From: Gemmatimonadota bacterium
GTDB taxonomy: Bacteria > Gemmatimonadota > Gemmatimonadetes > Longimicrobiales > Gaopeijiaceae
Assembly (NCBI GenBank): GCA_022823145.1
Contig: JAJDXS010000038.1
Coordinates: 1 to 64,000, forward strand
DNA length: 64,000 bases
Direction of reading: 5' to 3'
Below the pieces are notes generated by a model. That model made no database searches. It was not told the DNA's origin and saw only the letters and a program-made list of their open reading frames with translations. Made by a program: the position numbers and the translations under genes. Shown piece after piece: positions 1 to 64,000 of the stretch (the first letter of the stretch is position 1; each line of letters opens with the position of its first letter).

Positions 1-583
1 CCTCGGCCAGCGCCACGCCCGCTTGTCCGTTCGCCTCACGTATCGCCATGCCCTCGACGATACTACATTCGGGATCGCGTTACCAGACCCCCCCACGATC
101 CGTTCAGGGGGACGATCACCACGGCTTCACCGAACAGTTACTCTCGGATGAGTCAGCGGCCTGCGGCCAAGTCGGACCGACCCACCCGGCAGTCGAAACC
201 ATCCTGCGGGATCCCGTCGTCGCGAGTTGGCCGCGGCCGTCACCGGAACTCCCCATCGGTAACGTTGGCCACCTGGGCAGGGAGCTTCCTAATGCGACTC
301 TGGGATCACTGATGGACTGCTCTAGCCCCTGGGTTCCCGGCTAGCAACCGATGGCTCCCCGTTGTACCCTCCTGGCACGGCAACTCCGACAGAAGTCTGG
401 GGCCTGGGTCCCAAGCGAAGGCCCGGATGGCCAGTAGTGTCGCCATGATCGGATACGCGGCTAATCTCATCCCGTGGCCTTCGGCTCTCAAACCGACTTC
501 AAAACCGCGCCGACTGCGCACTCGCGCACGGTTCACGATGGTTTCGACACGAGCCACGGACAGCGTCGTTCGGGCTCGGGCTC
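1..583. other. No supported gene; left-edge region
   Basis: I see no convincing coding frame here. On the minus strand an ATG at 50-48 opens a frame reading off the left edge (MAIREANGQAGVALAE), which could be the start of a gene outside the window, but 16 residues without a spaced Shine-Dalgarno cannot establish it. The open frames on both strands have the Arg/Pro/Ser-rich composition expected of non-coding frames in GC-rich DNA. The downstream end of the plug-domain gene (stop at 584) bounds the region. Confidence 0.4.
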
Positions 584-1605
584 CTATCCTCCCCGACGGA
601 GCCAGATGAGGACCACACCACAGGAAGAGCCAGTGCCCCAATACTGCGGCGGCATTCCCCCGGTTCGCCGATAGACCTCGATGCCGGCCACGACCATCGG
701 GTTGAGAATATCGTTGATCTCGGCGGGTCCACGTCCGTTGCCGATCATGATCCCATCGAGATAGACGGCCGGAAAACAACTGGCCCCCATCTTGCGAAAC
801 GCGAGGAATTGGCGAGACGGCACTTGCGGGTCCATTACGGTCTGGACTCCGGGCAGGCGCATGAGCGCGTCGGTGATGCGCATGGATTCCAGAATTCGAG
901 ATCGTCCCGATCCACGAAGTCACCCCAGCCGTCCTCCTCCCTCTGGTAGAACCCAACACTCTCCAGATTCCTGTCCCGACGCTCCACGGCGACTTCGATC
1001 GGATCCAAGGCGATGGCCTCCACGGTCAAGGCCACATGGACCTTGGTGGCGTGACCGGTTTCGACTTCGATCATTGTCGAGCGCGGCTGATACCCCAGAT
1101 GCGAAAACGTGACTTCGTGCCCGCCGGAGACAAGCCCGGGCAGCCTGAAACGCCCGTCCACATCCGTGGTGGTCACGTGCCCGACGCCGGACACGTTCAC
1201 TACCACCTCGGGAATACGATCGCCGCTCACATTGTCCGTGACTACCCCGACGATCCCGGTGATCATGCTGTCGTTCGGGTCTTGAATGGGCTTCATACTC
1301 AAGAAGAGTTCTCCCGGCCGGTCGATCCTGAGGTCGCCATCGAGGCGCTCGTAGTCCTTATGGAAGAGCTGGAGGACATATGGACCACGGGGCACGTCGG
1401 CGATGACAAACTGGCCGTTCGCGTCGGTCAAGAGGCTGAGGCCCAGCGCCTCCACAACGACGATGACATCGGGGACCGGCTCGCCTGTCGCCTCGTCCAC
1501 CACGTGGCCGGTTATGGCCACCGTGGCGGCCTCCTGCGCGACTGTGGGTGGCACGGACAATGCGTTGGCCAAGGCAAGGAACGGGATCAGGCGGCGAAGA
1601 GTCAT
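584..1605 (-). pseudogene. Carboxypeptidase-regulatory / TonB-plug domain protein, frameshifted
   Basis: This is a secreted protein of a type common in the SusC-rich phyla: signal peptide, two carboxypeptidase-regulatory-like beta-sandwich repeats (GHVVDEATGEPVPDVIVVV and GVVTDNVSGDRIPEVVVNV), then a short TonB-plug-like tail (ITDALMRLPGVQTV, YLDGIMIGN) ending in CGVVLIWLRRGG. The two halves lie in different frames. The first frame runs through DDLEFWNP and the second resumes with MRITDALMRLPG at about 883. One extra C in the CC of AATCCATGCGC would restore NPMRITDAL, so a one-base deletion or assembly error is likely. The start at 1605 is preceded by GGGAGA at a good distance and begins MTLRRLIPFLALANALSVPP, a signal peptide. 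Repaired length would be about 340 residues. It is too short to form a barrel, so it is a plug-like domain protein rather than a full receptor. Confidence 0.72.
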
Positions 1606-2034
1606 GACCAATCTCCCGGCTGTCGTGCTCGCGGGCGGCGAATGCAATGATTGAGCCATTGTCCGTGACGGCGGCGCTGTGTGCCTGGCACGGATCGCGC
1701 TCGTGGCCTATCGCATTCCCCGATACGATACGGGCGGAGGACCGATGGCAGCAAGGAAGGATGACAGACTAATCCGGGGTTCGGGGGCCGGACGGAGGCG
1801 CTTACGGACGCTAAGCCAGCCGACGCCACGTTTAACGTTGCGGACTGGCAAGGGAGGGCTCCGCCCCCCTTTGACCCCCCGGATGCCGACGCTTCTACGG
1901 AGTGTCCCCGAGCGCGCCTCGCTCTCCTCTGCGGCGTCGTGATGGCGGATGCCATCCAAGTCGCGGCGAGTTCCGGTTCGGGCTGGATTACCGCGCTCCG
2001 GGAAGCTGCGATAGTGGGCATGGGCACTGGGATG
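1606..2034. other. Intergenic region carrying the left inverted repeat
   Basis: No gene is supported. The stretch separates the plug-domain gene from the sigma/anti-sigma operon and contains the left copy of a ~65-bp repeat at 1813-1880. The rest shows no clear promoter or terminator to the eye. Confidence 0.5.
1813..1880 (+). repeat. Left copy of ~65-bp inverted repeat
   Basis: The copy starts AAGCCAGC, contains an ACGTTTAACGTT core, then ACTGGC, a GGGCTCCGCCCCC palindromic block and ends GACCCCCC. The reverse complement of 5372-5433 follows the same order of blocks, with only small indels and substitutions. The AAGCCAG ends face outwards and the GACCCCC ends face inwards, bracketing the operon at 2035-5005. 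Such a pair may be terminal repeats of a non-autonomous element or two copies of a dispersed palindromic repeat. Confidence 0.8.
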
Positions 2035-3672
2035 TCAGTGGCCCAGACGCACGATCGCCACACGCTGCAGCTCCAAGGAGTCCTTCACCAATCCGATCGC
2101 CACCGAGTCCGTCAAGCGATAGGGTGTGAACCCATCGGGAAAAACGATCCTCTGGAATCTTGGGGCTGTGTCGTCCAAGGCGACCGTCATCCAGTTCCTG
2201 CCATACCCGAGGGGATGGGACGAACCGTCGAACTCCTGAATCCAGATCCGTTTAGGGGAGCAGTGCAGATCTATGCCGATCGGGGCTGCCTCCGGCAGGT
2301 GGCTGCCCGCCTGCCCCAGCATGTCCACGGCGGCGCGTTCGATCTCGTCGTCGCTGACGTTGGTTCCTTGCGTCTCGTTGCGCATCATCGCGCGGACATA
2401 GCCCAAACGCTCCTCATGCGTCAGCGGCCGGCTGGTCCAGGGCAGCGCAATCTGCCTGACTTTCGTGCCGCCGCGGCCGTAGAGATGAAGACTGCGGTCG
2501 ACCGGATCGAGCACGGCGACGACGCCATCGAAACACCCGTCCCACAGGGGCACCGGGGCGAGACCCATGGCTGGAACGCGGCTTGCGGCTCCGGGAAGGT
2601 CAACCGCGAAGTCCACGACCACGGTTGGCTCGACATCACCGTGCGCATGGCGCACGATCCTGCCGGTCCAGAAGTCGTCGCCGCGGGTGATCCCGCCGGG
2701 ATAGTTGGCCGTCCAGATTCCGGTGTCGTCCTCGGCGACCCGAAATGGATCTCCGAATGTCACGCTTCTAATGTCGGCCCGAATGGACTCCCGGGTGATG
2801 GTCGTGGGCGTTGAGGTCATGAAGTTGCCTCCCGCATCGAACTGGGAACGCCTGCGCGTGCCGAGATCCCAAGCGATCACCTCGCCGCCGGACGTTGCAG
2901 CGGAGAGGATCCAGGGGTTGCGGAGTTCCCCCGGCCCGTCGCCCGACTTGCCGAAGTCTGCGAGCATGCTACCGGAGCGATCGTAGGCCCGCAGAAAGGG
3001 TGCGGCTGCCGTGAGCACCCAGATCACCTCGCCGGACTCGATCATGTCGCGCACGCCCCACAACTCCTCACCCTCTTGGAAGATCGTGAGCGCCGAATGG
3101 GAGACCTCAAGCTCAACCGTCGATGTATCCGGAGGCTCGGAGGCGCATGACCCTGTGCCGAACACCCCGAGCGCCAGCAGCGGAAGGACCGGCTGTCTTA
3201 ACCGCAATTGTCTGTGAACGAACAGACTCGCCAAGGCCGCAAGAGAAGCGACTGCGGCGGCAAGGATCGGTGTCACGACCGCGCCCGGAGGTCGGAGGTA
3301 GCCGGTGCCGCCCATGAGGAGCAGGCCGGATCCGAGCGTCAGCGCGCAAGCGACGAAGCCGGAGAGCATGCCCAGCCACTCTCGCCACGCACCCTGTCCG
3401 GGAACGCCTCGTGCCTCGCGCTCCAAGGCACCCATGATCGCGTTCAGACTGGACTCCGAGAGTGGCGCATCCGACGCGCCGACCTGCCGGATCGAGGCGA
3501 TCAGGTGCATCGTCTCGCGCACCTCCGCATCTGAGGTCCCATCCGCCAACTCCGCTGTCGGTGCTGCATCGCCTTCCAGAACAGCCGAGACGAGACGGTC
3601 GATCTTCTGAGCGTCCATGTCGCCGCGTCCGGCCCCGCGCCGACCCGACAGAATTCGCATCTTCTTCATCAT
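2035..3672 (-). CDS. Anti-sigma-like membrane protein fused to a six-bladed beta-propeller
   Basis: The 545-residue protein begins with a ~95-residue hydrophilic cytosolic part (DMDAQKIDRLVSAVLEGDA) with no zinc-finger HxxxCxxC. Two membrane segments follow (about 100-120 and 131-152), then a third hydrophobic stretch (161-173) ending GTGSC like a lipobox, and a ~365-residue region resembling 6-bladed propeller lipoproteins (YDRSGSMLADFGKSGDGPGE). The ATG at 3672 has AAGGAG 7 nt upstream and overlaps the sigma factor stop as ATGA, so the two are translationally coupled. By family logic the N-terminus would hold the sigma factor and the propeller would sense something in the periplasm. An alternative is two proteins in one frame: an internal TTG or GTG near residues 152-156 could start a separate lipoprotein, though no strong ribosome site is visible there. 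The anti-sigma role is inferred from position and topology. Confidence 0.72.
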   Translation of the reverse strand: MMKKMRILSGRRGAGRGDMDAQKIDRLVSAVLEGDAAPTAELADGTSDAEVRETMHLIASIRQVGASDAPLSESSLNAIMGALEREARGVPGQGAWREWLGMLSGFVACALTLGSGLLLMGGTGYLRPPGAVVTPILAAAVASLAALASLFVHRQLRLRQPVLPLLALGVFGTGSCASEPPDTSTVELEVSHSALTIFQEGEELWGVRDMIESGEVIWVLTAAAPFLRAYDRSGSMLADFGKSGDGPGELRNPWILSAATSGGEVIAWDLGTRRRSQFDAGGNFMTSTPTTITRESIRADIRSVTFGDPFRVAEDDTGIWTANYPGGITRGDDFWTGRIVRHAHGDVEPTVVVDFAVDLPGAASRVPAMGLAPVPLWDGCFDGVVAVLDPVDRSLHLYGRGGTKVRQIALPWTSRPLTHEERLGYVRAMMRNETQGTNVSDDEIERAAVDMLGQAGSHLPEAAPIGIDLHCSPKRIWIQEFDGSSHPLGYGRNWMTVALDDTAPRFQRIVFPDGFTPYRLTDSVAIGLVKDSLELQRVAIVRLGH

Positions 3673-4247
3673 GGGGGTTCTCCTTGGCTAACAATCTCTT
3701 CGGCGAGCCAGTCCATTTGGCGCAGCTTCTTCAGGCCCCTGTGGATCAGCGAGCGAACCGAGACCTCCTTCACCGCCAGGAGCTGCGCCACCTCGGCGGT
3801 GCTCCGACCTTCGAGGATGCGCAGCAGGATTGCGTCCCGTTCGCGCGCCCTCAGCCGGTCAAGCGCCATGTAGAGGGCAGCCGCCCGTTCTTGGCGCTGC
3901 AACTGTTCGGCCGGACCGGGCGTGCGGTCCGGGAGCTCGCCGTGTTCGTCAAGGCGGACGAGGGGTTCGGGGCGACGTTTGCGCGCCTCCGTCCGGCAGA
4001 AATTCCTGCACACCGTCAGCGCCCACCCGAGAAAGGACCCCGTACCGGAGAAGCGCGCCCGCTTCCGGTAGATCCGGATCCAGCAGACCTGCAGCAGATC
4101 GGCTGCGTGGTCGTCATCACGGGCGTAGCCACGGATCACTCGGAGCATTCGCGGAGACGTCTCCCGGACCAGATGGCGAAACAGCGCGCGGTCTCCCGCA
4201 TGAAATCGCTCCCGGTCGAAGCCGACGCTGCCATCGTGCGCAGTCAC
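3669..4247 (-). CDS. ECF-type RNA polymerase sigma factor
   Basis: Sigma-70 family factor of extracytoplasmic-function size (192 residues). Region 2 is seen in LFRHLVRETSPRMLRVIRGY and DDHAADLLQVCWIRIYRKRARF followed by GSFLGWALTVCRNFCRTEARKR; region 4 in LDRLRARERDAILLRILEGR and STAEVAQLLAVKEVSVRSLI, the helix-turn-helix contacting the -35 element. The chosen start is GTG at 4247: GAGGG lies 8 nt upstream and GTGA overlaps the stop of the upstream membrane gene. A longer frame beginning at 4313 would intrude into that gene without a ribosome site. The downstream gene overlaps by ATGA and is the likely anti-sigma partner. Target promoters cannot be seen from the window. Confidence 0.93.
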   Translation of the reverse strand: MTAHDGSVGFDRERFHAGDRALFRHLVRETSPRMLRVIRGYARDDDHAADLLQVCWIRIYRKRARFSGTGSFLGWALTVCRNFCRTEARKRRPEPLVRLDEHGELPDRTPGPAEQLQRQERAAALYMALDRLRARERDAILLRILEGRSTAEVAQLLAVKEVSVRSLIHRGLKKLRQMDWLAEEIVSQGEPP

Positions 4248-5005
4248 CGTGCGGACCCTCGATTGGGACGGGTGAACGCGTACAGGATCCCTGCTGCAAC
4301 AAGCGGCAAACACAGGGGAAGCACGAACAGCAGGCCTCCCCAGGCCGCTTGATATCCAACCAGTTCATCGGCGATGGCCACAGGAATCCAGAAAGCCGCG
4401 AACAGGAATCCGCCCGAAAGCCACCGTGTGACGTAGCGGGGCCAAGTGGACAACCGACGGGTCAATCCTCCGGTCAGATCACCCAGCACGGCTGCCACCG
4501 CAACGAACGCCGCGTTCGCGATCGGCACGAGCAGCGTTCCCAGGTCGTTGGCCGCTCTACGCAAGTACCTTGCGGCCTCGTTTCCTGTCGAGGCCTCCGC
4601 AGCGGCTTGCGAGGACCTCACGGAATGGACGAGTGCGTTGGGCAGCGGCCAGTCGGCGCCAGTCCACCTCGGGAACATGGGTAGCACAAGGGACGGCAGG
4701 GCGTATGCCGCCACCGCCAGCATCGCGAGGAGGATGCAGCGGCGACGCAGCAAACCGGCAGAACCCTCTCCGAGAATGCCGCAGCCGTTCAGAGCCGCGG
4801 CGAACACCGCGGGTGGGAGGATCTGGACAACCATGCCGGGTATTCGTCTCGCCACCATCTCGAGGAAGTCCGAGACCGCATCCGGCCTCCCCCAGAAATG
4901 CGTTGCCGAATACGCGAGGTACACGGCCAGAAGGATGACAACCCAGATCGCGACACGCCTGGTGAAGTCGGACTCCGGCTTCGTATGGGACTTGGTCACG
5001 GTCAT
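4244..5005 (-). CDS. Six-TM LptF/LptG-like membrane protein lacking the periplasmic domain
   Basis: Integral membrane protein of 253 residues with six predicted helices at about 16-34, 54-76, 90-111, 157-175, 196-214 and 222-243. The stretch RRIPGMVVQILPPAVFAAAL, then GILGEGSAGLLRRR, is reminiscent of LptF/LptG lipopolysaccharide-export permeases (pattern P..V.QILP.AVLLA, then G.L...SE...LR). In that family a large jellyroll domain sits between helices 3 and 4; here the gap is only about 45 residues. The protein is therefore either a stripped LptFG-like permease or an unrelated six-TM protein. It is first in a three-gene operon and its stop overlaps the sigma factor start (GTGA), which points to a role in the same envelope-linked regulatory unit. 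The family assignment is by eye and uncertain; membrane location is secure. Confidence 0.6.
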   Translation of the reverse strand: MTVTKSHTKPESDFTRRVAIWVVILLAVYLAYSATHFWGRPDAVSDFLEMVARRIPGMVVQILPPAVFAAALNGCGILGEGSAGLLRRRCILLAMLAVAAYALPSLVLPMFPRWTGADWPLPNALVHSVRSSQAAAEASTGNEAARYLRRAANDLGTLLVPIANAAFVAVAAVLGDLTGGLTRRLSTWPRYVTRWLSGGFLFAAFWIPVAIADELVGYQAAWGGLLFVLPLCLPLVAAGILYAFTRPNRGSAR

Positions 5006-5371
5006 GTGCGCACCCCCGTGGTGCAGGTGATCTCTCCCGGTCCGGCACTCGCGCCGAACGCGGCTGTTCTACAAGAGGGGACGCCAAATCGGCGGCGTCC
5101 GTTGCGAAATGCCCTGGCCAACGGGTGGACTGAGGCTCAGCGAAGCGTGGCTGAGCGGGTGCCGCTCTTCGTCGCGATAGTCCTTTCGAACCCGTCTGCA
5201 GCGGAACCCTTGCCTTCGGCCGTAGCCTGACCGGATGGAGATTGCCGAGCGCGCACCCCGCCGGGGTGCTGGTCGCGACATCGCGACTTAGCGGCCATCC
5301 GGGCGCTTCCCGGTGCACGGGGGCGTCACCCCCATTCCCGCGAACTCCCTGGGGAGGGCGCGGGGCCTCTT

Positions 5372-5433
5372 GGGGGTCGAGGGGGCGGAGCCCCTCGCCA
5401 GTCGCAAACGTTAAACGTTGCGTGTGCTGGCTT
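5372..5433 (-). repeat. Right copy of ~65-bp inverted repeat
   Basis: Reverse-complement copy of the element at 1813-1880. Read on the minus strand it gives AAGCCAGC, then the ACGTTTAACGTT core, then GCGACTGGC, GGGGCTCCGCCCCC and GACCCCC. The core is itself a near-palindrome (CGCAAACGTTAAACGTTGCG on the plus strand), and the GC block is a second small inverted repeat. Confidence 0.8.
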
Positions 5434-5461
5434 GACCACACTAACAGTGGTCCAAGCCAGC
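5426..5461. repeat. 14-bp stem-loop at the outer edge of the right repeat
   Basis: GCTGGCTTGACCAC (5426-5439) pairs with GTGGTCCAAGCCAGC (5447-5461) through 14 base pairs with a single bulged base and a 7-nt loop (ACTAACA). A second perfect hairpin, CGGGCG-AA-CGCCCG, follows immediately. There is no U-run, so it is not a classical terminator; its position at the edge of the inverted repeat suggests a recombination or transposition end. Confidence 0.65.
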
Positions 5462-5902
5462 CGGGCGAACGCCCGCAAGACGCTCCACAGCGCCGCCCGA
5501 GACGGCAATCATCCGACCGCCGCGGGCGACCTCCTCCGCCTCTTGGTGGAAGGCCTCACGGACGGCGAGGGCAACGGGCGACCCCGTCACCTTCCTGACG
5601 AGGGCAGCGCTCTCTGCCGATCGCCGGTTTCCGCCCTACCTCTACCCCTCGGGAACCCGAGATCGTCGATCTGAAGCGATTCTGTGGCCCGTAGATTACC
5701 CGAAATGCCTCCGAGCCGTCCCAAAACGGCCTCTGAAGCCCGGTCGCGAGGTCAGATCAGGTCTCGGAGCCTGCTCACCGGCCCGCGAGGTGCGCTGCCC
5801 AGCCGTCGATGAGCCGCCGTTGATCTGGCCGCGTGATTCCGCTAGGCTGTTCCTCCGGTTCCCCGGCAAAGGGAATGACACTGACCGGAAGGAATTGCGC
5901 CA

Positions 5903-5965
5903 ATGGCGATGATGAAGCGGTATATGGAAATCTGCCGAGAGATGAGAGCCGTACCGATGACGTGA
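5903..5965 (+). CDS. 20-residue mini-ORF upstream of acidic small protein
   Basis: The frame MAMMKRYMEICREMRAVPMT starts at an ATG with AAGGA about 9 nt upstream. It ends in TGA whose last base is the A of the next ATG (TGATG at 5963-5967). It may be a leader peptide that couples translation of the next frame, or the 5' half of a single small gene split by a frameshift. No family is recognisable and the reality of the peptide is uncertain. Confidence 0.35.
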   Translation: MAMMKRYMEICREMRAVPMT

Positions 5966-6102
5966 TGCTCTACTATCTGGCCCTGAAGGAGCTTTTGCGC
6001 GACGAAGGGTTCTTTGAGCACGAGGCTCTGGAGGACCACGACCCGGAGGAGTTGCTGCGGGCGTTTGCCAACGAGGCAGAGTTGGAAGAGGAAGACACCT
6101 AG
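5965..6102 (+). CDS. Small acidic protein, unknown
   Basis: Forty-five residues, MLYYLALKELLRDEGFFEHE then a Glu/Asp-rich tail ending ELEEEDT, with no recognisable domain. Its ATG overlaps the stop of the preceding mini-ORF (TGATG), which would allow translational re-initiation. It ends 11 nt before the KilA-N gene on the same strand, so both are probably one transcript. The frame is open further upstream (to 5833), but that extension has unnatural composition. A tiny acidic partner beside a DNA-binding protein could be an antitoxin-like or DNA-mimic factor; this is speculation from charge and position only. Confidence 0.45.
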   Translation: MLYYLALKELLRDEGFFEHEALEDHDPEELLRAFANEAELEEEDT

Positions 6103-6113
6103 ATTCCTGAATA

Positions 6114-6899
6114 ATGGCCCAGTCCGAACTGCCTCTGATCACCCACAAGGTCGAGAACCGAATCGTCCAGCAGCGGGCGCACGACGGATACATCAACGCG
6201 ACCGAGATGTGTAGGGCAGCCGGGAGGCTCATCGGCGACTACGGCAGACTGAAGACCACCAAAGCCTACATGTCCGCGTTGAGCACCGATATGGGAATCC
6301 CCATAACGGAACTCGTGCAACGAGTTAGGGGTGGTCATCCCGATCTTCAAGGGACATGGGTGCATCCTCGGGTAGCGATCCATCTCGCCCAGTGGCTATC
6401 TCCCGATTTCGCCGTTCAGGTAAGTGATTGGGTCTTCCGGTGGATGACTGGGCAAATCGCCCGAGAGGCAATGCCCGAGCACGTACGTCGGTATGCCATC
6501 AACCAACACAAGATTCCCCTCACGCATTTCTCGATGCTGAACCAGATGACCTTCCGACTCCTCGGTCCATTGGAAATCCAAGGGTACATCGTACCCGCCC
6601 AGCTCATGCCGGACATTGCGTTCGGTAAGATGTTCTCGAAGTGGCTCCGGGAACAAGGCGAGAACCCGGAGAGTTTTCCGACCTATCCGCATGAGTTCCT
6701 GGAAGGCGACCCGCGTCCGACCGTTCAAGCCCGTCTCTACCCGAATCGGCTGATGACACCGTTCAACCGGCAAGCCGATCTGTGGCTTCGGGACGGGCGG
6801 GCAATGAAGTACTTCAGGGAGCGGGACGAGAATGCGATCCTACCGCTGGAGAAGGTGCTACAGGCCTTGCCATCGCCTCCGAAAAAGCTACTTGGCTAA
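6114..6899 (+). CDS. KilA-N domain protein
   Basis: The first ~110 of 261 residues are a clear KilA-N domain, the DNA-binding module of phage and large DNA virus proteins: GYINATEMCRAAGRLIGDY at about 25-43 and GTWVHPRVAIHLAQWLSPDF at 80-99, followed by AVQVSDWVFRWMTGQ. The C-terminal ~150 residues (INQHKIPLTHFSMLNQMTFR, ending LQALPSPPKKLLG) are not recognised and resemble neither the usual ANT/KilAC tail nor a nuclease I can name. It is the largest cargo of a small island with an integrase 350 bp away in the opposite direction. Codon use is less GC-extreme than in the flanking operons, consistent with transfer. Likely a mobile-element regulator. Confidence 0.85.
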   Translation: MAQSELPLITHKVENRIVQQRAHDGYINATEMCRAAGRLIGDYGRLKTTKAYMSALSTDMGIPITELVQRVRGGHPDLQGTWVHPRVAIHLAQWLSPDFAVQVSDWVFRWMTGQIAREAMPEHVRRYAINQHKIPLTHFSMLNQMTFRLLGPLEIQGYIVPAQLMPDIAFGKMFSKWLREQGENPESFPTYPHEFLEGDPRPTVQARLYPNRLMTPFNRQADLWLRDGRAMKYFRERDENAILPLEKVLQALPSPPKKLLG

Positions 6900-6939
6900 C
6901 CCTGTTTAGTAGCGTCCTCCCACTGCCCGGCGAGCCGGT

Positions 6940-6967
6940 CGAGGGTCCCGGCTGGCGAGGGTCCCGG
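6940..6967 (+). repeat. 12-bp direct repeat between KilA-N and the 59-residue ORF
   Basis: CGAGGGTCCCGG occurs at 6940-6951 and again at 6956-6967, a 16-bp period. It sits in the short gap just upstream of the small ORF at 6992 and could be a binding site, for example for the KilA-N protein; that is only a guess. Confidence 0.45.
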
Positions 6968-6991
6968 AATCAATCAACACCAAGGAGAAGC

Positions 6992-7171
6992 ATGAAGATC
7001 GCCGAGATCAAGGTTGAGTATCATCCACGCTCACCAAAAGCCACCGGTTACTCAGTCCACCTGACGGAGAAAGGCATGGAGGTCCTGCATTGGTGGCTGG
7101 CTAATGCTAATGGGAAAATACCCGACGATTTGCTAAAAGCGCTTCGGCAGACGGGGGTGCTTCCAAAATGA
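6992..7171 (+). CDS. Small hypothetical protein (59 aa)
   Basis: MKIAEIKVEYHPRSPKATGY leads into VHLTEKGMEVLHWWLANANG and ends GVLPK. The ATG at 6992 has a textbook AAGGAG 4-5 nt ahead; the longer open frame to the left runs through the end of the KilA-N gene and is ignored. No family recognised. It could be an island-borne regulator or antitoxin-size protein; there is no membrane segment or metal motif. Confidence 0.65.
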   Translation: MKIAEIKVEYHPRSPKATGYSVHLTEKGMEVLHWWLANANGKIPDDLLKALRQTGVLPK

Positions 7172-7251
7172 GCCACCGATGTCGGGCCTGCACCAGAAAA
7201 ACGCCTAGCCCACCAACTCCCGGCACATAAGCGACTTACTGCGCAGGTTGC

Positions 7252-8454
7252 TCACTGAGCTAAGTAGCTCGCCCAATCCTCCATGAGCCGCCTCCGCCGC
7301 TCGAACAGGTCCGTCCGCAGGTACGCCGCTTCGACCTTGTTCTGAACGACGTGCGCCAGCGCCGCCTCGACGACCTCCCGGGGATGGTCCGTCCCCTCGG
7401 CCGCCCAATCACGAAACGACGACCGGAACCCGTGAGGCACCGCCGAGATTCCGCAACTCTGGAGCAATCGGCCCGGCCGCTTCCGGGTCAACGGCTTCCC
7501 GCGCTCGTTGACGAACACGATCACACTCGCCCCGTCCCCCAGCTTGCGCGCCGCGTCGAGGATCTCCAACGCCCGGCCGGACAACGGCACCCGGTGCTCG
7601 CGGGCGGTCTTCGTCCGGCTTGCCGGAATCGTCCACACGCCCGCACCTTGGTCGATCTCCGCCCACACCGCCCCGCGGACCTCGCCGCCATGCGCCGCCG
7701 TCAGGACCAGAAACTCGAAGGCCAACGTGTCCACCTTCCCCGGCTTCGCCGCCCGCACCTTGGCGATGGCAGCCGCGACCTCGCCGTGAGGCAGGGCCTT
7801 GCGGTGGGTGACGACATCGTGCTGGGGGCCGAGCACCGGCAGGAGCCGGTCGCAGGGGTTGTCGGTCCGCCAGTCCATGGCAACGGCCCACTCCAGCACT
7901 GCGCGGATGCGCAGGCGGACGGCGCGGGCGACCTTCGGCCTCGCGTGCCAGATCGGGGACAGCGTCTCCAGCACGTCGCCGCTGGTGATCTCGGAGACCG
8001 GCAGGTTGCCGAGGCGCGGGAAGGCATACATCTCCAGCGAGCGAATCCAGAGCCTCGCGGTCTTCGGGCTGCGCCACCCGGCGCGCTTCTGCTCGATGAC
8101 GCGCCCGGCGGCCTCGGCGAAGGTCGGCACGCCGTAGGACCGGCGCTTCTCGGCCAGCGGATCGCCGCCCGCGCGGGCCAGCTTCCGGTTCGCCAGCGCC
8201 TGCTCGCGGGCCTCGGCCAGCGAGACGAGGACGACGCTGCCGAGACCGATCTCTCGCTTGCGGCCCCGGACGACGAGCCGCTGGATCCAGCTGCGGGTTC
8301 CGGTCTTCTTGACGTAGAGGTACAGGCCGTTGCCGTCGCAGTGTCTTCCGGGCGGAGCCGAGCGCACGAAGGCGGCGGACAGCCGGTTGTGGGGATGGCG
8401 GCCCCTGGGCTTGCCTCGGCGGCGCTGGGTGCGGGAACTGGTGACATTATTCAT
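7252..8454 (-). CDS. P4-type tyrosine recombinase/integrase, catalytic Arg replaced
   Basis: A 400-residue integrase of the phage P4 / DUF4102 type: N-terminal arm-binding domain (DGNGLYLYVKKTGTRSWIQR at 40-59), SAM-like core-binding domain (about 110-200) and a C-terminal catalytic domain. HGFR (His341, Arg344), His368 in ALAH and the nucleophile Tyr378 in EAAY are all present. At the position of the first catalytic arginine (family pattern LTAARSGEVRG) this protein reads LTAAHGGEVRG; His255 is encoded by CAT at 7692-7690, a single transition away from CGT. Unless Arg260 can substitute, strand cleavage should be badly impaired and the island immobile. Alignment is by eye. It faces the KilA-N gene, and no tRNA or attachment repeats are seen next to it. 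Confidence 0.92.
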   Translation of the reverse strand: MNNVTSSRTQRRRGKPRGRHPHNRLSAAFVRSAPPGRHCDGNGLYLYVKKTGTRSWIQRLVVRGRKREIGLGSVVLVSLAEAREQALANRKLARAGGDPLAEKRRSYGVPTFAEAAGRVIEQKRAGWRSPKTARLWIRSLEMYAFPRLGNLPVSEITSGDVLETLSPIWHARPKVARAVRLRIRAVLEWAVAMDWRTDNPCDRLLPVLGPQHDVVTHRKALPHGEVAAAIAKVRAAKPGKVDTLAFEFLVLTAAHGGEVRGAVWAEIDQGAGVWTIPASRTKTAREHRVPLSGRALEILDAARKLGDGASVIVFVNERGKPLTRKRPGRLLQSCGISAVPHGFRSSFRDWAAEGTDHPREVVEAALAHVVQNKVEAAYLRTDLFERRRRLMEDWASYLAQ

Positions 8455-8699
8455 TCCCTAATCGTAGCCGGGATGGCAATGGATTGCAAGGGACGAAGCC
8501 GGTGGAAGAAAGCGGGAGAAGCTAGACCTAACCTGTTGATATACAGGTTGTTATGGAACTCTATGAACACCTATGAACGATAGTGGATTTCAGTTATCCG
8601 CATCAATGGCTGAATGGGACAGAATCGACCGCGACCGGCAGGCCCAGAGGATCCCTCGCATTCGGGTCGGCCCCGGAACGCAGGTTCGACCGCTTCCCG

Positions 8700-9197
8700 C
8701 TACCTGCCGATCGGCACGCGGAAAACGGGAATCAGTGCCCCGGTGGGCAGGCCGTTATCGGGATTCTCTTCGTTCGAGCCACCCGTAACGACCTGGTTGA
8801 TCACCATCGCGACTCCGGACGCCGCCAACACACCCAGGACACCGCTGCGCCACGCGGAGAGCTCACGGATCGCCAGCTCCTCCAGCCCACTTCTTGGGAT
8901 TACCAGGGACTGCCTGAGTTGCCGAGATCCCGATACGGCCGATTGCGCCCTGAAGGTCACTACCGAGACGACGACCGAGTCGTCCGTGACGCCCACCAGC
9001 CGCCCCTCGACGGCTCGAGCCAGCTCGCCGGTCTGACGACCGAGTCGCAACGCCTCTTCGTCGGTCACCGTGGCGCGAACATCGGCGCCGACCGGTGGAG
9101 GCCCCTGCACGGGCGCGAAGGTATAGCAACCGCTCGCGATGTAGAGTGCTGCCAACGCGAGCGATGCGGAGCCAAACCGTCGAATCGTCCGTTTCAT
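8700..9197 (-). CDS. Putative lipoprotein, last gene of the SusC/D operon
   Basis: A 165-residue lipoprotein: MKRTIRRFGSASLALAALYI followed by the lipobox ASGC, then a soluble region (DVRATVTDEEALRLGRQTGE, GRLVGVTDDSVVVSVVTF) and a weakly hydrophobic segment near residues 119-138. The middle resembles small lipoproteins that tune expression of surface parameters in the same phylum, but I know no function. It starts 4 nt after the stop of the preceding lipoprotein gene, so it is translated from the same message as the SusC/SusD genes. It may be an accessory surface component. The 245 bp between it and the integrase show no gene. Confidence 0.75.
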   Translation of the reverse strand: MKRTIRRFGSASLALAALYIASGCYTFAPVQGPPPVGADVRATVTDEEALRLGRQTGELARAVEGRLVGVTDDSVVVSVVTFRAQSAVSGSRQLRQSLVIPRSGLEELAIRELSAWRSGVLGVLAASGVAMVINQVVTGGSNEENPDNGLPTGALIPVFRVPIGR

Positions 9198-9201
9198 GGG
9201 C

Positions 9202-9636
9202 TCAGAGCAGTTCGAAGTCCTGGAGGATTTGCTGGTTGAAGAGATAAATGTAGCGAACGGGGTCGTCGACCAGGACGATCACGGTCTTGTCGTAGTCCAG
9301 GTCGCCGTCGAGCAGAATCCTCATGCGCACCATGACTGCGCTCGAGTCGGGGGCGAATCCCATCAGGAGAAACCGTTGTTCGTCCTTGATGTTCCAGCTC
9401 TGATCGAACGGAAACGACGCGATCGTGGTATCCGAATCGAAGACCTGTACGCCCGTTTCTCCGAACTCGTTGGTCGTCTGAACGAACTGGGTGGATGTGA
9501 TGAGCATCAGCGCGTCATCGTCGCTCTCGATCATTACACGCACGAATTCGGGACTGGGGTCGTCCAGCCAGTCACAGGCCCCCGTGGCCAATACGAGCAG
9601 CAGGAAGACCCCACCGGAAAGCCACTGTCTTTTCAT
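9202..9636 (-). CDS. Putative lipoprotein of SusC/D operon
   Basis: A 144-residue protein with a lipoprotein signal (MKRQWLSGGVFLLLVLATGAC) and an acidic beta-rich body (VRVMIESDDDALMLITSTQF, MVRMRILLDGDLDYDKTVIV). No family recognised. It lies between the SusD gene (116 bp upstream) and another lipoprotein gene (4 nt downstream), which suggests it belongs to the surface uptake complex or monitors it. GGAG is 11 nt ahead of the ATG. The signal and operon position are seen; the uptake role is inferred. Confidence 0.75.
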   Translation of the reverse strand: MKRQWLSGGVFLLLVLATGACDWLDDPSPEFVRVMIESDDDALMLITSTQFVQTTNEFGETGVQVFDSDTTIASFPFDQSWNIKDEQRFLLMGFAPDSSAVMVRMRILLDGDLDYDKTVIVLVDDPVRYIYLFNQQILQDFELL

Positions 9637-9752
9637 GTCCCAGGAAACTCCACGCCGTTGATGTGTGAACCGACGGGGCCCAGGAGCCTAAGCCCCTGGA
9701 CCCCGTCCGAACAGCCCTCAGACAGCCGGCTGCCCTACCTCGTCAAATCCCT

Positions 9753-11084
9753 CTAGTTCGAGCAGGGGTGCAGCGCGTTGTCCGGGTGATGACAGTTCGC
9801 CAGGATCTCGATCCTGGTGATCGGCAACATCGTCCCCGGCCTGCTCGCCGCTGGAGAACCGGCGAGCCAGTTCATGCTCGACGAGCCGAAACGATAGTGG
9901 TCCTGCAACCGCTTGTACTGCAGGAACAGGTTCACACGCCGTTCGTGCTGAAGCATGTCGATTCCCGGGATCTGACCCGAGTATGCCGTCAGCCCGTCGA
10001 GCCCTTCCCTGATCATGTTGATATGATCGGTGAAGGCGGCCATGTCGCCGCCGGCCAGCGCCGCCTCGGCCAGCATGAGCCGCAAACCGCGTTCGCTGAC
10101 TACCGTAAGGGGCGAATAGCCCTCGCCACCGAGAAACTCGCTAACCCTCGCCATGTAGCGCGTGTCCAAAGCCCCTTCGATGGGATCCATCAGGTTGTGT
10201 CCCGTGATATCCGTCGGGTCCGATTCGCTCTGCGTCGCGTATTCCGGACCGATCTGCAATTCACCGCGCTGGTTGACCTGCCAGGACAGGTTGTTGCTCA
10301 CCGTGGCGCCGCTATAGCCGAATCGGTAGGCCCAATCGGTGCCGGCGACCGAACCGAGCACCGCTGCCGCGTCGCTGTTGGCGTTGGCGTCGTTGATCAG
10401 CGGGTTGCCGGGTGTTGAGCCCGGCGGGTTCAGAAGCCCCCAGATGGCCCGCTGATGGTAGGCCTGGGCACGTGCAGCCTGCGCCCTCATCGCCGTTTCC
10501 CCACCGCCCGCCATCGCGGCGCTGAAGAACGCGATCGCCTGGTCGAAGACCGTAGCCATGTTGTCGGGACCGATAAGGGGACCCGGCTCGGTACGATCAC
10601 TGAAGGCGAAGTCGTCGAACATCTGGGCGATGGCCGCGTACGCCACGCCAGCGTACAGATTCGCGCGAGCCAGGTCGCTTTGCAATGTCGCATTGCCGGC
10701 GTTTTCGGCCACGTGGCCCTCCAGCAACTGTACGGCGAACTGTGTCATCCACCGTGCCTGTGCGATGCCGGGAAAGGCTCCGTCGGCGAACTCGTTGCCC
10801 GGATTGTCGGGCGTGCCCTGGTCCAGTTCGTTCCAGGCGTCCCGCGACCCGATCCAGGTGATCTCGTCACCAACCGTGGAGAACGGGGCATAGATGCCCC
10901 CGATGCCACTGGCAGTCAGTGCCTGGGCACCGTTCACGGCAGCGGACGCGGCTTCGACCTTCTCGATGTCTTCCTGCACCAACGCGTTCGGGTTGTCGAC
11001 ATCCAGGAGGTCACAAGCCCCGAAGAGCATGGCCGTGCCGAACACCGTCAGGATGGACCTTGAAGTCTTGATCGTCATTTTCAT
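9753..11084 (-). CDS. SusD/RagB-family nutrient-binding outer-membrane lipoprotein
   Basis: The 443-residue protein has a lipoprotein signal ending FGAC, followed by DLLDVDNPNALVQEDIEKVE, the usual start of RagB/SusD proteins in this phylum. The TPR-like helical body is recognised in ARANLYAGVAYAAIAQMFDD and the C-terminal HERRVNLFLQYKRLQDHYRF, then GTMLPITRIEILANC. SusD-like proteins cap a SusC transporter and bind its oligosaccharide or peptide ligand at the cell surface. The start has AAGGAG directly ahead and lies 12 nt after the SusC stop. The substrate cannot be told from sequence; no carbohydrate-active enzyme is encoded nearby. Confidence 0.93.
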   Translation of the reverse strand: MKMTIKTSRSILTVFGTAMLFGACDLLDVDNPNALVQEDIEKVEAASAAVNGAQALTASGIGGIYAPFSTVGDEITWIGSRDAWNELDQGTPDNPGNEFADGAFPGIAQARWMTQFAVQLLEGHVAENAGNATLQSDLARANLYAGVAYAAIAQMFDDFAFSDRTEPGPLIGPDNMATVFDQAIAFFSAAMAGGGETAMRAQAARAQAYHQRAIWGLLNPPGSTPGNPLINDANANSDAAAVLGSVAGTDWAYRFGYSGATVSNNLSWQVNQRGELQIGPEYATQSESDPTDITGHNLMDPIEGALDTRYMARVSEFLGGEGYSPLTVVSERGLRLMLAEAALAGGDMAAFTDHINMIREGLDGLTAYSGQIPGIDMLQHERRVNLFLQYKRLQDHYRFGSSSMNWLAGSPAASRPGTMLPITRIEILANCHHPDNALHPCSN

Positions 11085-11096
11085 GGTCTCCTTTCT

Positions 11097-14000
11097 CTAG
11101 AACCCGACGCGCAGGGACAGTGCGAAACGTCGCGGGATCGGCACGCCGAACGCTTCGGTTCCGGTAAGGAAGTTGCAGCTCACACCGCCGCCCGTGCAGT
11201 TGGCAGCCGGGTTGATCTCGGGATCGATACCCCGGTAGTCGCCAAGCATCCAAAGTCTGACGTTGCGGCCGCCGAATGTTACCGTGGCGTTGTCGAGCCC
11301 CACACCTTCGATCATGGACGCGGGCACCCGGTACGACAGGGAGATCTCGCGCAGTCGGATGAAGTCCGATGTCCAGATCTGGTTCATGCCTGACATCGGT
11401 GCCAGTGCCCGGTACTCCCGTGCCCATTCGAGCGCGGCTTCGAGCCTCTGCTCGGCTGTGGAAGCCGGGTTCTGCAAGATGGATGCGACCCGCGCCGTCC
11501 CCGGTACATTGCGTCCGATCACCGCGTTGGCCTGCCGGAAGGCGCCGGTCAGATCCTGCGTGTGATAGTTGCCCGCCCGGTACTCGAAGTTCGACGAGAG
11601 TTCGAAGTTGCCCAGGAAGCTGATGTCGAATCCGTAGGATCCGGCCCAGTCCGGCGTCGGCTTGCCGATGTACTGGTCCAGGTACTCCGCGGACCCGCCT
11701 GCGCAACCAACGGGGATTACTTCGAAAGCGGACGGGTTGCGAGGCACGCTGAAGTACTCGAGCGCCTCGGCCCTGGTCGGCTCCGCGCAGTTCCGGTTCA
11801 GGTCCAGCGGAATGGCCATGTTCGGGTCGAGGATCGCACCGAAGAAGGAACCCGGGGCATAGCCTTCCTTCAGGAAGTTCCGATAGCGCGGATACGAGCC
11901 GCCGGTCTTGAGGGGCGGGGCACCGCCCAGATCGGTCACGATCTCGTCGATGTAGGCCGTGTTCGCGAACACGTTGATCTGCAGGTTTTCGCTGTTGTAC
12001 ACGGAGCCGTTGACCGCAACCTCGAGGCCCGTGGCGTCGATCTGACCGATGTTGTCCAGCTGTGTGGAGGTAAAGCCTCCCGTGACCGGGAACTGACGCG
12101 CAACCAGCGCGTCGGTGGTTGACCGGTCCCAGTAGGTGAGGTCAACGGCGATTCGGTCGTTGAACAGGCCGAACTCGGCGCCGAACTCGATCTCGTTGGA
12201 GATCTCGGGCCGCAATCCCTGGTTGCCAAGGTTCGCCGGCGAGAGACCGGGGCCCACCTCGGCAGGCCGCGGAGAGAATGTCGTGAACTTGTCGAAGGCG
12301 CCGGGCTGGAGACCGGACTGTCCCCAGGCCGCCCGCACCCGGAACGTGGACAGCGTCTCGTTGCTCCAGTCGAAGAGGTCGGTAGGAATCACCGAGATCG
12401 CCGCCTTGGGATAGGTCGCGGTCTCGAAGTCCGAGCCGAAGGCGCTGTTCGCGTCGAAACGCGCGCCCACGGTCAGGAACGCCCAATCCTGCCAGCCGAC
12501 CTGCTCCTGGAAGTACACCCCGGCGTTGACCACCCGGGCCCAGCTCTCCGAAGTCGACTGGTTGGCGCCGGCGCTCGCCACCTCGAGCCCGGGGCCCGGG
12601 AAGCTCTGTCCGTAGCCGCCATGGTAGACGTTCTGGCTCAGGAATCCCTGCCCGCCGGCGAGGAGCTGACTGCTGATGTTGTCCCCGAAATCGGTGTCGT
12701 AGGAAACCTTGAAGTCGCCGGTCACTTCCCGATTGTTGCGGTCGCCGAACCAGCGCACACCCGTCGAGTTGTAGACCGAGAAGTCGTCCACATTCCACCC
12801 GAACGGATAGAACGAGACGTTGGTGCCGTTATTGACATCGACCCCGAAGGTGCCATCGAAGACGATCTCGTCCGTGATGGTCCAGTTTGCGTTGAGGCTG
12901 CCTGCGAAGTGCTCGACATCCTCTCTTACCTGGGCTTCACCCGTCTCACGCAGGGTGGCGAACGCCAGGCTCCCGTACCGGTTGTTGTCGTCCGCCAGGC
13001 GAAGCTGTCCCATCAGTCCGAGGGAGAAGACCCCGTAGATGTTGTTTCCGCCCCTGAGACGGCTCTGGTTCATTTCCGAATAAAGGCCGGTCATGCGAAG
13101 GCGCAGGTTGTCGAACGGAAAGACGTTCAGGTTTATTGTCGCCTGACGACGCCTGATCGTGTCCTCGTTCCCGAGGCTCCCACCGTCGGCAAAGACCCCT
13201 TCCAGCTTGCTGAACGGGCCGTTTTCGGTGTGATAGCGGCCTGAGGCGAAGTAGGTAATCAGGTCGCCGCCGCCGGACACCGAGCCCGAATACGTCGACG
13301 CGAAGCCCGTGTTATAGAGCTCGCTCATGTAGTCGACCTCGTACACCTCGTAGGGCTGGAGCGAAACACCCCAGCGGTGCTGCATGCGGGCAACCTCTTC
13401 TGCCGTGCGGGGGAAGTCGGCGTGCGGTATGAAGCGGTCGTTGGGCGACGTGACTGCGGTCTGATCCGTCTGGAAGGTCCAGCGCGGCGCGCCCTGCTGA
13501 CCCCGCTTCGTGAAGATCTGGATCACCCCGTTGGACGCCTCGGTGCCGTACAGCGTCGCCGCGGCCGCACCCTTGAGGATCTCGATCCGCTCGATGGAGT
13601 TCGGATCGATGTCGTCGAATCGCCTCGTGGCGGCCTGGGCCGCACCCCAGCCACCGCCGCCTCCGCGGTCGATGCGAACGCCGTCCAGATAGATTACCGG
13701 CTCGTTCGTCTGGGAGAGCGACGCCGAACCGCGAATCCGGATCCGGCCGCTGGAGCCGGTGTCTCCCGCACCCGGCAGCCCGACGACGCCGGGCTCACGG
13801 CCCTGAAGGATGTCGCTGAAGCTCGTGATCGGCTTGTCCTCGAGTCGGGAGACGTCGACCGTCGCGATCGAGTTGCCGAGCTTCCTCTTCTCGGTGGCGA
13901 CCCCGGTCCCCGTAACGACGATCTGGTCCAGCTCGATCGCGGTGACCGTAAGGCCGAAGTCCGCTCGCGCGGTCTGCCCCGCGGCGACGGTGACCGTCTG

Positions 14001-14288
14001 CGAGCCGGCCCGGAAGCCGACCAGCTCGGCGATGACCGTGTGCTCGCCCACGGGCGCGTTCACGAAGAGGTAGTTGCCGCTGCTGTTGGTGAGCGTGCCG
14101 AACGAGGTGCCCTCGATGTAGACCTGGGCCGACTCGAGGGGCCGGCCCGACGCGGCGTCGGTGACCTGTCCAGTGATCGTGCCGGTCTGGGCCGCCACCG
14201 CGGGCGCGAAGGCGAGGCTGGCCACAAAGGCCAGGCAAAGCCCTCCTGCCCCGTTCCTGAGGCTTCCTGCTAACCAGTTACGTGTCAT
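11097..14288 (-). CDS. SusC/RagA-family TonB-linked outer-membrane transporter
   Basis: The 1063-residue receptor has a signal peptide (cleavage after PAVAAQ), a carboxypeptidase-regulatory domain (GTITGQVTDAASGRPLESAQ), an ELDQIVVTGTG TonB-box-like stretch at about 119-129, and a plug domain with the SusC-type LQGREPGVVGLPGAGDTG and EPVIYLDGVRIDRGGGGG. A ~22-strand barrel follows, ending RRFALSLRVGF with the terminal Phe used for BAM insertion. It imports a large nutrient using TonB energy, with the SusD protein encoded next. GGAGAGG lies ahead of the ATG at 14288 and a promoter-like pair is seen ~180 nt upstream. The gene is intact. Confidence 0.96.
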   Translation of the reverse strand: MTRNWLAGSLRNGAGGLCLAFVASLAFAPAVAAQTGTITGQVTDAASGRPLESAQVYIEGTSFGTLTNSSGNYLFVNAPVGEHTVIAELVGFRAGSQTVTVAAGQTARADFGLTVTAIELDQIVVTGTGVATEKRKLGNSIATVDVSRLEDKPITSFSDILQGREPGVVGLPGAGDTGSSGRIRIRGSASLSQTNEPVIYLDGVRIDRGGGGGWGAAQAATRRFDDIDPNSIERIEILKGAAAATLYGTEASNGVIQIFTKRGQQGAPRWTFQTDQTAVTSPNDRFIPHADFPRTAEEVARMQHRWGVSLQPYEVYEVDYMSELYNTGFASTYSGSVSGGGDLITYFASGRYHTENGPFSKLEGVFADGGSLGNEDTIRRRQATINLNVFPFDNLRLRMTGLYSEMNQSRLRGGNNIYGVFSLGLMGQLRLADDNNRYGSLAFATLRETGEAQVREDVEHFAGSLNANWTITDEIVFDGTFGVDVNNGTNVSFYPFGWNVDDFSVYNSTGVRWFGDRNNREVTGDFKVSYDTDFGDNISSQLLAGGQGFLSQNVYHGGYGQSFPGPGLEVASAGANQSTSESWARVVNAGVYFQEQVGWQDWAFLTVGARFDANSAFGSDFETATYPKAAISVIPTDLFDWSNETLSTFRVRAAWGQSGLQPGAFDKFTTFSPRPAEVGPGLSPANLGNQGLRPEISNEIEFGAEFGLFNDRIAVDLTYWDRSTTDALVARQFPVTGGFTSTQLDNIGQIDATGLEVAVNGSVYNSENLQINVFANTAYIDEIVTDLGGAPPLKTGGSYPRYRNFLKEGYAPGSFFGAILDPNMAIPLDLNRNCAEPTRAEALEYFSVPRNPSAFEVIPVGCAGGSAEYLDQYIGKPTPDWAGSYGFDISFLGNFELSSNFEYRAGNYHTQDLTGAFRQANAVIGRNVPGTARVASILQNPASTAEQRLEAALEWAREYRALAPMSGMNQIWTSDFIRLREISLSYRVPASMIEGVGLDNATVTFGGRNVRLWMLGDYRGIDPEINPAANCTGGGVSCNFLTGTEAFGVPIPRRFALSLRVGF

Positions 14289-14469
14289 GATTGTCCTCTC
14301 CTTTTTCGAGTTGCCGGACTTGTTGACACACCCTGCTATATCTACCGGGTATTTCCCGGCAAGGGCCTACTGACCGACCTTCCGCCCCACCGCACCTCGC
14401 CGACTCCTTCCACCCCCGACGACCGGGCACACACCACTCCCGGCCTTGCAGGTGCGCAAGGAGCCAGCG

Positions 14470-14501
14470 GTTATACTTGCGACTCCCCCGGCCACTGTCA
14501 A
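14470..14501 (-). promoter_or_regulatory. Candidate promoter of the SusC/SusD operon
   Basis: On the minus strand TTGACA (14501-14496) is followed after 20 bp by TATAAC (14475-14470). The spacing is longer than the usual 17, so the site is only tentative. It would give a ~175-nt leader before the SusC start, containing a CCGGG-AAATA-CCCGG hairpin. Confidence 0.4.
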
Positions 14502-14524
14502 GCGAAACCGGGGCGCCGGTGCGG

Positions 14525-14911
14525 CTATCCGGCCCTGGCCACCAACTCGATCTCGACGTCGACTCCCTTCGGAAGTCCCCCGGCCGCCACCGTCGCGCGT
14601 GCCGGCCGATGATCGCCGAAGTGACGGGCGTACACATCGTTCATTTCCGCGAACAGGGCCATGTCCGAGAGGAAGACGGTGGTCTTGACGACCGTCTGCA
14701 GGCTCCCTCCCGCCGCCGCCAGTACCGCCGCCAGATTCTTCAGGACCTGGTCGGCCTGCTCCGCCACCCCGCCGTCCACCAGGTCTCCGGTGGCGGGGTC
14801 GATGGCGATCTGCCCCGACGCGAAGATCCACCCGTCGGTCACGATGGCCTGCGAGTAGGGGCCCAGCGCGCCCGGGGCGTCGTCAGTGTGAATGGCGGTT
14901 AGTTGGGGCAT
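14525..14911 (-). CDS. ridA: RidA/YjgF-family imine/enamine deaminase
   Basis: The 128-residue protein is full length for the family: APGALGPYSQAIVTDGWIFA at 12-31, SGQIAIDPATGDLVDGG, and the C-terminal signature RPARATVAAGGLPKGVDVEI. Arg105, which binds the substrate carboxylate, is present, so this is the catalytic Rid type. RidA hydrolyses reactive 2-aminoacrylate and related imines released by PLP enzymes such as serine/threonine dehydratases. A D-serine-dehydratase-like PLP protein is encoded two genes upstream on the same strand, which makes a functional link plausible. There is a 94-bp gap to the kinase gene. Confidence 0.95.
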   Translation of the reverse strand: MPQLTAIHTDDAPGALGPYSQAIVTDGWIFASGQIAIDPATGDLVDGGVAEQADQVLKNLAAVLAAAGGSLQTVVKTTVFLSDMALFAEMNDVYARHFGDHRPARATVAAGGLPKGVDVEIELVARAG

Positions 14912-15005
14912 GAATCCGTTGTCTCCGTGTGGGGTGTGCAGGAAGGGTTTCGTCTACGAACGATAGCGGGTTGAGCCGCCTGTTCCGCGGGAGTTACTCA
15001 TATGC

Positions 15006-15992
15006 TCATATGCTCATACCAGGTCGGGCGGGCAGGAGGCCGCCGATTTCATCGGGTGTCACAGTCGCAACGCCGATCTTCGCAACACCGGCGGCGGCCG
15101 CGGCGGCGGCCAGTTCCACGGCTTCGCGAGGCGTCGCACCCGTCGCGAGCGACACTGCAACCGCAGCGGCAACGGTGTCTCCCGCGCCCGAGACGTCGTA
15201 GACCGCGTGGGCCCGAACCCGGATCCGCCTCAGCGTTCCCGAGGGTGAAGCCAGCGCCATGCCGTCCGCGCCCAGCGTGAGGAGCAGGTGTTCGGCGCCG
15301 ACGCGCACCCGGGCGGCTTCGATCCAGGCCGGGTCGCGCGGGCGGGCCGGCTCGCCCAGCGCCGCCTCCAGTTCGCCGCGGTTCGGCTTGAAGACGGTCG
15401 CGCCGGAGAAGGAGAAGAAGTTGCGACGCTTGGGGTCGGCGACGACGGGGACGCCGAGGCCGGACGCGGCATCTATCGCGTGCCGGATCAGGGGGGGCGA
15501 CAGCACGCCCTTGTCGTAGTCGGCGAGCACCAGGGCGTGCGCGCCGGGGAGCCGGGTGCGCAGCCGCGCCGCTAGCTCGGTGCGCGTGGCCGACGAGATG
15601 GGTGCGGTGTGCTCCCGGTCGACCCGCACGACCTGCTGGCCACGCGCGAGGACCCTGGTCTTGACGGTTGTCTCGCGGCTCTCGGCACGCACGAAATGAC
15701 AGCCTCCCCCCATTTCGGTAAGGACGCGCTCGACCGCGCGGCCCGCGTCGTCCTTCCCCACCACCCCCAGCACATCGCATCGGGCGCCAAGCGAGAGGAC
15801 GTTCGCGGCCACGTTCGCCGCGCCTCCGACGGCGTCCCACTCGCGATCCACGCGCACCACGGGTACCGGTGCCTCCGGGGAGACGCGGTCCGCGGGGCCG
15901 GTCACGTAGCGGTCGAGCATGGCGTCGCCCAGCACCACCACGCGCCGCCCCCGGAACGCGGCCGCGATTTCGTTGAAGCGGGTTCGGTCCAT
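15006..15992 (-). CDS. PfkB-family heptose-7-phosphate kinase-like protein (HldE N-domain type)
   Basis: The 328-residue ribokinase-fold kinase resembles the first domain of HldE/RfaE: VVVLGDAMLDRYVTGPADRV, SPEAPVPVVRVDREWDAVGG, AANVAANVLSLGA, and the anion-hole/catalytic DVSGAGDTVAAAVAVSLATG near the C-terminus. HldE phosphorylates D-glycero-D-manno-heptose-7-phosphate at C1 for LPS inner core. The adenylyltransferase half is absent, as in organisms with separate HldA/HldC-type genes. The start ATG shares a base with the stop of the PLP-enzyme gene (TGATG), giving a coupled trio with the BNR lipoprotein. Another PfkB substrate is possible, since the neighbours are not LPS genes. Confidence 0.85.
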   Translation of the reverse strand: MDRTRFNEIAAAFRGRRVVVLGDAMLDRYVTGPADRVSPEAPVPVVRVDREWDAVGGAANVAANVLSLGARCDVLGVVGKDDAGRAVERVLTEMGGGCHFVRAESRETTVKTRVLARGQQVVRVDREHTAPISSATRTELAARLRTRLPGAHALVLADYDKGVLSPPLIRHAIDAASGLGVPVVADPKRRNFFSFSGATVFKPNRGELEAALGEPARPRDPAWIEAARVRVGAEHLLLTLGADGMALASPSGTLRRIRVRAHAVYDVSGAGDTVAAAVAVSLATGATPREAVELAAAAAAAGVAKIGVATVTPDEIGGLLPARPGMSI

Positions 15993-17095
15993 CAGGCCCG
16001 CGCGCTCCTGCCCCGCGCTTCGAGTGCGATTCGCCGCAGGGGTCCGCCCTCGCGCTCGAATCCCCACAGGTGGTCCTGCAGGTTGACGGATACGCAGACG
16101 TGGTTGGGCAGGATGCGGACGCGGTCGCCGACCGATGGGCGCCAGTCGGTGCGCGCGAGGTCGAGCATGCCGTGTTCCTCGTTGACGGCCCTGATGGTGA
16201 CGTCCGGTCGGTCCAGCAGTACGCCGAGGCCGGGGGCGCCCGAGCCCAGGAGCTCCCTGGAGATGGCCTTGGAACCGGCGTCCACGACCGCCTGGCCGGG
16301 CACGGCGACGCTGATCACGGTGGCCAGCACCGAGTATGCGATGTCGTCGGGCGCGGCCGCCCCCATTCCGACGATGTCGCGGTCGTTGTAGATGCAGGTG
16401 CCGGGGCGGACTTCGGTGAGCCCGGGGACGAGGTGCGAGTCCCACATGGTCGGTGTCGAGCCGCCGGAGACGATGCGGGCCGGGTGCCCGGCCTGGTCGA
16501 GCGCGCCGAGGAAGGTGTGGAGGCGGTCGGTCAGGCGGGCCAGCGCTTCCGGCTGTTCGCTCCGTGGGACGCGAATGCCGGGGTAGAACATGAGGCCGTC
16601 GAAGCGTCCGCCGGGGAGCGAGTCGGCGGCTTCCGCGAGCCGGATCGCGTCCTCGACCTCGACCACGCCCGTGCGCCCTGCCCCGGCGTCGAATTCGACC
16701 AGGATGCCGAAGGTGCGTCCCGTGGCTGCCCCGGCCTTGCAGAGAGGTTGCAGGACTTCCCTGGAGTCGAGGCCAACCTTGACGTCGGCGGCTGCGGGCA
16801 GCGCGCAGAGCCGCGCGATCTTGGACGGGTGCGCGGGCGGGTGTGCGAGGAGGATGTCGTCGGTTGCGCTGGCCATGACCTCTGCCTCGTGGGGTGTGGC
16901 CACGGTGAGCCCGACCGCCCCGCACTCGATCTGCAGCCGCGCCATCTCCAGCGACTTGTGCGTCTTGACGTGGGGCCGCCACCCGATCCCGTGCCGGCGG
17001 CAGTAGGCCGCCGCCCGTTCCACGTTGCGGCGCGCCCTGGCGAGGTGGACGACGCCGACGGGCGTCTCGGCGGCGTCCAGTCCGGCCAGGGTCAT
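15992..17095 (-). CDS. D-serine dehydratase / D-threonine aldolase-like PLP enzyme
   Basis: Fold-type III PLP protein of 367 residues. The PLP lysine lies in WRPHVKTHKS near residue 50. The barrel continues with GLTVATPHEAEVMA and the C-terminal beta domain has PNHVCVSVNLQDHLWGFERE, where the HxC pair matches the zinc site of the DSD1/D-threonine aldolase group (ordinary alanine racemases lack it). Members eliminate water from D-serine giving aminoacrylate, or cleave D-threonine, or act on related beta-hydroxy-D-amino acids. The ATG at 17095 overlaps the upstream stop (ATGA). A RidA protein is encoded downstream, fitting a dehydratase. The exact substrate is unknown. Confidence 0.88.
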   Translation of the reverse strand: MTLAGLDAAETPVGVVHLARARRNVERAAAYCRRHGIGWRPHVKTHKSLEMARLQIECGAVGLTVATPHEAEVMASATDDILLAHPPAHPSKIARLCALPAAADVKVGLDSREVLQPLCKAGAATGRTFGILVEFDAGAGRTGVVEVEDAIRLAEAADSLPGGRFDGLMFYPGIRVPRSEQPEALARLTDRLHTFLGALDQAGHPARIVSGGSTPTMWDSHLVPGLTEVRPGTCIYNDRDIVGMGAAAPDDIAYSVLATVISVAVPGQAVVDAGSKAISRELLGSGAPGLGVLLDRPDVTIRAVNEEHGMLDLARTDWRPSVGDRVRILPNHVCVSVNLQDHLWGFEREGGPLRRIALEARGRSARA

Positions 17096-18435
17096 CCGGG
17101 CAGTTGCCACAGCGTCAGATCGAAGGTGGCAGTGCGCACGCGTCCTTCTCCGTGCGGGTCGGTCCAGGCCAGCATCAACCGGTCGTCGCCGAGGCGCGCG
17201 ATCCTGGGGAAACCGGAGGCACGCGCGGCGTCGGTGTCCGCCATCGTTACGGGATCGCTCATTGCGCCGTCCGTAGTGACCCGGCGGCTCATGATGGCGG
17301 CGCCGTGGCCGCTCCCGGCGCCTTCCGCCAGCCAGGTCACGAGCGCGGAGCCGTCGTCGAGCAGGGTGACGTCGACCCGGCCGAGCGCTTGTCCGGGGTC
17401 CAGCCGCATCGGGGGCCCGAAGTGCGCCGCGCCGTCCGATGAGAAGGCGACGTTCACGCGGGGCTTGTTGTCCGGGGCCGTGAACCATGCGATGGCGACG
17501 TCGGCGCCCTGGGCGGCCATCGCGGGACCGTTGACCGGGCAGCCCCCGAAGACCCAGCCGTCGTCGTGGACGGCCTGGCTCGGGGTCCAACCCCCCTCCA
17601 CCAGGCGGCTCACGTGGATGTCCCGGATCTCGCCTTCGGCGCGGTCGCGATACGCGACCACGGGGACGCCGTCCGCGACCGCCGAGGCGGTCTGGCAGCA
17701 CTCGCAGGTCATGGCGTCCACGATGGTCTCGGGGCCGGGTGGCGTGGCCGTGTGTGCGGTGCCGCCGGGGGGTGGTGCGCCGGGTCGCGTGGCGAGTGCG
17801 ACCATACGTGCGCGGAGCGACATGGGGCCGAAGGGCTCGACCATTTGTCGCCCGTCCAGCCAGGTCGCCCAGACCTCGTCGCCGCGCGGAAAGAACGATA
17901 CGAACCCGTGTTCGGTGGGGGTTCCGTCCTCGTGCGGAGTGAGGGCGCGGGACCAGGTTGCACCGCGGTCGTCCGACCAGGCCACGCGGACACCGTAGTC
18001 GTACGTCCCCTGTCCTCCGCGCCACAGCCAGTGTGCGAAGAGGCGGTCGCCGAAGACCCTGACCGAGGGAAAATCGGCCCAGTTGATGAAGAAGGCGTCG
18101 CCCTTGGCGACGGTCCTCGCGGGGCCCCACTCGCCGTTGTGCGGGTCATGGAACGACACCGCCACGCGGTGTCCCGCAGGCGACGGCTCGGTCCAGCTCA
18201 TCCAGACGCCGTCGCCCGCCGGCTCCAGGAACGGCTGTCCCGAACCCGGGGTAGCCGGGTTGTCGAGTTCGACCTCGGACAGAAGGCCCGGTGACTCTGC
18301 CGCCGCGGAGGCACCTGCCGTTCCCGGTGCTCCCCCGGCGTCTCCCGTGCACCCTGCGGCCGCAAGTGCGGCGACAGCCAGGGGCGACCAGTGCACTAAC
18401 GGCGAGCGGGCTGCGTTTCCGGCTGCTGTGGTCAT
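17092..18435 (-). CDS. BNR/sialidase-like beta-propeller lipoprotein
   Basis: A 447-residue lipoprotein: MTTAAGNAARSPLVHWSPLA leads to the lipobox AAGC, a Gly/Ala-rich linker, then a propeller of sialidase-like repeats with Asp-box elements (VAWSDDRGATWSRAL, VNVAFSSDGAAHFGPP). A conserved CECCQ motif sits in DAMTCECCQTASAV. This family is common in marine didermal bacteria and usually of unknown activity. I see no set of sialidase arginines, so enzymatic function is not claimed. The start at 18435 has GGGAG 6 nt ahead; the open frame further upstream is not signal-peptide-like. Downstream overlap with the PLP-enzyme gene indicates an operon. Confidence 0.82.
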   Translation of the reverse strand: MTTAAGNAARSPLVHWSPLAVAALAAAGCTGDAGGAPGTAGASAAAESPGLLSEVELDNPATPGSGQPFLEPAGDGVWMSWTEPSPAGHRVAVSFHDPHNGEWGPARTVAKGDAFFINWADFPSVRVFGDRLFAHWLWRGGQGTYDYGVRVAWSDDRGATWSRALTPHEDGTPTEHGFVSFFPRGDEVWATWLDGRQMVEPFGPMSLRARMVALATRPGAPPPGGTAHTATPPGPETIVDAMTCECCQTASAVADGVPVVAYRDRAEGEIRDIHVSRLVEGGWTPSQAVHDDGWVFGGCPVNGPAMAAQGADVAIAWFTAPDNKPRVNVAFSSDGAAHFGPPMRLDPGQALGRVDVTLLDDGSALVTWLAEGAGSGHGAAIMSRRVTTDGAMSDPVTMADTDAARASGFPRIARLGDDRLMLAWTDPHGEGRVRTATFDLTLWQLPG

Positions 18436-18686
18436 GGCGCTCCCAAGTGTGTATTGTCCAGATAGCCGATTTAGGAACATAAGCGCGCGCGTGTGAAGCG
18501 CGATGGCACGGCGAGCGGCGCGCTGCGGTAAGGATCCCTTGCGGGAACGTAGTGTATACCCGTGGCGAGGCGGATCTCGCACTCGGCCGGACCGTGCGCC
18601 GGCTAATGGAATCAAGACATAAGGCGGTCATGTCGGCGGGACTTCACCCGCTCGCTCGACCGCTCATCAAGGGGAAGAGGTTGGTC

Positions 18687-21600
18687 ATGGCTGCTACGAA
18701 ACGCACCATCCGGAACCGCGCCACCAGAGTCCTCCTGTTCGGGGCGGGAGTGATCGCCCTCCTGGCCAGCCTGCCCGCCTCGGGCTCCGCCCAGTACTTC
18801 GGGCGCAACAAGGTGCAGTACGATGGATTCGACTTCAAGGTCCTGAGCACCCAGAACTGGGACATCCACTACTACCCTCAGGCCGAGACCGCGATCGAGG
18901 ACATCGCACGTCTGGCCGAGCGCTGGTACGAGCGCTTCTCCCGGGTCTTCCAGCACGACTTCGACACCCCGAAGCCGCTCATCATGTACGCCGACCACCC
19001 CGACTTCCAGCAGACCAACACGCTCGCCGGGGCGATCGGTCAGGGGACCGGGGGCGTGACGGAGTCGCTCAAGAACCGGGTGATCATGCCGCTCAACGCC
19101 TCCTACCGGGAGACGGACAGGATCCTGGGGCACGAGCTCGTCCACGCATTCCAGTACAACATCTCGCAGAGCCGCAGCGGGGGCGGGATCATGCGGCTGG
19201 CGGCCATGCCGCTGTGGATCGTGGAGGGGATGGCGGAGTACATGTCGATGGGGCGTGAACACCCCCACACGGCCATGTGGCTCCGCGACCACATCCTGCG
19301 CGACGACAAGCCCACGCTGAAGGAAATCACCCGCGACCCGAAGTACTTCGCCTACCGGTTCGGACAGGGGTTCATCTCCTACATCGGCGGCACCTACGGG
19401 GACGAGGCGGTGCAGGACCTGTTCCGTACCGCGCTGAGGACCGGGTGGGAGGCCGCGATCGGACAGGTCTTCGCGATGCCCGAGGACACGCTCGCGATGG
19501 AGTGGTGGGACGCCATCGAGGCGGAATACAGGCCCCTCATGGCGGGCAAGAGCGATCCGTACGAGACGGGCGATGTCCTGCTGTGCGTGGAGTGCGGAGG
19601 AGGGCGGACCAACGTCGCGCCGTCGCTGAGCCCTGACGGTCGCTACATCGTCTTCCAGTCCGAGAAGGACCTCTTCTCGATGGACCTGTTCCTTGCCGAC
19701 GTCACCACCGGTGAGATCCTTCGTCCGCTGCAGCGCAACGAAACCCCGTACATCGACGGGATCCGCTATATCGACAGCAGCGGCTCCTGGTCGCCCGACA
19801 GCCGCAAGCTCGCTTTCGTGATCTTCTCCGGCGGCGACAATCAGCTTGCCATTCTCGATGTCCAGAGCGGCCGGATCGAGGATCGCATCGAGATCGAGGG
19901 TCTGGGCGCGATCCAGAACCCCGCGTGGTCGCCCGACGGCCGCCGGATCGCCTTCACCGGGCTGAGGGGCGGGATCAGCGACCTGTACCTCTACGACTTC
20001 GACGGCGGGACCGTACAGCAGCTGACGAACGACAGGCACGCCGACCTGCACGCCGCCTGGTCGCCCGACGGAGGGACGCTGGCCTTCGTCTCCGACCGGG
20101 GCGCCGACACCAACTTCGACGAACTGGTCTTCGGCAACTACGTGCTCGCGTTCATGAACCTGGATACGCGGGCCGTGGAGCCGCTGACGGTCTTCGACGA
20201 CGCCAAGCACATCAACCCGATCTTCGACCGGACCGGCGAAGGCATCTACTTCATCTCGGACCCCGACGGCTTCTCGGACATCTTCCATCTGAACCTGGGC
20301 GACGGCGAGATGCGGAGGATCACCCGTGCGGTCACGGGGGTCAGCGGCATCACGGCGCTCTCGCCGGCGCTGTCGTACTCTCCGGCACAGGACCTGCTGG
20401 CCTTTTCCGTCTTCCACGAGCGCGGGTACATCGTGAACACGGGCCGGGCCGGCGACATGGCAACACTGGTGGACGTGGTCGCTCACGCCGGGCCGCACCC
20501 GGGCCGCCTGCTGCCGCCGGGGTCCCCCAGGATCCGGAGCCGGGTCGCCGGCTACCTGGCGGATCCCCTTACGGGACTGGTTTCCGACCAGGTGTACACG
20601 GGCGACCAGGCCGAGGACTACGATCCTTCGCTGCAGCTCGACTACGTCGGGCAGCCTTCGGTCGGAGTCGGCGCCGACACCTACGGCTCCTACGTGGGAG
20701 GCAGCACCTACGCGTACTTCAGCGACATGCTGGGCGACCGGTTCCTGGGAGTGTCGCTGCTGGCGAACGGAACCTTGAAGGACATCGGCGGAGCGGCTTC
20801 CTACCTCAACCAGGAGAACCGCTGGAACTGGGGTGTGGGCATACAGCACATCCCCTATCTGCAGCGGTTCTTCGGCTTTGGTTTCGACCAGTTCGAGGTC
20901 TATAACCAGCGTTTCTTCATAGACGCCGTACAGGGCATACTGTCGTACCCGCTCTCGGCGACCCGGCGGCTGGAGGGAGGACTGGGCGCGACCAGATACG
21001 GGTTCGACCTCGAGAGAGAGGTGTACTACACCGATGTCTTCCAGCGCATCATCGGGTTCGAACGGTTCCAGGAGGAATGGAGGGACCCGCTGTACTTCGC
21101 TTCAGCCTCCCTGGCGTTCGTCGGAGACAACTCGTACCGCGCGTGGACCAGCCCGGTCAGGGGTGAGCGCTTCCGGTTCGGGGCCGAAGTGTCCTACGGG
21201 ACCGTCAACTTCAACACGGTCACCGCCGACTACCGCCGCTACTTCAACGGCGGCGGTGCGCTGACGCTGGCCGTGCGGGGCCTGCACCTCGGGCGCTACG
21301 GCGACATTCGGGGGCTGGACGAGCAGCAGCTCGGCCCCTACTTCATGGGCTTCGAGAACTTTGTCCGCGGATACGACTGGAACTCCTTCGACAGCCGCGA
21401 ATGCCCCGAGAACACGAGGATCACGATCACCGGCTCCACGTGTCCGCCCATCGATCGCCTGTACGGGCACCGGCTCGGGGTGTTCAACATTGAATTCCGG
21501 CTGCCGTTCACCGGCATCGAGGAGTTCGGGATCATCAACTTCCCGTACATTCCCGTCGAGCTGACCGCCTTCACCGACGTCGGCTTCGCCTGGGACGAGG

Positions 21601-21782
21601 AGCGGCCCGGTGAGCTGGCGTGGGCCCGCAACACGGCGGACCGGGTCCCTATTGCGAGCAGCGGCTTCTCGGCACGGATGAACCTGTTGGGCTACCTGAT
21701 CCTTGAGGCCTACTACGCATACCCGTGGCAGCGTCCGCTGAAGGGGTGGCACTGGGGCTTCCACGTGGCGCCGGGGTGGTAG
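18687..21782 (+). CDS. Gluzincin metalloprotease / TolB-propeller / beta-barrel fusion
   Basis: About 1031 residues with three parts. After a signal peptide (cleavage near ASGSAQ), a peptidase-MA-like domain carries HELVH (149-153) and WIVEGMAEY with Glu180 as the probable third zinc ligand. Residues ~320-650 hold WD40-like TolB repeats (PSLSPDGRYIVFQSEKDLFS, PAWSPDGRRIAFTGLRGGIS, AAWSPDGGTLAFVSDRG). The C-terminal ~350 residues look like an Omp85/BamA-type barrel (EFRLPFTGIEEFGIINFPYI, FHVAPGW end). The protein probably sits in the outer membrane with protease and propeller attached. The start ATG at 18687 has AAGAGG ahead and begins the signal peptide; 45 extra upstream codons lack these. 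It is transcribed away from the BNR-lipoprotein operon. Confidence 0.88.
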   Translation: MAATKRTIRNRATRVLLFGAGVIALLASLPASGSAQYFGRNKVQYDGFDFKVLSTQNWDIHYYPQAETAIEDIARLAERWYERFSRVFQHDFDTPKPLIMYADHPDFQQTNTLAGAIGQGTGGVTESLKNRVIMPLNASYRETDRILGHELVHAFQYNISQSRSGGGIMRLAAMPLWIVEGMAEYMSMGREHPHTAMWLRDHILRDDKPTLKEITRDPKYFAYRFGQGFISYIGGTYGDEAVQDLFRTALRTGWEAAIGQVFAMPEDTLAMEWWDAIEAEYRPLMAGKSDPYETGDVLLCVECGGGRTNVAPSLSPDGRYIVFQSEKDLFSMDLFLADVTTGEILRPLQRNETPYIDGIRYIDSSGSWSPDSRKLAFVIFSGGDNQLAILDVQSGRIEDRIEIEGLGAIQNPAWSPDGRRIAFTGLRGGISDLYLYDFDGGTVQQLTNDRHADLHAAWSPDGGTLAFVSDRGADTNFDELVFGNYVLAFMNLDTRAVEPLTVFDDAKHINPIFDRTGEGIYFISDPDGFSDIFHLNLGDGEMRRITRAVTGVSGITALSPALSYSPAQDLLAFSVFHERGYIVNTGRAGDMATLVDVVAHAGPHPGRLLPPGSPRIRSRVAGYLADPLTGLVSDQVYTGDQAEDYDPSLQLDYVGQPSVGVGADTYGSYVGGSTYAYFSDMLGDRFLGVSLLANGTLKDIGGAASYLNQENRWNWGVGIQHIPYLQRFFGFGFDQFEVYNQRFFIDAVQGILSYPLSATRRLEGGLGATRYGFDLEREVYYTDVFQRIIGFERFQEEWRDPLYFASASLAFVGDNSYRAWTSPVRGERFRFGAEVSYGTVNFNTVTADYRRYFNGGGALTLAVRGLHLGRYGDIRGLDEQQLGPYFMGFENFVRGYDWNSFDSRECPENTRITITGSTCPPIDRLYGHRLGVFNIEFRLPFTGIEEFGIINFPYIPVELTAFTDVGFAWDEERPGELAWARNTADRVPIASSGFSARMNLLGYLILEAYYAYPWQRPLKGWHWGFHVAPGW

Positions 21783-21800
21783 CACCTCCCCGCCTGTAGC

Positions 21801-21837
21801 GGGTGCGCGGGCTGCGGCAATGCGGGCCCGCGCACCC
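21801..21837. terminator. Bidirectional hairpin between convergent genes
   Basis: GGGTGCGCGGGC (21801-21812) is perfectly complementary to GCCCGCGCACCC (21826-21837) with a 13-nt loop. It lies in the 66-bp gap between the convergent metalloprotease-barrel and MlaD-like genes. A U-run is lacking, so it may end transcription by structure or stall both polymerases. Confidence 0.65.
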
Positions 21838-21848
21838 GGGCCCGGCGG

Positions 21849-22799
21849 TCAGAAGATCTCGATCGTCACGTAACGGCCGGGGTTCTCCCGGATGTCGTCC
21901 AGGAGTTCCTCCAGGCTCTGCAGCGTTGAATTCACCGACGTGTGGAGTTCGTCGGTCGTGAGGAGCTTGCCCAGCGTTCCTTCGCCGCGTTCGAGACGCC
22001 CCAGGACCGCGTTGAGAGAGCCGACCGATTCATTGACGGTGGCCGACGTGCGCTGCAGCGAGGCCATCGTGTTCTCGGCCGAGGCGAGCGTGGCGCTCCA
22101 TTCCTCGGAGCCGGTTATGCCCTCCATGTTCGCCGCCGAGCGCTGCAGGCTCTCCATCAGGGTCCGGAATTCCGCCTCCTGGCCGTCGGCGACCGCGGCG
22201 AGATCCGCCATCAACTCCCGCATGGAAGCCATGAGGGCGCCCACGTCCGATATCGTCGAGTCCGCCAGCAGCCCCTGCACGCGGCCCATCACGTCGGAGA
22301 CGTCACCCGCCAGATCGGCCGCCTGGTCCAGGACGCCGCCGGCAGAAGCTCCGGGTATGATCTCCCCCGGCTCGACGTATTCGTCGCTGTCGCCCGGGAT
22401 CACCGAAACCACCATTCCGCCCAGGAAGCCCATGGAAAGCAGTTCCGTACTGGCCTCGGCGGGGATGCGGTACTCGCCCTCGAGTTCCATGGTGATGCGC
22501 ACGCCTCCGCCCGGGGCGAGGTCGAACCCATAGACGCGCCCGATGTTGATCCCTCGCATCCGCACGGGGTCTCCACGGCGGATCCCCTGGGCGTCGGCCA
22601 CCTCCGTCACCAACATGTAACGGCCCCGGAAGAGTGCCGGACTCGTCATGAGGAAGAGCACGGTGAAGAAGCCGATGATTCCGAGGATCACGAAGATCCC
22701 CACCCGAAATTCCCGCACCCCCGAAAGGGGCGGCACGGCGCGCAGGACCTCCTCGTCGGAAAGCCGCTGACTGCCGCTCGATGATGCCGCGTTGCTCAT
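21849..22799 (-). CDS. mlaD: MlaD-like MCE-domain protein
   Basis: The 316-residue protein has a short cytosolic start, one membrane helix (REFRVGIFVILGIIGFFTVL at about 29-48), then an MCE domain (RYMLVTEVADAQGIRRGDPV, MRGINIGRVYGFDLAPGG, GFLGGMVVSVIPGDS) and a ~180-residue Ala/Ser/Glu-rich helical tail (DVSDVMGRVQGLLADSTISD) able to form coiled coils or a needle. MCE proteins bind phospholipid in the periplasm and pass it to the MlaFE transporter. The ATG at 22799 overlaps the ATPase gene stop (ATGA). The order mlaE-mlaF-mlaD is the canonical inner-membrane complex; mlaB and mlaC are not seen. Confidence 0.93.
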   Translation of the reverse strand: MSNAASSSGSQRLSDEEVLRAVPPLSGVREFRVGIFVILGIIGFFTVLFLMTSPALFRGRYMLVTEVADAQGIRRGDPVRMRGINIGRVYGFDLAPGGGVRITMELEGEYRIPAEASTELLSMGFLGGMVVSVIPGDSDEYVEPGEIIPGASAGGVLDQAADLAGDVSDVMGRVQGLLADSTISDVGALMASMRELMADLAAVADGQEAEFRTLMESLQRSAANMEGITGSEEWSATLASAENTMASLQRTSATVNESVGSLNAVLGRLERGEGTLGKLLTTDELHTSVNSTLQSLEELLDDIRENPGRYVTIEIF

Positions 22800-23578
22800 G
22801 TCATCTCCACTACGTCGAGTGCGGCCTCGGCGGCCGCTCGATCCACAAATGCCCTTACGACCGGGTCGGACTCCGTCTGGAATTCGTCCGGGGTGCCACA
22901 GAAACGAATGACTCCGCCTTCGAGCATGGCCACGCGGTCGCACATCCAGAGCGCGCCCTCCACGTCGTGGGTGACCAGCACCGAAGTGACCTTCAACTCC
23001 TCCGCGAGTCCCTTGATCAGGCGCTCGACCGCCGCCGTGTTGACCGGGTCGAGCCCGGTGGTGGGCTCGTCCCACAGCAGGATCCCGGGACGCCCAACGA
23101 TGGCGCGGGCGATCCCGACCCTCTTCTTCATGCCGCCGGACAGCTCGGCGGGGAGGATCGAGAGGACCTCCGCCGGCTCGAGATTGACGAGCTCCAGAGC
23201 CCTGCAGACGGCCCGCGCCACGCCCGCCGCCCCCATGCGCCGAATGCGGTCCACGGGCAGGCCCGTCTCGACGTTTCGAAACACGTTGAGCGAATCGAAG
23301 AGGGCCGCCTGCTGAAAGACGTACCCCACCTGCCGCCTGACGGTGTCCTTGGCCCCGTCGCCGCCGAAGTACACCGAGGTGCCGTTGACCTCGACGTCGC
23401 CACGGTCCGGGGTCACCAGTCCGATCGTGGTCTTCAGCAGGACACTCTTGCCGGTGCCTGACGGACCGAAGAGCGCGAACATCTCGCCCTCATGAATCTC
23501 GAGGTTGACGCCCGTCAGGACCGGGCGCTTGTACGCCTTCCAGGTGTTGCGGTAGCGGATGACGGGACGGGGAGTCAT
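22796..23578 (-). CDS. mlaF: MlaF-like ABC transporter ATPase
   Basis: ABC ATPase of 260 residues: Walker A GPSGTGKS, Q-loop near GYVFQQAALFDSLNVFRNVE, signature ELSGGMKKRVGIARAI, Walker B ILLWDEPTTGLDP and a switch His in VTHD. The GMKKR signature and sequence EITTGLD-like region are those of the Mla/Ttg2A/MCE-associated group. It powers retrograde or anterograde phospholipid transport between the membranes together with the MlaE-like permease (next gene upstream, 16 bp away) and the MCE protein (overlapping downstream). Confidence 0.96.
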   Translation of the reverse strand: MTPRPVIRYRNTWKAYKRPVLTGVNLEIHEGEMFALFGPSGTGKSVLLKTTIGLVTPDRGDVEVNGTSVYFGGDGAKDTVRRQVGYVFQQAALFDSLNVFRNVETGLPVDRIRRMGAAGVARAVCRALELVNLEPAEVLSILPAELSGGMKKRVGIARAIVGRPGILLWDEPTTGLDPVNTAAVERLIKGLAEELKVTSVLVTHDVEGALWMCDRVAMLEGGVIRFCGTPDEFQTESDPVVRAFVDRAAAEAALDVVEMT

Positions 23579-23594
23579 CGGGCGGCTCGGGCGG

Positions 23595-24386
23595 TCAGTT
23601 GAGGAAGAGCGGTGGGAACAATGCGTCGAGGATCAATATGGTCAGGGTCTGGAACATGACCGATGCCGTCGTCGTGCTCCCCACGCCTTCGGCGCCTCCG
23701 CTCGTGCGGAATCCCATGTGAATGGCGATCGCGGGGATCGCGAGGCCGAAGGTGACGGCTTTCATGAAGGAATACCAGAGGTCCCACGAGTGCCAGAAGA
23801 GGCGCGCGCCATAGAGGAAGGTCTCGAAGCCGAGGTCGAGGGTGAGGTAGGCTGCGACCATTCCGGAGAAGATTCCCACGGTGTTGGCCATCCCGACCAG
23901 CAGGGGCATGACGACCAGCCCGGCCAGGATCCGCGGCGCGCCGAGCATGATCTGAGGGTCGCGCCCCAGCGAGCGGTACGCGTCGATCTGCTCGGATACG
24001 ACCATCGTGCCGAGTTCGGCGGTGATCCGCGCGCCGACCCTGCCGACCAGCACCACGGCCGTCAGCACGGGGCCCAGTTCCAGCACGACGCTCGTGACGG
24101 TTACGCTGCCCAGCACGTACAGCGGGATGGTGGCGGTGAACTGGTAACCCCCCTGCTGGGAGGTCACGATCCCGGTGAGCACGGCCGTGATCAGGACGAT
24201 CGGGATGCTCTGTACGCCCATCACGTAGATCTGGCGGACGAATTCGTTCCCCGAGACCCGCAGCTGGACGGTCGCGACAAGTGTGCGCCCGAGCAGCAGT
24301 CCCAACTGGCCGGCATGTTCCGCCCACAGTTGCCACCACCGGCCGATGGCCCTGAAGGGGCGCTCGTAAAAGGGAGTACCCTTCAA
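23595..24386 (-). CDS. mlaE: MlaE-like phospholipid ABC permease
   Basis: The 263-residue MlaE-family permease has an N-terminal amphipathic segment (AIGRWWQLWAEHAGQLGLLL), five to six membrane helices, and the family core RQIYVMGVQSIPIVLITAVL, QGGYQFTATIPLYVLGSVTV, ELGPVLTAVVLVGRVGARIT, AELGTMVVSEQIDAYRSLGR. MlaE dimerises with the MlaF ATPase and holds the MCE ring. The start codon overlaps the stop of the upstream OMP gene (ATGA), so that OMP is co-translated with the transporter genes. Confidence 0.96.
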   Translation of the reverse strand: MKGTPFYERPFRAIGRWWQLWAEHAGQLGLLLGRTLVATVQLRVSGNEFVRQIYVMGVQSIPIVLITAVLTGIVTSQQGGYQFTATIPLYVLGSVTVTSVVLELGPVLTAVVLVGRVGARITAELGTMVVSEQIDAYRSLGRDPQIMLGAPRILAGLVVMPLLVGMANTVGIFSGMVAAYLTLDLGFETFLYGARLFWHSWDLWYSFMKAVTFGLAIPAIAIHMGFRTSGGAEGVGSTTTASVMFQTLTILILDALFPPLFLN

Positions 24387-24934
24387 GGGGTGAATGGACG
24401 CCGGGGGGCGGCGCGCGAGCCGGTCGGACTCAGGAGGATGCCCGCCGAGAACGTCTGTTCGTTCAGGGTGTCGGAGCCGAACTCCTGCCGGAATTCAATG
24501 TAGGGCACGATAACGGGCACACCTCTGAGGCGCAGCCCTGCCGCATAGCTGAAAGCCCAGTCCCCCGAATCTCCCATGGCGGTCTCTCCGCCGTCTTCCT
24601 CGTACAACCGGTATGCGGCGCCCACGCCGAAGTAGAGCGGGCCCGTAGCCCCGAGGAGAATCTGTCCCCCGTATTCGGATGACGAGCAGTCGTCGCATCC
24701 GGGGAACATCCTGTCGTAGATGCCGGAGATCATCAGTCCGGGGCGGACGAAATCCAGGTCGATCTCGGCCCGCGCTCCGACTCCGAAGGTGCCGTCGAAG
24801 GCCTGGGACTTGTAGACGGCGTGACCGCCCGCGCGCATCTGGGCCTGGACGGGAGCAGCCAGGAACACCGCGGCCGCGAGGCCGAGCGTGAGGGCCGTCG
24901 CGGTCCCCTGTCGGCGAGGTCTGTCTTCGAACAC
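24383..24934 (-). CDS. Small outer-membrane beta-barrel protein
   Basis: Secreted protein with signal sequence GTATALTLGLAAAVFLAAPV then QAQ, and a ~150-residue body of alternating beta-strands (GGHAVYKSQAFDGTFGVGAR, AEIDLDFVRPGLMISGIYDR, PLYFGVGAAYRLYEEDG), typical of eight-stranded opacity/OmpX-like barrels. A Cys pair in GCDDCSS may be disulfide-bonded. I chose GTG at 24934 (GGGGGC ahead); a longer frame begins at 24985 but lacks a ribosome site and would place the signal peptide 40 residues in. It precedes mlaE by an ATGA overlap, suggesting an outer-membrane partner of the lipid transporter; that role is inference. Confidence 0.75.
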   Translation of the reverse strand: MFEDRPRRQGTATALTLGLAAAVFLAAPVQAQMRAGGHAVYKSQAFDGTFGVGARAEIDLDFVRPGLMISGIYDRMFPGCDDCSSSEYGGQILLGATGPLYFGVGAAYRLYEEDGGETAMGDSGDWAFSYAAGLRLRGVPVIVPYIEFRQEFGSDTLNEQTFSAGILLSPTGSRAAPRRPFTP

Positions 24935-25000
24935 TTTGCCCCCGGTTGATCGAATGCCTGCGAGTCTGCCAGTTTTCACCGACAACCATCTACGGGATCA

Positions 25001-25600
25001 GTGTACGAAATGTATCGAAATCGCGTTGCCGGAACGGCACGGATCGGGCGGGGACCCTGCCGCGACCGCCGGGCTGGCCGCGCGCAACGGCCCCGGTGGG
25101 CGCTGGCGGCGCTGCTGTGCGCGGTGGCCTCGAGCGCCCTGGTCCCGTCCCACCCGTTCCGTCTGTCGGTCGCGGACGTCGGTGTCGGCGGCTCCGGTCT
25201 CGACGTGCGCATCCGGTTCTTCTGGGACGACCTGCAGCTCGCGGTCATGGAAAGCACGTCCGACATGGAGTTCGAGCTGGCCGAGACCCGGGAGGTGGAC
25301 GAGGTCGTGGAGCAGTACATCAACGACATGCTGACCATTGACGCGGATGGCACGCTCCTCGAGGGCACGGTCCTGGAGCGGGGCATTCAGGACGCCCGCA
25401 ACCCGGACGAGGTGATGTGGTGGTACCGGCTGGAGTATCCGCTGGATCCGTCCGTCGACCGCATCCACGTTCGCAACCGTGTCCTGTTCAACATGTTCGA
25501 GGACCAGCGCAACCTCGTGCACCTCAAGACGCGGAGCGGCCGGGAGCGCACCTACTACTTCAGCTGGGACGAGGACAACGTCACGCTGCGGCTGAATTAG
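25001..25600 (+). CDS. DUF6702-family secreted protein
   Basis: A protein of up to 199 residues with an N-terminal basic stretch, hydrophobic signal (WALAALLCAVASSALVPSHP) and the hallmark HPFRLSVADVGVG beginning typical of DUF6702, whose members start their mature region with HPF.VS...I. The body is beta-rich (LDVRIRFFWDDLQLAVMEST, EVMWWYRLEYPLDPSVDRIH) and ends ERTYYFSWDEDNVTLRLN. Function of the family is unknown; it often sits beside periplasmic metalloproteases in Bacteroidota. The start is GTG at 25001 or ATG at 25010; neither has a clear ribosome site. It diverges from the mla operon and converges with the YncE-like gene. Confidence 0.78.
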   Translation: MYEMYRNRVAGTARIGRGPCRDRRAGRAQRPRWALAALLCAVASSALVPSHPFRLSVADVGVGGSGLDVRIRFFWDDLQLAVMESTSDMEFELAETREVDEVVEQYINDMLTIDADGTLLEGTVLERGIQDARNPDEVMWWYRLEYPLDPSVDRIHVRNRVLFNMFEDQRNLVHLKTRSGRERTYYFSWDEDNVTLRLN

Positions 25601-25631
25601 CGCCGCGTGGATGTCTCCGGTCCCGGTCGGG

Positions 25632-26789
25632 TCAGCCGCCCTCCATCTTCCAGAAGACGATCCCGCCGGCCTGCTGCCCCACTGCGACCTCGGCGACCCG
25701 CTCGAAGTCGGTGAGATCGAAGATGTCGACCTTGCCGGGTTCGGCACCCACGCCCTCGACCGAGACGAAGGCGTAGCGCCCGTCGGGGCTGACCACTACG
25801 CCGTGCGTGACGGTGGTGGAGGACGGCGTGGTCGCCGCGGACCGTCCCGTTTCGAGGTCCAGGAACTCCACGGCCGCCCCCTGCTTCAGCGTCGCCACCA
25901 GCACCCGGTCGTCCGGCGTGAGGGCCAGGTTGTAGGGGCCGGCACCCGTCTCGAACGTGCGCCTCAGGGACCAGGAATCGCGGTCGATCTCCAGGATGCG
26001 GTTGCCGCGGTTGCACGCCACGAACAGCGATGCACCGCGGCGGGCGGGCACCACCCACGTGGGCGAGCAGGGCGTGGACGCCTGGCCGGGCTCGGGCGCG
26101 TCGTGGCCATCGTGATCCTGCGGCGTCGCGGTCGCACCGAGTGGACCCTCGCGGCCGGTCGCCACCGAGAAGCGGCGGGCGACCTCGAAGGTGCGCGTGT
26201 CGATCTCGACGATCTGGTCGTCCATCATGCAGGCCGAATAGAGGAACACGCCGGAGGCGTCGAGACGGGCGCCGTGCGGCATGGTGCAGGTCTCGATCTG
26301 CTCCACCTCGATCATGTCGGGCGTGTAGACGACCGACACCGTGGACGGCACCATCTCGCCGTGCAGGTTGAAATTGGCCACGAAGGCGTAGAGGCCGTCG
26401 GGGGTGACGTCGAGGGTGGCGGGAAAGTAGCCGAGCAGGATGGGGTCGGCGACGAGCGTGTCGGGGCCGGCGTGGAACTTCCACAGCTTGCCGTCGGGGA
26501 CCCCGTGGCCGGTGGTCATGAACAGGAAGCGCCCATCGGGAGAGATGTTCAGCCCGTGGGGGCCCTCGGTCTCGGTGGCCATCTCGCCGACCGCGATCGT
26601 GACGTCCAGCTCGGCACCGTCGGGACCGAATCGGATCCTGTGCAGGAGATCCGCGGATTCGGCCCCGACGTAGACGTAGTAGAGCGCCTCACCCTGCTGG
26701 GCTGCCGACGGACGGGGACCCATCGGGCCGGCCACGTGCGGGACAAGGAGCCCGATGCCACACGCTCCGATCCGCAGGATCCTCTTCAC
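25632..26789 (-). CDS. YncE-like beta-propeller periplasmic protein
   Basis: A 385-residue secreted protein of the YVTN/cytochrome-d1-type propeller family. Blades are seen in GPHGLNISPDGRFLFMTTGH, ATLDVTPDGLYAFVANFNLH, LFVACNRGNRILEIDRDSWS, PYNLALTPDDRVLVATLKQG and GVVVSPDGRYAFVSVEGVGA. I prefer GTG at 26789 (GAGG 5 nt ahead) because it starts directly with a signal peptide (VKRILRIGACGIGLLVPHVA); an ATG at 26840 lacks a ribosome site. A His/Asp-rich insert (ATPQDHDGHDAPEP) could bind metal. Members report on or bind surface ligands, but no activity is established. It diverges from the CBS-domain gene. Confidence 0.82.
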   Translation of the reverse strand: MKRILRIGACGIGLLVPHVAGPMGPRPSAAQQGEALYYVYVGAESADLLHRIRFGPDGAELDVTIAVGEMATETEGPHGLNISPDGRFLFMTTGHGVPDGKLWKFHAGPDTLVADPILLGYFPATLDVTPDGLYAFVANFNLHGEMVPSTVSVVYTPDMIEVEQIETCTMPHGARLDASGVFLYSACMMDDQIVEIDTRTFEVARRFSVATGREGPLGATATPQDHDGHDAPEPGQASTPCSPTWVVPARRGASLFVACNRGNRILEIDRDSWSLRRTFETGAGPYNLALTPDDRVLVATLKQGAAVEFLDLETGRSAATTPSSTTVTHGVVVSPDGRYAFVSVEGVGAEPGKVDIFDLTDFERVAEVAVGQQAGGIVFWKMEGG

Positions 26790-26938
26790 AGGTGCCTCGC
26801 TGTCACGCCGGCCTTCCTTTGCGCGGGTTGCTCGCGGCATAGGTTAGAGGCAGCTTTGCGGTAGCGGCAAGACCCGCCGCCCGCGGGGCGGGCGGATCCC
26901 CTCCCCCGTCTGAACACGCTCACCATGGTCGTCGCCAC

Positions 26939-28165
<1,227 letters not shown>

Positions 28166-28183
28166 CCCCGGACCGGTTGGTGG

Positions 28184-28726
28184 TCAGCCCTCCGTCGGCT
28201 CCGGAGCCGCCCCGACATCGCCCCTTTCCGCCTTGGCGGCCCGGCTGAGGCTGCGCTCTTCCTGCCAGAAGGAGATGGCGAGCAGGACCGCGCCGCACGA
28301 GATGGCCATGTCGGCGACGTTGAAGATCGGCCAGTGGGTGAAGCCGAGGTCGATCGGCCCGATGAAGTCGACCACGCCCCTGTCCCAGCGGACGCGGTCG
28401 ATCAGGTTGCCGATGGCGCCGGAGATCACCAGGGCCAGCGACACGATGCGTAGGTGGTCGTTGCCCTGCGCACGGATGAGAAGCACGACCATCAGTCCGA
28501 GGGCGAGCAGGGCGACCGGGATGAAGAACCAGCGCGGATCGTTGCCGATCGAGATGCCGAAGGCGGCTCCGCGGTTCAGCGCGAACGTGAGCGGCACGTA
28601 GCCGCCCAGAAAGTCGGGCCTGGAGACCTCTGGCTCGAGTACGATGACCGCCCAGCGCTTGGTAATGATGTCGGCGATCAGGATCAACGGCAGGAGGGTG
28701 CCGAGTATCGTCAGCTTTCGATTCAC
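28184..28726 (-). CDS. lspA: Lipoprotein signal peptidase II
   Basis: The ~180-residue membrane aspartyl protease cleaves the signal peptide of diacylglyceryl-modified prolipoproteins. Four helices are visible, and the signatures are intact: LNRGAAFGI, then ISGAIGNLIDRVRWDRGVVD with the first catalytic Asp and WPIFNVADMAISCG with the second. I chose the GTG start at 28726 (NRKLTILGTLLPLILIADII) because the upstream frame begins with a hydrophilic non-family stretch. The enzyme serves the many lipoproteins encoded in this window. tmRNA lies directly upstream. Confidence 0.95.
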   Translation of the reverse strand: MNRKLTILGTLLPLILIADIITKRWAVIVLEPEVSRPDFLGGYVPLTFALNRGAAFGISIGNDPRWFFIPVALLALGLMVVLLIRAQGNDHLRIVSLALVISGAIGNLIDRVRWDRGVVDFIGPIDLGFTHWPIFNVADMAISCGAVLLAISFWQEERSLSRAAKAERGDVGAAPEPTEG

Positions 28727-28798
28727 GTATGTGGTTCTCGCTTCAGGCGCCGCGCGCCGACCGGCAAGTGGCACGGCTCGGCGGCGGCGGGTGGGAAG

Positions 28799-29151
28799 TG
28801 GAGGCGGCGGGAGTCGAACCCGCGTCCGCGAATGGGTCCTTCAAGACGTCTACGTGCGTAGATCACCGCTGGGCTTCACTACCGGGAGGGACGGCGAACA
28901 GCCCTGCCCGGGCTAGCCACCGGTCGTCTCGTCCCCCGATCCGGTGGCAGAGATCGGCGGACCAGCCCGAATTGTCGACGCTTCTTCGCCCCGCCTCGGG
29001 CGGGCAGAGCGGGAAGCGGGCTGCCTGTTGTTTAGGCGGCCAGGGCCAAGTCAGTGTTGGCATTTGTAACGTTTCCGGAGTTTTTGCGAGGTCCCCGGAC
29101 CTCGGCACGCAGCCTCGAACTCGCCAGACACGTCGAAGCCGTTTCGCCCCC
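28799..29151 (-). ncRNA. ssrA: tmRNA (ssrA)
   Basis: Transfer-messenger RNA, 353 nt without CCA. The 5' end GGGGGCGAAACGGCUUCGAC pairs GGGGGCG with CGCCUCC at the 3' end (seven pairs including one G-U), and the T-arm is GCGGG-UUCGACU-CCCGC. The 3' discriminator A is followed by CUU, so CCA must be added after transcription. The tag frame (29076-29032) begins GGA and encodes GNVTNANTDLALAA then UAA, ending in the LAA degron. tmRNA with SmpB rescues stalled ribosomes. It begins 11 nt after the dihydrouridine synthase gene on the same strand, so its promoter must lie inside that gene or it is processed from its transcript. Confidence 0.97.
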
Positions 29152-29162
29152 ATGGGTTTCAA

Positions 29163-30269
29163 TCAGCGGTCGGTGGCCAGCGCGGACTCCTGCGACACGG
29201 ACGACCCCGCGGCGGCAAGATCCCTGTTCGGGCCGTTCGGTGCACCGATGCCGCGATAACGATAAAGCTCGTCCACACCGGGGAAAACCCCCTGGCGGCG
29301 CAGGTGTTCCCCCAGGACCGAGCGGACTTCTCCGAGTCCCTCGACCCGGAAGAGCCTCTGGCGCAGCCGGCGCCCTTCCGGCACTCCCTTCGTGTACCAG
29401 CCCAGGTGCTTGCGAAACTCGCGCACCGCCTTGTCCGGATCGTCCTCGAAGGCGACCGCGTTCTCGGCGTGCCGTACACAAATGCGGAAGCGCGTGGCGA
29501 GGTCGGGCTCGCCGGGGATGTGCCGGCCGTCGAGGGCCGCACGGGACTGCCGGAAGAGCCAGGGCGCACCGTGGGAGCCTCGAGCGATCATGATGCCGAA
29601 GCACCCGGTCTCGTCCTTCATGCGCCGAGCGTCCTGTCCCGTGCGGACATCGCCGTTTCCGATCACGGGGATGCCGACCGCCTTCACCACGGCGGCGATC
29701 TCCTCCCAGCGGGCAGTTCCCGAGTACATGTCGGCGCGTGTGCGGGGGTGAAGGGTGACCATGCGGGCCCCGGCGTCCTGGCAGACCCGGGCGATCGCGA
29801 CCGGATCGCGGCTGGCCTCGTCGAAGCCGGACCGGATTTTCGCGGTGACCGGCAGACGCGTGGCCTCGTCCACCGAGCGGACGATCCGCGCAACGAGACC
29901 CAGGTCGCGCAGGCAGCCGGATCCCCCGTTGCGCTTGACCACCTTCTTGACGGGACACCCGAAGTTGATGTCGACGAAGTCGGGCTCGCAGGTCTCGGTC
30001 ACCAGCGCCGCCGCCTCGCCCATCGCGACCGGATCGGCGCCGAAGATCTGCACGCCGAGAGGGCGCTCGTCGTCGTGGAAGCGCAGGTAGGCGGTGGTAC
30101 GCTCGTTTCCGCGCACGATCCCCTCTGCGCTCACGAACTCGGTGAGCACGACATCGGCGCCGAAGTGTCGGCACAGCCTCCTGAAGGGAGACTCCGACAC
30201 GCCGGCTTGCGGGGCGAGAAACAGAGGGGTCTCGGGGGCACCCGGCACCTCGAAGGGAAGTCCGTTCAT
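29163..30269 (-). CDS. dus: tRNA-dihydrouridine synthase
   Basis: The 368-residue Dus-family FMN enzyme reduces uridines in the tRNA D-loop. N-terminal TIM barrel: LFLAPQAGVSESPFRRLCRH, FGADVVLTEFVSAEGIVRGN, LGVQIFGADP, and the active-site FVDINFGCPVKKVVKRNGGS with the catalytic Cys. VIGNGDVRTGQDARRM is the phosphate-binding part. The C-terminal helical RNA-binding domain has the KHLGWYTKGVPEGRRLRQRL stretch of DusB-type proteins. It diverges from the EIIA gene. The C-terminal ~30 residues after PNGPNRD are poorly conserved and disordered-looking. Confidence 0.95.
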   Translation of the reverse strand: MNGLPFEVPGAPETPLFLAPQAGVSESPFRRLCRHFGADVVLTEFVSAEGIVRGNERTTAYLRFHDDERPLGVQIFGADPVAMGEAAALVTETCEPDFVDINFGCPVKKVVKRNGGSGCLRDLGLVARIVRSVDEATRLPVTAKIRSGFDEASRDPVAIARVCQDAGARMVTLHPRTRADMYSGTARWEEIAAVVKAVGIPVIGNGDVRTGQDARRMKDETGCFGIMIARGSHGAPWLFRQSRAALDGRHIPGEPDLATRFRICVRHAENAVAFEDDPDKAVREFRKHLGWYTKGVPEGRRLRQRLFRVEGLGEVRSVLGEHLRRQGVFPGVDELYRYRGIGAPNGPNRDLAAAGSSVSQESALATDR

Positions 30270-30380
30270 GTTCTCAAGGTAACGGCACGCGAATCCGGGC
30301 TGGATTTGGGGGGCCGTCGTCCGTACCTTCGGCTCCCCGATTCGACCTCATCGCCAACCGCAGGGTTCCTCCGACCGACC

Positions 30381-30833
30381 ATGCTGCTCCGGGACTACCT
30401 CAGCGTTCAACAGATCGATCTCGATCTGGAGGGTGACACCAAGGAGGAAATCCTGCGCGCGCTGCTGGGATTGTTGAAACTCGGTGACCGCTCGCGCGAC
30501 ACGTTGTTGCGGACCCTGCGGAGGCGCGAGAATCTCGGGTCAACGGGGATCGGCCGGGGAATCGCCATCCCGCACTGCCGCTCACTTGTGGTGAACCGCC
30601 TTCACCTGGCGTACGGCCGCAGGCTCGACGGTGTGGAATTCGAGGCGATTGACGGCCGGCCGGTGTCCCATTTCTTCCTGATCGTGGCGCCTCCGCTCGA
30701 GGTGTCGGGGCAGTATCTGCCGGTACTGGGCAGAGTGGCGCAATTCGCCAGGGACGCGGAAGTGCCGGCCATACTGGAATCGCTGACCACCCCGGACGAG
30801 CTTCTGGATCTTTTCGAAGCCAAGGGGATCTAA
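30381..30833 (+). CDS. PTS EIIA domain protein, PtsN-like
   Basis: A 150-residue fructose/nitrogen-type EIIA: LSVQQIDLDLEGDTKEEILR at 7-26, ENLGSTGIGRGIAIPHCRSL with the phosphorylatable His65, and ending LTTPDELLDLFEAKGI. It accepts phosphate from HPr and in PtsN-type systems signals rather than transports. EI, HPr and HprK are encoded at 37-41 kb, with no EIIB or EIIC in the window, so a regulatory phosphorelay is likely. The ATG at 30381 has no strong ribosome site; the frame is open far to the left, but that sequence is antisense to dus. Confidence 0.93.
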   Translation: MLLRDYLSVQQIDLDLEGDTKEEILRALLGLLKLGDRSRDTLLRTLRRRENLGSTGIGRGIAIPHCRSLVVNRLHLAYGRRLDGVEFEAIDGRPVSHFFLIVAPPLEVSGQYLPVLGRVAQFARDAEVPAILESLTTPDELLDLFEAKGI

Positions 30834-30869
30834 CGCCGGTGGACAACCCCCGCAGGAGGAGGCGGGCGG

Positions 30870-31307
30870 CTACTTGGTGACGAACATCTTCCGCCAAGCC
30901 GTTTGCCCGCTCACCAGCATCTGAACGAAATAGACGCCCGAGGCGACCCGGTTTCCGTTGCGGTCGCGCCCATCCCAGTAGGCCTCGTAGCGGCCGGCAG
31001 AGGTATACTCGAGCTGCATCAACGGCAGTCCTTCCCCGCCCGGAAACCCCAACGCCACGGGGGCGGCCACGAACTGCTGTAGGATGTTGAAGATGCGGAT
31101 CGACACCGTAACGGGTTCCCCGCTCGCGAACAGCGATTCCGACAGCTCGAAGGGGATGCGCGTCTCGGGGTTGAAGGGGTTGGGGTAGTTCTGCTCCAGC
31201 TTGAAGCCGACATCCCGCTCGTCCAGGGGCGGAGGGATGTCCTGGGCGGCCCCGCTCACGGCACCCCCGGACACCAGAACAGCCAGGAATAGAAGCAGGC
31301 TCTTCAC
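30870..31307 (-). CDS. Orphan FlgD/T9SS-like sorting-domain protein
   Basis: A protein of 145 residues with a signal peptide (KSLLLFLAVLVSGGAVSGAA) and then almost only one FlgD-Ig/type-A sorting-like domain. The start of the domain reads KLEQNYPNPFNPETRIPFEL, strands VSIRIFNILQQFV follow, then the YEAYWDGRDRNGNRVASGVY loop and the end WRKMFVTK. Normally this domain is the C-terminal tail of a large exported protein; here no passenger is present. GTG at 31307 with AGGA 6 nt ahead starts the signal peptide. A decoupled cell-surface anchor, a decayed remnant, or a stand-alone Ig-like protein are all possible. Confidence 0.8.
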   Translation of the reverse strand: MKSLLLFLAVLVSGGAVSGAAQDIPPPLDERDVGFKLEQNYPNPFNPETRIPFELSESLFASGEPVTVSIRIFNILQQFVAAPVALGFPGGEGLPLMQLEYTSAGRYEAYWDGRDRNGNRVASGVYFVQMLVSGQTAWRKMFVTK

Positions 31308-31418
31308 CTTCCGTCCTGCCGTAGAGTCAGTAGCAATGGTACGGATGTCCCTCCAGTCTGCAGGCCGCCGTTCGCACATACTACCGCCACAGGACACGGC
31401 GGGTCAAGCGAACCGTGC

Positions 31419-31456
31419 AAGGCGGAGAGGCTCGTTCCCGCCCGCCTCGCCGTCTT
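31419..31456 (-). terminator. Imperfect hairpin downstream of selB
   Basis: AAGGCGGAGAGGC (31419-31431) can pair with GCCTCGCCGTCTT (31444-31456) with two mismatches and a 12-nt loop. It lies about 40 bp beyond the selB stop, before the separately started sorting-domain gene. There is no U-tract, so its terminator role is tentative. Confidence 0.4.
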
Positions 31457-31496
31457 AGACACCGGGACGACCGGGAGTGTTGCACCGTTTCAGGTC

Positions 31497-33407
31497 TCAG
31501 GGATGGCTTACGGCAACTCGCCGGCCCTGGTCGGTCCGTTCCGTGACCCCGATTCCGTCGAGGTACGAAAGCAGCGGAATCAGGTGCTTCCTCGTGACGG
31601 GAACGACCTCGCGGAAGTCCGCAGGGCCCAGAGCGCTTTGCCCTGCAAAACGTTCCACGATCCGTGCCGCAGCACGATCCAGCATGTCGCTTCTCACCCA
31701 GAAGGCGTCCCCGACGAAGCGGATCCGATTCTTGGCCGCCAGAAAGGCGAGCACGGCCTCCACCCGTTGGCTGTCGCCCGTGATCTCAGCCGTGAGTTCA
31801 CTGGTCGCGGGCCCCTGAAGTCCCGCACCCGAGAGCACCTCCATGATGCGTCGCTCGACAACCTCTTCCTCGGGCGAAAGAGCGGGAGCGAACTGCGGCA
31901 TGCGCGCCACCTTCCCCTCGACCACCAGCCGCCCGGCTTCGGCCAACCGTGCAGCGAGTCCGTCCGCCAGGCGGGGATGGGAACGCGCGGGCAACGATGT
32001 GCGCAGGATATCGAGAGGAGCGCCGGCTTCGAGTGAATGGTCGCGGTGATGTCGCTCGACTGCGGCCAGCAGACGCGCTTCGCCACGGGCGACAAGGGCG
32101 GGATCGAAGAGGCTGCCCGCAACGTGTGGGAGACTTCCGTCGAGGGCCTCCAACAGGGCGGCCGAATCCCCCTCCCAGCCCGCCAGGACGCCGACTGCGT
32201 CCAGGTCGAGGCCGTTCCATGAGGCAAGGGTCGCCGCACCCCTGACCGCGGCCAGACCTCCCTGCGACAGCGCCTCCAGCGCGTCTGCCTCCGCGTTCGA
32301 CAGGCGCTTGCGCTTCAGCGGCACCGGTTCGAGGACCACGCCACCCGCGATCGTCGTGATCGGAGAGTAGGAGCGGATCACGCATCTGTCCCCGCGGCGT
32401 GCGACGACCGGCCCCTCGAGCCTCAGTTGAGCGAGGGCCGGCTCGCCCGCCACGATCTCGTCGATTCCGAAAAGGGCAACGCGGGCCATCACCTCCACCG
32501 TACCCAGGTGGACACGCACTCGCTGGCCACCTTCCAGGCGCCATCCGGTGTCGTGCAGGGCGGTGAGCTCGACCGTCAGCATCATCGAGGGAGACCAGGC
32601 GCGATGGGTGACGAGGACATCGCCCCGGGAGATCATCCCGCGCCGCACGGCCGTGCCCGTCAGTGCCAGCGCCGTCCTCTGGCCCGCCCGCGCCTCATCC
32701 ACCGCACTCCCATGCACCTGTACGGCACGCACGCGCGCTTCGTCGCCGCGCGGAAGGATCCGCACGGTGTCTCCACGGGACAACGCCCCGGACCAGAGCG
32801 TGCCCGTCACCACAGTGCCCGCGCCCCCGACGGCGAAGACGCGGTCGACAGGGAGGCGGAACAGGTCCTCCGTCGCCCGCCGGGAGGCCCGGGAACCACA
32901 CCGCACCAGCGCCGCCGACAGCTTCTCCAGGCTGCGGGCGTCCTTCACGGACACTGGAACGATTTCGGCGCCCCCGTAGGGCGTTTCCCGCAGGAGGTCC
33001 TCCACGTCCTCCGTCACCAGTTCGAGCCACTCCTCGTCGACGAGGTCCGCCTTGGTGACCGCGACCACCATTCCCGCAATACCCAGAAGTCCTGCGATCG
33101 CCAGGTGTTCGCGCGTCTGGGGCATCACGCTCTCGTCCGCGGCTACTACGAGCAGGACGATGTCCATCCCGGTCGCTCCCGCCACCATCGTGCGGACGAA
33201 GCCCTCGTGCCCGGGGACATCGACGATTCCGAACGACCATCCCTCCGACGGTGAATAGGGCGCGAATCCCAGCTCGATCGTGATCCCGCGCTCCTTTTCC
33301 TCGGCGAGTCTGTCCGTATCAACTCCGGTGAGCGCTCGAACCAGGGAAGTCTTGCCGTGATCGATATGGCCGGCGGTGCCAAGAATGAGGCTGGCGCGTG
33401 GTGGCAT
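31497..33407 (-). CDS. selB: Selenocysteine-specific elongation factor SelB
   Basis: The 636-residue translation GTPase has G1 GHIDHGKT, a switch region DTDRLAEEKERGITIELGFA, G3 DVPGHEGF and G4 TKAD, then EF-Tu-like beta barrels (GAGTVVTGTLWSGALSRGDT) and winged-helix repeats in the last ~200 residues (VSHP end) that bind the SECIS hairpin. SelB brings Sec-tRNA to in-frame UGA codons. I start at ATG 33407 (PPRASLILGTAGHID); ATG 33431 adds eight residues, and neither has a clear ribosome site. selA, selC, selD and obvious selenoprotein genes are not in the window. It follows recO on the same strand. Confidence 0.95.
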   Translation of the reverse strand: MPPRASLILGTAGHIDHGKTSLVRALTGVDTDRLAEEKERGITIELGFAPYSPSEGWSFGIVDVPGHEGFVRTMVAGATGMDIVLLVVAADESVMPQTREHLAIAGLLGIAGMVVAVTKADLVDEEWLELVTEDVEDLLRETPYGGAEIVPVSVKDARSLEKLSAALVRCGSRASRRATEDLFRLPVDRVFAVGGAGTVVTGTLWSGALSRGDTVRILPRGDEARVRAVQVHGSAVDEARAGQRTALALTGTAVRRGMISRGDVLVTHRAWSPSMMLTVELTALHDTGWRLEGGQRVRVHLGTVEVMARVALFGIDEIVAGEPALAQLRLEGPVVARRGDRCVIRSYSPITTIAGGVVLEPVPLKRKRLSNAEADALEALSQGGLAAVRGAATLASWNGLDLDAVGVLAGWEGDSAALLEALDGSLPHVAGSLFDPALVARGEARLLAAVERHHRDHSLEAGAPLDILRTSLPARSHPRLADGLAARLAEAGRLVVEGKVARMPQFAPALSPEEEVVERRIMEVLSGAGLQGPATSELTAEITGDSQRVEAVLAFLAAKNRIRFVGDAFWVRSDMLDRAAARIVERFAGQSALGPADFREVVPVTRKHLIPLLSYLDGIGVTERTDQGRRVAVSHP

Positions 33408-33451
33408 GGCCGTACCGGTGTCGCGGGACATTGGGCGTGCGGGCGTGCGCG

Positions 33452-34222
33452 TCAGTTCCGCGCGGAGACCTCGGCTCCGGCGTCGGCGTCGGGCTCCAGG
33501 AATCGAAAGGACTCGAGGCGCCGGCCGCCCAGCATGTGGAACGTAGTGAAGTCGTCGAGCAGCGAAACATGCGCTCGTGCTCCGCGCAGGCCATCGGGGA
33601 CCTTCCCCCTCAACAGCGTGCCCAGCTGCGCCCTCGCAACCGGGCCCACGCGTCTGGACCCCTCGGCAGCCGGACATCCGGGGCCGCGAATCCCGCCGGC
33701 TTCCAGGTCGAAGCGGGCCATCTCTTCCTCCTCAAGCACTGATCCGCAGGCGGTGCATGTCGTCAATTCGGGACCGAAGCCCAGGACCTGGACGATCCGC
33801 CAACCGAGTGCCAGCGCCTCCCCGATCACCTCGCCGGGCGCCGCCTGCTCAATTCGCTCGAGCCCCTTCGACAGGGAGTCGAAAAGCTGCGGATGGGGTT
33901 CCTGCCCCGCGTGACGCAGCACGAGTTCCGCAGCCACCGATGCACCCGCGAGACGCCGGACGTCGGCCCCGAGGGCCAGATGCGCCCTCGCTGGCGCGAA
34001 TTCGCGCAGAGTTTGCAGGTCGCGGTTCTCCCGAAAGGAGATCACGGCGACGCCCTCCGCGAAGGTGCCGACGCCTCCCTGGCCCCTGGAAGCGCCCCGG
34101 TGGACGCCGCGAGCCATGACCCCAACCAGCCCCAGGTCGCGGGCATAGAACCTCAGCACGCGGCTGCTGTCCGAGAACGGATGGGTACGCAGCAGGATCG
34201 CCGGCGTCGTGAGATTGGGCAT
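33452..34222 (-). CDS. recO: DNA repair protein RecO
   Basis: The 256-residue protein of the RecFOR pathway loads RecA onto SSB-coated single strands. N-terminal OB fold: PAILLRTHPFSDSSRVLRFY, GLVGVMARGVHRGASRGQGG. Helical domain: LVLRHAGQEPHPQLFDSLSK. The zinc region retains CTACGSVL, but the second pair seems reduced to one Cys (GPGCPAAEG), so metal binding may be partial. The ATG at 34222 fits the family length; a 37-residue longer frame intrudes into the upstream gene. It lies 10 nt after the upstream membrane-protein gene and 20-44 nt before selB. Confidence 0.9.
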   Translation of the reverse strand: MPNLTTPAILLRTHPFSDSSRVLRFYARDLGLVGVMARGVHRGASRGQGGVGTFAEGVAVISFRENRDLQTLREFAPARAHLALGADVRRLAGASVAAELVLRHAGQEPHPQLFDSLSKGLERIEQAAPGEVIGEALALGWRIVQVLGFGPELTTCTACGSVLEEEEMARFDLEAGGIRGPGCPAAEGSRRVGPVARAQLGTLLRGKVPDGLRGARAHVSLLDDFTTFHMLGGRRLESFRFLEPDADAGAEVSARN

Positions 34223-34232
34223 TGTACGACGG

Positions 34233-35327
34233 TCACCTCTCCAGCTCGGCCAGCAGCGCCCTGCGGCGGCCGCGGTATTCGTCGGCTTCGATTTGCCCGC
34301 TTTGCCATAGTTCGTCCAGACGGGCGACCGCAACCAGCACGTCTTGCCGCCGCGCGGCCATCCGTGCGGAAGCGCGCCTTGGCATGCGCATCGCCAGAAT
34401 CGATCCGGCCACGGTCAGCGCCAGCGCCAGGAGTACGGCCACGAACGGAATGGAAGCGGACGGGCTGAGGGGCCGCCCCGGCGCGATCGTCACCACGGTG
34501 CCGGCGAGGTCCCTGCCCGCAAAGCGCCGGTAGGTAGCGCCTTCCATGTCGAGTGGGCCAACGGACGCCAACCCGTTCACCGTGAGTTCGCCGGCGGGTT
34601 CGAGAAACAGCAGCTCCATCGAGCCCGTCCCGCCCTCAAGTGGCAGCGTGAACGCGTCAGAAGGGATTCGGTAGCGGAACAGGTAGACTCGCTCTCCAGG
34701 CGGCACGGGGGCAGATACGTGCACCACGCCCCCGCTGAACGAAGCCGCATCCGGCGACAGGTCGCTCTGCCCGACCGCGAAGTCGGTGGCGCCGGGCGGC
34801 AACGGGTGGGACCAGGTTGGCCCGAACTCGCTGGCGACGACGGTCGCCGCGCTGCGGTTCTCGATCTCGAACAGGTCGGTCACCATCCAACCGGGACCAG
34901 GTGCCGATCGCTCGAGAAACGTGTTTCGGACCCTGACCGGGACGTGGATCGAGGGCCCGGCCCCGACGGTGGGATATGCACGGATCAGATAGGTGCCGAC
35001 GGTATCCGCCGCCTCGCTCACCGTCGCCCCGAAGTAGAGGATGCCCTGGTAGCGTAGAGAAGCGAAGTACACGTCGTTGCCCAGGTCGAGATCTTCGGGC
35101 TGGGGAATGACGAACTCGAAGCGTCCGTCGCTGCGCACCGAGACACTGTCCACCTCGCCGGAGAACAGCGTCGAGACGCGATGGAGTACAACCGTGCCGC
35201 TGTCAGCGAGTTCGTCGCCGATTCGCACCTCTCCGGAGATGACCAGCCCCGGAGATGTCTGCGCATTTGCCGCGGTTGGAAGCACCGCCAGCGCCCAGGC
35301 GAGCCAAGCGGGAAGAAAGGGCCTCAG
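34233..35327 (-). CDS. Secreted, C-terminally membrane-anchored protein; possible CTG start
   Basis: A beta-rich extracytoplasmic region (SGEVRIGDELADSGTVVLHR, GERVYLFRYRIPSDAFTLPL) is followed by one membrane helix (SIPFVAVLLALALTVAGSIL) and a short cytosolic SHOCT-like tail (LDELWQSGQIEADEYRGRRR). No specific family recognised. The nearest standard start is GTG at 35285, but that cuts off most of an evident signal peptide (RPFLPAWLAWALAVLPTAAN, then AQ). In frame, CTG at 35327 overlaps the upstream stop as CTGA, the same geometry as the ATGA/GTGA overlaps elsewhere here. I therefore give the longer 364-residue form; start usage is inferred. Confidence 0.65.
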   Translation of the reverse strand: MRPFLPAWLAWALAVLPTAANAQTSPGLVISGEVRIGDELADSGTVVLHRVSTLFSGEVDSVSVRSDGRFEFVIPQPEDLDLGNDVYFASLRYQGILYFGATVSEAADTVGTYLIRAYPTVGAGPSIHVPVRVRNTFLERSAPGPGWMVTDLFEIENRSAATVVASEFGPTWSHPLPPGATDFAVGQSDLSPDAASFSGGVVHVSAPVPPGERVYLFRYRIPSDAFTLPLEGGTGSMELLFLEPAGELTVNGLASVGPLDMEGATYRRFAGRDLAGTVVTIAPGRPLSPSASIPFVAVLLALALTVAGSILAMRMPRRASARMAARRQDVLVAVARLDELWQSGQIEADEYRGRRRALLAELER

Positions 35328-35845
35328 CGCTCGAACCGCCCCAGGTCTTCGGGGCGCATTCTGCGGAGGTGTTCCTCCAGCGCTTCCCCGCTCATTCTCC
35401 CCTCCTCCCCCCCGTCGGAGTCCTCGTCCTCGTCAGCCCCGTCCGAAGCCATGGCTTCGGCCACTGAATCGAGAAGGCCTTCCTCGGCGAAGATGCGCGC
35501 CTCCGCCCTGAGGGCGATGGCGATGGAGTCGGAGGGTCGCGCGTCGACCGAGATGATCTCTCCGCCCCGGTCGATGATCAACTCGGCAAAGTACGTGCTG
35601 TCCTTGACCCTGGTGATGAGCACACGCTGCAGGGTACCCCCCAGGCCCCCCAATACCGACACGAGCAGATCGTGGGTGAGCGGACGCTGGAAGGAAACAC
35701 CGCCCATGTGCATGGCGATCGCGCTAGCCTCGCCCGGGCCGATCCATATCGGGAGAACCCGCTCGCTACCCAGATCCTTGAGAATGACGACCGGGGTGTT
35801 CGACGTCTTGTCGAAAGCGAGGCTCTGCACCCTGACCTCGATCAC
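35324..35845 (-). CDS. Bifunctional nuclease-family (DUF151) protein
   Basis: The 173-residue protein has the DUF151 fold: MIEVRVQSLAFDKTSNTPVV, LKDLGSERVLPIWIGPGEAS, AIAMHMGGVSFQRPLTHDLL, and DARPSDSIAIALRAEARIFA. Plant and Thermotoga relatives were described as nucleases, but the activity of most bacterial members is unproven. A Glu/Asp-rich linker (ADEDEDSDGGEEGR) precedes a UvrB/C-motif-like tail (SGEALEEHLRRMRPEDLGRF). It is 85 bp after metK, and its stop overlaps the next gene. The GATGATGGGCATCATC palindrome lies in that 85-bp gap. Confidence 0.9.
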   Translation of the reverse strand: MIEVRVQSLAFDKTSNTPVVILKDLGSERVLPIWIGPGEASAIAMHMGGVSFQRPLTHDLLVSVLGGLGGTLQRVLITRVKDSTYFAELIIDRGGEIISVDARPSDSIAIALRAEARIFAEEGLLDSVAEAMASDGADEDEDSDGGEEGRMSGEALEEHLRRMRPEDLGRFER

Positions 35846-35930
35846 GATGTCCTCCTGGCTTCCCGGCGTCGCCGTCCGTGTTCGTGTCCATGCCGATGAT
35901 GGGCATCATCGCCTCGCCGCACAACCCGCG

Positions 35931-37166
35931 CTACAGCTTCAGCGCACTCAAGATGTCATCGACCCTGTCGATGCGCTCCCAGCCGAAGAGCTGCACTTCC
36001 GTCCCGTGTGCGACGGTTTTGCGCGGACGGCGACCGAAGTGACCATACGACGCGGTGCGTTCGAACACCGGGCCAGCCAGCTTCAGATCCCGTATGATCG
36101 CTTCGGGACGGAAGTCAAACACCTGGTTGACCACTTCCGAGAGTCTTGCGTCGTCCAGGCCGTGCCGTGCCGTGCCGAACGTGTCCACCCATATCTGCAC
36201 CGGCTCCGCCACCCCGATGGCGTAGGCCAGTTGCACCTCGCAGCGCGAGGCGACCCGGGCGGCCACAAGGTTCTTCGCCGCCCATCGGGCCGCATAGGCA
36301 CCGGACCGATCGACCTTGGTCGGATCCTTGCCGGAAAACGCACCCCCTCCGTGGCGCCCCATGCCACCGTAGGTATCGACGATGATCTTGCGCCCGGTCA
36401 GGCCCGTGTCTTCGTGCGGTCCCCCCCGCGTGAAGCTCCCGCTGGGATTGATGTGATAGGTGATCTCGCGTGGGTGGCCGGGAGCGAACTCCGGGGGAAG
36501 CACCGGGTCGATGACCCTGGCCCTCAGTTCTTCCGCAATCCTCTGCTGCGTGAGTTCACTGCCCCTTGCGTCGCATTCGTCGTGCTGCGCGCTGAGGACG
36601 ACCGCCGTGATGTGCAGCGGCTTCCAGTTGCCGTCGTAGGCGAAGGTGACCTGGGATTTGCCGTCCGGCCTCAGCCACGGAATCTCCCCCTGCTTCCGGG
36701 CTTCGGACAGGCGCTTGACCAGGGCGTGGGCGACGGAGATGGGGGCAGGCATGAACTCCGGGGTATCGTCGCAGGCGAAACCGAACATCATGCCCTGGTC
36801 GCCGGCGCCAAGAGGCTTGGTCTGGCCCCCGACCTGCCCGGCATTGACGGCCGCTGCGATCTCCGGAGACTGGCCGTGGAGGGTGGACGACACCTTCCAG
36901 GCCCCCAGATCGATGCCCGACCCGGGGTTGTCGTAGCCGGCCCTGACGAGAGTGCGGTGCACGAGGCCGGGGACATCGAGATGACTGGTCCTGCTTACCT
37001 CGCCGGCGACGACGGCCAGGTCGGTGGTGACCAGGGTTTCACACGCGGCCCTGCCTCCGGTGTCGTCTGCCAGAATGGCGTCGACCACGGCGTCCGATAT
37101 CTGGTCTGCGATCTTGTCGGGGTGTCCCTCGGTAACGGACTCCGAGGTGAACAGGCGGAAGGTCAC
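35931..37166 (-). CDS. metK: S-adenosylmethionine synthase
   Basis: MetK (411 residues) makes AdoMet from methionine and ATP. Signatures: LFTSESVTEGHPDKIADQIS at the N-terminus, AGDQGMMFGFACDD in the middle, GGPHEDTGLTGRKIIVDTYG and GGGAFSGKDPTKVDRSGAYA (P-loop-like). GTG at 37166 is the start. The 106-bp gap to ptsI shows no recognisable SAM riboswitch to the eye. The enzyme is a cytosolic tetramer in the family. Confidence 0.97.
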   Translation of the reverse strand: MTFRLFTSESVTEGHPDKIADQISDAVVDAILADDTGGRAACETLVTTDLAVVAGEVSRTSHLDVPGLVHRTLVRAGYDNPGSGIDLGAWKVSSTLHGQSPEIAAAVNAGQVGGQTKPLGAGDQGMMFGFACDDTPEFMPAPISVAHALVKRLSEARKQGEIPWLRPDGKSQVTFAYDGNWKPLHITAVVLSAQHDECDARGSELTQQRIAEELRARVIDPVLPPEFAPGHPREITYHINPSGSFTRGGPHEDTGLTGRKIIVDTYGGMGRHGGGAFSGKDPTKVDRSGAYAARWAAKNLVAARVASRCEVQLAYAIGVAEPVQIWVDTFGTARHGLDDARLSEVVNQVFDFRPEAIIRDLKLAGPVFERTASYGHFGRRPRKTVAHGTEVQLFGWERIDRVDDILSALKL

Positions 37167-37272
37167 CGGATTGGCTCTTGAAGAAGGAGATGAATGACAC
37201 CAGCCGCCGCGACGATCGATTCGTCAGCTGGCCGACCGGGGAGTCTGCAGCAATGGGTAACTACGATAACCG

Positions 37273-39051
37273 TCACGACTCGAAGGGGAATAGGCCTGGA
37301 TCGGCCATGCTTCCGAGTGCCTCGGCCAGAATTCGCCTCGCTTGCGCTCGTGTGGCCGCTTCCATGGCGGCCACCGCAGCAGCCCGGAGGCCTTCGATGG
37401 GATGACTGCGCAGCAGGCCTCTGATTTCGGGCAGCGAATGCCATGCGACCGACAGCACTTCGACACCCAACCCGGCCAGCGCGACCGCCCCCGCGGGTCT
37501 CCCGGCCATTTCGCCACAGGCGCTGACCTCAATGCCCGCCTCGCGTCCCGCCCGGGCAACCGTCGAGATCAACCTGAGGACCGTGGGGTGCAGCGCGTCG
37601 TAGAGGTGTGCCAACCGCGTATTCGTGCGGTCTACGGCCAGGGTGTACTGGACGAGATCGTTCGTTCCGAGCGAGAAGAAATCCACGTGGGGCGCCAGGG
37701 AATTGGCGCTGAGGGCGGCGGCCGGCGTCTCGATCATTGCGCCCACCTCGACGTCGCCTCTGAATGGAATCCCCGTCCGATGCAAATCATCGCGGGCCGC
37801 TTCCAGGAGCTCGCGTACCACCTCGACTTCCGCGACGGAGTTGACCATGGGCAACATGATGCGGATATCGCCGTGGACCGCCGCCCTGAGGATGGCCCTC
37901 AACTGTGTCAGGAACAGCTCGGGTTCATCCGCACACACTCTTACCCCGCGCCGCCCCAGCAGGGGGTTTTCTTCGAAGGGTGCGCGCAGAAAAACCGGAA
38001 ACTTGTCTCCCCCGAGATCGAAGATGCGGATCATCACCGGCTGTGCGGGAAAGCTCCGGGCTACGGCCCGGTAAGCCCGATACTGCTCGTCCTCACCGGG
38101 CATCTCCCTGCGCCCCACAACAAGGAACTCGGTCCGGAACAGCCCGACGCCCTCTGCACCGTGCTCCTTCGCCCGACCGGCCTCGCGCGGGAGGTCCAGA
38201 TTGGCACGAAGGGTGATTTGCTGCGATTCCGGGGCGGCTGCCGAGTCGACTGGATCGACCGCCGCCTGCCGCCAGTCCCGGATCGCAGAACGGCGCCGTT
38301 CGAAGCGTTCCGTCTCGTCCGCGTCGGGTTCTATCACCACCCTTCCGGAGCTTCCGTTGACTATGATCGTCTGGCCGTCGCGAGTCCCGTCCACGATGTG
38401 ACCCAGGCCTACGGCCGCGGGGATCTGCAGCGATCGCGCCAGAATCGCCCAGTGGGACGTACGTGATCCCTCGTCGGTGGCGATGGCAACGACCCTGTCC
38501 GGATCTAGGCGCGCTACCAGGCTGGGGGTCAGGTTGCGTGCTACGGCGACCGCACCACTGGCGCTCTCCATGTGCCGCGGATTGGGGAGATCGAGCAGGC
38601 GCCCAAGAACGCGCGACTTGAGATCCTGCAGATCGTTCAGCCGGTCCAGAACCATGGGGTGGGTGGTGCGGGACCAACGCTCCTTCAATTCCAGCATTCG
38701 CCACTCGAAGGCACGCGCCGCCGTCAGGCGGTTTTCGCGGATGTATCGCCGAGTCCCCTCGACGACTTCCGGATCGTCCAGCATGAGGAGCTGTGGGTCG
38801 AAGATCCTGGCCTCGACGACGCCGAGACGGGTTTCGGTCTCTCCCTTCAGCACCTCCAGGCGGCCGCGGGCCCAGTCCAGCGCCGCCCGGAACCGCTCGA
38901 GTTCGCGGTTGCCCGCCTTCTTGCCGGCGGTCGTCCGGGACGGAACTTGCGGCACGCTCCAGGCGACGTGGTGCACCCTTCCCTTCGCGATGCCCTCGGA
39001 CGCCGGGAAGCCCGCGATGACCACCGGAGTGTTTTCCAGTGGATCACTCAT
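37273..39051 (-). CDS. ptsI: PTS enzyme I (phosphoenolpyruvate-protein phosphotransferase)
   Basis: EI (592 residues) transfers phosphate from PEP to HPr. N-terminal HPr-binding/His domain: IAGFPASEGIAKGRVHHVAW, and the active His in IATDEGSRTSHWAILARSLQ. PEP-binding barrel: GAEGVGLFRTEFLVVGRREM, RIFDLGGDKFPVFLRAPFEE, FFSLGTNDLVQYTLAVDRTN and the catalytic Cys in EVSACGEMAGRP. It is last in the hpf-hprK-EIIA-hpr-ptsI operon, overlapping hpr by 8 nt. Confidence 0.96.
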   Translation of the reverse strand: MSDPLENTPVVIAGFPASEGIAKGRVHHVAWSVPQVPSRTTAGKKAGNRELERFRAALDWARGRLEVLKGETETRLGVVEARIFDPQLLMLDDPEVVEGTRRYIRENRLTAARAFEWRMLELKERWSRTTHPMVLDRLNDLQDLKSRVLGRLLDLPNPRHMESASGAVAVARNLTPSLVARLDPDRVVAIATDEGSRTSHWAILARSLQIPAAVGLGHIVDGTRDGQTIIVNGSSGRVVIEPDADETERFERRRSAIRDWRQAAVDPVDSAAAPESQQITLRANLDLPREAGRAKEHGAEGVGLFRTEFLVVGRREMPGEDEQYRAYRAVARSFPAQPVMIRIFDLGGDKFPVFLRAPFEENPLLGRRGVRVCADEPELFLTQLRAILRAAVHGDIRIMLPMVNSVAEVEVVRELLEAARDDLHRTGIPFRGDVEVGAMIETPAAALSANSLAPHVDFFSLGTNDLVQYTLAVDRTNTRLAHLYDALHPTVLRLISTVARAGREAGIEVSACGEMAGRPAGAVALAGLGVEVLSVAWHSLPEIRGLLRSHPIEGLRAAAVAAMEAATRAQARRILAEALGSMADPGLFPFES

Positions 39052-39310
39052 CGAATCCTCTTCTCACCAGCGCCGCCAACGCAGCTACGGCCTCTTCGGC
39101 GTCATCGCCCCGGGCCGAAATGGTCAGCGCGCTCCCCTGTTCCGCAGCCAGCATCAGCACACCCATGATGCTCTTTCCGTTCACGGTCAGGTCGCCCCTG
39201 CCGACCGTTACGGATGCCGCAAAACTGCCGGCAAGCCTTACGAACTCGGCGGAGGGCCTGGCGTGCATGCCCAGCGGGTTTGGGACTTCGACCGCGGTGG
39301 AGTGCGTCAT
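39044..39310 (-). CDS. ptsH: Phosphocarrier protein HPr
   Basis: HPr, 88 residues. His16 in NPLGMHARPSAEFVRLA is phosphorylated by EI. Ser47 in TVNGKSIMGVLMLAAEQGSA matches the Ser46 regulatory site used by HPr kinase, and hprK lies two genes upstream, so both controls should operate. Its ATG is 3 nt after the EIIA stop and it overlaps ptsI by 8 nt. Confidence 0.96.
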   Translation of the reverse strand: MTHSTAVEVPNPLGMHARPSAEFVRLAGSFAASVTVGRGDLTVNGKSIMGVLMLAAEQGSALTISARGDDAEEAVAALAALVRRGFDE

Positions 39311-39313
39311 CGG

Positions 39314-39727
39314 TCAGCAGGGCATGGGGCGATTGCCGGTAATCGCCATGCGCCCCTTTTCGACCAGGCGGGGTACGAGTTCCTCGAATCCCAGAGCACG
39401 ATTGAACACGAAGTCCAGGAGCATCGGCAGGTTGACTCCGGTGATCACCGGCACTTCGGGCAATTCCCGAGTTACGATCATCGCCGCCAGGTGGCAACTT
39501 CCTCCGGGGAGATCCGTGAAGACGAGGTTGCGTGCTCCCGACAGGGCCTTCTCAGTGCGCTCGCACAGTTCCTCGCGGCCCAGCCCGCGGTTCGGCACGC
39601 CGAACAGGGCCTCGGGCGTCACTCCGGCAATCTGCCTTACCGCGCTCACCAGGCCATCCGCAAGCGCCCCGTGGGCGACAACGACGCCGCGGGCCGGTTC
39701 GTGGGTTCGTGACCCCGTGTCACTCAT
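39314..39727 (-). CDS. PTS EIIA, mannose-type
   Basis: A 137-residue EIIA of the mannose/fucose superfamily: RGVVVAHGALADGLVSAVRQ with the phospho-His19, VFTDLPGGSCHLAAMIVTRE and GVNLPMLLDFVFNRALGFEE. In the transport type it passes phosphate to EIIB-Man; no EIIB, C or D gene is seen here, so a regulatory target is likely. It overlaps hprK by 8 nt and precedes hpr by 3 nt. Confidence 0.93.
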   Translation of the reverse strand: MSDTGSRTHEPARGVVVAHGALADGLVSAVRQIAGVTPEALFGVPNRGLGREELCERTEKALSGARNLVFTDLPGGSCHLAAMIVTRELPEVPVITGVNLPMLLDFVFNRALGFEELVPRLVEKGRMAITGNRPMPC

Positions 39728-40679
39728 AGTCCTGGATCAGTGAATCACGCGGGTTCATCGCCCGCCGCAACCCGTCGTTGAAGCGGGTGGGCACGTCGAC
39801 GCCGCCGTACGCGAGAAGCTGATTCATCGCGATCACCTCGCTGATGACGGTGAGATTCTTGCCCGGGTTGAGGGGAATGACGAGCCTGGGGATGCCCACA
39901 CCGAGTATGGTCGTGGACTCCCTCTCGAAGCCGGTTCGATCGTACTCTTGCGCATCGTCCCATGGCTGGAGGTCGACGATGATCTCCACGCGCTTCCTCT
40001 GCCGTGTGGCCCTGGTGCCGAACATGGAGGCGATATCGATGATTCCGATCCCGCGGATTTCCATGTGGAAGTTCTGGAGCTCATGGGCCTTCCCCATGAG
40101 GACGTCGTTTCCTCGCCTCGATACAAGCACGAGGTCGTCGGCGACAAGACGGTGGCCGCGCTGAACCAGCCCGAGTACACATTCCGATTTGCCGATTCCG
40201 CTCGGCCCGGTGAAGAGCAGGCCTATGCCGTACACGTCGGCCAGAGACCCGTGCACGGAGGTGGTGGGGGCAAGTATGTCCTCGAGATACGGCTTCAGTA
40301 TCTGGTAGAAATCCGCGGTGGCCAGAGGGGTTCGAAAGACCGGGATTCCGGCCTCCTCGGCCGCCGCCAGGAAGGGTGGCGGCACATCCTGCCCCGAGGA
40401 TACGAAGACCGCGGGCACCCCGCGAGCAAACACCGCTTCGAGTCGCCATCGGACCTGATCGGGCGGGAGCGTGTCCAGGTAGCTCATTTCGGTCTCGCCA
40501 AACACCTGAATGCGTCCTGCCGTCAGCCGGGCCGTATGACCCGCCAGGGTCAAACCGGGATTGAAGATCTCGGGGTCCGAAACGAGGCCGTCCAGCGACG
40601 CGTCGGGAGTGACGCGCTCAACTTCCAGTGCCGTCTCCCTCGCCGCGAGGAGCTCCCGCACGGATATCGACGTCTTCAC
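39720..40679 (-). CDS. hprK: HPr kinase/phosphorylase
   Basis: HprK (319 residues) phosphorylates or dephosphorylates HPr at Ser46. Walker A GPSGIGKSECVLGLVQRGH, then LVADDLVLVSRRG, the family signature MEIRGIGIIDIASMFG and the C-terminal LNPGKNLTVISEVIAMN are all visible; the N-terminal domain begins KTSISVRELLAARETALEVE. GTG at 40679 overlaps the HPF stop (GTGA) and has AAAGGA 12 nt ahead. A longer frame from 40835 is out of family. Confidence 0.95.
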   Translation of the reverse strand: MKTSISVRELLAARETALEVERVTPDASLDGLVSDPEIFNPGLTLAGHTARLTAGRIQVFGETEMSYLDTLPPDQVRWRLEAVFARGVPAVFVSSGQDVPPPFLAAAEEAGIPVFRTPLATADFYQILKPYLEDILAPTTSVHGSLADVYGIGLLFTGPSGIGKSECVLGLVQRGHRLVADDLVLVSRRGNDVLMGKAHELQNFHMEIRGIGIIDIASMFGTRATRQRKRVEIIVDLQPWDDAQEYDRTGFERESTTILGVGIPRLVIPLNPGKNLTVISEVIAMNQLLAYGGVDVPTRFNDGLRRAMNPRDSLIQDYE

Positions 40680-40978
40680 GAAATGCGGAATTCCTTTCGC
40701 TTCGTCCGGTCCCGCCGGAGGATCCGCTTGATGTGGTCGTCGAGCTCGTCGAGTGCGCCTCGAAAGTTCTGTCCCTGTCCGCGCGCTACCGCGGGTTGGC
40801 GGCGGCGGCGGGACACGATCGCCTCCACGGTACACGAGCGTCCTTCGATCTGAAAGACGAAACTCGCTCCCATGGCCGCCGGATCGAACCGGGGCCAGCG
40901 CATGGCCAACGCGTCCGCGTGTTCGCGGTCGTCCTGACTGATTTCACATCCCTGGGCTGTTATTCGTATCGGGATCAC
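40676..40978 (-). CDS. hpf: Short ribosome hibernation-promoting factor
   Basis: HPF/RaiA family, 100 residues: IRITAQGCEISQDDREHADA at the start, a basic beta segment (AIVSRRRRQPAVARGQGQNF) and ALDELDDHIKRILRRDRTKR. It binds the 30S decoding centre and helps form inactive 100S ribosomes in stationary phase. The second (long-form) domain is absent. It is the first gene of the PTS operon, an arrangement resembling the rpoN-hpf-ptsN linkage of proteobacteria. Confidence 0.92.
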   Translation of the reverse strand: MIPIRITAQGCEISQDDREHADALAMRWPRFDPAAMGASFVFQIEGRSCTVEAIVSRRRRQPAVARGQGQNFRGALDELDDHIKRILRRDRTKRKEFRIS

Positions 40979-41062
40979 GTCGCGGTCTCCGACAATGCAT
41001 TAGGGTGAGCGTGCGGGTGGCAAGACCGGCCTCCTTTCGCGGGGAGGCCCATGTGATTCTAC

Positions 41063-42211
41063 CTAGTCTAACAGCCCGCCCGCGGTCCGCGTGCGTTCGG
41101 CAAGGGACAGCAGCAGGTCCTCGAAGGAGTCTGCCATCGCACCCCAGGAATGCTCCTCCGCCATCGACCGCGCTGCCCGGCCCAGCCGATTACAATCCTC
41201 CAGCCTCATGACGCGCTCGAGCGCACCGGCCAGCGCACCGACATCCCCGTGCGGAACCAGGTAGCCGGTCTCGGCGTGGCGAACAGTCTCGCGCAATCCG
41301 GGAGAATCGGAAGCGATGGTCGGCGTGCCGCTCGCCGAAGCCTCCATGCTCACGATCCCCCAACCCTCCTTGGGCGATGTGAGTACATGGGCCCACGACC
41401 TCGAGAGGAGTTCGGCCTTCTCCTCTTCAGGGACGAATCCGGCGAACCGTACCTGGTCCGCGATACCCAGGCCCTTCGCCGTCGCCTCCAATCCGGGGCG
41501 CGCGTCACCCCTTCCGGCCACAATCAGGTTCAATCCTGTCCCGCGCCGTCGGAGGCGCGCGACCGCTTTCAGGATGAGATCGATCCGCTTGTAGCGCTTG
41601 AGGCGCCCCAGGTAGACGATCGTGGGCGACGGGTAGCGCCTCTCGGCCGGCCGCAGGCGGTTCAACTCGACTCCGTTGCGGATGACTGCGATGTCCGCGG
41701 ACCGCAATCCGCGCTGTACGAGATCCTGCCGGGTGCTCTCCGAGACGGCAACACAGGGAAGTCCCCGGTAAACGGCAGGGATGATGCGCTCGAAGAGCCA
41801 GGTAGCGGCCGCAAGTCCGGGGTTGGCCTCGCGAAAGGCCGTAGTGCCGAAGAGGTGATGTACCAGGAGGAGGTGTAGCGGAGCGGGAGCCCACAGGGGT
41901 GACAGCATCGGTACCTTGTTGAGGTCTTCCACCACCGCGTCGAACCGCTCGCCGCCCAGACGTCTTTCGTGGCAGAACGGCGCCGACAGATTGAAGGTGT
42001 ACCGGCGTCCGGTACGGTACACTCGGATGCCGTCGATCTCGGCAGTCGGGTCGCTTCCGTCCCACCCCGAGCAAAGAAGCGCGATCCGGTGCCCCCTCCG
42101 AGCCAGGCGCCCGAAGATCTGGTGGAGATGTTCCTCGGCCCCGCCGGCATTGGGATTGCGTCGATCCTGCCAGTTCACCACCAGGATCCTGAGCCGGGTC
42201 GTCGAGGGCAT
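41063..42211 (-). CDS. Family 4-type glycosyltransferase
   Basis: The 382-residue GT-B glycosyltransferase has an N-terminal Rossmann part (LRILVVNWQDRRNPNAGGAE) and a C-terminal nucleotide-sugar domain with IVYLGRLKRYKRIDLILKAV, GLNLIVAGRGDARPG, PKEGWGIVSMEASASGTPTI (the EGWG...E motif) and GYLVPHGDVGALAGAL. The NxGGAE stretch is the acceptor-side glycine loop. It likely builds surface polysaccharide or glycolipid; donor and acceptor unknown. It is last in a long run, 16 nt after nusB. Confidence 0.93.
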   Translation of the reverse strand: MPSTTRLRILVVNWQDRRNPNAGGAEEHLHQIFGRLARRGHRIALLCSGWDGSDPTAEIDGIRVYRTGRRYTFNLSAPFCHERRLGGERFDAVVEDLNKVPMLSPLWAPAPLHLLLVHHLFGTTAFREANPGLAAATWLFERIIPAVYRGLPCVAVSESTRQDLVQRGLRSADIAVIRNGVELNRLRPAERRYPSPTIVYLGRLKRYKRIDLILKAVARLRRRGTGLNLIVAGRGDARPGLEATAKGLGIADQVRFAGFVPEEEKAELLSRSWAHVLTSPKEGWGIVSMEASASGTPTIASDSPGLRETVRHAETGYLVPHGDVGALAGALERVMRLEDCNRLGRAARSMAEEHSWGAMADSFEDLLLSLAERTRTAGGLLD

Positions 42212-42227
42212 CGCGCCAGGGGCTGGT

Positions 42228-42671
42228 TCAGCGATTCCCGCTGGCCCGATAGACCGCGTCGAGGACGCCGTTCACGAACCGCGGAGAATCGGTACCGCCG
42301 TATCGTTCGGCCAGTCGGACCGCCTCCTGAATCGCGACCTTGCCCGGCAGGTCGTCGAGAAGCAGGATCTCGGTCGTGCCGAGCCGCAGAATCCCACGGT
42401 CCATCACCGAGAGCCGATCCAGCCGCCAGTTGTCAAGGGACGAAGAGATGGTCTCCTCCACCTGAATCCTGTTCGCGGTGAACGCGTCGACCAGCCTCAG
42501 GAGGTAGGGCAGTCTGGATGGGGATACCATTCGGTGCTCGCAGGTTGCGGCAAGGGCCTCCTGGACGCTCAGATTCCCGCCCTCGGTCTCCCACCGATAG
42601 TGGACCTGGAGAAACCAGGCGCGCGAACGACTACGGTCTCGTCGCTCCTGGGGATCGAGCACCGTGTGCAC
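42228..42671 (-). CDS. nusB: Transcription antitermination factor NusB
   Basis: NusB (147 residues), an all-helical partner of NusE/S10 in rRNA antitermination. Signatures: ARAWFLQVHYRWETEGGNLS near the start, NWRLDRLSVMDRGILRLGTT and the C-terminal VAIQEAVRLAERYGGTDSPR, FVNGVLDAV. It lies 7 nt after ribH, the common ribH-nusB order. Confidence 0.95.
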   Translation of the reverse strand: MHTVLDPQERRDRSRSRAWFLQVHYRWETEGGNLSVQEALAATCEHRMVSPSRLPYLLRLVDAFTANRIQVEETISSSLDNWRLDRLSVMDRGILRLGTTEILLLDDLPGKVAIQEAVRLAERYGGTDSPRFVNGVLDAVYRASGNR

Positions 42672-42678
42672 GACGCAC

Positions 42679-43140
42679 CTATGCGTTCCCGAGGGAATCC
42701 CGGAACTCGATCATGGCGAGCGCGGCCTCGGCAAACTCACTCCCCCTGTTGGTCCCGTAGATGTCGCAACGGGACATCGCCTGTTCCGCATTGTCCGTCG
42801 TGAGCACCCCGAAAACCACAGGGATATCGGCAGTCAACGCCACCTGACCCAACCCGTCGCTCGCGTTCCCCGCCACGTAGTCGAAGTGGGAGGTGTCCCC
42901 GCGTATCACGCACCCGATCGCCACGATCACGTCGAAGCGGTCGGAGTTCGCGATTCGGCGAGCCGCCTGCGGCAGTTCCCACGCCCCCGGAACGTGGAAC
43001 ACCGCGATCCTGTCCTCGGGCACGCCCTCCGCGATGAGCCGATCCCGCGTGCCCATCAACAACTGTTCCGTAATCATGTTGTTGAAGCGCGCGACCAACA
43101 ATGCGATCCGGACGCCTCCATCCTCAGCCGCTTCAGTCAT
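42679..43140 (-). CDS. ribH: 6,7-dimethyl-8-ribityllumazine synthase
   Basis: Lumazine synthase (153 residues) condenses ribityl-aminouracil with 3,4-dihydroxy-2-butanone phosphate. Family sequence: RIALLVARFNNMITEQLLMG, VFHVPGAWELPQAARRIANS, IGCVIRGDTSHFDYVAGNAS and PVVFGVLTTDNAEQA. It starts at ATG 43140, overlapping ribBA by 8 nt. Confidence 0.97.
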   Translation of the reverse strand: MTEAAEDGGVRIALLVARFNNMITEQLLMGTRDRLIAEGVPEDRIAVFHVPGAWELPQAARRIANSDRFDVIVAIGCVIRGDTSHFDYVAGNASDGLGQVALTADIPVVFGVLTTDNAEQAMSRCDIYGTNRGSEFAEAALAMIEFRDSLGNA

Positions 43141-44323
43141 CGTCCACCTCCATCCCGCCCGCATGCGCGGCGATTCTCGTCGTCACTCCCCCGCCCATTC
43201 GCAGACCTGCGAAGGGCTCCTTCCCTATCACTGTCAGTGCATACCCGTCCAGTCCCACAATGTGCCACCGGCTGTTCGTAAGCAATCTGACCGAACTCAA
43301 CCCCAGGTCGAGCAGGATCTGGGCGCCGATCCCGTAGTCCCTCAGCACCTGGCCCTGTGCAGAGGAGTCCTTCCCGTGCCGAGGACGGTCGACAACGGAT
43401 CGGAGACGGTCGATCAGCCGCTCACCGGCCCGGTCCCGGTGGATGTAGACGACGACCCCCTGGCCCTCCTCGTCGATGCGACGCATCGCGCCGGCCAGCA
43501 GGTTGCCCTCGGCCTGGTCGAGCGACCCGAAAGTATCCGCCAGCGGGTTTTCCGCGTGCATCCGGACGAGAACGTCGTCTTCTCCTTCCACGTTCCCCTT
43601 GACCAGCGCGAGGTGGACCCGGTCGTCTATCTCCGTCCGGTAGCCGATGACCGTGAAGTCTCCCCAGCAGGTCCGCAGCGGGGCTTCAACAACCCTGGTC
43701 ACCAGCCGTTCCCGCGACAGGCGATGGGCGACCAGCTGCTCGACCGTGATGAACTTGAGGTTGTGCCTTTGGGCCATGACCTCGAGTTGGGTCCTCCGCG
43801 CCATCGTTCCGTCCTCGTTGAGGATTTCGCAGATGACACCGGCGGAGCCAAGACCGGCGAGCCGCGCCAGATCCACCGCAGCCTCCGTCTGCCCGACCCT
43901 CCGCAGGACCCCCCCCCGCCGCGCCCGGAGCGGAAAGATGTGGCCGGGCCTGCGCAGGTCTCCCGGAGTCGACGCAGGGTCTGCGAGCACCTGAACCGTC
44001 CTCGCCCGGTCGTGCGCCGAAATGCCGGTGGTCACGCCATACCGCCGGTGAGCGTCAACCGAAACGGTGAAAGCGGTACCCTCCGGATCGGTGTTGCGCT
44101 CGGTCATCAGGGGGAGTTCCAGGGCGTCGGCACGCTCCGGGGTCAGCGAGACGCAGATCAGGCCGCGCCCGAACTTGGTCATGAAGTTGATCAGTTCGGG
44201 AGTGATCCGGTCGGCTGCGCAGACCAGATCACCCTCGTTTTCACGGTCCTCGTCGTCCGCGACAATGACCAGCTTCCCCTCGGCGATGTCCCGGATGGCG
44301 CCGGGTACGGAATCAAAAGGCAT
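43133..44323 (-). CDS. ribBA: RibBA-like protein with degenerate active sites
   Basis: Layout is that of RibBA (396 residues): DHBP synthase first (VADDEDRENEGDLVCAADRI, GTAFTVSVDAHRRYGVTTGI), GTP cyclohydrolase II-like second. The metal-binding His of DHBP synthase, normally in a GHTEA motif, is Gln145 here (RVGQTEAAVD, codon CAG at 43891-43889). In the second domain the zinc pattern HSECLTGDxFGSLRCDCG is replaced by MHAENPLADTFGSLDQAEG (255-273), losing all three Cys, and the RQEGRGIG loop is replaced by HRDRAGERL. The RibA half should be inactive; loss in the RibB half is less certain. Degenerate RibA tails occur in some proteobacterial RibB proteins. It sits between ribE and ribH with overlaps on both sides. 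Confidence 0.88.
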   Translation of the reverse strand: MPFDSVPGAIRDIAEGKLVIVADDEDRENEGDLVCAADRITPELINFMTKFGRGLICVSLTPERADALELPLMTERNTDPEGTAFTVSVDAHRRYGVTTGISAHDRARTVQVLADPASTPGDLRRPGHIFPLRARRGGVLRRVGQTEAAVDLARLAGLGSAGVICEILNEDGTMARRTQLEVMAQRHNLKFITVEQLVAHRLSRERLVTRVVEAPLRTCWGDFTVIGYRTEIDDRVHLALVKGNVEGEDDVLVRMHAENPLADTFGSLDQAEGNLLAGAMRRIDEEGQGVVVYIHRDRAGERLIDRLRSVVDRPRHGKDSSAQGQVLRDYGIGAQILLDLGLSSVRLLTNSRWHIVGLDGYALTVIGKEPFAGLRMGGGVTTRIAAHAGGMEVDDD

Positions 44324-44909
44324 GGGTCTCGATCATCCGCCTCACGTACTTGCCGATCAGGTCGGCCTCCACGTTGACACGGTCTCCAGGTGCAAGCAGG
44401 CGAAGGTTGGTGTGTTCCCACGTATAGGGGATTATCGCTGCCTGGCAAACCACGGAATCCGTCAGCCGGTTGACCGTGAGGCTCACACCGTTCAGCGCGA
44501 CGGAGCCGTGCAATACGGTGGTGGAGAAGACGTCAGGCGGGAGTTCGAAGTCCAGAAACCGTGTGTTTCCCTCGGTTCGTCGACTCAGAAACGTCGCGAG
44601 CCCGTCCACATGTCCCTGCACCAGGTGTCCGTCAAGCCGGTCGCCGGCCTGGATCGCACGCTCCAGGTTGACCCGGGATCCGACCGCGTACCCACCGGCG
44701 ATGGTGCGCTCCAATGTGGACGCACCGAGTTCCACCGTAAACGTGGAGTCGTCCCTGTCGGTCGTGGTCAGACAGGCGCCGTCGACAGCCACGGACTGCC
44801 CCGCCGTCAGCTCACGCGCGAACGCGGTCGCTATGGCGATCGTGCGTCCCTGCGCCCCGCCCGTAACCGAGACAACCACGCCCGTCGTTTCGACGATTCC
44901 GGTAAACAC
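44313..44909 (-). CDS. ribE: Riboflavin synthase, alpha subunit
   Basis: The 198-residue protein has two lumazine-binding repeats: FTGIVETTGVVVSVTGGAQG, SVAVDGACLTTT in the first and HLVQGHVDGLATFLSRRTEG, VALNGVSLTVN in the second. It dismutates two lumazines to riboflavin. GTG at 44909 gives the conserved (M)FTGIVE start, 5 nt after the ribD stop. It overlaps the next gene by 11 nt. Confidence 0.96.
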   Translation of the reverse strand: MFTGIVETTGVVVSVTGGAQGRTIAIATAFARELTAGQSVAVDGACLTTTDRDDSTFTVELGASTLERTIAGGYAVGSRVNLERAIQAGDRLDGHLVQGHVDGLATFLSRRTEGNTRFLDFELPPDVFSTTVLHGSVALNGVSLTVNRLTDSVVCQAAIIPYTWEHTNLRLLAPGDRVNVEADLIGKYVRRMIETHAF

Positions 44910-44914
44910 GTTCT

Positions 44915-46075
44915 TCAGGCTCCTCGGTCGAGCACCACCAGGGTATCGTTTCCGAATCTCACCGGCTCGAGGCGGGACCGCCATTCCGGCATAGCGCGCC
45001 CTCCCGTCCCGTCCGCTGCACCCGCGCCGTTCGGGCGCACAGGGAAGGCCGGCACGCCGCCGGCTCCGATCAGGCATGGAGCCAGGAAGACATAGATCCG
45101 GTCGACAAGGCCTCCGTCGAGTAGTGCTGCGGCCAGAATGCCGCCGCCTTCGCACAGGATGGTATCGACACCACGGTCCGCGAGTGCTCCGAGAGCCTCC
45201 TCGAGGTCGAGGCCGCGCCTGTCCTGGCTGACCGGCACAACCTCGGCTTCTTCGCCGAGCGACCCTTGCAGCCGCATGGCCTGACCGGCAGCCGTCACCA
45301 CGATGGGGCGACGCGCTGCGCCCTCGCGCCGCAACGCGCGCAGATCCCTCGTCGCCTGCCCTTGCCTGTCCAGCAGCACCGGTACGGGAGGTACGCGCGG
45401 CACTGTTTCCCCCCGTGCGGTGAGCCGGGGGTCGTCGGCCCGCCAGGTACCGCTTCCGACCAGGACCGCGTCGAAGCCGGCTCGAATGCGGTGGACCTCG
45501 GCCCTCGCTTCCGGCCCGGTCAGCCAGACCCGGCGTCCGCCGCCCGGAGCAATGTACCCATCGAGGCTGACGGCAAGCTTCAGAGCCAGGTATGGTCTGT
45601 GCATATCCGGGTCCCGGAAGAAGAACGGGTTCTCGGCTGCCCAGTCGGTCCACTCGCCCACCGGGCCGTCAACCCGCAATCCGGCACGCCTGAGGTGTTC
45701 GGCGCCACCTCCGGCCGCCGAACCCGGTTCCGGCGCCCAATACACGACCCGCTTGATACCCGCCCCGCGGATGGCTTCGGTGCAGGGCGGCGTCTTGCCG
45801 ACGTGATTGCAGGGTTCCAGACTCGAGTACAGCGTGGCGCCGCGGGCGTTCTCCACGGCGGCCAGAGCCGTGGTCTCGGCGTGCGGTCCCCCGAAGAGTG
45901 CGTGATATCCCTCCGCCAGGACCTCTCGGCCGCGAGCGACCACGCACCCCACCATCGGATTGGGATGAACACGACCCCATCCCCTGCGTCCCAGCAGGAT
46001 CGAACGCCGAAGCAGACGGTAGTCGAGATCGCTCAGATGGGACGCGGCGGACGACGCCACCGGACCAACCCTCAA
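44915..46075 (-). CDS. ribD: Bifunctional riboflavin deaminase/reductase RibD
   Basis: The 386-residue RibD deaminates the pyrimidine (N-terminal: zinc motif GGPHAETTALAA with HAE, and LEPCNHVGKTPPC) and reduces the ribose side chain with NADPH (C-terminal: PYLALKLAVSLDGYIAPGGG, DAVLVGSGTWRADDPRLTAR, ILCEGGGILAAALL). Full length and intact. The start overlaps the upstream OMP-like gene (ATGA), and no FMN riboswitch precedes it. Confidence 0.96.
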   Translation of the reverse strand: MRVGPVASSAASHLSDLDYRLLRRSILLGRRGWGRVHPNPMVGCVVARGREVLAEGYHALFGGPHAETTALAAVENARGATLYSSLEPCNHVGKTPPCTEAIRGAGIKRVVYWAPEPGSAAGGGAEHLRRAGLRVDGPVGEWTDWAAENPFFFRDPDMHRPYLALKLAVSLDGYIAPGGGRRVWLTGPEARAEVHRIRAGFDAVLVGSGTWRADDPRLTARGETVPRVPPVPVLLDRQGQATRDLRALRREGAARRPIVVTAAGQAMRLQGSLGEEAEVVPVSQDRRGLDLEEALGALADRGVDTILCEGGGILAAALLDGGLVDRIYVFLAPCLIGAGGVPAFPVRPNGAGAADGTGGRAMPEWRSRLEPVRFGNDTLVVLDRGA

Positions 46076-47109
46076 AGCGTGATCCTGAAGGCAGCGGAGG
46101 CGAACCAGGTAGCCCCGGCCGGATCGTAGCCCGCGCTCCGGCCGACGAAGGGGTCCCCCACCCCCTCGGCCACACCCACCTCTACAGAAAGTCGGGTCAG
46201 CAGAAAGTTGAACCAGCCGCTTACGAAGTAGAGCACGCGCTCGGAAGCGACATCGCCGTTGATCGAGCCCGGATCACCCGCTCCACGCGGTACCGACAGT
46301 TGAACGTCACCTTCATAGCGATCCCATCCGACGCCACCCATGATGCCGATCACGAACCAGTTCTTGCCGGCGGTCGCCCGCAGCGACGACACGGTGAGCC
46401 CGGTGGTCGCCTCGCCCGGATTCCCGGCGGACGTGCTTCCTGCCCTGATGTCCGAATGCCAGCTGCGCGATGCCGCAACCGAGATTCCGGGGAGGGTGAA
46501 GGATTCGCGAAGCACCCCCACTCGCGCACCTGCCCCAAACCCGGATCCGGTACCGTTCAGCCCCGCTTTACCGGGAAGGCTCACTACGGAGTAGGAACCG
46601 ATCAGGTCCACAGAGAGGATTCCACCGACCGTCGGTGCCAGCTGGAAACCGTCCATGACCCCAGCGACCGCGGTTCCCTTGAGCCCCAACAGCGCAGCCG
46701 TCTGCCCCTCTGCCAACTCGGCAGGGGTGGAACCCGAGACGTTGGGAAGGGTCGCCCGCAGGGCCAACGCAGACACCGTAAGCCCGATGCGTGGCATGAG
46801 GCCGAGCCGCCGCCCGTGCGTACTGGGTGTCCCGGGAATGTCACTCCCCAGCGCTGACGCCAAACCGACCCCCTGCTGGACCGCCATCGCCGCCAGAGCC
46901 ATCTCGCGGCAAGTCGACAGGAACTGTGTCCTGCCCCCGGTGCAACGTTCGGCCAGGTCTGCGACACCCTCGACTCTCGCGTAGTCGGCACCCAGGTCCT
47001 GAGCCGCGGCCGCAACGGGCGCACCCGCCCACAGGACCGTCGCGGGCACCAACAGCAATGAAGTCCATGCGGCGCGTGGCCGCCGTGCCGGAGCCGTCCG
47101 GCTATCCAC
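46072..47109 (-). CDS. Putative outer-membrane beta-barrel protein
   Basis: A 345-residue exported protein: signal WTSLLLVPATVLWAGAPVAA then AAQ, a small disulfide-like segment (ERCTGGRTQFLSTC) and a repeated beta pattern (ILSVDLIGSYSVVSLPGKAG, FVIGIMGGVGWDRYEGDVQL, ending TWFASAAFRITL with a terminal hydrophobic residue typical of OMPs). No named family. The GTG at 47109 overlaps purM by 8 nt, and the stop overlaps ribD; it is thus locked into the purM-rib transcript, an odd place for an OMP. An earlier in-frame ATG at 47205 would extend into purM without a signal. Confidence 0.7.
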   Translation of the reverse strand: MDSRTAPARRPRAAWTSLLLVPATVLWAGAPVAAAAQDLGADYARVEGVADLAERCTGGRTQFLSTCREMALAAMAVQQGVGLASALGSDIPGTPSTHGRRLGLMPRIGLTVSALALRATLPNVSGSTPAELAEGQTAALLGLKGTAVAGVMDGFQLAPTVGGILSVDLIGSYSVVSLPGKAGLNGTGSGFGAGARVGVLRESFTLPGISVAASRSWHSDIRAGSTSAGNPGEATTGLTVSSLRATAGKNWFVIGIMGGVGWDRYEGDVQLSVPRGAGDPGSINGDVASERVLYFVSGWFNFLLTRLSVEVGVAEGVGDPFVGRSAGYDPAGATWFASAAFRITL

Positions 47110-48139
47110 TCCAGCACACTCCGTGAAGCTCGACACCTGTCCCCACCACCACCTCTCCGATCGACCAGGCATCGTCGCCGAGGTCTGCGAGTACGGTCTC
47201 CTCATGGTCCGGCGCCACCACCAGGATCATCCCGACGCCCATGTTGAAGACGCGGTACATCTCGTCCGGCGCCACTCCTCCGGCATCGCTCAATCGCCGG
47301 AAGACATTCGGCACCGACCACGACCCGCAGTCTATTCCGGCCCCCAGCCCGGACGGGAGCACACGGGGAAGGTTGCCCTCAATGCCCCCTCCCGTAACGT
47401 GAGCCATCGCGCGCACCAGCCTCCGTTCCAGCAGTGGCCACACCTCGTTGAGATAGGATCGATGAACCCGCAGCAACACCTCGCCCGCGGAAGCGGATTC
47501 GCCGGGGAAAGGGTCGCCGACACCGAGTCCCATGCGCTCGAAGACGATGGTTCTGGCCAGCGTGAAGCCGTTGGTGTGCAGTCCCGACGAGCGGATGGCG
47601 ACCAGGCGGTCGCCGGGACGCACACCCGAACCGTCGAGTATCCGGCCCCGTTCGACGATCCCCACGACGAAGCCCGCGAGGTCGTACTCGCCGCTGCCGT
47701 AGAAGTCCGGCATCTCGGCCGTCTCCCCTCCGAGCAGGGAGCATCCGTTCTCGCGGCAGGCACCGGACACGCCGGACACCACCTCCTGCGCCACCCCTTC
47801 GTCCAGCCGGCCCGTCGCGAGATAGTCGAGGAAGAAGAGGGGCCGGGCTCCCTGCACCAGGATGTCGTTGACGCAGTGGTTGACGAGGTCGCGACCGACG
47901 GTGTCATGGCGCCCGGAGAGGAATGCCACCTTCAGCTTGGTCCCGACGCCGTCCGCGCTGGCAACGAGGACCGGGCGCGACAATCCCTCGGGCACCGCAT
48001 ACAGTCCCCCGAACGCACCCAGGCCCGAGAGGGTGTTGTCGTCTCCGGCCGCCTCCAGCAGCGGTGCGAAGGCGCGCTTGGCCCGCTCGGCGGCATCCAG
48101 GTCGACACCGGCGTCCTTGTAGGTGAGTGGATCGTTCAT
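47102..48139 (-). CDS. purM: Phosphoribosylformylglycinamidine cyclo-ligase
   Basis: PurM (345 residues) closes the imidazole ring to AIR with ATP. Sequence: LTYKDAGVDLDAAERAKRAF, VLVASADGVGTKLKVAFLSG, LLGGETAEMPDFYGSGEYDL, SSGLHTNGFTLAR, GGGIEGNLPRVLPSGLGAGI. ATG at 48139 overlaps the pfkB-family stop (ATGA). No other pur gene is nearby. Confidence 0.97.
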   Translation of the reverse strand: MNDPLTYKDAGVDLDAAERAKRAFAPLLEAAGDDNTLSGLGAFGGLYAVPEGLSRPVLVASADGVGTKLKVAFLSGRHDTVGRDLVNHCVNDILVQGARPLFFLDYLATGRLDEGVAQEVVSGVSGACRENGCSLLGGETAEMPDFYGSGEYDLAGFVVGIVERGRILDGSGVRPGDRLVAIRSSGLHTNGFTLARTIVFERMGLGVGDPFPGESASAGEVLLRVHRSYLNEVWPLLERRLVRAMAHVTGGGIEGNLPRVLPSGLGAGIDCGSWSVPNVFRRLSDAGGVAPDEMYRVFNMGVGMILVVAPDHEETVLADLGDDAWSIGEVVVGTGVELHGVCWSG

Positions 48140-49026
48140 ACGTGCTCCAGCGAGCTGTTCAGCGCCTCTGCCCTTGCCTTCACCGCGTCTTGATCGAGTT
48201 GCCTGAAGCGATCGACAGAGAACGCCTCTACGGCGTACGAGCCCGTCGCGGAGGCGTGGACGAGCGCCCGCCGCAGGTCCGTCCCCCGGCCATCGAGGTA
48301 TCCCAGGAATCCCCCCGCGAAGGCATCTCCCGCACCCGTCGGGTCGACAACGACGGGAACGGAATAGGCCGGGCACGAGAAAGTCCACTCATCGGCAAAC
48401 AGTGTCGCACCCTGATCGCCCTGCTTCACGACCACAATGCCGGGCCCCCGCTTCCGAATCCACGCGGCGGCCTTCACGACATCCCCTACCCCGGCCAACG
48501 CCACTGCTTCCTCGTCGTTCACGAACAGCATATCGATCCGCGCGAGCAACTCGATCAGCGCCTCGCGGGCGCCGTCGATCCAGAAGTTCATCGTGTCGGC
48601 CGCGACCAGACGGGGCGACCGCACCTGATCCAGTACGCCCAGTTGCAGGACCGGATCGATGTTGCCGAGGAACACCACTCCCGAGTCGCGGAAGCCGGGA
48701 GGCACCACCGGGTCGAACGTGGCGAAGACCCCCAGACGCGTCGCGAGCGTCGTGCGCTTCCGGAAGCCCGCGTGGTAGCGACCCGCCCAGAAGAAGCTCT
48801 CGCCGGGAACCCGTGCGAGGCCTGTCAGATCGACTTGCCTTTCCTGAAGAAAGCGAAGCCTGTCCAGTGGGAAGTCGTCACCCACGACCCCGACGACTCG
48901 CACGCCGGTGAACAGAGACGCAGCGGCGGAGAAGAAGGTCGCCGATCCGCCCACGACCCGGTCGACACCCCCGGTCGGGGTCTCCACCGAGTCCAGCGCC
49001 ACGCTCCCGACGACGAGGACAGCCAT
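48136..49026 (-). CDS. PfkB-family sugar/nucleoside kinase
   Basis: The 296-residue ribokinase-type protein has SVALDSVETPTGGVDRVVGG, SATFFSAAASLFTGVRVVGV, and the catalytic DPTGAGDAFAGGFLGYLDGR. An FVNDEEAVALAG segment is the usual NxxE site. It lies between argS and purM with 1- and 4-nt overlaps, so a nucleoside such as adenosine or inosine is a reasonable substrate, but I cannot assign it from sequence. Starting at ATG 49026 gives the normal family N-terminus. Confidence 0.9.
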   Translation of the reverse strand: MAVLVVGSVALDSVETPTGGVDRVVGGSATFFSAAASLFTGVRVVGVVGDDFPLDRLRFLQERQVDLTGLARVPGESFFWAGRYHAGFRKRTTLATRLGVFATFDPVVPPGFRDSGVVFLGNIDPVLQLGVLDQVRSPRLVAADTMNFWIDGAREALIELLARIDMLFVNDEEAVALAGVGDVVKAAAWIRKRGPGIVVVKQGDQGATLFADEWTFSCPAYSVPVVVDPTGAGDAFAGGFLGYLDGRGTDLRRALVHASATGSYAVEAFSVDRFRQLDQDAVKARAEALNSSLEHV

Positions 49027-50708
49027 CAGGCACCGCGCTCCATGCGCTCCGGCGCCGTGATTCCGAGCACGGCCAGCCCGTTGCCCAGAACGATCCGGGC
49101 CGCCCCGGCCAGCGCCAGCCGCGCCGCGCGAAGCTCGCCATCGTTCACCAGCGTCCTGCGCGCAGGATCCCGGGTCGGGTGTCCCGACTGGTACCAGGAA
49201 TTGACCAGACCCGCGGTTTTCTCCAGGTAGTCGCATACCAGGTGGGGGGCGCGGGCCCGCGCGGCGCGGCGCAGGAAGTCCGGAAACTCGGCCAGCTGGT
49301 TGATGACGTCCCGTTCGATGGGCGCGTCCAGCAGAGAGGTATCGGCCGCCTCCGCGACATCGGGCCCGTCCCCGTACTGATCCCCGGCGAGCTCGAAGAG
49401 GCGGCAGAGCCGCGCATGGGCGTACTGCACCTTATAGACCGGGTTGCGATCGGACTGGTCGAGCGCCAGGTCAAGATCGAAGGTGAGGTGCGCCTCCGGC
49501 CGGCGCATCAGGAAGAAATAGCGCGCCACATCGGCACCGACCTCGGCCACCAGCTCCGCCAACGTGGTGTATGAGCCGGCCCTCTTGGAAAAGCGCACCT
49601 CCACTCCACCCCGTTCCACGGTCACCATCTGGTGCAGTACGTACTCGGGATAACCGGGGCGTCGGCCCAGCGCCTGCAGCCCGGCGCGCACCCGGTCGAC
49701 TGTGCTGTGATGGTCCGCTCCCTGCACGTTCACGACCTCGTGGAAGCCCCGCTCCCACTTGCTCATGTGGTAGGCGACGTCCGGCAGGAAGTAGGTCGGC
49801 GACCCGTCGCTCTTGACCATCACCCTGTCCTTCTGGTCGCCGAAGCTGGAGGTCCGGAGCCAGGCGGCGCCATCGCTGCGGTAGGTGAGGCCGGTTTCGT
49901 CGAGCGCCCGGATGGTAGCGGCGACACGTCCGTCGTCGTACAGCCGCGTCTCGGGGTAGTACTCGTCGAAGTGCACCCGAAAAGCGGCCAGGTCCTTCTT
50001 CTGCTCGTCCCGAAGTTCCGCTACCGCGAAGTCCCGCATGGACCGCAGGGCCGCGTCGCCCTGGTCGCCCTCGTATCTCCTTCCCACCTTCTGCCGCAGC
50101 AAATCGGCGATCTCGGCGACATAGTCTCCCTGGTATCCGTTCTCGGGCACCGGGATGTCATGGCCCAGCGATTGCTGGTAGCGAGCGCGAACGCTCTCTG
50201 CGAGGCGCATGATCTGTGCACCCGCGTCGTTGAAGTAGAACTCGCGGTGAACCTGCCACCCGGACCACTCCAGGAGCGACGCGATCGTGTCTCCGAGCGC
50301 GGCCTGCCTCCCGTGTCCCAGGTGCAGTGGGCCGGTCGGGTTGGCGGAGACGAATTCGACCATGATCCGCCTTCCGGACCCGTCGTCGTTTCGACCGTAG
50401 GCACCTGCGGCCGCCAGGATCCGGTGCAGCGATCCGCCCACCGTCGCCGCTTCCAGGAAGAAATTGAGGAATCCGGGACCGGCGATGTCGATGCGGTCGA
50501 TGCCTTCCAGCCCGTCGAGCCTCTCCTTCAGGTCCTGCGCGATATCCCGGGGCGCACGGCGCAGGCGCGAGGCCAGCACCAGTGCGATGTTCGAAGCGAG
50601 GTCGCCATGGCTGGTGTCCTTCGGGCGCTCCAGACGGAAGCCCGCACCGGTTGCACCCAGTTCGGCGGCGGCCTTGCGAAGGGCGTCCGAGATTCGCTCG
50701 ACAAACAT
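49026..50708 (-). CDS. argS: Arginyl-tRNA synthetase
   Basis: Class I ArgRS, 560 residues. N-terminal Add-1 domain with RPKDTSHGDLASNIALVLAS; the HIGH-like motif in SANPTGPLHLGHGRQAALGD; substrate region REFYFNDAGAQIMRLAESVR; KMSK-like segment VEVRFSKRAGSYTTLAEL; C-terminal anticodon-binding helices (DALERD-like LPEFPDFLRRA). It lies 5 nt after the FmdB-like gene and shares one base with the pfkB gene. Confidence 0.97.
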   Translation of the reverse strand: MFVERISDALRKAAAELGATGAGFRLERPKDTSHGDLASNIALVLASRLRRAPRDIAQDLKERLDGLEGIDRIDIAGPGFLNFFLEAATVGGSLHRILAAAGAYGRNDDGSGRRIMVEFVSANPTGPLHLGHGRQAALGDTIASLLEWSGWQVHREFYFNDAGAQIMRLAESVRARYQQSLGHDIPVPENGYQGDYVAEIADLLRQKVGRRYEGDQGDAALRSMRDFAVAELRDEQKKDLAAFRVHFDEYYPETRLYDDGRVAATIRALDETGLTYRSDGAAWLRTSSFGDQKDRVMVKSDGSPTYFLPDVAYHMSKWERGFHEVVNVQGADHHSTVDRVRAGLQALGRRPGYPEYVLHQMVTVERGGVEVRFSKRAGSYTTLAELVAEVGADVARYFFLMRRPEAHLTFDLDLALDQSDRNPVYKVQYAHARLCRLFELAGDQYGDGPDVAEAADTSLLDAPIERDVINQLAEFPDFLRRAARARAPHLVCDYLEKTAGLVNSWYQSGHPTRDPARRTLVNDGELRAARLALAGAARIVLGNGLAVLGITAPERMERGA

Positions 50709-50713
50709 GCGGT

Positions 50714-51133
50714 TCAGCCGCCCTGCGCCGCCGTTCCTCCGTCCGACGACCTGGTGCCCGAAGCAGTCTTGCCGGCAACCTTCCCGTCGGCGCTGCCCCC
50801 ATCCGCCTCCGGCTTTCCGGTTTCCCGCGAAGACGATGAAGACGGCGCGGCATCGGCGGAGGAATCCGATCCGGCGTTCCCGCCACCCTCGCCACGGGGA
50901 GATTCCCCTGCTCCAACCCCGGCTTCCTCACGCGCCCGCTTCCGATAGTCTTCCGAACGGTAGTCCGTGATGTAGAACCCATCGCCCTTGAAGAGCAGCC
51001 CGGCGCCACCGGAGATCAGCCTTTCCGCCCCGTTGCCGCAATCGGGACACGGTGCGCCCGGCTCGTCGCTCATTCTCTGGAAGACTTCGAAATCGCGACC
51101 GCAGTCGCGGCATCGGTATTCGTAGGTTGGCAT
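50714..51133 (-). CDS. FmdB-family zinc-ribbon regulatory protein
   Basis: The protein starts [20 protein letters not shown], the FmdB zinc ribbon, with the second Cys pair in [21 protein letters not shown] long low-complexity Ser/Gly/Glu tail follows ([20 protein letters not shown]), giving 139 residues. Function of this family is poorly known (put as regulator of formamidase genes in Methylophilus). It heads the argS-purM-rib run. A GTG/ATG upstream at 51166 is in frame but lacks the conserved start. Confidence 0.85.
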
Positions 51134-51242
51134 CGGCAGATTCGAACGAAAGACCGGGGAAATCACGAACGCGCGGACGGACAGGTGGACCCGAACCGCA
51201 GGCGCTTCAATGATAACATGACGGCCGCACGATCATCCGCAG

Positions 51243-52790
51243 TCAACGGGGATTCTCGTACGTCCCCCACAGCCCGCGCAGAACCTCGCTGATCTCGCCG
51301 AGAGTAGCGCCGCCCTTCACCGCATCGATCATCACCGGAAGCAGGTTCTCGTCGCTGGCGGCGGCATCCCGGACCCGCCGCAACAGATCCCGCACCGCAT
51401 CGCCGTCACGCCTGGCCCTGAACGCCGCGACCCCCTCGGTCTGCCGCGCCTCCAGCGCGCGGAAGTCGGGCCCGCGTTGCGGCTCGTGCACGTCTTTCGT
51501 CTGGTAGCGGTTCACCCCCACGACCACCCGCTCGCCGGCTTCGATCTCCAGCTGATGACTGTACGCTGCGCGGTGAATCGCCTCCTGCATGAAGGGGATC
51601 GCACCAGCGGACCCTCCCAGCTCCTCGATCCGGTCCATCAGCGCCAGCGCCTCCGACTCCACCCGATCCGTCAGATGCTCGACAAGAAAACTGCCGCCGA
51701 GCGGATCGACCCACTCCGCGACCCCCGATTCCTCCGCGAGAATCTGCTGGGTGCGCAGCGCGAGCGCCGCCGCTTCCGCGCTGGGCAGCGACAGAGCCTC
51801 GTCGTAGCCGTTCGTGTGCAGCGACTGTGTGCCCCCGAGCACGCCCGCCAGGGCCTGTATGGCGACCCGCACCACGTTGTTGAGGTGTTGCTGGGCGGTC
51901 AGCGTCGAACCGCCGGTCTGTGTGTGGAACCGCAGGCGGCACGACCGGTCCGAGGCACCGAAGCGTTCCCTCATCAGCCGCGCCCAGATCCGCCGGGCGG
52001 CGCGGAACTTCGCGACCTCCTCGAACAGGTCGTTGTGGGCGGCGAAGAAGAACGAAATGCGCGGCGCGAACCCCTCCAGCTCGATTCCGCCGGCGAGCGC
52101 CCGGCGCACGTATTCCACCCCGTTCGCGAGTGTGAATGCGACTTCCTGGGCCGCTGTGGAGCCCGCTTCGCGAATGTGGTAGCCCGAAACCGAGATGGCG
52201 TTCCACCTGGGCAGTTCGGCCGCACAGAACGCCATCAGGTCGCTCACCAGCCGCAGCGACGGCCCCACGGGATAGATGTACGTCCCGCGCGCGAGGTACT
52301 CCTTCAGGATGTCGTTCTGAACCGTTCCCCTCAGTTCGCCGCGTCCCACACCGGTCTCGTCCGCAACGGCGGTGTACAGAGCCAGCAGTACCGGGGCGGT
52401 GGCGTTGATGGTCATCGAGCAGGAGATGCGGCCGAGATCGATGCCATGGAGGAGGGTGTGCATGTCCTCGAGGGAGTCGATGGCCACACCGACCCGCCCC
52501 ACTTCTCCGGCGGCCAGGGGAGAATCGGAATCCAGGCCCATCTGGGTGGGCAGGTCGAACGCAACGGACAGGCCCGTCGTGCCCTGGTTCAGCAGGAAGT
52601 GATAGCGGCTGTTGGTCTCCTCGGCGGTGCCGAAACCGGCGTACTGGCGCATCGTCCAGCGCCGCCCCCGGTACATGGTGGGGTAGATGCCACGGGTGAA
52701 GGGAAAGCGCCCCGGCTCTCCCAGATCCGCCTCGGGCCGGAACCCCTCCGGCAGCCCGTCGAGGGCCGCCCCGCCGTCTTCCGGTTTCAC
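51243..52790 (-). CDS. Methylmalonyl-CoA mutase large subunit (no B12 domain)
   Basis: The 515-residue catalytic TIM barrel has [80 protein letters not shown] (His205) and [20 protein letters not shown]. Tyr50 (RQY) and Arg180 (PSLR) correspond by eye to Tyr89 and Arg207, the residues for methylmalonyl-CoA over isobutyryl-CoA. The C-terminal cobalamin-binding domain (DxHxxG) is absent, so a separate small subunit is needed. GTG at 52790 overlaps the biotin carrier gene (GTGA). With PccB, BC and BCCP nearby it completes propionyl-CoA to succinyl-CoA except for the epimerase. Confidence 0.93.
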
Positions 52791-53332
52791 TCCGCCTCGA
52801 CCTCGCCGAATTCCACCAGCACCTGCCCCTTCGCGACAGCGTCCCCCGCGCCGACCTGAATCCGCGCGACCCGCGCGGCGGCGGGGGCGCGCAGCTCGTT
52901 TTCCATCTTCATCGCCTCGACGATCATGACCGTCTCGCCCTCGTCCACGACCGACCCCTCCTCCACCCCCACTCGCACCACCAGTCCCGGCATCGGCGCC
53001 TTGAGGGGGGCGATCGCGGTCCTTCCCCCGGAGATTGCGGAGAGCGCCCTGACCTTCGCCTGGCGCTCGTCCAGGACCTCTGCCGAAAAGGAGCGTCCGT
53101 CCAGGTCGATCTCCCATCTGCCACGCCCGCCTCCCCGGGCCAGAAGCGGCACGGACGCATCATCCAGGAGCAGTGAATGCCCGATGGGCGGACTCGTAAC
53201 CACCAGCGAGGCCTCGCGGCGCCTTCCGTCGATGACGACCCCGCCGTCCGCCTCGACGATGACATCGTGATCCTCGCCCCGCAGCAAAACCACGTAGCTG
53301 GTCGGTCGGGCCGACATCGGCGCTTCACCCAT
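52787..53332 (-). CDS. Biotin carboxyl carrier protein of acyl-CoA carboxylase
   Basis: The 181-residue protein ends in a biotinyl domain with [20 protein letters not shown]; Lys142 is the biotinylation site. The first ~100 residues ([40 protein letters not shown]) match the BT-type linker seen in fused propionyl-CoA carboxylase alpha chains. Here biotin carboxylase and carrier are separate, overlapping genes. ATG at 53332 overlaps the carboxylase stop by 8 nt. Confidence 0.93.
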
Positions 53333-54812
53333 GAGCACGGCGCTGCCAGTCCGACAATGGTGTCCCGCCGCCTCCGATGCGCGGGGCTGCGCGGTCTTCG
53401 CGTCTCCGATGCTCCAGAAGCGCCAATGCGGCAATGAGGGCTTCCCGTTCCTGCGACGACATCGCGTCGGCAAGGAGATCGGGGTGCTCAGGGAGATACG
53501 CAGTCGACAGCCGGCCCTCGCGGAAGTCGGGCTCGTCCATGATCCGCCCAAGAAGCGGTGCACTCGTCGCGACACCGCCGATCCTCAACTCCCCGAGCGC
53601 ACGCTTCATCCGCTGTACCGCTCCACGGCGGTCCGCGGCCCAGGTGATCAGCTTGCCCAGCAGCGGATCGTAATGAAGTCCGATCTCCGATCCGCGGGCG
53701 ATCCCACCGTCCCAGCGCACGCCCGCCCCGTCCGGCGGCGCGAACTCGTCGACGACCCCGGTGACGGGAAGGAAGCCGTCGAAGGGCGACTCGCTGGTGA
53801 TTCGGCACTCCAGCGCGTGACCTCGGAGCGGGATTTCCTCCTGGCGGAGCGGCAGCGGTTCCCCCGAGGCGACCCGGAACTGCCACTCCACCAGATCCAC
53901 CCCCGTCACCAGCTCCGTCACCGGATGCTCGACCTGCAACCGCGTGTTCATTTCCAGGAAGAAGAACTCACCAGCCGCGTGCAGAAACTCGACCGTGCCG
54001 GCGCCGACGTAGTCTACCGCCCTGGCCGCCCGCACCGCCGCCGCGCCCATTCTACGCCGTTCCTCCGGACCGATGATCGGCGACGGAGCTTCCTCGATGA
54101 GCTTCTGATGGCGCCTCTGGATCGAGCACTCCCGCTCGAACAGGTGCACCACGTTGCCGTGCGTGTCTCCGAACAGCTGGATCTCGATGTGGCGAGGTCG
54201 TTCCAGGTAGCGCTCCACATACACGCTGCCGTCTCCGAAGGCCGCTTCGGATTCGCGCACCGCCGCATCGAACGCGCCGCCGACCTCGTTCACGCCGCGG
54301 ACGACGCGCATCCCCTTCCCCCCTCCCCCGGCCGCCGCCTTCAGCACGACCGGGAAGCCGACCGACTCGGCCGCGCGGCGCGCCTCCCGCCGCGAACCGA
54401 GGGGCGTGTGTGTGCCAGGCACGACGCGCACTCCCGCCGCGGCCATCCGCTGCCGCGCCTCCGTCTTGTCCCCCATCGCCCGGATCGTGCTCGCGGAGGG
54501 ACCCACGAACACGTGCCCAGCATCCACCACCGCCTCGGCGAAGTCGCCGCGCTCCGCGAGGAAGCCATATCCGGGGTGGATCGCCCGCGCCCGCGAGCGC
54601 CGCGCGACATCGAGGATCCGGTCGACCGCCAGATAGCTCTCCGACGCACGAGCGGGTCCGACACAGTACGCCTCGTCGGCGTGCATCACATGGGGAGACC
54701 CGCGGTCCGCCTCCGAAAAGACCGCGATCGTGCGGATTCCGAGTTCGCGCGCGCCGCGGATTACGCGGAGCGCGATTTCCCCCCGGTTGGCGACAAGTAC
54801 GGATTCGAGCAA
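53325..54812 (-). CDS. Biotin carboxylase subunit of acyl-CoA carboxylase
   Basis: The 495-residue ATP-grasp enzyme has LVANRGEIALRVIRGARELG, IHPGYGFLAERGDFAEAVVD, the glycine loop AAGGGGKGMRVV, ECSIQRRHQKLIEEAPSPII and EMNTRLQVEHPVTELVTGVD. It carboxylates the biotin on the next-encoded carrier. Context (carrier, carboxyltransferase, mutase) suggests propionyl-CoA carboxylase rather than acetyl-CoA carboxylase, though dual use is possible. The C-terminus is longer than AccC and diverges after PEHPDL. Confidence 0.94.
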   Translation of the reverse strand: MLESVLVANRGEIALRVIRGARELGIRTIAVFSEADRGSPHVMHADEAYCVGPARASESYLAVDRILDVARRSRARAIHPGYGFLAERGDFAEAVVDAGHVFVGPSASTIRAMGDKTEARQRMAAAGVRVVPGTHTPLGSRREARRAAESVGFPVVLKAAAGGGGKGMRVVRGVNEVGGAFDAAVRESEAAFGDGSVYVERYLERPRHIEIQLFGDTHGNVVHLFERECSIQRRHQKLIEEAPSPIIGPEERRRMGAAAVRAARAVDYVGAGTVEFLHAAGEFFFLEMNTRLQVEHPVTELVTGVDLVEWQFRVASGEPLPLRQEEIPLRGHALECRITSESPFDGFLPVTGVVDEFAPPDGAGVRWDGGIARGSEIGLHYDPLLGKLITWAADRRGAVQRMKRALGELRIGGVATSAPLLGRIMDEPDFREGRLSTAYLPEHPDLLADAMSSQEREALIAALALLEHRRREDRAAPRIGGGGTPLSDWQRRAHG

Positions 54813-54931
54813 GGCGTGCGCCCGGTGCCCCCGGCCCCCGCGCCGGTCAACGTCGGCCTTGTTTCCCGGCGTAGTGCGGCGAACGGCGGCTGCGTGGGCG
54901 GATCGTGGATGTGACTGGGTTCGGTCGGAAT

Positions 54932-55894
54932 TCAGGACCGGTTAATGGTACCCACGATCGTGGTCTCTGCGCCATCACGCCAGATCCTGAATTCGATTTC
55001 CTCGTCTTCCGTGTAGGAAGCCAGAATCCGGCGCAGCTCCGCCACATCGTCGACCGTCCGTCCCTCGACGCTCACCACGACATCGCCGGGCCTCAGGCCC
55101 AGCGCCGAGTCTTCCTCGGCATCGGCGACGAGCACGCCCTCCGAAGTGCCGAAGTAGGCGCCCAGCCCGGGGTTGAGCTCGATCAGATCCAGGCCGTGCG
55201 TACCGAAGTACGCGAAGTCGTACCTCCAGTCGTGCAGCTCATCGGGGCTGAACCGTGGCAGCACGGTCACGTCGGCGTCGGCGTCGGGATACACCACGTA
55301 CGGCCATTCGATATCCTCGTAGCGTTCGCGCACCCCCTCCATCATTTCCCGCACCCGCTCATTCACGTCCCGAAGGTGAATGCTCAGGGTGTCGAGCGTG
55401 GGACGCATGAGCGTCGTGGAGAATCCCAGGTGCTCGGGAAACACGGTGAGGGTCAGCGATTCACCCTCGCGGTCGACCCCCACTTCGACCGCGTCGCCCT
55501 CCGTCACTTCTCTCATCAGGGCTCGCAGGCGCCTCTCGGGCGACCATGGACCGGTTCCCGACCGCGACTCTTCATCGAGGGGCTGGGAGAGAAGGTGTCC
55601 GGAGATCGATACGATCAGATCCCCCTCGACAATCCCCGCGTCCTCCGCCGGACCACCGCGAGACAGTCCGCTGACCACGACCCCGCCGCCTTCCCCGGGG
55701 ACCGTTTCGCCCAGGTACACACCGAGCATCGGCCGGGCGTCGCCGGTCACCCACAACACGCGCCCTCTGCGGTCGCGCTCCTCCCGCTCTTCCTGCGCCA
55801 GGGTGGCCGGAGACCACGCAAACGAAGCGAACACCCCAAACACTGCGAAGGACAACAACCCACCCACACTCTTCTGCAATCCCGACGTTCCCAT
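54932..55894 (-). CDS. Secreted protein with two PDZ domains
   Basis: A 320-residue exported protein: GLLSFAVFGVFASFAWSPAT signal then an acidic/basic linker (EEREERDRRGR), PDZ 1 (PMLGVYLGETVPGEGGGVVV, GGPAEDAGIVEGDLIVSISG), a helical middle (LSIHLRDVNERVREMMEGVR) and PDZ 2 (LGAYFGTSEGVLVADAEEDS, ALGLRPGDVVVSVEGRTVDD). No protease domain is present, so it is a substrate-binding or scaffold protein. ATG at 55894 follows AAGGGA by about 9 nt. It interrupts the acyl-CoA carboxylase genes with normal spacing. Confidence 0.88.
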   Translation of the reverse strand: MGTSGLQKSVGGLLSFAVFGVFASFAWSPATLAQEEREERDRRGRVLWVTGDARPMLGVYLGETVPGEGGGVVVSGLSRGGPAEDAGIVEGDLIVSISGHLLSQPLDEESRSGTGPWSPERRLRALMREVTEGDAVEVGVDREGESLTLTVFPEHLGFSTTLMRPTLDTLSIHLRDVNERVREMMEGVRERYEDIEWPYVVYPDADADVTVLPRFSPDELHDWRYDFAYFGTHGLDLIELNPGLGAYFGTSEGVLVADAEEDSALGLRPGDVVVSVEGRTVDDVAELRRILASYTEDEEIEFRIWRDGAETTIVGTINRS

Positions 55895-56019
55895 CCTGGT
55901 TCCCTTTTCCGTTGGTGTCGCAGCCCCCGGCACACCCCTGCTCAGGCTACTCGGCAGGTGAGACGCACAAGTCGGTCTGGGGGTTGCACGGTGGAACCGG
56001 CAGGTCGGGCACGGAAGTG

Positions 56020-57570
56020 CTACAGCGGAATGTTCCCGTGCTTTTTCGGGGGGTTCGTATCCCGCTTCCGGGAGAGCATGTCGAGGGCGTTGATCAGACG
56101 GGGGCGCGTGTCGCGGGGATCGATCACGTCGTCCACGTATCCACGTGCCGCCGCCACGAACGGATGCGCGAACTTCTCCCTGTACTCCGCCATCCTCGCT
56201 TCGGTCGTGGCCTCGGGATCGTCGGATGCGGCGATCTCCTTGCGGAACAGGATCTCCACCGCGCCCTTGGGACCCATGACCGCGATCTCCGCCCAGGGCC
56301 AGGCCAGATTGATGTCGCCCCGCACGTGCTTCGAGTTCATGACGTCGTATGCGCCGCCGTAGGCCTTCCGGGTGATCACGGTGACCTTCGGCACGGTGGC
56401 TTCACAGAAGGCATAGAGAAGCTTAGCACCGTGCCGGATGATCCCCCCGTGCTCCTGGCTCACCCCGGGCAGGAACCCCGGGACATCCTCGAACACCACC
56501 AGCGGGATGTTGAACGCGTCGCAGAAGCGCACGAAGCGGGCACCCTTGTCCGAGCTGTCGATGTCCAGCACTCCGGCCAGGACGGCGGGCTGGTTGGCCA
56601 CGATGCCCACGGAATGGCCGCCCAGGTGCGCGAAGCCGGTGATCAGGTTGCCTGCGAAGTCGGCGTGCACCTCGTGGAACTCGCCATCGTCCACGACCTC
56701 CCGGATGATCTCGACGATGTCGTAGGGGCGATTGGGATTCTCGGGCACGATCTCGAGCAGCCTGTGACTTCGGCGATCGTGGGGATCGCTGCCCGGGCCC
56801 GGCGGGGGACGCTCGGTGTTGTTTTGCGGGATGTAGCGAAAGAGGCGCCTCACGGCTGCGAGCGACTCGGCCTCGCTGTCATGCGCGAAGTGGGCGACGC
56901 CCGAGGTGCCGGCGTGAACGTCGGCGCCGCCGAGTCCCTCCTTGTCGATGTCCTCATGGGTGACGGCCCTGACGACCTCGGGTCCCGTTACGAACATGAA
57001 GCTCGTGCCCCGCACCATGTACACGAAGTCGGTGATGGCGGGGGAGTAGACGGCACCGCCGGCGCAGGGGCCGAGAATCACGCTCACCTGCGGGATCACG
57101 CCCGAGGCCAGCGTGTTGCGGAGGAAGATGTCCGCGTAGCCGCCCAGGGACACGACTCCCTCCTGGATACGGGCGCCGCCGGAATCGTTCAGCCCTACGA
57201 CGGGCGCTCCGTTCTTGAGGGCCAGCTCCTGGATCTTGACGATCTTCTCCGCGTGGGCCTCGCTGAGCGACCCGCCGAAGACCGTGAAGTCCTGGGAGAA
57301 GACGTACACCAGCCGGCCCCGTATCGTCCCGTATCCGGTGATCACTCCGTCACCCAGGACCTTCCGCTCCGCCAACCCGAAGTCCGTGGAGCGATGGGTG
57401 ACGAATCGGTCCAGTTCCACGAAGGAATCGGCGTCCAGCAGCAAGTCGAGTCGTTCCCGGGCGGAGAGCTTGCCGCGCGCGTGTTGGGCACGCAGCCTTG
57501 CCTCTCCACCGCCCTTCGCCGCCTCGCGTTCGAGCGCCGCCAGCCGCTCCAGTGACTCTTTCATGGTCAT
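56020..57570 (-). CDS. pccB: Acyl-CoA (propionyl-CoA) carboxylase beta subunit
   Basis: The 516-residue carboxyltransferase has [60 protein letters not shown], the oxyanion-hole [20 protein letters not shown] and the second half [20 protein letters not shown]. It moves CO2 from biotin to propionyl-CoA. A PDZ-protein gene separates it from the biotin carboxylase gene on the same strand. Confidence 0.96.
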
Positions 57571-57627
57571 CGGATTCGCGACGCGCCGGCCCCGGCCGGA
57601 AGTCTCATGCGGGTCGTGCTCCCCGCC

Positions 57628-59205
57628 TCATCGCCCCGGGCCGGGCGGCGGGGCCGGATCGGTGCCGACATGGTGAAGCTCACGGTTGTAGATCCTCACC
57701 GGGAAGTACTCCCTGACCAGCCTGCCGTCCACGATCGAATAGGTCGCCGTGGCTCCCTCGAACAGGCGCAGCCGTGCCAGCGCGTCGCCAAGGCCTCGGG
57801 AGCCACGGCGCATTTGCCCGTAGGCGTCGAGAACCATGCGGAAGAGATCGAAGCCGGCGGCCGGAACCGGGCTGCGAAGCGTCCGGCGGAAGTGCTCCTC
57901 GTAGGCCGCACGGAACTCGGCAGCAGGGTCGTTCGGGGCATCCGGGAGCGTGGTGCTCACCGCGATGACCCGATTCGTGTGGCGCATGTCAACCGACTCC
58001 AGGACCTGGGCTGCGGTCCAGCCGGCCGTTCCCGCGACCTGGATATCCAGCGTGTCCAGCCCGAAAAACGCGATTTGGGGCGCCAGCAGCACAACGTCGC
58101 CGGGCGGGGCGGCCACAACGAGCAACTGGGGTGCCAGGGACTCGACCTGCTGAAGCTCCTGTGCGTACGTCGTGGTGCCGGGAATGTAGGGCAGCCGGCG
58201 CGTCACAACCCCCCCGAGCTCGAAGAAGCCGTCTTCGAAAGACGTCGCCTCGAGTGTGCCTTCGGGGCTGTCCGGGTGTACGACGACCGCGTCCACGTAG
58301 CCTAGCTGCGCCGTGGCCTGCGCCAGGGTGCGTCCCGCGCCCGGATCGCCGGCACCGATGGTGTAGACCCCGGACCGCCGTGGCGGTAGTCGCCTGGCCG
58401 TGGGAGACAGGAGTGCAACGCGGTTCGGCGCCGCTCCGGCGGCGGCCTCGAGGTTCTCGTTCGAGAGGGGGCCGAGGATTGCGGACGCCCCCCGAGACAC
58501 CAGTTCCGAGACCGCACGCACGCTCCCCGAACGAGTGCCCTGGTTGTCCTCGAGGAGCAATTCCACCCGGACGCCCGCACGTCGGGCCATCGCCGCGGCG
58601 ACCTCCATCCCCTCCGCGAAGAGCCTCGCGTACTCCCGGTTCGCCGGTGACCCCGACTCGGGAAGGATCGCGCCGATCACCGGCCACTGATCGACGACGC
58701 CCGAGAGTTCGGCGCGCAGCACGGCCTCGGCCGTCCGCAAGGCCTCTCCTTCCGAACCTGCTTCCACCACGCGCCGGGCACGCGCGTGCGCTCGCCTCGT
58801 ATCGCCCACGAAGGCGTGGCGCACGGCGAGTTCGGCGAAAAGCGGGCCGATGCGCGGGTCGTCGTCGGTCCATTGGGCGGCGACCTCGGCCAGAGCCATC
58901 AGGTCACGCCGGGAAACGCCTGCCACGGCCGCTTCGAGCTCCTCCAGCACCTTGCCGGTCACCGACTCGGCGGGCAGGCCCACAAGCGCCGTGGCAACCG
59001 CCTCGAACTCGCCGGCGTCGAGCATGCCCTCGGCCCACCCGACAGCCACCACCGTGTCCCCCGCGACTGCGGGTTCCTCGGCGTCGACGGGCAGTGGACC
59101 GCTGGCGGCGGGCGACTCGCTCTCCACCCCGCCGGAGGCGCACCCGACCAGTTGACCGGCGAAGAGCGTGGCGATCAGGAGCGTCATTCTCGGTCTGTCC
59201 GTCAT
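57628..59205 (-). CDS. LpoA/LivK-like periplasmic-binding-fold lipoprotein
   Basis: The 525-residue lipoprotein has MTLLIATLFAGQLVGC as signal and lipobox, a TPR-like helical region (~50-165; AVRHAFVGDTRRAHARARRV) and a type-I periplasmic-binding domain (VIGAILPESGSPANREYARL, SRGASAILGPLSNENLEAAA, GYVDAVVVHPDSPEGTLEAT). TPR plus binding fold matches penicillin-binding-protein activators such as LpoA, or ABC-type receptors for branched-chain amino acids. No transporter genes are nearby, favouring the former, but I cannot decide. It lies 38 nt after rpsA and 57 nt before pccB. Confidence 0.82.
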   Translation of the reverse strand: MTDRPRMTLLIATLFAGQLVGCASGGVESESPAASGPLPVDAEEPAVAGDTVVAVGWAEGMLDAGEFEAVATALVGLPAESVTGKVLEELEAAVAGVSRRDLMALAEVAAQWTDDDPRIGPLFAELAVRHAFVGDTRRAHARARRVVEAGSEGEALRTAEAVLRAELSGVVDQWPVIGAILPESGSPANREYARLFAEGMEVAAAMARRAGVRVELLLEDNQGTRSGSVRAVSELVSRGASAILGPLSNENLEAAAGAAPNRVALLSPTARRLPPRRSGVYTIGAGDPGAGRTLAQATAQLGYVDAVVVHPDSPEGTLEATSFEDGFFELGGVVTRRLPYIPGTTTYAQELQQVESLAPQLLVVAAPPGDVVLLAPQIAFFGLDTLDIQVAGTAGWTAAQVLESVDMRHTNRVIAVSTTLPDAPNDPAAEFRAAYEEHFRRTLRSPVPAAGFDLFRMVLDAYGQMRRGSRGLGDALARLRLFEGATATYSIVDGRLVREYFPVRIYNRELHHVGTDPAPPPGPGR

Positions 59206-59243
59206 GTCATGCGCCCTGGCGCTCCGGGCCCCTGGCAGGCCTC

Positions 59244-61103
59244 CTAGTCCTCCGAAAGGCTGGCTTCCTCTTGAGGAGCGGCTTCCCCGTGAGGAGCGGC
59301 GTCCTCTTGAGCACCGGCGTCCTCTTGAGCACCGGCCTCCACTTGAGCAGCGGCTTCATCGTAAGAACCGGTCTCCTCGGGTGCCCGCGGCTCCCCTCGC
59401 TGTGGCGCCTCCGTGACTTCGAGGACGATCCGCCGATCATCCGCGTCGGAATTTATCACACGCAGGGGGACGCTCTCCCCGACCCGGAAGTGCTGTTCGA
59501 GCGCGTCCGGCGACACCGCACTGTGCGATCCCGGAACAAACCCCTCGACGCCCTCGCCCAGGTCGACGACGACTCCCTTGTCCTGCAGCCGCACCACCAC
59601 GCCCTCCTGCTCATGTCCCCTGGCGAACCGCAACACCAGCTCAGGCCAGGGATCGTCGTACAGCTGCTTCAGGCCGAGGGAGATCCGCTTGTTGTCGGAG
59701 TCGACGTGCAGCACCATCACATCCAGCTGCTCGCCCTTGTGCACGACTTCCGAGGGGTGCTCCACGCGCTTGGTCCAACTCATGTCCGAGACATGAACGA
59801 GTCCGTCGATACCCGATTCGATTTCGACGAAGGCTCCGAAGCTGGTCAGGTTCCGCACCGTGCCCGTGAGCCTCTGCCCCGTCGGATACTTGAGCGGAAG
59901 CGCGAGCCATGGATCCTCCTGGATCTGCTTCATCCCGAGGGAGATCTTCTCCTCCCGGGGATCGACCTTGAGAACCACCGCCTCGATCTCGTCCCCGATC
60001 GAGACGAGCTTGGAGGGGTGCCGCACATTGCGCGTCCACGACATCTCGGAGATGTGGACAAGCCCCTCGACACCCTTCTGCAGTTCCACGAAGGCTCCGT
60101 AGTTCGTGATCGAAACGACCCGTCCATGAACCCGGGCACCCACGGGATACCGCTCCTCGATGTCCGTCCAGGGATAGGGGAGGAGCTGCTTGAGTCCCAG
60201 CGAGATCCTCTCCCGGTCCCAGTCGATGTCCAGAACCTTCACGTCCAGGTTGCCGCCAACGTCGACGACTTCCGAAGGGTGGCCCACACGCCCCCAGGAC
60301 ATGTCGGTGATGTGCAGCAGTCCGTCCAGGCCGCCAAGGTCGATGAAGGCTCCGAAGTCGGTGATGTTCTTCACGACACCTTCCCGAACCTGGCCCTTCA
60401 GGAGCTCCTTGACGAGCGTGGACCGCTTCTTCTCGCGCTCCCGCTCGAGGATGACCCGGCGGGACACGACGATGTTGCGGCGCCGCTTGTTGAGCTTGAT
60501 GATCTTGAAGTCGTAGCGCTCCCCGATCAGCTCCTCGATGTTGGGGACTCTGCGCAGCGCGATCTGCGATCCGGGCAGGAACGCGTCCACGCCCATGATG
60601 TCGACGGTGACCCCGCCCTTGATCTTCCGGGTCAGAAGTCCCTTGACCGGCTCGTCCTTTTCGTACGCTTCCTTGATCAGCTCCCAGACCCTGAGGAAGT
60701 CCGCCTTCTTCTTGGACAGGACGACCACGCCGTCCTCGTCTTCCAGGCTCTCGAGCAGCACCTCGACTTCCTGCCCCGGGTCGATCGAATCGGTTTCCTT
60801 GAACTCCTCGCGGGGTACGGCCCCTTCGCTCTTGAAGCCGAACTCCAGTATGACCGAGGAATCCGTGGTTCGCAGGACTCTGGCCTTGACGATCTCGCCT
60901 TCCTTGACCGGACCGCGGGCGGTCTGGTGCTCGGAGAGCATCGCCTCGAAGTCGCCGCGCGAGACATCCAGGATCTCCTCGCCGTACGGGTCGTGAAGCA
61001 GCTCTGGGGAGATTCCTTCAGAAGGGAGCGTACTGTCCGGAGAAGGGCCCTCGTCCGGTCCGATACCGTCGGGCGCCGGCGGGGTTTCTTGCATGTCGTT
61101 CAT
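59244..61103 (-). CDS. rpsA: 30S ribosomal protein S1
   Basis: S1 (619 residues) has six OB-fold S1 repeats, e.g. VKGLLTRKIKGGVTVDIMGV, GQVREGVVKNITDFGAFIDL, GARVHGRVVSITNYGAFVEL and GQRLTGTVRNLTSFGAFVEI. It binds mRNA near the start codon on the 30S platform. Its start is ATG 61103; 35 extra upstream codons are not S1-like. The tail is an Ala/Glu/Gln-rich extension made by an 18-bp tandem repeat, not usual for S1. The gene follows aroA-cmk, the standard cmk-rpsA linkage, with a 221-bp gap holding an AT-rich patch (TAATATTAAAG) near 61320. Confidence 0.96.
   Translation of the reverse strand: MNDMQETPPAPDGIGPDEGPSPDSTLPSEGISPELLHDPYGEEILDVSRGDFEAMLSEHQTARGPVKEGEIVKARVLRTTDSSVILEFGFKSEGAVPREEFKETDSIDPGQEVEVLLESLEDEDGVVVLSKKKADFLRVWELIKEAYEKDEPVKGLLTRKIKGGVTVDIMGVDAFLPGSQIALRRVPNIEELIGERYDFKIIKLNKRRRNIVVSRRVILEREREKKRSTLVKELLKGQVREGVVKNITDFGAFIDLGGLDGLLHITDMSWGRVGHPSEVVDVGGNLDVKVLDIDWDRERISLGLKQLLPYPWTDIEERYPVGARVHGRVVSITNYGAFVELQKGVEGLVHISEMSWTRNVRHPSKLVSIGDEIEAVVLKVDPREEKISLGMKQIQEDPWLALPLKYPTGQRLTGTVRNLTSFGAFVEIESGIDGLVHVSDMSWTKRVEHPSEVVHKGEQLDVMVLHVDSDNKRISLGLKQLYDDPWPELVLRFARGHEQEGVVVRLQDKGVVVDLGEGVEGFVPGSHSAVSPDALEQHFRVGESVPLRVINSDADDRRIVLEVTEAPQRGEPRAPEETGSYDEAAAQVEAGAQEDAGAQEDAAPHGEAAPQEEASLSED
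59265..59354 (+). repeat. 18-bp tandem repeat in the rpsA 3' end
   Basis: Five consecutive 18-bp units (59265, 59283, 59301, 59319, 59337). The third and fourth are identical (GTCCTCTTGAGCACCGGC) and the others differ at a few bases. On the coding strand each unit gives six residues of the type AGAQED. A more degenerate sixth unit (59355-59372) precedes them in reading order. Confidence 0.85.
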
Positions 61104-61324
61104 CGTTGCGCATCGCCGGCACGTCGTCCGGCGCTCCGTTGGGGTCCGGTCCGTTCGCGGTCCACGGGCGGGCCGGAGTTGATGGATTTGACAACGGGCC
61201 GGAGCCATCCCGTGATGGCCGCGGATCGCTACTGGCTCAACTGACCCGACCGGTGCCGACCCCCGGGGACGGCGACCAGCGACACGGGGACGCTGCAGAC
61301 TTGGTCGGGGTACAGTCTTTAATA

Positions 61325-63397
61325 TTAGTGCTTTGGGGGAAGAAAAGGGAGGGCCAGATCGATTACGGCCTCGGTCTGCGCCACAGGATCCAGATGCGTC
61401 GTGTCTACGGCTGTCGCCCCGTCGGCGCGGGTCAGAGGAGCGACCTCCCGGGTCGAATCGAGCAGGTCCCTTCCCTTCAACCGGGCGGCCTCGGCCTCGA
61501 TTTCAGCGTTCCCCGGGTCGGTCCCGACGCGTTGCAGGATCCTTCGCCGGGCGCGCTCACGGACGTCGGCGTCGAGGTACACCTTGACGTGCGCTTTCGG
61601 GAAGACGACGGTCGCCATGTCCCGGCCCTCGGCGACCAGGCCGGGAGGCCTGGCGGCGGCGCGCTGAAGGTCGAGCAGCTGGGCACGCACGAGCGGAATC
61701 GCCGAGACGCGTGAGACCGAGGCGGTGACGCGGTCGGCGCGCAGTGCGCGTTCCGGCACGCGAGCTCCCCGGATCCGCACCCCCATGACTCCCGCGCTCC
61801 ATTCGAGCGCGACCTCCAGCGCCTGCAATTCCTCCCGCGTGACCCGCTCCACGTCCTCGATTCGCCGGCCCGATTCGAGGAGCGCCCAGGTCACGGCGCG
61901 GTAGATCGCGCCCGAGTCCAGGTGCCGAAAACCGAGGCGCGAGGCGGCTGCTGCTGCGGTGGTCGACTTCCCGGCTCCCGCAGAACCGTCGATGGCCAGA
62001 ACGACGCAGCGAGGCGCGGGCCGCGAACCCTCGGCGCGCACCGCGGGCTCCCCTGGCACCGGCGTCCGCACCCGCTCCAGCAGTTGCCAGAAGCCGGGGA
62101 AGCTGACGTCGGCCACCGCGGGGTCGTCCACCTCCAGGTCGCAATCGGGGGTCGCGCCCAGAACGCCGAAGGCCATCGCGATCCGGTGGTCGTGGAAGCA
62201 CTCGACCGCGCCCCGCAGCGGCCGCTCCGTTCCCTCGATCGCCAGGCCGTCCGGATACTCCTCCACCTCGACCCCGATCCGTCGCAGGTTGAGAGCGAGT
62301 GCGGCCAGGCGGTCCGACTCCTTCACGCGAAGTTCGCGGGCCCCGGTGATGCGGGTCACGCCCCGGGCGCGGGCGGCCAGGACGGCCAGGATCGGCACTT
62401 CGTCGATCATCCCCGGAATCTCTTCCTCGCCCACCTCCACCGCGCGCACCGGACCCGTGCCCGCGCCGACCCGCAGGTCGCCCACCGGTTCGCCGGCCGC
62501 CGGCCGTCCGGGAAGCACTTCGACGCCGATCCCCATCCGCGCCAACACGGGCAGCAGGCCGGTACGGGTGGGATTCAGTCCCACCGCGCGAATCGTGAGC
62601 GGCGAGCGTCCGGAGGAGAGCGCCGACCACGCCAGCAGGAACGCGGCCGAGGAGAAGTCCCCCGGAACCTCCATGTCCAACGGGGCGAGACTCGCGGGCG
62701 GATCGGGCAGGCGAACCGACCACGCCCCGTCCCTCCACCCCTCCGCCACTTCCACGCCCATCGCCTCAAGCATGCGCTCGCTGTGGTCGCGGGACCGGCG
62801 CGGCTCGCGCACCTCCACGGGCACACCCGCGCCCAGTGCGGCGAGAAGAACCGCGCTCTTCACCTGCGCGCTGGCAACCTCGCCGCCGTGGCGGATCCCG
62901 GTCAGCGGGCCCCCGGTTACGCGCATCGGGAGCACCCCCGGCCGCCCGATGTACTCGATGCCGGCGCCCATCCGCCGCAGCGGCACCGCGATGCGCTCCA
63001 TCGGCCTCCGCGACAGCGAGTCGTCACCGGTCAGCACGACCGATAGGGGCTGCGCGGCCAGCGCGCCGGCGAGGAGCCGTGCCCCGGTGCCGCTGTTGCG
63101 GAGATCGAGCGGTGCAGCCGGCTGCCGCCATGCGCGCAGGCCCAGGCCGGTGATCCGCACGGGCTCGCTCGCCGGCCCGTCGAGTCCCCGGATCTCGATA
63201 CCCAGCGCCGCCAGGGCTCCGGCGGTCGAGAGAGGGTCCGCTCCGCGGGGCGCGGCCCGGATCCGGCTCTCGCCCTCGGCCAGTGCGCCGAGGATCAGTG
63301 CACGCTGGGTTATCGACTTGTCGCCGGGCACGCGGATCACGAGCCCTTCGCCGGAGCGACGCTCCGAGCCGGTGCTCAGCCCTCCGCCGACACCCAT
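61325..63397 (-). CDS. aroA-cmk: EPSP synthase-cytidylate kinase fusion
   Basis: A 690-residue two-domain protein. Residues ~1-455 are 3-phosphoshikimate 1-carboxyvinyltransferase: VIRVPGDKSITQRALILGAL, LDLRNSGTGARLLAGALAA, EVPGDFSSAAFLLAWSAL, RVKESDRLAALALNLRRIGV and HDHRIAMAFGVLGA. From ~468 comes cytidylate kinase with P-loop AIDGSAGAGKSTTAAAAASR, LDSGAIYRAVTWALLESGRR and GRDMATVVFPKAHVKVYLDA. The two act in different pathways (shikimate and pyrimidine), so the fusion joins neighbouring genes rather than steps. The first ~18 residues lie over the tyrA end; a GTG near IRVPGDK is another possible start. Confidence 0.95.
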   Translation of the reverse strand: MGVGGGLSTGSERRSGEGLVIRVPGDKSITQRALILGALAEGESRIRAAPRGADPLSTAGALAALGIEIRGLDGPASEPVRITGLGLRAWRQPAAPLDLRNSGTGARLLAGALAAQPLSVVLTGDDSLSRRPMERIAVPLRRMGAGIEYIGRPGVLPMRVTGGPLTGIRHGGEVASAQVKSAVLLAALGAGVPVEVREPRRSRDHSERMLEAMGVEVAEGWRDGAWSVRLPDPPASLAPLDMEVPGDFSSAAFLLAWSALSSGRSPLTIRAVGLNPTRTGLLPVLARMGIGVEVLPGRPAAGEPVGDLRVGAGTGPVRAVEVGEEEIPGMIDEVPILAVLAARARGVTRITGARELRVKESDRLAALALNLRRIGVEVEEYPDGLAIEGTERPLRGAVECFHDHRIAMAFGVLGATPDCDLEVDDPAVADVSFPGFWQLLERVRTPVPGEPAVRAEGSRPAPRCVVLAIDGSAGAGKSTTAAAAASRLGFRHLDSGAIYRAVTWALLESGRRIEDVERVTREELQALEVALEWSAGVMGVRIRGARVPERALRADRVTASVSRVSAIPLVRAQLLDLQRAAARPPGLVAEGRDMATVVFPKAHVKVYLDADVRERARRRILQRVGTDPGNAEIEAEAARLKGRDLLDSTREVAPLTRADGATAVDTTHLDPVAQTEAVIDLALPFLPPKH

Positions 63398-64000
63398 CGC
63401 CTGCCCCTGTCCATGAGCGTCTCCACACCCCGAAGGTCTCCGGACTCCAGCATCCCGCGAATCGCGACAATCCTTCTTTCAACTGCCAGCAGCGCGGCCG
63501 CATCTTCCCCGGCCGCGGCTTCGAGCAGCGGCAGCCACATGGACGGGCTGGAACCGGCAAGCCGGGTCATGTCGCGCCCGCCGGGACCGAGCTGGCCGGT
63601 GGACATTCCCGCGTCCTCCAGCGTTGCGGCCAGCGCGTTCGACAACAGCTGGGGAAGGTGGCTGACCAATGCCATGACCCGGTCGTGGCGCTCGGCCGCG
63701 ATCGTGCACGGTCGCGCGCCCAGCATGCTCCAGAAGGCGCGGGCGGCAGCTTCCGCACCACTCGCGGCGTCTCCCGTGGCCGCCGGGCAGAGCCAGACCC
63801 GCGCGCCGTCGAACAGGTCGGCACGTGCGGCCGGGTAGCCCGAGCGCTCCGACCCGCACATGGGGTGGGCCCCCACGAAGGGGGAAGAAGCCGTCGCAGC
63901 CGTGGCCGCCTCCAGCACGGCCGCCTTCAGGCTCGCCACGTCGGTGGCCAGCGCGGCACCGCGCCACACCGGCGCCGTTTCGCGGACGAGCTTCACCGTC
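63376..64000 (-). CDS. tyrA: Prephenate dehydrogenase, 5' part outside window
   Basis: The C-terminal ~208 residues of an NAD-dependent prephenate dehydrogenase: ALATDVASLKAAVLEAA, FVGAHPMCGSERSGYPAARA (the prephenate-binding GxHPMxGxE), LPQLLSNALAATLEDAG and a helical end. The N-terminal NAD-binding domain lies beyond 64000. It oxidatively decarboxylates prephenate to hydroxyphenylpyruvate for tyrosine. It overlaps aroA-cmk by 22 nt, a shared aromatic-amino-acid operon. Confidence 0.92.
   Translation of the reverse strand, partial: TVKLVRETAPVWRGAALATDVASLKAAVLEAATAATASSPFVGAHPMCGSERSGYPAARADLFDGARVWLCPAATGDAASGAEAAARAFWSMLGARPCTIAAERHDRVMALVSHLPQLLSNALAATLEDAGMSTGQLGPGGRDMTRLAGSSPSMWLPLLEAAAGEDAAALLAVERRIVAIRGMLESGDLRGVETLMDRGRRWVSAEG

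Follow-up and report, generated by a model that had tools for sequence, protein, structure and literature searches.

The locus and its source genome

The window analysed here, a stretch of 64,000 nucleotides, runs from base 1 of a 102-kb contig in a 4.49-Mb metagenome assembly, whose genome is a Candidatus Palauibacter (Gemmatimonadota). Related records are named Candidatus Palauibacter or Gemmatimonadetes bacterium and belong to source sets that resemble sponge and coral metagenomes, the habitat of the Palauibacter group being described in PMC10469786. The input consists of sequences alone, mainly metagenome assemblies, in which many contigs break at repeats; such breaks could conceal rearrangements, and certain bins may include foreign contigs.

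Three genes, all on the minus strand, are coupled by the 4-nt overlaps reported in the first-pass annotation, which are confirmed to the base as GTGA (4244-4247) and ATGA (3669-3672). The first gene (4244-5005) codes for a membrane protein of 253 aa, of unassigned family, with conservation limited to the genus set that was searched. It had been described as LptFG-like, a name that has to be dropped because the match to LptF/LptG (PF03739) is short and sub-cut-off (38 residues, E 0.008, 15.7 bits versus a cut-off of 27.9). The second gene (3669-4247, GTG start) codes for a 192-aa ECF sigma factor, an identification that is clear (TIGR02937, E 1.8e-30; PF04542/PF08281, with sigma-70 regions 2 and 4 above cut-off). 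The third gene (2035-3672) codes for a protein of 545 aa whose N-terminal part is hydrophobic and of membrane type and whose C-terminal part resembles a propeller; since Pfam gives no match for it (the sole NCBIfam match is weak and of the NHL type), it can be called only a putative anti-sigma factor. A signalling role for this sigma factor, membrane protein and propeller trio would be plausible.

The trio is enclosed by two inverted repeats, at 1813-1879 and 5372-5433, as had been seen before. In a BLAST search within the window, 1813-1887 matches 5364-5433 in inverted orientation with 79% identity over 75 nt (E ~1e-11), and a gapped alignment of both repeats spans AAGCCAGC...GACCCCC at each end. 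The distal repeat (1813-1879, plus strand) has the form CTGGCAAGGG...TTTGACCCCC, here called A-type, and carries GACCCCC on its inner side, toward the genes (hereafter, the cargo). The proximal repeat (5372-5433, minus strand) has the form CTGGCGAGGGG...CTCGACCCCC, here called G-type. An Rfam search of the window and sister loci returned no relevant match.

An integrase island around the trio

A P4-type tyrosine integrase gene (7252-8454, minus strand; Arm-DNA-bind_3, Phage_int_M and Phage_integrase domains), with 11 matches in the genome, lies on the proximal side of the trio. Flank comparison places the right attachment core, ATGGCTGAATGGGACA, at 8606-8621 (plus strand), the boundary of the integrase unit falling ~150-170 bp upstream of the integrase start. 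The flank past this unit is 95% identical in two other genomes (G002 and G015), neither of which has an integrase there. The left core, ATGGCTCGATGGG, is found at a flank joint near the start of another contig of the same genome (C82), and an unoccupied site with one core copy is present in a further genome (G010:C55). From the shared flanks and this empty site we infer that C82 and the window contig each hold one end of the same island, a case of normal site-specific integration. For a minimal island in G032 the same empty-site comparison found its flank in no other genome.

An integrase, direct-repeat attachment cores and an unoccupied site, which are among the features by which an oriT-only integrative mobilizable element is recognised, are present. 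No relaxase gene occurs within positions 1-8623 of the window; the left part of the island sits on another contig and may hold one. A fragment of a carboxypeptidase-regulatory-domain protein (835-1659, minus strand), still within the inferred island, is found on the left side of the distal repeat.

The proximal repeat forms the edge of a non-coding unit of ~448 nt (U450; 5372-5819, plus strand) that extends toward the integrase 3' end, is repeated in the genome and is present in 16 of 18 other genomes of the genus. Most full copies of U450 abut the 3' end of a P4-type integrase gene. In the window, an insert (5819-7270, plus strand) separates the two, bordered by 22-bp direct repeats (5797-5818 and 7271-7292) and carrying a BstA-like KilA-N gene (6114-6899, plus strand).

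Copies, folding and pairing of the repeat

The repeat is a family found throughout the genus. About ten copies were detected in the window's own genome, chiefly on contigs of 3-4 kb or at contig ends, and a covariance model made from 31 copies detects between 5 and 32 sites per genome in five genomes. The copies contain a hairpin whose pairing is supported by covariation (50 double-change cells versus 18.8 +/- 4.0 in shuffles) and by a pairing score of 0.26, compared with at most 0.08 for slid pairings. In 23 of the 31 integrase loci with room for it, the motif is located downstream of the integrase gene, in an orientation that never varies and most commonly at a distance of 310-356 bp from its 3' end.

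Pairing of the copies is also oriented. Once three duplicated loci had been dropped, adjacent motif pairs no more than 6 kb apart comprised 21 inward, no outward and two direct pairs (P 3e-11 versus random orientation). The inward pairs enclose beta-propeller proteins, a periplasmic binding protein, a PD-(D/E)XK protein, a leucine-rich-repeat protein, a candidate defence family protein and relaxase modules, and in L143 there is nothing between the ends but 167 nt of non-coding sequence. Of 33 islands, 30 have a G-type proximal end, and of 16, 10 have an A-type distal end, a difference between end types that gives the cassette a direction; in a few loci (L018, L115 and L071) the types are swapped.

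These swapped ends, together with the position of inverted sites next to a tyrosine recombinase, are what could be expected of an invertible switch, in which the adjoining integrase flips the block between the repeats to give phase variation. Such a switch is highly improbable, and phase-variable inversion was dropped as a candidate: the attachment core lies at a distance, on the 5' side of the integrase, homologous propeller cargo keeps a single orientation at four loci, and the two ends are of different type. Moreover, as the core maps to 8606-8621, the integrase uses a site other than the repeats, and a direct action on them was rejected.

Folded sites, an adjacent integrase and varied cargo also recall integrons, and capture of cargo at the hairpins by a tyrosine recombinase, either this integrase or a second one (INT2), was considered. 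INT2 units sit inside the hairpin in four loci (L058, L113, L118 and L144). Nevertheless, INT2 has further targets (a 12-bp core within an integrase gene) and fits the known habit of oriT-integrating elements (PMC7563843), while the sites themselves resemble oriT and not attC, so that integron-like capture is doubtful at best. The integron reading was dropped, the pairs being inverted instead of direct attC sites, the integrase being of the P4 type and the sites matching oriT; INT2 as the mover of all cargo was likewise rejected, being absent from most cargoes and using an unrelated target as well.

Similarity to ColE1-type origins of transfer

The repeat occurs ~20-90 bp upstream of mobC in eight clear loci (L056, L059, L067, L071, L178, L193, L194 and L195, L181 being a second view of the L071 copy), with its GACCCCC side toward mobC. 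In all eight the motif is G-type, the type of the proximal repeat in the window; an A-type (distal) copy was never found beside mobC among the loci examined. A relaxase gene follows mobC in several of the eight loci, and both mobC and a relaxase gene are present on contigs C19 and C43 (L193 and L194) of the window's own genome. The MobC homologues match PF05713/PF21983, and the relaxase matches PF03432, its best NCBIfam model being ColE1 MbeA with an E value of 2e-34, under that model's strict cut-off.

Relaxases related to this one are present in 3129 plasmid records. Applied to four mobilizable plasmids, from Citrobacter, Aeromonas, Methylomarinovum and Polaromonas, a covariance model built from Palauibacter repeats only (R1) gives a single hit per plasmid, located upstream of mobC (E 1.8e-11 to 5.1e-6), which extends the homology of the repeats, the distal one included, to plasmid oriT regions. 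The distance from the nick-like position to mobC is 93-134 bp in Palauibacter and 97-173 bp in the plasmids.

According to PMC5703827, ColE1 has the nic sequence CTGGCTTA, situated 52 bp upstream of MobC together with inverted repeats. In the window, candidate nicks matching the ColE1 oriT, CTGG|CTT(A/G), are found as CTGG|CTTA on the minus strand at 1815/1816 (distal repeat) and as CTGG|CTTG on the plus strand at 5430/5431 (proximal repeat), and each has the inverted repeat beside the nick sequence that is expected of a ColE1/MOBP oriT. At the proximal end, a hairpin (H0; 5426-5461, plus strand), GCTGGCTTG-ACCAC...GTGGT-CCAAGCCAGC, adjoins the candidate nick on its leading side. Because of the position next to mobC, the plasmid matches of the model and the ColE1-like nick, the two repeats are very probably inward-facing ColE1-type origins of transfer.

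Movement of the block and exchange of cargo

A trio block 98% identical to that of the window, with the same distal end, is carried by G032:C92 next to an unrelated flank, and the homology breaks off precisely where the distal AGCCAGC begins, at the outer edge of the repeat. Homologous cargo was compared between different loci, and each of the nine comparisons has at least one shared edge 0-8 bp from the outer edge of the repeat. The reverse situation is seen between G000:C27 and G010:C16, where 6.8 kb outside the distal repeat are 98% identical and U450 plus integrase 93% identical, whereas the cargo is unrelated. The joints of the cargo coincide with the candidate nick site.

The first-pass annotation had proposed a self-contained envelope-sensing unit that may spread as a block. 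Movement as a unit is supported in altered form, given the G032 block and its edge at the repeat. Repeats that belong to the trio are not supported: in the genome and its relatives copies do not always flank the trio and enclose many other cargoes, and trio homologues occur without repeats, both of which had been named beforehand as observations that would contradict it. Around the homologues in G015, G009, G006 and G010, no repeat was found within the 13-18 kb fetched around each, so that the trio is best regarded as genes resident in the genus, which became cargo by capture in G000, G032 and G007 (where one motif was found). The three-gene block appears to be one of many swappable cargoes on helper-dependent mobile islands that marine sponge bacteria share, and not a stand-alone transposon.

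Inverted ends at which the homology of the block stops, and the existence of a minimal pair with 167 nt between its ends, would also suit a transposon whose terminal inverted repeats are used by a transposase encoded elsewhere. This is very unlikely, however, since the ends share homology with the oriT regions that precede mobC on plasmids and keep a fixed distance from an integrase, and no transposase was recognised within the cassettes examined. Transposases of the Y1/RAYT family are absent from eight genomes in which positive controls were detected, and a REP/RAYT reading was rejected on that ground.

For the exchange step, homologous recombination between repeated copies of oriT or U450, which would shuffle cargo with the help of no site-specific enzyme, is a serious rival and a real possibility, although not the expected outcome; it contests this step only and not the identity of the repeats as oriT. 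Many copies exist per genome, and integrase genes are mosaic (L060 and L065 have cargo, U450 and the C-terminal part of the integrase in common); recombination between oriT copies could also yield the exact position of the joints. On the other hand, the ends are merely 60-120 bp long with ~75-85% identity, and the joints are found at one point beside the candidate nick instead of being scattered.

A model for mobilization

The reading that we prefer, with a probability of about 0.7, is that of inward-facing ColE1/MOBP origins of transfer inside an integrase island, forming a putative oriT-only integrative mobilizable element whose cargo would be swapped as a block. The island would belong to, or derive from, elements of the integrase-oriT-mobC-relaxase type, the trio occupying the place that mobC and the relaxase gene have in sister elements. 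Excision at ATGGCTnnATGGGAC would be the task of the integrase. Nicking of CTGG|CTT at the proximal oriT would fall to MobC and the relaxase of a sister element of this genome, and a conjugation channel from another element would export the strand, U450 and the integrase going first and the cargo at the end. The trio would be one of many cargoes that substitute for one another as whole blocks between the paired oriT sequences, the joints lying at the nick. Points against this explanation are that transfer does not require two inverted oriTs and that the distal, A-type copy was never seen beside mobC.

As reported for TrwC (PMC3264647), a relaxase is able to link transferred DNA to another copy of its oriT, which makes exchange at the nick conceivable. 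Nicking and transfer are predicted, and the exchange may be the work of a relaxase; more specifically, it is a tentative proposal, possible but not favoured, that a relaxase, rather than a transposase or integrase, cuts and rejoins both oriT nicks and so swaps gene blocks of islands within and between species of sponge symbionts.

Comparison with known systems

The island resembles oriT-only elements (iOriT and oriT mimicry islands; PMC11389934) in having an integrase, attachment sites, a probable oriT similar to the one of another element, a presumed dependence on helpers and, in the part of the island on the window contig, no relaxase. It differs from them in that the cargo lies between two inward-facing oriTs and is exchanged as a block. 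A literature search for paired inverted oriTs around cargo returned nothing relevant. With ColE1/MOBP modules (MbeA, MOBHEN; order oriT-mobC-relaxase; PMC5703827) the repeats share the hairpin, a GC-rich second hairpin, CTGG|CTT, the position upstream of mobC and an MbeA-related relaxase. Unlike in those modules, the Palauibacter copies lie in chromosomal integrase islands of Gemmatimonadota, the copy in the window is accompanied by cargo where those modules carry mobC and relaxase, and the Palauibacter relaxase has the pattern H-x7-H-x-H instead of HEN.

The INT2 units of sister islands, inserted within the oriT hairpin, are similar to oriT-integrating elements (PMC7563843), although the INT2 integrase and the hosts differ and INT2 is absent from the window. 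Strand-biased circularizing elements (SE; PMC9345347) also combine tyrosine recombinases with inverted end motifs, but their ends are 19-bp core sites, they carry a four-gene intA-intB module and they have no oriT at their ends. Integron gene cassettes have in common with the islands varied cargo between folded sites adjoining an integrase, whereas sites of the window type are inverted instead of direct and homologous to oriT, and the integrase is P4-type.

Significance and distribution

Finding origins of transfer in uncultured bacteria is difficult, and oriT-only islands are thought to represent a large unseen share of gene flow. Here, one repeat family yields many candidate oriTs, a cognate relaxase and a hint of the base that is cut. 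If the paired arrangement were a cassette system, relaxases of conjugation would do work that has until now been attributed to transposases and integrons, which would help to account for the spread of envelope-sensor and candidate defence genes among sponge symbionts, also between phyla. The integrase module is seen in Acidobacteriota and in further phyla; on shorter contigs labelled Gammaproteobacteria it may reflect mis-binning, and it is best supported on the long contigs of L123, L130 and L145.

Mosaicism and Distribution of the Integrase

The integrase genes of two islands, L060 (4402-5628) and L065 (7674-8870), are mosaic: the islands have in common their cargo, the integrase C-terminal part and U450, the non-coding unit that runs from the proximal oriT-like repeat to the integrase 3' end, and their integrase N-terminal parts are unlike. 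Long contigs that bear the labels Acidobacteriota and Bryobacterales (loci L123, L130 and L145) carry relatives of the integrase, so spread across phyla is likely; parts of U450 or of the oriT-like motif accompany the integrase relative in two of these three loci. The complete, single-contig related genomes G001 and G033 contain few or no intact copies of the integrase and only 5-7 motifs, single and scattered, a pattern that would fit decay of the system in these two genomes.

Insertions and Sequence Variants

In the window, an insert bounded on both sides by 22-bp direct repeats (5819-7270) sits at the integrase 3' end and carries a gene (6114-6899, + strand) whose KilA-N product strongly resembles the abortive-infection protein BstA (PHROG 6287, E 6e-46; PADLOC BstA, E 2e-10). 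Genes of the candidate defence families PDC-S11, PDC-S14 and PDC-S26, as well as a type IIG restriction enzyme, flank the motifs or are enclosed by them (L016, 2154-3569; L022, 323-3070; L054, 4180-5310; L066, 6890-8251).

The oriT hairpin of sister islands is interrupted by a second family of tyrosine recombinases, INT2 (L113, 9440-9700; L118, 9440-9680; L144, 8880-9100; L058, 8340-8560), and a further INT2 unit, with the 12-bp repeat TGCTGGAGACGC, breaks an integrase gene. The tetranucleotide AGCC adjoining the candidate nick is present in a single copy in the window and in many tandem copies in some islands, about 7-8 of them in the related genome G032 (expansions at L096, 3480-3800; L143, 9830-9880; L057, 4680-4800). 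Beside at least five motif copies of the window's own genome, U450 and its hairpin H0 are replaced by an alternative sequence, CATGATTATGAGAGACAAGCCAGC... (loci L017, L022, L023, L194 and L197).
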